From a virus, in IMG/VR virus record IMGVR_UViG_3300044681_000335, positions 1 through 22,762 of that record: a stretch of 22,762 nucleotides of DNA. One strand, 5' to 3'. The translations under genes were made by a program, and so were the position numbers. Of the stretch, positions 1 through 22,762 are shown piece by piece (the first letter of the stretch is position 1; every line of letters begins with the position of its first letter). Below the pieces are notes generated by a model that saw nothing but the letters and a program-made list of their open reading frames with translations, did not search any database and was not told the DNA's origin.

Positions 1-47
1 TCAACAATAACTCAACAGTTACTGTTGTAGGTACACTTTTAGCATAA
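1..47 (+). CDS. 3' end of an upstream gene (partial)
   Basis: Reading from base 3 gives an open frame ending NNNSTVTVVGTLLA and a TAA stop at 45-47. The beginning lies outside the window. The position directly before a run of tail-fibre genes and the small, polar, beta-prone residues suggest the tail of another structural protein, but 14 residues cannot identify it. Confidence 0.4.
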   Translation, partial: NNNSTVTVVGTLLA

Positions 48-77
48 CAAAATAAATAAAAGAGGGAGTGGTAGATC

Positions 78-533
78 TTGGCAACAGTAGATAAAGATTT
101 CAAGGTCAAAAATGGACTAGTCGTCACTAATGGCGGTAGTTTCGGAGGATCTGTAGTTGTAGGAGAACCTACACTAGATACACACGCTGCTACTAAGGCA
201 TATGTAGATGCACTAGCAAGCGGCATGACTGTCGGATCTACCTCTCCCGAATCACCAGAAAATGGAGATTTATGGTTTGACTCAGTTGTTGAAAGAATGA
301 ATGTATATTATGAAGGTTCTTGGCTAACAGTAGCAACCATTCAGGATACATTAAACCTTCCAGATCACATTCATGATACTTCAATCGATGGAAATGGCTT
401 TATAGTTACTAGATTTGTTGATGCTGGAACATCAACTGATCCACAGGCACCTGGACAAGATGCAGGGGATCCAAATACATCATCATGGAATTTAATTTAT
501 GATGGTGGCGTATCAACAGATAATTTTAACTAA
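78..533 (+). CDS. Tail-fibre-type protein, 151 aa
   Basis: Probable short tail-fibre or fibre-associated protein. Residues about 8-45 read FKVKNGLVVTNGG then THAATKAYVDA, the pattern of phage fibre repeats in which a strand of surface beta structure is followed by an AATKAYVD segment. The start is a TTG at 78, chosen because the GGGAG-type ribosome binding site at 61-70 is correctly spaced and because the resulting MATV start resembles the MATR and MAIR starts of the next two genes; the first in-frame ATG is far inside the protein. The C-terminus has the NLIYDGGV motif, also seen in altered form (NLVLDGGGV) at the end of the next gene. It probably joins the distal tail. The receptor is unknown. 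Confidence 0.7.
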   Translation: MATVDKDFKVKNGLVVTNGGSFGGSVVVGEPTLDTHAATKAYVDALASGMTVGSTSPESPENGDLWFDSVVERMNVYYEGSWLTVATIQDTLNLPDHIHDTSIDGNGFIVTRFVDAGTSTDPQAPGQDAGDPNTSSWNLIYDGGVSTDNFN

Positions 534-539
534 AATCAA

Positions 540-548
540 TGTTATAAT
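540..548 (+). promoter_or_regulatory. Extended -10 promoter TGTTATAAT
   Basis: A perfect TGn-TATAAT box lies in the 55-nt gap after the first fibre gene. No convincing -35 box is present at 16-18 nt upstream. A GAGGAGA ribosome binding site follows at 574-580, so this transcript would have a short leader before the gene at 589. Confidence 0.6.
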
Positions 549-588
549 ATGACAGAAAAGTGGCAACCCCACTGAGGAGAGATAAAAA

Positions 589-1245
589 ATGGCAACAAGA
601 ATGCAACAGCGCAGAGGAACTGCAGCGACATGGACATCTGCTAACCCAATACTTGCAGCAGGTGAAATTGGATTTGAAATTGATACTAATAAATTTAAAA
701 TTGGTGATGGCAGTAGCAGATGGGATACACTAACATACTTTACAGCCGATGCTGCTGCAGCCATTCAAGATTTAATTGATGGCGCTCCAGGAGTTTTAGA
801 TACACTTAATGAACTTGCAGCAGCCGTAAATGATGACCCTAACTTTTTTGCTACAGTGGCAACAAATCTCTCTAACCACGAAGCAGATACAACCGATGTA
901 CACGGAATTGCAGATACAGCACTACTTGCTACTAAGGCCTATGCTGATCAGGCAGAAGCAGATGCAATTAGTACTGCCTCAGCAGACGCTACTTCAAAGG
1001 CTAACGCAGCACAGGCTGCAGCAGAAGCAACTGCATCAGCAGCACTTGCAAGCGCAGTCTCTGACTTAGAAGATGACCTTAATCTAAAGGCACCATTGGC
1101 TTCACCAGATCTTACTGGAATTCCAACTGCTCCAACAGCAGTATTGGGAACAAATACAACACAGGTAGCAACAACAGCATTTGTTGATGCTGCTATAGAG
1201 GCACTAGCAGATAGAAATCTAGTCCTCGATGGTGGCGGAGTATAA
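589..1245 (+). CDS. Tail-fibre protein with Mtd-like N-terminal domain, 218 aa
   Basis: Likely a trimeric tail-fibre or receptor-binding subunit. Residues 1-50 (MQQRRGTAATW, AAGEIGFE, FKIGDGSSRW) match the pattern of the N-terminal domain of the Bordetella phage major tropism determinant family (Mtd_N), which attaches fibres to the tail. Next come TDVHGIADT once, an Ala-rich helical stretch around residues 115-165 and a fibre repeat SPDLTGIPTAPTA followed by ATTAFVDAA. The end NLVLDGGGV resembles the end of the previous gene. The ATG at 589 has a GAGGAGA ribosome binding site. It is a shorter paralogue of the next gene, which shares the first 50 residues and the VHGI motif but has six copies of it. 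Domain assignment is by pattern recall, without a profile search. Confidence 0.75.
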   Translation: MATRMQQRRGTAATWTSANPILAAGEIGFEIDTNKFKIGDGSSRWDTLTYFTADAAAAIQDLIDGAPGVLDTLNELAAAVNDDPNFFATVATNLSNHEADTTDVHGIADTALLATKAYADQAEADAISTASADATSKANAAQAAAEATASAALASAVSDLEDDLNLKAPLASPDLTGIPTAPTAVLGTNTTQVATTAFVDAAIEALADRNLVLDGGGV

Positions 1246-1254
1246 AAAATGATA

Positions 1255-1260
1255 TATAAT
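1255..1260 (+). promoter_or_regulatory. -10 box TATAAT before the long fibre gene
   Basis: TATAAT lies 10 nt after the stop of the previous gene and 29 nt before the ATG at 1290. It is not a strict TGn-extended box. GAGGAGA at 1276-1282 is the ribosome binding site. The ACTGAGGAGA context repeats the one before the gene at 589, showing the upstream regions are also paralogous. Confidence 0.45.
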
Positions 1261-1289
1261 GTACTTAACTGTACTGAGGAGAAATAAAC

Positions 1290-2819
1290 ATGGCAATTAG
1301 AATGCAGCAACGTAGAGGTACTGCAGCACAGTGGACTGCAGCAAATCCAACCTTAGCAGCAGGTGAAATTGGATTTGAAACTGACACTGGTAAATTTAAA
1401 ATTGGTAATGGTGCCTCTGTGTGGTCTGCTCTCTCCTATTTTGCAGATGCAGAAGATTTTGACACAGCAACAATTGAGGCAACAATTGATAGCAAAGTTG
1501 CTACTGCAGTAAGCAATTTAGTTGATGGATCACCAGAAACATTAAATACATTAAATGAAATTGCAGATGCAATCAATAATGACTCTTCTTTTGCAGCATC
1601 AGTAGTTAGCTCTCTTGCAACAAAAGCAAATATTTCAGACTTTACAGCTCATACATCAAATACAACAGATGTACATGGAATTGTAAATACTGCTGATCTT
1701 GTTGTACAATCAGTATTAACTGCTGCAATATCAGCTCATGACGTAACCACAAATGTTCATGGAATTGTAGACACATCTGTATTAGCAACAACAACAGGAG
1801 TTACAGAAGTAGTAGATTTACATGATGGAACTACTACTAATGTTCATGGAATAGCAAATACTGCAGATTTGGCTACTCAAACAAATCTCAGTGATGCTAT
1901 ATCATTACATAATTCTGAAACAACAGACGTACATGGCATAGCAGATACAACAGCACTTGCAACACAAACATATGCTAATGATCAAGTTTCTACACATAAT
2001 AATTTAACAGCAAATGTTCATGGAATTGCAGATACATCTGTATTAGCAACAACAACAACTGTAAATGATGCAGTAGGTGCACATAATATCGATACAACAA
2101 ACGTACATGGTATTGCAGATACAGCAGATCTTGTTCTTACAAATGATGCTCGTTTGTCTGATGAAAGAACACCACTTGATGGTTCCGTAACAGATGCAAA
2201 GATCAATGGAACTCTTTCTCAGTCATCAATTACAAATCTTACAACAGATCTTGCTGCAAAGGCTCCGCTTGAGTCCCCAGCATTAACTGGAACACCAACT
2301 GCCCCAACAGCAAATGCTGGAGATAATAGCACTAAAGTTGCTACAACAGCATATGTTGATTCAGCAGTTACAGCACTTGTTGATTCAGCACCAGGAGCAC
2401 TAAACACTCTTAATGAGTTGGCTGCTGCGCTTGGAGATGATGCAAACTTCTCAACAACTGTTACAAACAGCCTTGCTTTGAAATTAGAGCAGTCAGATCT
2501 TAATGAAGCACTATATTATGAATTTAATTCACAAGCGTCAAGTTATACATTGGCACTAAGCGATTCAACAAATATGGTAGAAGTTAATTCAGCATCTGGC
2601 GTAACAATTACTGTTCCTCCAAATGCATCAGTAGCATTTCCAGTAGGATCTTATATTGATATTTTCCAAAAGGGTGCAGGTCAGGTAACAATTGCAGAAG
2701 GTTCTGGAGTTACAATATATGCAACACCAGGAAAGAAACTTCGTACACAATATTCAAATGCAACATTAATCAAGCGAGATACAAATGTTTGGATTCTTGC
2801 TGGAGATATTGTCGCTTAA
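1290..2819 (+). CDS. Long tail-fibre protein with Mtd-like N-terminus and VHG repeats, 509 aa
   Basis: Probable main tail fibre. Residues 1-50 are a Mtd_N-like attachment domain almost identical in pattern to the preceding paralogue. Residues about 121-285 contain six repeats of H-(6-7)-T(N/D)VHGI(V/A)(D/N)T..LAT; the VHG histidines are at 129, 157, 186, 215, 244 and 273, a near-constant spacing of 29. After this come a fibre repeat (PLESPALTGTPTAPTA, TTAYVDSA, around 320-355), a second helical linker, and a C-terminal beta-rich domain from about 410 to 509 (VEVNSASGVTITVPPNAS, VTIAEGSGVTIYA) that may form the tip. Such repeats usually make long triple-stranded shafts. The ribosome binding site is GAGGAGA at 1276-1282. 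The receptor is unknown. Confidence 0.8.
   Translation: MAIRMQQRRGTAAQWTAANPTLAAGEIGFETDTGKFKIGNGASVWSALSYFADAEDFDTATIEATIDSKVATAVSNLVDGSPETLNTLNEIADAINNDSSFAASVVSSLATKANISDFTAHTSNTTDVHGIVNTADLVVQSVLTAAISAHDVTTNVHGIVDTSVLATTTGVTEVVDLHDGTTTNVHGIANTADLATQTNLSDAISLHNSETTDVHGIADTTALATQTYANDQVSTHNNLTANVHGIADTSVLATTTTVNDAVGAHNIDTTNVHGIADTADLVLTNDARLSDERTPLDGSVTDAKINGTLSQSSITNLTTDLAAKAPLESPALTGTPTAPTANAGDNSTKVATTAYVDSAVTALVDSAPGALNTLNELAAALGDDANFSTTVTNSLALKLEQSDLNEALYYEFNSQASSYTLALSDSTNMVEVNSASGVTITVPPNASVAFPVGSYIDIFQKGAGQVTIAEGSGVTIYATPGKKLRTQYSNATLIKRDTNVWILAGDIVA
1650..2144 (+). repeat. Six 87-bp repeats encoding VHG modules
   Basis: In-frame tandem repeats of about 87 bp inside the long fibre gene encode a 29-residue unit with an early His and a VHG His. 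Copies have diverged at synonymous positions, so they are old rather than a fresh expansion. The neighbouring paralogue has one copy. Confidence 0.8.
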
Positions 2820-2845
2820 ATTTAATTAGTTAAAAGGAGAAGAAC

Positions 2846-4120
2846 ATGCCATTAGCAGGTAGAGGTAAAGGTAAAGGCGGTAACGCCAAGGTACGTCGTT
2901 TAGGAACAGTGCCAGGAATTCCAACAGGAGTAACAATCTCAGACGTTGGAACAAACCGTCCATATAATAATGGTGCAGTAACTGTAACATTTACAGCATC
3001 ATCAGATGGATCAACCCCAGCGACATCTTATACAGCAACTGCCAGTACTGGTCAAACAGCAACTGGAGCATCTTCTCCTTTAACAATTACAGGAATACCT
3101 AGTGGATCTAGTATTACAGTAACTGTCAAAGCAAACAATCAATATGGTTCGTCTGCAAATTCCACTGCTTCTGGGGCTGTTACAGTTACAACTGTACCAG
3201 CAACACCAGGTGCACCAAGTGCTTCATCTCCATCAGCAGGAACAGACACAGTTTCTTGGTCTGCTCCAGCAAATGGTGGTAAAGCAATTACAAATTATTA
3301 TTGGACGTCTTCTGATGGTAAATCTGGAAATACAGCAAATACATCTGTAAATGTTTCTCAAGAACAAGGAACTGCCCAAACATATAATGTTCGTGCAGAC
3401 AATGCTAATGGCTCTTCTGCAACATCAGCAAACTCAGGATCTGTTACTACAACATTTTCATTTGTACCATTCAGCGTATTCGGTTTCTCACCATTCGGCG
3501 TATTCGGTTTCTCACCATTCGGCGTATTCGGTTTCTCACCATTCGGCTTCTCACCATTTGGATTCTCGCCATTTGGATTCTCGCCATTTGGATTTTCTCC
3601 GTTTTCGCCATTTGGATTTGTTCCAGCAAGCAAAAGCCTATTTGGAGACACAAAAGTTAGAACACCACAAGGACTAGTTTTAGCAGAAGAGTTAGCCGTT
3701 GGAGATGAAGTCCTATCGGTTGTATTACCAGGTCTATCAGAAAGTGGTTGGACAGAAGCAGATGTTTTAGCATGGAATCTATCTAATCCAAATGAATTAG
3801 ATTTAAGCAATACTGTAGTTACTACAATAACAGAAATAGTTACTGGAACATCAGATTTGCTAGTGTTTATAAATGGAGATGGATTCTCTGGATCTCATGG
3901 AATTTTAGTACAAAGAGATGGATCTGCGCTATTTATAAAAGCAAAAGATATTTTAGAGACAGACATGGTCTGGTCATTGGTAGAAAATTCTTGGGTCGAT
4001 TTGTCCATTCTTGAAAAATATGAAGCAGAGCACCAGGTTTGGTCAATCAACACCGAACCATACGATATTTTCTTTACTGAAAATATGCTTGTACACGATA
4101 CACGACCAGATATGCAGTAG
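2846..4120 (+). CDS. Tail protein with two FN3-like domains, FG-rich repeat linker and C-terminal Hint domain, 424 aa
   Basis: A modular structural protein. Residues 1-20 are basic and Gly-rich. Residues 24-113 and 118-203 look like fibronectin type III or similar beta-sandwich domains (GIPTGVTISDV, TVTVKANNQYGSS; PGAPSASSPSAG, YNVRADNANGSS). Residues 208-259 are tandem PFGVFGFS then PFGFS repeats. From Ser264 (SLFGDTKVRTPQG, VGDEVLSV) through a SGSH block at His351 to MLVHD at 414-418 the sequence has the start, middle and end blocks of a Hint (hedgehog/intein) fold. The usual first Cys is Ser here and the final HN is HD. Only six residues follow, so it fits a C-terminal autoprocessing module rather than a splicing intein. 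AAGGAGA at 2834-2840 is the ribosome binding site. Its role in the virion is inferred from position. Confidence 0.75.
   Translation: MPLAGRGKGKGGNAKVRRLGTVPGIPTGVTISDVGTNRPYNNGAVTVTFTASSDGSTPATSYTATASTGQTATGASSPLTITGIPSGSSITVTVKANNQYGSSANSTASGAVTVTTVPATPGAPSASSPSAGTDTVSWSAPANGGKAITNYYWTSSDGKSGNTANTSVNVSQEQGTAQTYNVRADNANGSSATSANSGSVTTTFSFVPFSVFGFSPFGVFGFSPFGVFGFSPFGFSPFGFSPFGFSPFGFSPFSPFGFVPASKSLFGDTKVRTPQGLVLAEELAVGDEVLSVVLPGLSESGWTEADVLAWNLSNPNELDLSNTVVTTITEIVTGTSDLLVFINGDGFSGSHGILVQRDGSALFIKAKDILETDMVWSLVENSWVDLSILEKYEAEHQVWSINTEPYDIFFTENMLVHDTRPDMQ
3467..3622 (+). repeat. Nested 24-bp and 15-bp repeats encoding a Phe-Gly-rich linker
   Basis: Three 24-bp units (3467-3538, encoding PFSVFGFS then PFGVFGFS twice) pass into four 15-bp units (3539-3598, PFGFS), then PFS and PFGFV. 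The 15-bp unit is the 24-bp unit without its central VFG. The later copies switch from TTC to TTT codons, so they are partly diverged. Confidence 0.9.
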
Positions 4121-4124
4121 CACA

Positions 4125-4133
4125 TGCTATAAT
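4125..4133 (+). promoter_or_regulatory. Extended -10 promoter TGCTATAAT for a leaderless gene
   Basis: The box begins 5 nt after the stop at 4120 and ends 6 nt before the ATG at 4140. Transcription would begin at or next to the start codon. No ribosome binding site is present. Confidence 0.65.
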
Positions 4134-4139
4134 GTATAT

Positions 4140-4649
4140 ATGATCAAAGTAGATAGATCTAAGTATATGGATACTCCATATCCAGAAATACTAAAAGGCT
4201 CCTGGATATATTTTGCTTTTCCAAAAAATAATCCAAACTTTGATGGATTGTGTCAGGTATATTTTAATAATAAATATGAAAGTGGTAGTATTTTCTATGG
4301 AGATTACTTATTAAATGATTACCCAGAATGTTATGCCACTTGGGGTAAAGCAGATGAAAATATGGATGTCATTGGAGATAGATCCTTTGTTAAAAAGGAA
4401 CTAAGAAAAACTGGAGTAGGAACTGCATTAATGATTGAAGGGTTTGAATTTTTAAAATATATGGGTAAAAATTTAAAACTTTATCCTACTACATCTAAAG
4501 CTGGTCATAAATTATGGGCTAGGGCAACAGGAGAAGATCTAGATCCTACTGGAGAAAATAATTCTGAATATTCAATAGAAATTAAAAATTTTGAACAAAT
4601 GCTGTATCCAGATATATTTTTTTATAAAAAGAAAGTAGACATATTTTAA
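4140..4649 (+). CDS. GNAT-family N-acetyltransferase-like protein, 169 aa
   Basis: Probable acetyl-CoA-dependent acyltransferase. The segment RKTGVGTALMIEGFEFL has R89-x-x-G92-x-G94 of GNAT motif A, which holds the acetyl-CoA pyrophosphate, followed by the expected helix. LYPTTSKAGHKLWAR after it fits the strand and helix of motif B (a late residue pair where many GNATs change substrate specificity). The substrate cannot be read. The longer frame from 4011 overlaps the previous gene; the ATG at 4140, 6 nt after an extended -10 box and reading MIKVDRSKYMDT, is the better start, giving a leaderless message. It opens the auxiliary cassette, and the next gene overlaps it by one base. Confidence 0.65.
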   Translation: MIKVDRSKYMDTPYPEILKGSWIYFAFPKNNPNFDGLCQVYFNNKYESGSIFYGDYLLNDYPECYATWGKADENMDVIGDRSFVKKELRKTGVGTALMIEGFEFLKYMGKNLKLYPTTSKAGHKLWARATGEDLDPTGENNSEYSIEIKNFEQMLYPDIFFYKKKVDIF

Positions 4650-5110
4650 TGAAAAATATATTTATTGATAGATTAAAATATAATATTGAAAATACAGAAT
4701 TTTCTGGCAATATATTTAAATATGATGATTTTAATATAAATTCTTTAAAAGAAAATATAAAAGCAATAATACAGAATTTGTGCAAAGAGCAAAATATTAA
4801 TTTTGAAAAACAAGATTATAAAATTTCTGGAATATTTAATAATATAGAAAATAATACATGGTATAGTTTATGTTCTAAAAAGCTTTTTAATTTTTTTGGT
4901 AAATATTATTTAACCGACAATGTTTTAGAAACATTTAAAAATCAAACAGATGAATATAATATTTCTGTAAATAAAAATGATTTAGTTATTGCCCTACATC
5001 ATTTTTATAATAAAACCTATTCTGAAACTGAGTCTAAATGTATAGAATTTTATGTTGCTCCATCTGCTTTTGTTAGAAATTTTAAAGAAGAAGAGTGGAC
5101 AATTTTATAA
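4649..5110 (+). CDS. Unknown AT-rich phage protein, 153 aa
   Basis: I do not recognise this protein. It begins at an ATG sharing one base with the stop before it (TAATG), so translation is probably coupled to the acetyltransferase. It is rich in Asn, Lys, Ile and Phe, with no signal peptide or membrane segment. LVIALHHFYNKTYSE (about 112-126), an acidic ETESKCIEFY segment and a YVAPSAFVRNF stretch near the end are the most distinctive parts. Base composition is lower in GC than the structural genes on both sides. A small role linked to the acetyltransferase is possible but is guesswork. Confidence 0.6.
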   Translation: MKNIFIDRLKYNIENTEFSGNIFKYDDFNINSLKENIKAIIQNLCKEQNINFEKQDYKISGIFNNIENNTWYSLCSKKLFNFFGKYYLTDNVLETFKNQTDEYNISVNKNDLVIALHHFYNKTYSETESKCIEFYVAPSAFVRNFKEEEWTIL

Positions 5111-5112
5111 TA

Positions 5113-5121
5113 TGATATACT
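5113..5121 (+). promoter_or_regulatory. Extended -10 promoter TGATATACT for a leaderless gene
   Basis: It starts 3 nt after the stop at 5110 and ends 6 nt before the ATG at 5128, the same spacing as at 4125-4133. A TGGACA sequence at 5096-5101 resembles a -35 box, but its 14-nt spacing is short. No ribosome binding site is seen. Confidence 0.6.
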
Positions 5122-5127
5122 GTAAAT

Positions 5128-5790
5128 ATGATAAATAATATGTCAACTGATTTAAAAAGTGTAAGCAAATCTACTCAGCCACATAAATTTTTTGAAAGGC
5201 ACCTAGACAATAATCTCGCAATTCTTGCTGCAGAACTTCAGGATAGATATAAAAAGATAGAGCAGGCTCAGGTAACTGGTGTAACACCTATACAAGAAAA
5301 TGAATTATGGAAATCTTCACAAAGTGTATCTACGATGAAATGGAGACAATATAATGTATTTCAGTTTCATTCAGTTGGACTATTTAATTTATTTAAAAAT
5401 GTAAAAGATATGACAATAGAGGCCTGCGAATACTATGGCTTAGATTTTGAAAAACAAAAATTTATGATTCAGGGCTGGTTTAATATCAATTATATTAAAA
5501 AAGGTAAACTAGATTGGCATGATCATGGTCCTTTTGGAGCGCCAAATTTTCACGGATATTATTGTGTAAAAGCAGAACCATCATCTACATATTATCGAGT
5601 TTTTGATAAAGAGGTTGAAAATAAAAATATAGATAATAGAGCAATTCTTTCAGAAATGGGTCATCCTCATGCTCAAGCAGACTGGGACTGGGATGGACCA
5701 AGAATAACTGTTGCATATGACATAATTCCATTATCAGATATTTTAAAATTTGCTAAAAATCAAGAGCAGCATTGGATACCTTTAGCATGA
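5128..5790 (+). CDS. 2OG-Fe(II) oxygenase-like protein, first of a tandem pair, 220 aa
   Basis: Likely a double-stranded beta-helix, iron and 2-oxoglutarate dependent oxygenase of the type common in aquatic phages. Visible features are WHDHG with His131 and His133, then FHGYYCVKAEPSSTYY (His142) as the central strands, NRAILSEMGHPH with His179 and His181, and PRITVAYDI with Arg192 as a candidate 2-oxoglutarate contact. The HxH-then-GYYC layout resembles the putative oxygenase family 2OG-FeII_Oxy_5 more than prolyl hydroxylases, which use HxD. The N-terminal PHKFFERHLDNN is shared with the next gene, a clear paralogue. The ATG at 5128 is placed for a leaderless message. The substrate is unknown. 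Confidence 0.6.
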   Translation: MINNMSTDLKSVSKSTQPHKFFERHLDNNLAILAAELQDRYKKIEQAQVTGVTPIQENELWKSSQSVSTMKWRQYNVFQFHSVGLFNLFKNVKDMTIEACEYYGLDFEKQKFMIQGWFNINYIKKGKLDWHDHGPFGAPNFHGYYCVKAEPSSTYYRVFDKEVENKNIDNRAILSEMGHPHAQADWDWDGPRITVAYDIIPLSDILKFAKNQEQHWIPLA

Positions 5791-6428
5791 TAGCAATGAA
5801 GCCACCGCATAAGTTTTTTGAAAGAATCTTAAATAATAATACTGAATCTTTATATTTATATTTAGAAGATTTCTTAGATAAAATCCTTAACGGACAAATT
5901 GAAGATATTCCAAAGGATAAAGTTGTTAATTTTAATAAACATAATGGTGCTCCAACACAATTAGGAATGTATTATAATATATTTAGTTTAGACAATCCTA
6001 ATATTAAAAATCTACAGAATAGCTTAAGGGACATAGTTAAAGAGGCTTGCGAATATTATGGACACGATTATGATTCAATGGACTACATGATTCACGGTTG
6101 GTATAACTATGATCCTAAACCAGAGGGTGGTAGTAGAGTAAACCCAATAAAAAACGATCAATTTTTTCATGATCATATGGGTGGAGAAGGTGCTCCAGTT
6201 TATCACGGTTATTATTGCGTATATGCAGAACCTTCAATTACCTTCTATAAAATAAACAATGAGGTTTTATTTGAAAATAAAAATGTAAACAATAGAGCAA
6301 TTGTTTCAGAAACAGGCCATCCACACGGCAGAGATGATTGGTTTTATGAAAAGCCAAGAATTACGATAGCCTATGATATATGTCCTTCTAATATTGATAT
6401 CCCTACAGATCTATGGATAAAATTATGA
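5787..6428 (+). CDS. 2OG-Fe(II) oxygenase-like protein, second of a tandem pair, 213 aa
   Basis: Paralogue of the preceding gene: shared blocks include PHKFFERIL, EACEYYGHDYD, the HDHMG block (His128, His130), YHGYYCVYAEPSITFY, NRAIVSETGHPH (His178, His180) and PRITIAYDI (Arg191). The two proteins therefore came from one gene by duplication and have since diverged widely. An in-frame TTG at 5772 would lengthen it, but the ATG at 5787 overlaps the previous stop as ATGA, typical of coupled translation, and puts PHKFFE near the N-terminus as in the sister protein. Expected to act in the cytoplasm as an iron-dependent hydroxylase. A non-catalytic cupin cannot be excluded. Confidence 0.6.
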   Translation: MIAMKPPHKFFERILNNNTESLYLYLEDFLDKILNGQIEDIPKDKVVNFNKHNGAPTQLGMYYNIFSLDNPNIKNLQNSLRDIVKEACEYYGHDYDSMDYMIHGWYNYDPKPEGGSRVNPIKNDQFFHDHMGGEGAPVYHGYYCVYAEPSITFYKINNEVLFENKNVNNRAIVSETGHPHGRDDWFYEKPRITIAYDICPSNIDIPTDLWIKL

Positions 6429-6556
6429 AAAAATTTATTTGTATGATAATCGGCCATAATCTTAAAACAGAACAGTGTCCAGTAACTGGAGCAAAACTAA
6501 CTATGTGTTTGAGATGTTCTCCACAAATTCATTCATCAAAGATGAGTTTTAAGTAA
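6425..6556 (+). CDS. Small cysteine/histidine protein, 43 aa
   Basis: A short frame overlapping the previous stop as ATGA and ending with TAA at 6554-6556. It reads MKKFICMIIGHNLKTEQC and later MCLRCSP. Cys6-x3-GH, a further Cys, and a CxxC pair look like a mini zinc-ribbon and recall the C-x3-GH...CxxC layout of small prophage proteins such as DUF1660. The coupled ATGA start supports translation. It lies directly before the ribonucleotide reductase gene but after a different promoter; no glutaredoxin CPxC motif is present, so a reductant role is not supported. Confidence 0.55.
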   Translation: MKKFICMIIGHNLKTEQCPVTGAKLTMCLRCSPQIHSSKMSFK

Positions 6557-6579
6557 ATCTAAACGTAAACAATAACATG

Positions 6580-6604
6580 AGAGTTTTACAAAAATAAAAA
6601 CTCT
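6580..6604 (+). promoter_or_regulatory. Perfect 8-bp inverted repeat over the reductase promoter
   Basis: AGAGTTTT at 6580-6587 and AAAACTCT at 6597-6604 are exact reverse complements separated by 9 nt. The repeat covers the possible -35 TTTACA and touches the TG of the -10 box. It could be an operator or a weak stem-loop terminator for the upstream genes; no U-tract follows. Confidence 0.45.
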
Positions 6605-6612
6605 GGTATACT
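6585..6612 (+). promoter_or_regulatory. Promoter of the ribonucleotide reductase gene
   Basis: TGGTATACT at 6604-6612 is an extended -10 box. TTTACA at 6585-6590, one base from TTGACA, lies 16 nt upstream. The transcript has a leader of about 25 nt with AAAGGAG at 6631-6637, so the reductase is translated from a normal ribosome binding site. Confidence 0.6.
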
Positions 6613-6644
6613 TAAGCAATAACAGTTTTTAAAGGAGCAAATCA

Positions 6645-8675
6645 ATGTCTGATTTTTTTAGTTTTCGTTTGTCTGAAGAGTTTATAAATGAGTATAAAAC
6701 AAAGGAACCTCCATTTGGTTTTACAGACGCAGGTGGTAATTCATTAGGAGAGATTACTTTTATTCGTACCTACTCCCGTATGAAGGAGGATGGAACTAAA
6801 GAAAGATGGCATGAGGTTTGTCGTAGAGTAATCGAGGGTATGTATTCGGCTCAGAAGAATCATGCTAAAGAAAATAGACTCCCATGGAATGACTATAAAG
6901 CACAGGCCTCTGCTAAAGAGGCTTATCAGCGTTTGTTTGAATTAAAGTGGACTCCACCAGGAAGAGGCCTATGGTCTTTCGGTACTGCTCTTACTATGGA
7001 AAAGAAAAACTCTGCTGCTTTACAGAACTGTGCTATGGTTTCCACAAAGGACATAGATCGTAACGATCCAGGACAACTATTTGGTTGGGTAATGGATGCC
7101 CTAATGATGGGCGTAGGCGTAGGCTTTGATACTTTGGGCGGGGAGAAAAATTTACCTATTTATGGTCCTACAGAACCACCACAAGTATACGAAATACCAG
7201 ATACTCGTGAAGGATGGGTAGAGTCTGTTAGATTACTTATCAATTCATTTTTAAAGCCTAATATGTATATACAAGAGTTTAACTATGATCTTATTAGGCC
7301 ACTAGGAGCCCCTATTAAGGGCTTTGGGGGTACTGCAAGTGGCCCTGCACCACTTATACAGTTGCATAAGCAGATCAGGTCTGTAATCGGCGATAGAGCA
7401 GGAGAAACCCTAGACTCAAGAGCAATAGTAGACCTTGTAAACCTTATCGGTACCTGCGTGGTATCAGGAAATGTTAGAAGGTCTGCTACCTTGGCTTTGG
7501 GGGCAGCAGAAGATAAAGATTTTATGAATTTAAAGAATGCTGAGGTTTTTCCAGAGCGCAATTCATTTGATCCAGAAAATCCAGGGTGGGCATGGATGTC
7601 TAATAACTCCATTGCTGCGACGGTAGGTACAAAGTACGAAGATTATGTAGACCTAATAGTAAATAATGGAGAGCCAGGATTTATTTGGCTTGATGTGGCT
7701 AGAAATTATGGTCGTTTGGCTGATCCAAAGGATGGAAAAGATTATCGTGTCATGGGCTTTAACCCATGTGCGGAGCAACCATTGGAGTCATACGAATTAT
7801 GTACCTTGGTTGAAGTGCATCTAAATCGTCATGAGTCTAAAGAAGATTTCTTGCGTACATTAAAGTTTGCATATTTGTATGGAAAGACGGTAACGCTGAT
7901 TCCAACACACTGGCAGCAAACAAATGGAATTATGCAGCGTAATCGTCGCATTGGAACATCGCTTACAGGTATTGCTTCATTCTCAGACAAGTTTGGCTTG
8001 CCTGTTGTGCGTGAATGGATGGACGAAGGATACAAGACTATCCGTAAATATGATCATTCATATTCAGAGTGGCTATGCGTTCGTGAATCCATTAGAGTCA
8101 CAACTGTTAAGCCATCAGGGTCTGTGTCAATTCTTTCTGGCGCAACGCCAGGAGTTCACTGGGCACCAGGCGGAGATTATTTCTTGAGAGCAATTAGATT
8201 TGGGAATACTGACCCAATGATTCACTTGTTCAAGGCTGCTGGATATAAAATGGAAGATGACCTTGTATCTGCGAATACAACTGTCGTATATTTCCCAGTT
8301 CACTCTGGACATCCAAGATCTGAAAAAGATGTTACTCTATTTGAAAAAATTGCGCTTGCTGCTACTGCTCAGAAATATTGGTCTGACAATGGCGTTTCTG
8401 TAACGCTTTCATTTGACAAAGAGACTGAAGCAAAGCATGTAGCGCCCGCTCTTCATATGTACGAAGGACAGTTAAAGGCTGTTTCATTTCTACCTATGGG
8501 CAATACGATTTATCCACAGCAACCATATACTCAAATAACCGAAGAAGAGTATAATAGTTATATCGGTCAGATTAAAAAGATCGATTGGTCTGCTATTTAT
8601 GATGGCGTCGAGAATTTGGAGGCACAGGGAGAAATGTATTGTACAACTGATACTTGTGAAATAAAAATATCGTGA
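6645..8675 (+). CDS. nrdJ: Adenosylcobalamin-dependent (class II) ribonucleoside-triphosphate reductase, monomeric type, 676 aa
   Basis: Converts ribonucleotides to deoxyribonucleotides for phage DNA synthesis, using adenosylcobalamin to make a thiyl radical. Landmarks match the Lactobacillus-type monomeric enzyme: LQNCAMVS (Cys129), then NPCAEQ with Cys375 as thiyl radical site and Glu377, then Cys386 eleven residues later as the partner of Cys129, and C-terminal CTTDTC (Cys666, Cys671), the C-x4-C pair that passes electrons from thioredoxin. VKPSGSVSILSGATPG is a conserved loop of this family. At 676 aa it is somewhat shorter than the 739-aa model enzyme. It has its own promoter and ribosome binding site. 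No thioredoxin or cobalamin gene is nearby, so both must come from the host. The next gene overlaps by a GTGA. Confidence 0.93.
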   Translation: MSDFFSFRLSEEFINEYKTKEPPFGFTDAGGNSLGEITFIRTYSRMKEDGTKERWHEVCRRVIEGMYSAQKNHAKENRLPWNDYKAQASAKEAYQRLFELKWTPPGRGLWSFGTALTMEKKNSAALQNCAMVSTKDIDRNDPGQLFGWVMDALMMGVGVGFDTLGGEKNLPIYGPTEPPQVYEIPDTREGWVESVRLLINSFLKPNMYIQEFNYDLIRPLGAPIKGFGGTASGPAPLIQLHKQIRSVIGDRAGETLDSRAIVDLVNLIGTCVVSGNVRRSATLALGAAEDKDFMNLKNAEVFPERNSFDPENPGWAWMSNNSIAATVGTKYEDYVDLIVNNGEPGFIWLDVARNYGRLADPKDGKDYRVMGFNPCAEQPLESYELCTLVEVHLNRHESKEDFLRTLKFAYLYGKTVTLIPTHWQQTNGIMQRNRRIGTSLTGIASFSDKFGLPVVREWMDEGYKTIRKYDHSYSEWLCVRESIRVTTVKPSGSVSILSGATPGVHWAPGGDYFLRAIRFGNTDPMIHLFKAAGYKMEDDLVSANTTVVYFPVHSGHPRSEKDVTLFEKIALAATAQKYWSDNGVSVTLSFDKETEAKHVAPALHMYEGQLKAVSFLPMGNTIYPQQPYTQITEEEYNSYIGQIKKIDWSAIYDGVENLEAQGEMYCTTDTCEIKIS

Positions 8676-9280
8676 AATACTATATTGAAAAAAACTTTAT
8701 TAGTTTAGAAGATGTATCAGTCATTCAAGAATACATAAAGACTATAAATTTTCATACAAAAGAAAATCACGTAGAACTTCACAACAACTTATTTAACAAT
8801 GGTGCCCCATTTGACATTCATACAAGGGGAGAAATGCCTAAAAATATATTAGAAATATTTTCTAAATATTCTAAAGCATATTGGGAGTTAGTTTCTAAAA
8901 TAGAGGTAAACAAAGAATACCATCCGCCCATGTTTTCAAAACATTATATTGCTAGGTTTAGAACTGATTCAACTGATGGATTTCATTACGCATCAGAAAG
9001 ACCAGAAGGAACTTACGGATCTTATATTTATTGGAATAATGATTTTGAAGGTGGAGAGCTTTGTTGGGAAGAAAACGGAGAATGTATAAAGCCATCTCCA
9101 GGAGATTTAGTATTCTTTTCAGAGACTAAGGATAATCGTCACCGTATATCTGAGATAACCTCTGGTTATATGTTCGTTTCGGAATCATGGATGTCTCCAG
9201 TAGGTTCTTGTCCAGATCCAAATGTTGATTATGACACGGTTCACTGGGATGACTGGGAAATAAAAGGTTTTTATGAATAG
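8672..9280 (+). CDS. 2OG-Fe(II) oxygenase-fold protein with HxA in place of HxD, 202 aa
   Basis: Prolyl-4-hydroxylase-type fold. FHYASERP, then YGSYIYWNNDFEGGEL, KPSPGDLVFF, NRHRISEITSG and SESWMS align through the following gene without long gaps. Aligned, His105-Tyr-Ala107 replaces the canonical His-x-Asp, His157 is the second iron histidine, and Met167 occupies the place of the 2-oxoglutarate-binding Arg in the neighbour. An HxA facial triad is the hallmark of iron/2OG halogenases such as SyrB2, but loss of the Arg also fits an inactive or altered enzyme. Start is GTG at 8672 overlapping the reductase stop, implying coupled translation. The substrate is not readable. Confidence 0.65.
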   Translation: MKYYIEKNFISLEDVSVIQEYIKTINFHTKENHVELHNNLFNNGAPFDIHTRGEMPKNILEIFSKYSKAYWELVSKIEVNKEYHPPMFSKHYIARFRTDSTDGFHYASERPEGTYGSYIYWNNDFEGGELCWEENGECIKPSPGDLVFFSETKDNRHRISEITSGYMFVSESWMSPVGSCPDPNVDYDTVHWDDWEIKGFYE

Positions 9281-9782
9281 CCTTGTCAAACATATTCCAG
9301 GTTTTATGAATATGATTGATGCAGCAAATGTTTATTTATATGCTAAAGAAAATGACGACAAGTTTGCTGAATACGGAAATAACGAAAAAGAGTTTACGTA
9401 TCATGCTAATTTTTTTGATCCAGACATAAAAAATATTTTAGATCAATATGGACTAGAAGTATGGAAGTTTGTATCAGAAAACTACGACGGAACCTTTGTT
9501 GAGTACGACAACTCTAAGACACATTTGGCCAGGTTCTCAGAAGGATACGGAATGCATGAGCATTTTGACTCTACAAAGCCAAACGATATTGCAACTCTGA
9601 TATATATAAATGATAACTATGATGGCGGAGAAATTTATTTCCCAGAATTAGATATTAATATAAAGCCTAATGCTGGAGACTTGGTATGCTTTCCAGATAC
9701 TCCAGATTTTATCCATGGGGTAAAGGCAATAACGAGCGGTATAAGATATACCTGCCCTCGTTGGGTAACACGCTTAGTATGA
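9273..9782 (+). CDS. 2OG-Fe(II) oxygenase, prolyl-4-hydroxylase type, 169 aa
   Basis: Appears to be a complete iron/2-oxoglutarate oxygenase. His97-Phe-Asp99 and His148 form the expected facial triad, and Arg158, ten residues after His148, is the usual 2-oxoglutarate contact. YDGGEIYFPELDINIKPNAGDLVCF is typical of the prolyl-4-hydroxylase family core. The ATG at 9273 lies within the end of the previous gene (8-nt overlap), so the pair is probably translated together. The substrate could be a proline side chain or another protein or small molecule; nothing in the sequence decides. An in-cis partnership with the HxA protein before it is possible. Confidence 0.75.
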   Translation: MNSLVKHIPGFMNMIDAANVYLYAKENDDKFAEYGNNEKEFTYHANFFDPDIKNILDQYGLEVWKFVSENYDGTFVEYDNSKTHLARFSEGYGMHEHFDSTKPNDIATLIYINDNYDGGEIYFPELDINIKPNAGDLVCFPDTPDFIHGVKAITSGIRYTCPRWVTRLV

Positions 9783-9793
9783 TAAAATATACT
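9780..9793 (+). promoter_or_regulatory. Possible promoter for the 1229-aa tail protein (leaderless or nearly so)
   Basis: TGATAAAAT at 9780-9788 has the extended form with a weaker -10 (TAAAAT), and TATACT at 9788-9793 overlaps it. The ATG at 9798 is 9 or 4 nt away, and no ribosome binding site is present. Which box is used cannot be decided by eye. Confidence 0.45.
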
Positions 9794-9797
9794 CATA

Positions 9798-12700
9798 ATG
9801 TCTAGTTTATCAAATTTATATGCAGAAAAAATATATGCGGAACATCCGCAATTTTTGTGGGCACTAGATGATCAGGCTGACTATGTATCATTAATATCTG
9901 AATCAAACAGAGACATGTCCTTATGGTCAATAGACAATGGATCATCTATTGAAACAGAAGAACTTTTAGATGCACCTTTTCCAGATAGTATAATTAATAA
10001 AGTTACGCCAACAGCAGTATTGTCAGAAACATTTTCTATGACGCTGGTAAGTCCAGAAATAATTGATGTAGATAATTTAAATCAAATTCTTAAAACATTT
10101 TCTATAGGGTCCTATTTTTATACTGCAAGCCCATATGCTTTAAGTATTGATATTGGATATAGGTACTATGATGATGCTCTAGAAACATATGTTGATGTTT
10201 TAAAGACATATGACGCATCACTAAAAGATAGATGGTATTTTCTTTCAGAAACTTTTAGTCCCCAATTTGAAAACTCTACAATAAGGCTAGTTATCAAAAT
10301 AAATTACTTGGGCACATCAGAAGAATTATCAGATTATATATTTTATATTAACGGGGTAACTATAGGTCAATGGGCAGAAGAATTTCAATCAAGTTCATTG
10401 GGCGTCACGCCAATAACTCTTCCATCTAATATTGCATTAGAAAATTCAAATGTTGTGCAAGCATCAGCATATGGACTATCTGAAGATTTTGGATATTATC
10501 TAATAAAAGATAATTCTTTGACCGCTAAAAATTTTGGAGTTCCAATGGTTTTTGGATCTCAAAATGTAACTAAGTTATACGATAACGGAAACAAGCCAAG
10601 CGTAATAGTGCCTTCTAATGGCATGCTGTCTAATGGCGGAAGATATCAGGAATTTACTTTAGAGTTTTGGTTAAGAACAAATAATTCTTCTTCAGTATCA
10701 AAAAGATTAGTTGGGCCAATTGGGTCTACAGACGGTATTTATCTAGATGGATCATTCTTAATATTAAAAATCAACAACGAATATTCTTCCTATTATGTAG
10801 GACAATGGGAAAGACCAATGCTAATTCATTGGAGGTATTCCACAAACTTATCAACAGTACTTTTAAATGGAGAAGAAATTATAAATTTAGTTTTGGATAG
10901 TTCAAGTTTGTCTTTGCCTGAAAAACTAAACGAACTTGATAAAGATCAAGACTGGATAGGCTTTTATGCTTATACAGATATTCAGCCAGTGGAATTAGAC
11001 TGTGTGGCAATTTATCCATACCTTGTCCCGTCTTTGGTTGCAAAAAGAAGGTTTGTTTATGGACAAGGTGTTCAATATCCAGAAAACTTAAATGCATCCT
11101 ACGGAGGAAGTACAGTATTATTTGATTATGCCTTTGCAGATTATACTAAAAATTATAACTATCCAGATCTTGGCTCATGGACTCAGGGATCGTTAGATAA
11201 TATTGTTGTTGAAGATAATTATTTAACATCTCCAGTATTTGCCATACCAGAAATAGTTATAGACGATGCCTCAAAAACAGAAACAGACCTACTTGTAGAT
11301 TGTGCAGTAATCCAAAACGAAGAATCTTTGTTTTTAAATCTTAAGCCTTCTGAAGACTGGAACTCAATAAATTCATATTTATATTTTAATAATTTTTCTC
11401 TAAATGGTCAAGTCCCACATGCATTTTATGGTTTGTTTAAAAAACCGTCAGAATATTCTGGAACAGAAGTTCTTATAAGACTCGAAGATCAGTCATCAAA
11501 TTATTTTTCAATAGAGTGTGTAGGTAATGACATTAACTATATTTTAAAATATGGAGAAGATGATCCAGTAGTTATTTATGAATCATTATCTGTACCTGAT
11601 GAAGATATTTTTGCGGTAGGAATTGAAATAGATATATTTAGAGACTATTTCGGAAATAACATAACATCTTTTTTTAATAGTCCAAACTTGTCGGTATATG
11701 TAGGAGGTACAAAAGATTTTACAAAGACCTTCACTGGAAATATATATAAAATAGGGATATGTTCTGAAAAGAATGTAAAAGATATTGCAAATTTGTTTAA
11801 CTCATTTGGAGTACCAAAAGAATATGAAAATATTTTTAATAATTATGGTCCTGGCATTGAGTATGATGGTGGAGATGCAGATCAGTTATTTTGGCAGTAT
11901 ATTTTGGATGGAGGGTCTTATAATACATTTTTAGCAGGCCAACTTTCAAATCATAACCCAAGTTGCGGAATAACGCCCAAAAACTATTTTGATAGTTTTT
12001 ACTTAGATGTTGATATTAGGGGATCTTGGAAAGATTATATTCCCCTGTCATACTTTGGACAGTATATAACTGATGAATATGGGGATAGTAAGTTTGGTTT
12101 AGATTTTATACAGTTTAACATAAATTATCCAGCACCAACAAAATTTAAAGAAACAGAATCTGTTAGTGAAGATGGCTGGCTTTATTCCGAACTTGTAGCA
12201 GAATATTCTTATCCAGTTCAAAGAACTTATGAAGCACTAGATAATTATTTATATACTGGTTATGTAGATTATCAAGACTTAGCAGAAAAATCTATTAAAA
12301 CTTATTCTTATGATACCTCAGATGCAATTCTAAAAACATATATTACTTTTGAATATTTAGAAACTGGGGCAAATGCAACTAATGGATTTTTTGCAAATAC
12401 ACAAGATGTTCCCAAAAATGGCGTAATTTCTCCAGGGGACGAATGGATAAATACAAAATATGAAGTTGTAGATAATATAATTATTTATCCACCCAAAGGT
12501 GCCGACTTTAATGATCTTGCAATAGTAGTACATTTAGAATTTGAGGTAGATGGAATTAAATATCAGCCAGTAAAGATTAAAAATCTACAGTTGGCATCTC
12601 AAGCATTTAATTACAATACAGCAAACAATGTTGGTACCAGATTTGGTACTAATGTTTATCCATATGTTAACAATGGATATTATTATAATTATAAAGCAAA

Positions 12701-13487
12701 AAATCCTTTCACCATATACAAGGGGTCATCACCTTACTTATATCTGACAAGATACTCAGGGCTAGAAATGCGGGGAGACTATGATCCACTTATTAATCGT
12801 GGAGTAGCCATACCAGTTAATTCAAGCAAAACACAGAACTACGAAGTTATGGCAATGCAATCTTTGATTAGATTTAATGGAGACTTTTTCCCATATGCAC
12901 CAACAAAGGTTATGCAAATAAATGCAAAAAATAAAGTTATTAAATTTTATATGGTAGCAAATCACCCAACTGGTAAAAGGGCAAAAATATATGCAATAGA
13001 TGGAAACACTGGTGCATTATATGATGGTATTGTATTTTATCTAAATGGACAAATTGTTAAGGAGCCTATATTAAATATTAATGAATGGGCGATGCTAGGC
13101 ATAGGCTTCCCAAGTATTTTAAACTTTAAGTCATACGCTGGATCTATTATGATAAATGGTCCTATTATTTTTAATAGCCTATCCTATTATCAGACCACAA
13201 ATCTTCAGGCAATTCAGTCTGTAACGAAAAGGCCATGGGCAAGGGTAAAGTTTGCCCTAGAAGGACTGTTTGACTGGGAGTACTGGAATCAATATTATTT
13301 GTGGCAAGGGGTATTAGTCCAGTCCTCAGTTAGTTATTATGGAGTAAATCCATCTGATCTTTATAAGGCGTATACAGGAACAAATAAAATAATTATTGAT
13401 GATGACCGTGTTTTTAGTATTCAGGAGTACGAATACTCAGTATTCAAAGACCTGCTATGGCAATCACAAATATCAGACCCAGTATAA
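9798..13487 (+). CDS. Large minor tail protein with LamG/concanavalin-like domains, 1229 aa
   Basis: Probable virion protein of the tail tip or side, binding carbohydrate. The first residues (SLSNLYAEKIYAEHPQFLWALDD) are a start typical of LamG-containing minor tail proteins of actinophages. A beta-rich region follows to about 190. About 283-420 is a LamG-like jelly roll (YQEFTLEFWLRTN, LIHWRYSTNLSTVLLNGEE, IGFYAYTDIQPVELDCVAIYP). About 535-685 looks like a second, weaker one (FYGLFKKPSEYSG ending in GNIYKIGICSEKN). The remaining half is beta-rich with many Tyr, Asn and Asp and ends EYEYSVFKDLLWQSQISDPV. No enzyme motif is visible. The only upstream signal is a promoter whose box abuts the ATG, so the message is expected to have little or no leader. 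Confidence 0.7.
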   Translation: MSSLSNLYAEKIYAEHPQFLWALDDQADYVSLISESNRDMSLWSIDNGSSIETEELLDAPFPDSIINKVTPTAVLSETFSMTLVSPEIIDVDNLNQILKTFSIGSYFYTASPYALSIDIGYRYYDDALETYVDVLKTYDASLKDRWYFLSETFSPQFENSTIRLVIKINYLGTSEELSDYIFYINGVTIGQWAEEFQSSSLGVTPITLPSNIALENSNVVQASAYGLSEDFGYYLIKDNSLTAKNFGVPMVFGSQNVTKLYDNGNKPSVIVPSNGMLSNGGRYQEFTLEFWLRTNNSSSVSKRLVGPIGSTDGIYLDGSFLILKINNEYSSYYVGQWERPMLIHWRYSTNLSTVLLNGEEIINLVLDSSSLSLPEKLNELDKDQDWIGFYAYTDIQPVELDCVAIYPYLVPSLVAKRRFVYGQGVQYPENLNASYGGSTVLFDYAFADYTKNYNYPDLGSWTQGSLDNIVVEDNYLTSPVFAIPEIVIDDASKTETDLLVDCAVIQNEESLFLNLKPSEDWNSINSYLYFNNFSLNGQVPHAFYGLFKKPSEYSGTEVLIRLEDQSSNYFSIECVGNDINYILKYGEDDPVVIYESLSVPDEDIFAVGIEIDIFRDYFGNNITSFFNSPNLSVYVGGTKDFTKTFTGNIYKIGICSEKNVKDIANLFNSFGVPKEYENIFNNYGPGIEYDGGDADQLFWQYILDGGSYNTFLAGQLSNHNPSCGITPKNYFDSFYLDVDIRGSWKDYIPLSYFGQYITDEYGDSKFGLDFIQFNINYPAPTKFKETESVSEDGWLYSELVAEYSYPVQRTYEALDNYLYTGYVDYQDLAEKSIKTYSYDTSDAILKTYITFEYLETGANATNGFFANTQDVPKNGVISPGDEWINTKYEVVDNIIIYPPKGADFNDLAIVVHLEFEVDGIKYQPVKIKNLQLASQAFNYNTANNVGTRFGTNVYPYVNNGYYYNYKAKNPFTIYKGSSPYLYLTRYSGLEMRGDYDPLINRGVAIPVNSSKTQNYEVMAMQSLIRFNGDFFPYAPTKVMQINAKNKVIKFYMVANHPTGKRAKIYAIDGNTGALYDGIVFYLNGQIVKEPILNINEWAMLGIGFPSILNFKSYAGSIMINGPIIFNSLSYYQTTNLQAIQSVTKRPWARVKFALEGLFDWEYWNQYYLWQGVLVQSSVSYYGVNPSDLYKAYTGTNKIIIDDDRVFSIQEYEYSVFKDLLWQSQISDPV

Positions 13488-13489
13488 TA

Positions 13490-13498
13490 TGGTATACT
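13490..13498 (+). promoter_or_regulatory. Extended -10 promoter TGGTATACT for a leaderless gene
   Basis: The box ends 7 nt before the ATG at 13506. A further TATAAT at 13483-13488 overlaps the preceding stop codon. The TTG at 13500 is only 1 nt after the box and would lie upstream of transcription start, so the ATG is preferred. Confidence 0.6.
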
Positions 13499-13505
13499 AT
13501 TGGTA

Positions 13506-13874
13506 ATGAAAAAGAAAAATCCTAACCAAATTGGTAAGTCAAAGATTAAAGTCATCGATAAGATGTACGACTGGGGCATATATGTCTGGAAAAAACAAAA
13601 TGGAAAGTGGTTTACAGACGGCCAGGGCAACGTATTAAATATACCTTCCATGAAGGGCGATATATCAAAAATAGCAGAATTAAAGAAAGTGGCAGCCCAT
13701 TATGGCGAGCCAGACGGAGAGGCTGTATTTTTTGCAGGGCTTAACAGAGTAAGTGATGAAGAGTACGCAGAGCAAAAACAAAGAATGGCAGAAGGACTTA
13801 TTCCAAACATGAATGATCTTGGAGCCGTACATGCAGCACAGCAAACAATTAAAAAGTATGGAGTTGAAGACTAA
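13506..13874 (+). CDS. Conserved small phage protein before the portal, 122 aa
   Basis: I do not know its function. WGIYVWKKQNGKWFTDGQGN, NIPSMKGDISKI, AAHYGEPDGEAVFFAG and RVSDEEYAEQKQRMAEGLIPN form a compact, probably folded domain, with a basic start (MKKKNPNQIGKSK). This motif set resembles, from memory, unnamed proteins encoded beside portal genes in actinophages. The start at 13506 is chosen over TTG 13500 because it fits a leaderless message from the TGGTATACT box. It overlaps the portal start by one base (TAATG), so the two are coupled. A terminase small subunit is not suggested, since no helix-turn-helix or ATPase gene accompanies it. Confidence 0.7.
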   Translation: MKKKNPNQIGKSKIKVIDKMYDWGIYVWKKQNGKWFTDGQGNVLNIPSMKGDISKIAELKKVAAHYGEPDGEAVFFAGLNRVSDEEYAEQKQRMAEGLIPNMNDLGAVHAAQQTIKKYGVED

Positions 13875-15457
13875 TGTCAGATAGTCAAGAGTTTACTATA
13901 GGTGCTAGGATAGATGATCTTTTTAATCCATTAGATCAATTTAAAAATGAAGATCCATTTAACAAACCATGGTCAGAATTAAAATCATATTCTGGAATGG
14001 ACAATAATTTTAAAAGACGCACATCTAGATTAGTAGAAAAGGCAATGCCTAATGATCCTACTCAGGGATATCTTGATAGTGCTAGGGCAGAGCAGCACGG
14101 TATTGGTGATGCAAAGTCAAAAGAAATTAATCCAGGAACTGTATATCGTAATGGGTATGGATTATTTGATGTAATTACTCCACCATGGAACGTTTACGAA
14201 CTTGCAAATTATTATGACACATCTTTTGCTAATCATGCTGCAATTGATGCAAAGGTAGAAAACATTGTTGGCCTAGGTTATGATTTTGAAGTATCTCCAA
14301 GTACAATGCTTCGCTTAGAGTCTAACAAAGATGCTGGACAGGTAGAAAGAGCAAGGAATAGAATTGAACGTGCAAAGATTGAGATGCACGAATGGATAGA
14401 GTCATTAAATGATGATGATTCATTTACAACAACAATGATGAAGGTTTACACAGATGTTCAAGCAGTTGGAAATGGATATCTAGAAATAGGAAGAACTACT
14501 CGTGGTGAAATTGGATATATTGGACATATACCAGCAACCACAATGCGTGTTCGTAGACTACGTGACGGATTTGTTCAAATCATTGGACAAAAGGTTGTTT
14601 ATTTTAGAAACTTTGGTGCGAAGAATGCTAATCCAGTAACTTCAGATCCAAGGCCTAATGAAATCATACACTTTAAACAGTATTCGCCTTTAAATACTTT
14701 TTATGGTGTACCAGATATAATGTCGGCAATAAACTCGCTCCATGGAGACCAGTTAGCGTCACAATATAACATTGACTACTTTAGCAATAAGGCTGTCCCT
14801 CGTTATGTTGTGACACTAAAGGGTGCACGACTTTCTGCAGATGCTGAAGATAAGATGTTTAGGTTTTTACAAACGGGACTTAAAGGACAGTCTCATAGAA
14901 CTCTTTATATTCCTCTTCCAGGGGATAGCGATACAAACAAAGTTGACTTTAAGATGGAGCCAATTGAAAATGGAGTACAAGAGGGATCCTTTGAAAAGTA
15001 TCGTAAGCAAAATAGAGATGATATTTTAATAGCACATCAAGTTCCTTTGTCAAAGATAGGCGGAGGAGATTCTGGGGCTATTGCAGCAGCATTGGCTCAA
15101 GATCGCACCTTTAAAGAGCAGGTAGCACGTCCAGCCCAAAAAGAATTAGAAAAAATATTAAATAAGATTGTTAAAGAAAAAACAGATGTACTTGTTTTAA
15201 AGTTTAAAGAACTCACCCTGACCGATGAAATAGCACAATCTCAAATTTTGGAAAGATATGTTAAGACTCAAGTAATGCTTCCAAATGAGGCTAGATCAAT
15301 CTTGGGTCTTCCACAAAGGGAGGGGGGAGATGAGCCTTTCCAACCTAAGCCAGATGCAGAGAGGGCAAGGGACGGAGAACGAACGAATAATCAGTCCGAT
15401 GGGGCAGCCACAATTAGTGGAAGAAACCCAAAAGGCGAGGGTAGATCTACTCCATAG
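13874..15457 (+). CDS. Portal protein, 527 aa
   Basis: Forms the dodecameric vertex channel through which DNA enters and to which the tail joins. Recognised by the HK97/PBSX-type pattern: ITPPWNVYELANYYDTSFANHAAIDAK near the start of the fold, LEIGRTTRGEIGYIGHIPATTMRVRR in the middle, IIHFKQYSPLNTFYGVPDI, then SNKAVPRYVVTLKGA, the HQVPLSKIGGGDSGAI segment (the characteristic IP...G motif) and a helical C-terminal part (ARPAQKELEKILNKI). The last 60 residues are charged and probably disordered. Length is usual for the family. It begins at an ATG sharing one base with the stop before it and is followed directly by the DnaA-box-like cluster. Confidence 0.88.
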   Translation: MSDSQEFTIGARIDDLFNPLDQFKNEDPFNKPWSELKSYSGMDNNFKRRTSRLVEKAMPNDPTQGYLDSARAEQHGIGDAKSKEINPGTVYRNGYGLFDVITPPWNVYELANYYDTSFANHAAIDAKVENIVGLGYDFEVSPSTMLRLESNKDAGQVERARNRIERAKIEMHEWIESLNDDDSFTTTMMKVYTDVQAVGNGYLEIGRTTRGEIGYIGHIPATTMRVRRLRDGFVQIIGQKVVYFRNFGAKNANPVTSDPRPNEIIHFKQYSPLNTFYGVPDIMSAINSLHGDQLASQYNIDYFSNKAVPRYVVTLKGARLSADAEDKMFRFLQTGLKGQSHRTLYIPLPGDSDTNKVDFKMEPIENGVQEGSFEKYRKQNRDDILIAHQVPLSKIGGGDSGAIAAALAQDRTFKEQVARPAQKELEKILNKIVKEKTDVLVLKFKELTLTDEIAQSQILERYVKTQVMLPNEARSILGLPQREGGDEPFQPKPDAERARDGERTNNQSDGAATISGRNPKGEGRSTP

Positions 15458-15489
15458 TTATCCACAAGTTTATTCACAGTTTATTAACA
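15458..15489 (+). promoter_or_regulatory. Three DnaA-box-like 9-mers in 12/11-bp phase
   Basis: TTATCCACA at 15458-15466 is an exact consensus box, TTATTCACA at 15470-15478 has one change and is an accepted variant, and TTATTAACA at 15481-15489 is a weak match. All face the same way, start to start 12 and 11 bp, about one helical turn apart. They begin on the base after the portal stop codon and run into an AT-rich stretch and the promoter of the next gene. A role as origin, regulator or chance cluster is open. Confidence 0.45.
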
Positions 15490-15513
15490 TTTGTGTAAAA
15501 AAGGCTCTATAAT
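15484..15513 (+). promoter_or_regulatory. Promoter of the protease/scaffold/capsid unit
   Basis: TTAACA at 15484-15489 (one change from TTGACA) and TATAAT at 15508-15513 with an 18-nt spacer. TATACT at 15515-15520 is an alternative. The ATG at 15524 is 10 nt after TATAAT and has no ribosome binding site, so the leader is a few bases or absent. The -35 lies inside the third DnaA-like 9-mer. Confidence 0.55.
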
Positions 15514-15523
15514 ATATACTAGT

Positions 15524-16831
15524 ATGACTATATCAAAAGCCCAATGGAATACAGAGGGCGACAGTGTTCGCCTTTCCCTTCCCTTTGCGAAGGTAGATAA
15601 AGAGAGACGTATCGTCTCAGGTTTTGCGTCACTTGATAACGTTGATAAGCAGGGAGATATAGTAACAGCAGAGGCTTCAATGAAAGCCTTTTCTGCTTTC
15701 CGTGGAAATATTCGTGAAATGCACCAGCCATCTGCTGTAGGCAAAATGGTTTCTTTTAAACAAGATCGTTATTTTGATACAGAAAGTAAAAAGTTTTATA
15801 ATGGAGTTTTTGTATCTGCATATGTTTCAAAAGGTGCACAGGATGCTTGGGAGAAAGTTTTAGATGGTACATATACAGGATTTTCTATTGGCGGTAGAAT
15901 GAATAAGTGGGATGACGGATATGATGAAAAATCAGATTCCACAATTAGAATTATTAAAGATTATGATCTTGTTGAGTTGAGTCTTGTAGATTCTCCAGCA
16001 AATCAATTTGCAAATATTATGCAAGTAGAAAAGGTAGATGGCAATGTTGTCGTAAAGGGACAAGATGTCGAATTAGAAAATGTTTTTTATGATGCAGAAT
16101 CTGGAATTGTAATGGTTTCAGATCAAGAAACAGTTGCAAGTCCAGTTACTGGAAATGAAATGAAAAATATAGGTTTCGTTGAAAAAGAAGACAACGAAAA
16201 AATGGATATAGTCAAATTCTTAGTAGATAGTGCTAAAGGCATTAATACTTCTAAGATAACGAAGGAGGTAAATCCTATGACAGAAGAAACAGCAGTTGTT
16301 GAAGAAACAACAGAAGTTACAAAGTCAGAAGAAATCGCTCCAGAGGCAGATGCCGTAGTTGAGGCTCCTGTTGCAGAAGAAGTTGCTGAAAAGTCTGATG
16401 AGACTCCAGCAACAGAAGAAGTTGCCAAGGCAGAAGAAACTGTTGAGGCTCCTGCAGTAGAAGTTACTACAGAAGTATCTAAGTCAGATGAAGCAATTGT
16501 TGACGCAGTTGCTGAAATCAAGAACACAATTACATCAGCCTTTAGCGATCTAGTTGAAACTGTTAAGTCTTTGCAGGCAGAAGTAGAAATGCTTAAGTCT
16601 TCAAAGGTTGATACAGACGCAGTAAAAAGTTCTCTTGAAGCAGTCGCCAAAGACATTGCTGCTACAACAGAACAAGTTAATAAGTTTGGAAAGCGTGTTG
16701 ACGCAGTAGAAGCAGATACAGCATTCCGAAAGTCTGGCGATCTAGGCGAGATCGTGCAGGAGCAACCAGAAATGGTTGAAAAATCCCTATGGGGCGGACG
16801 TTTCCTCAAAACAGCCGACTTATTTAATTAA
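15524..16831 (+). CDS. Prohead protease (XkdF/S78-like) fused to scaffold, 435 aa
   Basis: Capsid maturation protease with scaffold in one chain. The first 170 residues hold GFASLDNVDKQGDIV, the MHQP histidine at His67, TGFSIGG with Ser121 as candidate nucleophile and DLVELSLVDSPAN with Glu151 and Asp156, a pattern of phage serine proteases of the XkdF and HK97 type. Residues 252-435 form an acidic Glu/Ala/Val/Thr-rich region, then a helical coiled-coil-like segment (SAFSDLVETVKSLQAEVEML) and the conserved end SLWGGRFLKTADLFN, which could bind capsid. The longer reading from TTG 15491 is rejected: ATG 15524 fits the promoter. A strong internal start at Met252 lets the scaffold be made alone (separate entry). 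The capsid gene follows after 23 nt. Confidence 0.82.
   Translation: MTISKAQWNTEGDSVRLSLPFAKVDKERRIVSGFASLDNVDKQGDIVTAEASMKAFSAFRGNIREMHQPSAVGKMVSFKQDRYFDTESKKFYNGVFVSAYVSKGAQDAWEKVLDGTYTGFSIGGRMNKWDDGYDEKSDSTIRIIKDYDLVELSLVDSPANQFANIMQVEKVDGNVVVKGQDVELENVFYDAESGIVMVSDQETVASPVTGNEMKNIGFVEKEDNEKMDIVKFLVDSAKGINTSKITKEVNPMTEETAVVEETTEVTKSEEIAPEADAVVEAPVAEEVAEKSDETPATEEVAKAEETVEAPAVEVTTEVSKSDEAIVDAVAEIKNTITSAFSDLVETVKSLQAEVEMLKSSKVDTDAVKSSLEAVAKDIAATTEQVNKFGKRVDAVEADTAFRKSGDLGEIVQEQPEMVEKSLWGGRFLKTADLFN
16262..16269 (+). promoter_or_regulatory. Internal perfect Shine-Dalgarno AAGGAGGT inside the protease gene
   Basis: Seven nt before the in-frame ATG at 16277 (Met252). The protease's own start has no such site. 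It decides an internal translation start for the scaffold domain. Confidence 0.75.
16277..16831 (+). CDS. Nested in-frame scaffolding protein, 184 aa
   Basis: Shares frame and stop with the protease but starts at Met252 behind AAGGAGGT. The product lacks the protease domain and has an acidic, disordered-looking stretch (VVEETTEVTKSEE, VVEAPVAEEVAEKSDE) followed by helical scaffold-type sequence and the LWGGRFLKTADLFN end. This copies the layout of lambda C and Nu3, where scaffold is made in excess from an internal start of the protease gene. What is seen is the ribosome binding site, spacing and frame; the excess of scaffold is inferred. A fortuitous internal site is the alternative. Confidence 0.72.
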   Translation: MTEETAVVEETTEVTKSEEIAPEADAVVEAPVAEEVAEKSDETPATEEVAKAEETVEAPAVEVTTEVSKSDEAIVDAVAEIKNTITSAFSDLVETVKSLQAEVEMLKSSKVDTDAVKSSLEAVAKDIAATTEQVNKFGKRVDAVEADTAFRKSGDLGEIVQEQPEMVEKSLWGGRFLKTADLFN

Positions 16832-16842
16832 GTAATCACTTA
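16829..16842 (+). promoter_or_regulatory. Small perfect hairpin before the capsid ribosome binding site
   Basis: TAAGT at 16829-16833 and ACTTA at 16838-16842 form a 5-bp stem with loop AATC. It contains the scaffold stop codon and ends against the AGGAGG of the capsid gene. It may affect capsid translation or message stability; the stem is weak and AT-rich. Confidence 0.3.
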
Positions 16843-16854
16843 GGAGGTGACAAT

Positions 16855-17982
16855 ATGTCGGAAGAGATTAAGAAAAACCAGCCAGGAGAATCTGGCGAAC
16901 TAGGCGGAACCGCACCTGGTCTATACCAGGGACAAGGCGCTTTCGCTTCAGGTGGTATTGGTGGTGTTACAGATCCAGGTGCAGATACACTTGGAAACAT
17001 CCCTAATGCGAACTTTGGTGTTACATCTGGTCCAAATGCCGTAAATCCTTCGGGTGATGCTGCAAGCGGAATCCTACGCCCTGAACAGGCACGTCGTTTT
17101 ATTGACTACGTTTGGGATGCTACCGTTCTCGCCCAAGATGGTCGTCGTGTGACGATGAGAGCAAACACTATGGAACTTGAGAAAGTTAACGTTGGTGAGC
17201 GTGTTATCCGTGCTGCTTCACAAGCACTCGGTGACTACACAAACACTGGCGCTACCTTCTCTAAGGTAGAACTTACAACCAAGAAACTACGTCTTGATTG
17301 GGAAGTATCTGCAGAAGCACTAGAAGACAATGTCGAGGGGGCTGCATTAGAAGATCATCTCGTACGCTTGATGACAAATGCATTCGCTAACGATATTGAA
17401 GATCTTGCGATCAATGGTGACGGTACAACCGCACCATTCTTGTCCATCATGGACGGCTTCGTAAAGAAGGAAACAGAAGGCGACGCTCATGAAGCAGTCG
17501 TTACTGTTACTGATAATGCATGGACTCCAGAGGTAATGCAGGATATTATCCTTGCAATGCCACGTAAGTATCGTGCAATCAAGAACAACCTTAAGTTCTA
17601 CGCAGGTACAGATGCCTTCGCAGGTATCGTAAAGAATAACGGAACACTTGCTGATGCAGTTGCTGAAGCATTCAGTGGCCGTGTTTCTGGTACCTCTGCA
17701 AACCGTCAAGCATACCTTGATGGTGGAGCACAGACATTCGGTGGAGCACGTACAACACGTGTTCTAGGTATCGATGTACAAGAAGTTCCTTACTATCCAG
17801 ATGGATTTGTCGATTTGACATTCCCTCAGAACCGTGTATGGGGCTTCCAGCGTGATATCGTTGTAAACCGTGAATACGTAGCGAAGAAGGACACAATTGA
17901 ATACACTGTATTCGTCCGCTTCGGTATTCAATGGGAAGAAGAAGACGCTATTGCATACGCTGACGCTGCTTCAGATTCATAA
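16855..17982 (+). CDS. Major capsid protein, HK97 fold, 375 aa
   Basis: Builds the icosahedral shell. After a Gly-rich, flexible N-terminus (about 1-70: GGTAPGLYQGQGAFASGGIGG) come RPEQARRFIDYVWDATVLAQDG, LTTKKLRLDWEVSAEALEDNVEG, LEDHLVRLMTNAFANDIEDLAINGDG and, near the end, VWGFQRDIVVNREYVAKKDTIEY, which are typical of HK97-fold capsids. AGGAGGTGA at 16842-16850 is a strong ribosome binding site. Its GC content and codon choice (Arg almost always CGT or CGC rather than AGA, many C-ending codons) differ from the neighbours, which fits high expression. No delta-domain cleavage site can be assigned with confidence. A terminator follows. Confidence 0.9.
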   Translation: MSEEIKKNQPGESGELGGTAPGLYQGQGAFASGGIGGVTDPGADTLGNIPNANFGVTSGPNAVNPSGDAASGILRPEQARRFIDYVWDATVLAQDGRRVTMRANTMELEKVNVGERVIRAASQALGDYTNTGATFSKVELTTKKLRLDWEVSAEALEDNVEGAALEDHLVRLMTNAFANDIEDLAINGDGTTAPFLSIMDGFVKKETEGDAHEAVVTVTDNAWTPEVMQDIILAMPRKYRAIKNNLKFYAGTDAFAGIVKNNGTLADAVAEAFSGRVSGTSANRQAYLDGGAQTFGGARTTRVLGIDVQEVPYYPDGFVDLTFPQNRVWGFQRDIVVNREYVAKKDTIEYTVFVRFGIQWEEEDAIAYADAASDS

Positions 17983-18000
17983 TCTGAATTAGTACCTTTG

Positions 18001-18033
18001 AGAGGGGGCAGGGGTTAATCTCCTCCCCCTCTT
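18001..18033 (+). terminator. Terminator after the major capsid gene
   Basis: AGAGGGGG at 18001-18008 pairs with CCCCCTCT at 18025-18032, continued by AGG/CCT after a bulged C. The GC-rich stem stands out in this AT-rich region. The T-run after it is short (TTATCTTTA), so efficiency may be partial. The promoter for the next gene begins 14 nt later. Confidence 0.7.
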
Positions 18034-18046
18034 ATCTTTAGTATTC

Positions 18047-18055
18047 TGTTATAAT
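18047..18055 (+). promoter_or_regulatory. Extended -10 promoter TGTTATAAT
   Basis: It lies between the capsid terminator and the gene at 18078, with AGGAGG at 18065-18070 in the short leader. No -35 box is seen, since the position is occupied by the terminator arm. Confidence 0.65.
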
Positions 18056-18077
18056 AGTTCACATAGGAGGTTAAATA

Positions 18078-18569
18078 ATGGAAGAAAATACTTTTAATAA
18101 TGAAATGCCAGCAGAAGATTTTATTGCTCCAGAAGTTACTGTAGAAGCACCATGGGCTGAAGAGCCAGTTGTTGAGGCTCCTATGCCTGAAACTAAGGTG
18201 GAAGAAGTTGCTGCAGAAAATAATATTGAGGCTGTAATATCTGAGGCTGTAGATCCAGTCGATGCAATTACTACATCTGATTTTAGCAAGTCTTCGTCTG
18301 ACACAGTTCAGGCTGTAGGATCTATTGTAAATGGAGTAATTGGTGTTGCAGAAACTCCAAGAGTGGCCAAGAAAACTGCTGCTCCTTCAAAGAAAAAGAA
18401 GGAAAATACAGTTGCCGTATATTCAACTAAAAATGTAAGTTGGAATGGAGTTGGTAAGGTTAGCAGAGGATATAATATTGTTACTGCAGAACAAGCAGAG
18501 CAATGGAAGACTCGTGATCACATACGAATTGCTACACCAGAAGAGGTAGCCAAGGAGTTTGGTCGCTAA
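18078..18569 (+). CDS. Acidic post-capsid structural protein, 163 aa
   Basis: Function unknown. Residues 1-65 are acidic, rich in Pro, Glu, Val and Ala (VTVEAPWAEEPVVEAPMPE) and probably disordered; residues 100-110 are Lys-rich; residues 111-163 form a compact conserved-looking domain (VAVYSTKNVSWNGVGKVSRGYNIV, RDHIRIATPEEVAKEFGR). From memory this last domain is common in actinophage genes just after the capsid; a head decoration or head-fibre role is possible. The acidic part shares wording and a DNA 12-mer with the scaffold. Starts at an ATG behind AGGAGG. The next gene starts immediately after the stop. Confidence 0.7.
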   Translation: MEENTFNNEMPAEDFIAPEVTVEAPWAEEPVVEAPMPETKVEEVAAENNIEAVISEAVDPVDAITTSDFSKSSSDTVQAVGSIVNGVIGVAETPRVAKKTAAPSKKKKENTVAVYSTKNVSWNGVGKVSRGYNIVTAEQAEQWKTRDHIRIATPEEVAKEFGR

Positions 18570-19448
18570 ATGCAAATTCTTAGAGTTCCGCCATATGATT
18601 TATCCGTAACGCTAGATGTTTCTGAAGCATCTACTGAATACGACTACGCTATTGTAGATATGGCGGATCTCTCTGAATCAACGGGAACATTAGTATCAAG
18701 TTCTGCAAGTAAGGTAGAAATACCTTTATCATCTGAATATGATACAGAATATAAAATAACTGTAGATGGATCTGATACATATATTGATGTAGTAAGACCA
18801 TATGTAGATCCAAATGAGCATGGAACAACTGCAAGTGAAATTGCAGCATACGCAGCAAATGAAGAATTAGCCAGAGCAATTATTGACTCTGTTTGCGATG
18901 TAGATTTTTATTTTAAAAAGAGAATAATTGAAACAACAGGGCTTGGAGTAGATTATTTACCAATATGGGTAGATGCACTAGATGTAATTAAAGTTTATGA
19001 AAACAATGTGCTACTTTATGATGCAAGCGATTTAGAAAATTCTGTTAGTGAATTTGAAATTATTGCAGATAAGTCTGCTATTACAATGACATATAGCGAT
19101 GCAATTAATAGAGATGAGTCTGCTCGTATTCTGCTACCCGCCTCACCAACAGATATTGCAGAACTAGACTATTCTGCACGAGGATTTCCCAAGGGATGGG
19201 ATTATAGAATTACATTAGAGGTTGGATATCACAAAGTTCCTGCAGATATCAAGAGGGCAGCAGAATTACTAATTCATGATATTGATTGCGGTAAATTAGA
19301 TTATTATAAGCGTTATATTAATTCATATAATACAGATCAGTTTAGAGTTCAATTTGATAAGGCAGTATTTGAAGGTACTGGCAATTTGATTGTAGATAAA
19401 ATCCTTGATAAGTACCGCAAACCGATTGAGTTCGTTGGAGTACTGTAA
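18570..19448 (+). CDS. Head-tail adaptor, 292 aa
   Basis: Probable connector that binds below the portal. The C-terminal two-thirds (EELARAIIDSVCDVDFYFKKR, YLPIWVDALDVIKVYENN, GYHKVPADIKRAAELLIHDIDC) has the helical pattern of gp6/gp15-like adaptors, with VPADIKRAAELLI the most telling part. The first 100 residues are beta-rich (LSVTLDVSEASTEYDYAIVDM), an extra domain. The gene sits in the standard position after capsid and before the stopper. AAGGAG at 18552-18557 is 12 nt from the start, so coupling with the stop of the previous gene is likely. The next start overlaps its stop (TAATG). Confidence 0.65.
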   Translation: MQILRVPPYDLSVTLDVSEASTEYDYAIVDMADLSESTGTLVSSSASKVEIPLSSEYDTEYKITVDGSDTYIDVVRPYVDPNEHGTTASEIAAYAANEELARAIIDSVCDVDFYFKKRIIETTGLGVDYLPIWVDALDVIKVYENNVLLYDASDLENSVSEFEIIADKSAITMTYSDAINRDESARILLPASPTDIAELDYSARGFPKGWDYRITLEVGYHKVPADIKRAAELLIHDIDCGKLDYYKRYINSYNTDQFRVQFDKAVFEGTGNLIVDKILDKYRKPIEFVGVL

Positions 19449-19897
19449 TGGCTATATGCGAAACTACAGACTTCGCATTTCCTATGCAAGCAGATGTATA
19501 TCACCCAGTAGTTGAGCAGGGTACATACGGAAACATTAAAAAGACATGGATATTAGATAGAACAATAGCATGCTCTTTTGCTGCTGCAGGATCTGCTTCA
19601 AAAGAAGAAGTTACTCCTAATGTTAATATTACACAAGAAAAAATATTATTAGGTCGTGTTAGAACAGATATTAGAATATCTAGCGAAGAGGCTCGTAACT
19701 CAATTACAAATGTTATTATTACAAACATTAAAGATAAAAATTGCAATGAGATATATCTAGAAACATCAGGCCCACGTGCTGGCAAATCTACTATATTTGA
19801 AATAGCATCACAAGATCCATTTGTTGGACCATTTGGAAATGTTGAATATTATAATGTTGTTATTCGTAGGTCAGAAAATCAGGCAAGTGATATATGA
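19448..19897 (+). CDS. Head-closure (stopper) protein, 149 aa
   Basis: Second connector in the head-tail joining set. The chain is beta-rich: MQADVYHPVVEQGTYGNIKKTWILDRTIACSF is typical of short head-completion proteins, and VEYYNVVIRRSE near the end fits an SPP1 gp16-like barrel. Assignment rests mainly on order (after adaptor, before the neck protein) and size. Starts with TAATG overlap and ends with ATGA overlap, so it is translated within a coupled chain. Confidence 0.6.
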   Translation: MAICETTDFAFPMQADVYHPVVEQGTYGNIKKTWILDRTIACSFAAAGSASKEEVTPNVNITQEKILLGRVRTDIRISSEEARNSITNVIITNIKDKNCNEIYLETSGPRAGKSTIFEIASQDPFVGPFGNVEYYNVVIRRSENQASDI

Positions 19898-20568
19898 TAG
19901 CCGTAAAACTAGATAGCAATTTATTCAGAAAAGAAATGAATAATATTATTAATTATTCTACAGGCTTTCTTGATGGAGTTCAAAAGGGAAAAAGGGTATT
20001 TCTAGATAACCTAGGAAGAGATACCATTGAATTGCTTAAGCAATATATTGATTCAAACGCCAGAGTTAGCCCACAAACTTTGCATCATGTTTATGAATGG
20101 TATCAGGTTGGAAGTCCAGACGCAAGATTATTTGATATAGACTATACGCTGAGTGGTCTTGGTCTTTCTTTTAGATCTTCTTTTAGACAATCTTCATCAG
20201 TTAAAGATGGATCTAGAGAGCCATTTTATAATAAGGCAATGGTGATGGAACAAGGTCAGCCAGTTATTATTAAACCAAAAAATGCACAGGCTCTAAGATT
20301 TGAAGTAGATGGAGAAGAAGTATTTACTAGACAACCAGTTGTAGTTAATAATCCTGGTGGTGCAACAGAGCGTGGCTTTGAGAAAGTATTTGATTCATTC
20401 TTTAGCAGATATTTCAGACAAACATTTTTACGTAAAAGCGGTATGCTCAAAGATTTCGAAAATCCAACAGCCTACAAGAAGAATCTTAAATCAGGTGCTA
20501 AACTTGGCAGAGGCAAGGGTATCGAAACAGGATATCGTTGGATTGCTAATATAAAGGCGGTTAAATAA
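19894..20568 (+). CDS. Neck/tail-completion protein, HK97 gp10-like, 224 aa
   Basis: Probable minor neck component. An N-terminal helical segment (FRKEMNNIINYSTGFLDGVQKGKRVFLDNLGRDTIELLKQYID) is followed by HHVYEWYQVGSPDARLFDI, a pattern found in the HK97 gp10-like family, and a C-terminal basic part (RKSGMLKDFENPTAYKKNL, KLGRGKGIETGY). Length is a little above the usual 120-180 aa. The start overlaps the previous stop as ATGA; the end overlaps the next start as TAATG. Confidence 0.6.
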   Translation: MIAVKLDSNLFRKEMNNIINYSTGFLDGVQKGKRVFLDNLGRDTIELLKQYIDSNARVSPQTLHHVYEWYQVGSPDARLFDIDYTLSGLGLSFRSSFRQSSSVKDGSREPFYNKAMVMEQGQPVIIKPKNAQALRFEVDGEEVFTRQPVVVNNPGGATERGFEKVFDSFFSRYFRQTFLRKSGMLKDFENPTAYKKNLKSGAKLGRGKGIETGYRWIANIKAVK

Positions 20569-21173
20569 TGACTTATGCAGAATTATATGGCCCAAATGCA
20601 TCATCAATTAATACACCAGTACTTTGGATAAACAAATATCTTGAAGAAAAAATTCCAGAACTATCTGGGCTTGGAAATTTTCCATTTTTTCCTTCTACTC
20701 CATCAACAATAAATGATTTAACTGAATACTTTAACAGCAGCACAATAGGGGCAGCAGCAACATGGGATAGATTAATAAAAATGAGAAGATCTGCATTTCC
20801 ACATATAAAGTGTGAACAGGTTATGTATTATTTTTATGCACAGGGGTCAAACCCAATAGAGACTATGATTCATATACAAGAAACAGTGCTAAGGCTATTA
20901 GATAGAGGAGACGAGTCTGCTCGTGAAATAAACAACTGGGCAATGAACAGGCAAATTAGAATTGACAACAATACTGTATTTGACAATCAATTTTATTTTC
21001 ATGATTTTAAAATATATCAGTTAGAAGAGACTAGGGATATTATAGATTTTGGCACCGCACGTACATACGGGGGAAATAAGATTATTATAGATTATGACTA
21101 CCATCAATCCAAAGACCTTACAAATCAAGATTGGCAGCCAGAACCCAAGGCAGCAACCAAGTTAATAATTTAA
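20568..21173 (+). CDS. Tail terminator-like protein, 201 aa
   Basis: Probably caps the tail tube and joins it to the neck. The fold signs are an N-terminal helix (NTPVLWINKYLEEKI), an IKCEQVMYYFYAQG strand, the IHIQETVLRLLDRGDESAREIN helix and the closing strands (FHDFKIYQLEETRDIIDFG, NKIIIDYDYH), all seen in phage tail terminators. Position directly before the major tail protein agrees. The assignment is from order and pattern, and no key residue proves it. A terminator hairpin starts at its stop. Confidence 0.6.
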   Translation: MTYAELYGPNASSINTPVLWINKYLEEKIPELSGLGNFPFFPSTPSTINDLTEYFNSSTIGAAATWDRLIKMRRSAFPHIKCEQVMYYFYAQGSNPIETMIHIQETVLRLLDRGDESAREINNWAMNRQIRIDNNTVFDNQFYFHDFKIYQLEETRDIIDFGTARTYGGNKIIIDYDYHQSKDLTNQDWQPEPKAATKLII

Positions 21174-21216
21174 TAAAAGGCTGTATACTTATACTGAGGA
21201 AACACGCCTTTTTATT
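21172..21216 (+). terminator. Terminator between tail terminator and major tail protein genes
   Basis: AATAAAAGGC at 21172-21181 pairs with GCCTTTTTATT at 21206-21216 with one extra T. The 24-nt loop includes tandem TATACT boxes at 21184-21195, which could be the promoter for the next gene. Confidence 0.6.
21184..21195 (+). promoter_or_regulatory. Possible promoter inside the terminator loop
   Basis: TATACT occurs twice in a row at 21184-21189 and 21190-21195, preceded by TG. Transcription would begin about 21200 and include the right arm of the hairpin in the leader of the major tail protein gene. Confidence 0.4.
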
Positions 21217-21242
21217 CTATAGAAAAAAAAGAGGTGAAATAA

Positions 21243-21869
21243 ATGGCTCTAGGTAATAGTAATAATATTATCGTCGGTGCAGCCCAGGTCTTCGTTTACG
21301 ACGGACCTTTGGCAGTGGGTGGAAACCCAACACCAGTAGAAGGAGAAGCCTATGTAACCACACTTGAGGGTGAGGAAGGCTTTGACAATATTGGTTACAC
21401 CATGAATGGTTTGGAACTCGTTTTCCAGCCAGACTTTGGTGAGGTTCAAGTTGACCAGATTCTTGACGTTGCTAAGTTATATAAGCAAGGTATGCAGGTA
21501 AATCTAAATACCACTTTTGCTGAAGCAACTTTAGAAAACTTACTTATCGCAGTAGCAGGCGCTACTTCTGATATTTCTGGTGACAAAGCAACTACAACAG
21601 GCCAAGTATTCAACATGAAGTCAGGCTCTCTAGGCGAATGCCCAGTTGAGCGTGGTCTTGTTGCTGTTGGTCCTGGAACTGGCGATTGCGAAGAGGGTTC
21701 CAATTTGGAACGTATCTATGTCGCATATCGTGCACTCTCGATTGAAAATGTGACTGTTTCTGCAAAGCGTGATGAGGCTACAATGTTTGAAGTTTCATTC
21801 CGTCTACTTCCAGAAGATAGCACAGGCTCTTATGGTAAGATCATTGATCGTACTGTAACTACAGCATAA
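21243..21869 (+). CDS. Major tail (tube) protein, 208 aa
   Basis: Forms the stacked rings of the tail tube. NNIIVGAAQVFVYDGPLAVGG, GFDNIGYTMNGLELVFQPDFGEVQVDQILD, GMQVNLNTTFAEATLENLLIAVAG and SVSAKRDE-like end strands are typical of siphovirus tube proteins. Like the capsid it uses more CGT Arg and other C-ending codons than adjacent genes, fitting high expression. Ribosome binding is at AGAGGTG (about 21230-21236), 6 nt before the ATG. The gene is flanked by terminator hairpins on both sides, so it is one short transcription unit. Confidence 0.85.
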   Translation: MALGNSNNIIVGAAQVFVYDGPLAVGGNPTPVEGEAYVTTLEGEEGFDNIGYTMNGLELVFQPDFGEVQVDQILDVAKLYKQGMQVNLNTTFAEATLENLLIAVAGATSDISGDKATTTGQVFNMKSGSLGECPVERGLVAVGPGTGDCEEGSNLERIYVAYRALSIENVTVSAKRDEATMFEVSFRLLPEDSTGSYGKIIDRTVTTA

Positions 21870-21882
21870 TACAACTTAATAA

Positions 21883-21928
21883 AAACAGAAGGCTCAGTCA
21901 TATTTGAAAAGGCTGGGCCTTTCTGTTT
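21883..21928 (+). terminator. Terminator after the major tail protein gene
   Basis: AAACAGAAGGCTCAG at 21883-21897 pairs with CTGGGCCTTTCTGTTT at 21913-21928 with one G-U pair and one bulged T. Its last T is the T of the TG in the next promoter box, so terminator and promoter overlap. Confidence 0.75.
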
Positions 21929-21936
21929 GCTATAAT
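21928..21936 (+). promoter_or_regulatory. Extended -10 promoter TGCTATAAT for the leaderless chaperone gene
   Basis: It ends 6 nt before the ATG at 21943. No ribosome binding site is present. The box is embedded in the end of the preceding terminator. Confidence 0.65.
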
Positions 21937-21942
21937 TGTTTA

Positions 21943-22626
21943 ATGGCTAAAAATGTATATGAAGTTGGATATATAGAAACATTATCTGGAGATGTAATTG
22001 AAATCTCCCCGCTTAAAATAAAATACATGAAGCAATTTATGGACAAATTTGAGCAGGTAAAAAATGCAAAAGATAATGATGAATCTATAGATATTTTAAT
22101 TGAATGCTCAGTTATAGCAATGAAACAATTTAGGCCAGGAAAATATAAAACAAAAGAAGATTTAGAACTAGACTTTGACATGCAAAGTTTATATAAGATA
22201 TTAGAGTATTGCGCTGATGTAAAAATAAAAGATAATGAAGAAAAAGAATCATCAATAAAAACAAAAGATGACGGATCTAGTTGGGAGACTATGGATTTAC
22301 CTAAATTAGAGGCTGAAGTATTTATGACTGGAATCTGGAAAAATTTTGAGGAACTTGAAGAGTCCATATCTATGCCAGAATTAGTATTATTGTTATCAAC
22401 AAAAAGAGATTTAGACTATGAAAATAAAAAATTTAATGCAGCATTACAAGGCGTAGATTTAGATAAACAGTCAAATAAAAATAATGCCTGGGAAGATATG
22501 AAGGCCAGGGTATTTAGCAAAGGTAAGGCAACAGACTCTAAGGATATTTTAGCACTACAAGGTATAAATGCTCAACAAGCAGGATTTGGAATAGGCATGG
22601 GCATTGACTATGAAAAGATAGATTAA
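21943..22626 (+). CDS. Tail assembly chaperone, 227 aa
   Basis: Probable chaperone for the tape-measure protein during tail assembly, like lambda gpG or its actinophage counterparts. Evidence is position after the major tail protein, the start MAKNVYEVGYIETLSG, and DVIEISPLKIKYMKQFM followed by helical segments (SIDILIECSVIAMKQF, MQSLYKILEYCAD). The rest is charged (EELEESISMPELVLLL, LDYENKKFNAAL) and ends GIGMGIDYEKID. The frame is open from 21904, inside the terminator arm; ATG 21943 is preferred because it is 6 nt after an extended -10. Slippage to a longer product was not supported. The next gene's N-terminus is similar. Confidence 0.7.
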   Translation: MAKNVYEVGYIETLSGDVIEISPLKIKYMKQFMDKFEQVKNAKDNDESIDILIECSVIAMKQFRPGKYKTKEDLELDFDMQSLYKILEYCADVKIKDNEEKESSIKTKDDGSSWETMDLPKLEAEVFMTGIWKNFEELEESISMPELVLLLSTKRDLDYENKKFNAALQGVDLDKQSNKNNAWEDMKARVFSKGKATDSKDILALQGINAQQAGFGIGMGIDYEKID

Positions 22627-22639
22627 TAAAGCCCTAGTG

Positions 22640-22648
22640 TGATATAAT
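22640..22648 (+). promoter_or_regulatory. Extended -10 promoter TGATATAAT
   Basis: It lies in the 48-nt gap before the last gene, which has its own ribosome binding site GGAGGA at 22665-22670. No -35 is seen. Confidence 0.6.
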
Positions 22649-22674
22649 TGGAAAAGTCGATAACGGAGGAATAA

Positions 22675-22762
22675 ATGACGACAACAGTACATGAAAAGCA
22701 AACAGTATCCTTGATGGATGGCACAGAAATACAACTTAAGCCACTTAATATTGCTCTGCTTC
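22675..22762 (+). CDS. Second tail assembly chaperone-like gene (partial, 5' end)
   Basis: The first 29 residues begin MTTTVHEKQTVSLMDGTEI and end LKPLNIALL. Placed residue for residue on the previous chaperone, Val5, Glu7, Gly16, Ile19, Pro23, Leu24 and Ile26 agree with no gap, so a paralogue is likely. The start has GGAGGA 4 nt upstream of the ATG. The remainder lies outside the window, and a tape measure would be expected after it. Confidence 0.6.
   Translation, partial: MTTTVHEKQTVSLMDGTEIQLKPLNIALL

Follow-up and report, generated by a model that had tools for sequence, protein, structure and literature searches.

The question raised by this locus is what a phage adhesin gains from ending in a domain that resembles the autoprocessing parts of inteins and hedgehog proteins, and whether such an end is cut off, kept as a binding tip, or used to form a covalent bond. 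The window, namely the whole analysed stretch of 22,762 bases, coincides with the entire virus record IMGVR_UViG_3300044681_000335, of a water-borne phage, and the gene under study has the following features, the functional ones being predicted.

2846..4120, + strand: gene of the putative Hint-tipped adhesin, an ORF of 424 aa, stop codon included in the coordinates
2903..3454, + strand: two beta-sandwich (FN3/PKD-like) domains, residues 20-203 (full-length model; weak Pfam PKD match, E 8.6e-4; 126 relatives in viral contigs)
3455..3634, + strand: low-complexity FSPFG linker, residues 204-263, disordered (composition; pLDDT <50 for 207-261)
3635..4099, + strand: Hint domain, residues 264-418 (profile search, AlphaFold model, structure matches)
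3635..3637, + strand: Ser264 (AGC), position-1 nucleophile, with the predicted cut at Lys263/Ser264 (register in the structural alignment; Ser/Cys conservation)
3887..3898, + strand: block B Ser348-x-x-His351 (SGSH, 348-351; His351 in 64/65 Ser-type Hints)
4064..4066, + strand: Asp407 (EPYD motif), taking the block F His position in our reading of the alignments (64/65 Ser-type Hints)
4094..4099, + strand: His417-Asp418, end of the Hint (His-Asn in inteins), with Asp418 at 4097-4099 (structural alignment; Asp ends 60 and Asn 5 of the 65 Ser-type Hints)
4100..4117, + strand: six-residue tail TRPDMQ (sequence)

The gene comes after two genes matching tail-fibre PHROGs, and portal, head protease, and major capsid-like genes are found further along the window; the label of tail protein is a prediction drawn from the position after the tail-fibre-like genes and from the names of the relatives. 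The full-length model (mean pLDDT 77.1, 8 alignment rows) places in order two beta-sandwiches, a very-low-confidence stretch (207-261) with the FSPFG repeats, the Hint domain, and a loose C-terminal tail, and the linker (204-263) includes 22 Phe, 10 Pro, 10 Gly, and 11 Ser.

Fold and catalytic register of the C-terminal domain

When the single sequence is compared with Pfam, Hint_2 (PF13403) is matched with an E-value of 0.02 and 15.7 bits, below the curated cut-off of 28.4, and the NCBIfam scan has no Hint model among its matches. Hint_2 matches are found in 16 of 30 relatives (E up to 1, best 6.8e-6), and a profile of eight relatives matches the BIL domain 2lwy (6.6e-6), the gp41-1 intein (3.3e-5), and the PolB intein (6.5e-4). 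Moreover, the AlphaFold model of the domain (pLDDT 91.5, pTM 0.87, 30 alignment rows) finds BIL 2lwy in a structure search with an E-value of 1.3e-8, and VIA-align superposes it on Tetrahymena BIL2 (Z 17.1, rmsd 2.3, 137 residues), on BIL 2lwy (Z 15.8, rmsd 1.9, 130 residues), and on hedgehog 1at0 (Z 15.7, rmsd 2.2, 130 residues). Specifically, the first aligned position pairs Ser264 (residue 11 of the model) with residue 1 in the Mtu RecA intein and with residue 258 in hedgehog, which we take to be the catalytic Cys, and the last pairs Asp418 (residue 165 of the model) with residue 440 in the RecA intein, presumably the terminal Asn. Because the structural alignments begin and end there, Ser264 and Asp418 are in register with the Hint catalytic positions.

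The hallmarks of the superfamily, namely the fold, the position-1 nucleophile in register, and the block B Ser-x-x-His, are all present and, on the predicted fold and the profile matches, residues 264-418 are a Hint domain and a member of the Hint superfamily; the profile and fold results rule out a chance motif match. The earlier note had pointed to Ser264, SGSH with His351, MLVHD with Asp418, and six further residues, all of which are present in the ORF (the six being TRPDMQ), and its proposal of a Ser nucleophile and an HD end is borne out by the structural alignment and the conservation. Likewise, the structure prediction that it suggested as a check returned a Hint fold, with the model confidence and the BIL, intein, and hedgehog matches given above, while its span of 3634-4102 does contain the domain with ends that are off by 1-3 bases.

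Conservation and the proposed self-removal

Scans of viral contigs yielded 6 loci from the single domain and 70 from the profile, giving with the window 71 members that represent 56 distinct proteins, of which 37 have Ser and 18 have Cys at position 1 (the latter of the Erwinia jumbo-phage kind) and one is truncated (L052). The Hint tip is present in many aquatic, uncultivated phages, on proteins that differ in their N-terminal parts and linker types (FSPFG, PFFPPFF, NYGN, HYAGFYHGF, VIINEP, PAPP), and the Ser-type Hint is followed by 3-13 residues, or by 28 in three proteins. A search of a bacterial and archaeal collection confirmed as relatives 0 of 15 pattern matches, a weak test because it used a single eight-residue pattern.

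Conservation was evaluated on 96 members with 88 distinct Hints, a set that includes relatives of the N-terminal domains (from the best 80 of 126 matches) and two second copies and leaves out a stand-alone Hint (L081, see below) and the truncated proteins. The scans were keyed on C-terminal or FN3 motifs, never on position 1, and of the 88 distinct Hints (partly from the best 80 of 126) 65 carry Ser at this position and the other 23 Cys, while the residue that precedes it is variable. Among the Ser-type Hints, 64/65 keep His351, 64/65 keep Asp407, and 65/65 keep Thr269 and Gly286-Asp287. The Ser1 codon is TCN in 29 and AGY in 9 of 38 Ser-type representatives (<80% identity), two codon families that no single base change links without leaving Ser. 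The sole Ser-type exception of the 65, L139, lacks both His351 and Asp407 and still has its Hint fused, a state shared by L224 and L225 from a later sample; in the FN3 family, most Cys-Hints carry Glu or Gln instead of the block B His.

The C-terminal half is altered. The 65 Ser-type Hints end in Asp (60) or Asn (5), preceded by His (30), Tyr (22), or Phe (13), and the +1 residue is Gly in 24, Ser in 21, Arg in 8, Thr in 6 (as in the window), Leu in 3, and Val in 2. Given the variation at +1 and at the penultimate position, and with Asp standing in most cases for the terminal Asn, it is only the N-terminal step that seems to be maintained. The locus might otherwise encode a mini-intein by which residues 1-263 would be spliced to TRPDMQ, or a domain that trims the tail by C-terminal cleavage, as the +1 Thr and the His-Asp end of the window would allow, and splicing has been reported for inteins with a terminal Asp. 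However, Asp occupies the block F His position, His is penultimate in fewer than half of the Ser-type Hints, and Gly, Arg, Leu, or Val often stands at +1; with the terminal Asn replaced by Asp in 60/65 and no conserved +1 residue, splicing is very improbable. A class 3 intein, which has a block F Cys, was set aside as well, given that in our reading the Cys of INCEPYD is at another block F position, with Thr in the window.

The reading that we favour, with a probability of roughly 0.55, is that the Hint functions as a C-terminal self-removing tip, comparable in its action to B-type BIL domains or to the initial half of the autoprocessing of hedgehog. Once folding is complete, the Lys263-Ser264 bond would be attacked by Ser264, and an N-O shift aided by Ser348-x-x-His351 would give an ester that would then be cut, most simply by water as the presumed acceptor. 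The products would be residues 1-263, with the FSPFG end exposed and a computed mass of 26.1 kDa (not the 27 kDa or so previously estimated), and a 17.8 kDa Hint fragment, and the purpose may be to unmask, or to time the exposure of, a sticky low-complexity end. We infer the cleavage itself from what was computed, namely the fold, the register, the N-terminal conservation, the C-terminal alteration, and the Hint-less equivalents described below: the maintenance of the N-terminal half, the alteration of the C-terminal half, and the existence of Hint-less relatives would be jointly explained by cleavage after Lys263. Release of the N-terminal part, as the earlier note had it, is supported by structure prediction and comparative evidence and stays a prediction.

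In favour of self-removal are the presence of Ser or Cys at position 1 in 88/88, the use of both Ser codon families, the location of the predicted cut site after a disordered linker in the full-length model, and an inactive-looking stand-alone copy. Conversely, the block B residues are lost in most FN3-family Cys-Hints and in L139, L224, and L225, the stand-alone copy is one lineage, and Ser1 Hints that perform N-terminal cleavage only are slower than Cys ones.

Hint-less adhesins and exchange of the tip

The N-terminal part of the window protein (residues 1-200), used as a query, gave 126 matches, the best 80 of which were retained and correspond to 79 loci and 61 distinct ORFs; two fragments of <10 residues were left out. 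Of the 59 usable ORFs (from the best 80 of 126), 39 have a Hint (32 Ser, 7 Cys), 16 have none, and 4 run off the contig end. The 16 Hint-less adhesins end within the repeats or shortly beyond them, a short Cys-rich end being present in some, and 6 of them finish in ...FR and 10 otherwise, the latter counting against self-removal; in two Cys-Hint relatives, FSPFR is found directly before Cys1 (FSPFR/C). On sequence comparison, the close relatives devoid of a Hint appear to stop about at the predicted cut position. A six-frame search of the 16 Hint-less loci gave no Hint, and none turned up elsewhere in the 14/14 whole contigs searched (of 16 distinct); the same profile was positive in 50/50 Hint-bearing contigs, many of which contributed to it.

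On a tree built from 56 rows of the FN3 region, 9 changes among Ser-Hint, Cys-Hint, and no Hint are needed, and well-supported branches alone require at least 2 changes for the Ser-Hint, at least 2 for no Hint, and at least 3 for the Cys-Hint. A second search, which started from a Cys-Hint adhesin and retained the best 80 of 202 relatives, brought in another 41 distinct proteins, of which 18 carry a Hint (10 Ser, 8 Cys), 20 have none, many of these having Cys-rich ends, and 3 are open; overlap was compared with the first N-terminal set only, and these counts are not summed with the set of 88 Hints. Relative to the nearest phage (L013), identity is 69-97% for the neighbour genes and 82% for the FN3 part, but 49% for the Hint. 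Since Ser-Hint, Cys-Hint, Cys-rich, and Hint-less ends occur on relatives of the same adhesin, the tip is an exchangeable part. The Cys-rich ends that take the place of the Hint in this adhesin family (L206, L203, L252, L254, L214) span about 20-35 residues and possibly form a small disulfide knob. In some phages (L082, L083; 6/15 contigs; also G049), two Hint-bearing genes are located about 8-12 kb apart.

This exchange also fits a plain binding module, that is, an uncleaved structural or receptor-binding tip in which Ser1, His351, and Asp407 would be kept for folding or binding. The replacement of the tip with Cys-rich ends or with nothing, its low identity in the nearest phage, as expected of a variable adhesin tip, and the lineages without block B residues are all in keeping with such a role. 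Against it, the best-conserved positions are the catalytic ones of the superfamily, with position 1 invariably Ser or Cys behind a variable residue, and the catalytic positions are lost together in a stand-alone copy that retains the domain. An uncleaved tip is a less likely explanation, which owes its standing chiefly to the exchangeability of the tip and to the few lineages that lost the block B residues.

The stand-alone copy is a separate gene of 175 aa (L081, 5695-6222), the second Hint of one phage represented by two contigs. According to the alignment, it has Lys at position 1, has lost the block B His and the HD end, and carries Lys in place of Asp407; an adhesin-like gene with its own stop is found upstream, with a small ORF between them. 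It is the only stand-alone Hint that was met, has no adhesin in front, and belongs to a single lineage; with nothing in front to cut, this Hint appears to have lost the cutting residues. Its start (MSEELSAWQKYK) resembles the start of neighbouring DUF6171-like genes (L012, 5995-6273), as though this Hint had acquired a different start by fusion.

The Hint-less adhesins also bear on a covalent role, in which the Ser ester would be handed to a specific nucleophile (a virion protein, glycan, or lipid), fixing the C-terminus of the adhesin to a partner, just as hedgehog passes its ester to cholesterol. Such a transfer is permitted by Hint chemistry, and an acceptor could be activated by the end Asp together with Asp407, which a single Ser-type Hint lacks, but only six residues follow the Hint, with no acceptor-binding region, and the Hint-less relatives finish in a free carboxyl, making a transfer unlikely. 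Its bolder version, a phage-evolved acyl-transfer tip that upon contact or assembly would covalently fix the FG-rich end to the virion or host surface, with the acceptor activated by Asp418 and Asp407 in place of the splicing residues, is quite unlikely. The covalent step in assembly or host attachment suggested by the earlier note found no support: 16 of 59 distinct adhesins (from the best 80 of 126) are Hint-less, and because closely related adhesins occur without any Hint, an activated C-terminus is not needed in those phages.

Known systems, neighbouring genes, and significance

In fold and situation, the Ser-type Hint is closest to the BIL domains, which, according to PMC7765530 and PMC7664689, are found in variable, non-conserved proteins and are thought to cleave rather than splice. 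The B-type (2lwy, 6y75) provides the best fold matches, and shares the lack of a conserved +1 nucleophile. The phage domain has blocks A and B and an altered C-terminal motif, which might correspond to the B-type set of all intein motifs but the C-terminal one, and its sequence identity to 2lwy is about 17-18%. In contrast to BIL domains, the phage type has Ser and not Cys at position 1, an Asp end, and Asp at the block F His position, and it is located at the extreme C-terminus of adhesins behind a low-complexity linker. The His-Asn end of A-type BIL domains is absent, being mostly His/Tyr/Phe-Asp, as are the intein features of a terminal Asn/Gln with penultimate His and of a conserved Cys/Ser/Thr at +1 with a C-extein that completes the host protein. 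Hedgehog (1at0) is similar in fold, in the C-terminal position behind the part that would be released, and in the restriction to N-terminal chemistry, whereas the phage Hint has Ser instead of Cys, no sterol-recognition region, and no known acceptor.

Homologous Cys-type Hints are found at the C-terminus of proteins annotated as virion structural or tail in jumbo phages, including Erwinia phages of the Alexandravirus kind, Erwinia phage Y3 (gp110), Yersinia phage fHe-Yen9-02, and Salmonella phage Sen-NF. They differ from the Ser type in having Cys1, THEH, HN followed by Thr, and a tail of 9-10 residues (18/18 distinct), as well as other N-terminal parts; a more distant relative in phage NCTB has Cys1, TQQH, and HN. 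Peptidase S74 domains are unrelated to Hint in fold and residues. A likeness in role may nonetheless be drawn by analogy, given that the intramolecular chaperone is presented in PMC7824862 as a self-removing C-terminal domain common to otherwise different phage fibres. Some phage Hints of the Cys and related types were already annotated, the Y3 record reading "contains intein domain" and some uncultivated relatives being named "Hint domain containing protein". As judged by titles, abstract openings, and some passages, the open-licence papers that were searched include no recognisable description of a tail adhesin of a phage with a terminal Hint, nor one of the Ser type as a family, of the Asp at its end, or of its replacement by Hint-less ends; the inteins inside terminases, helicases, polymerases, and RNR reported in some of these papers belong to a different setting.

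Among the neighbours, two genes (8672-9280 and 9273-9782) code for 2OG-Fe(II) oxygenases whose family profile best matches prolyl hydroxylases in the PDB. Across 15 contigs, 24/34 oxygenase matches are within 6 kb of Hint genes versus 9.1 expected (15/25 versus 4.5 without three near-copy contigs), and the genes cluster near adhesins in 11/15 contigs. They follow 9/15 Hint-less versus 10/35 Hint-bearing adhesins and, because they are found after Hint-less adhesins too, they go with the adhesin and not with the Hint, so their candidacy as Hint partners was dropped; the enzymes might hydroxylate the Pro-/Phe-rich linkers. Two related genes (5128-5790 and 5772-6428; PHKFFER ... WHDHG ... GHPH) gave no family at useful E-values in Pfam and PHROG searches, and relatives of the pair follow 14/35 Hint-bearing and 12/15 Hint-less adhesins. 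Comparison of the profiles of two other neighbour families with that of the 2OG family gave no match. Directly after the Hint gene, a GNAT-like gene (4131-4649; weak, E 0.025) belongs to a family found downstream of 8/35 Hint-bearing and 0/15 Hint-less adhesins. A 1229-aa protein (9798-13487), conserved in 4/18 loci compared, had no match in the PHROG search. Lastly, tryptophan halogenase genes are present in Hint-tip phages (L003, 1636-3234; L012, 3954-5525), in 5/26 contigs and mostly distant from the Hint.

With this domain, the chemistry of hedgehog proteins and inteins reaches the distal end of the adhesins of many uncultivated phages. Related adhesins exist in natural Hint-plus, Hint-minus, and dead-Hint versions, and the purpose of such autoprocessing is therefore directly testable. 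A Ser-dependent, Asp-ended Hint restricted to N-terminal cleavage could, moreover, serve as a reagent.
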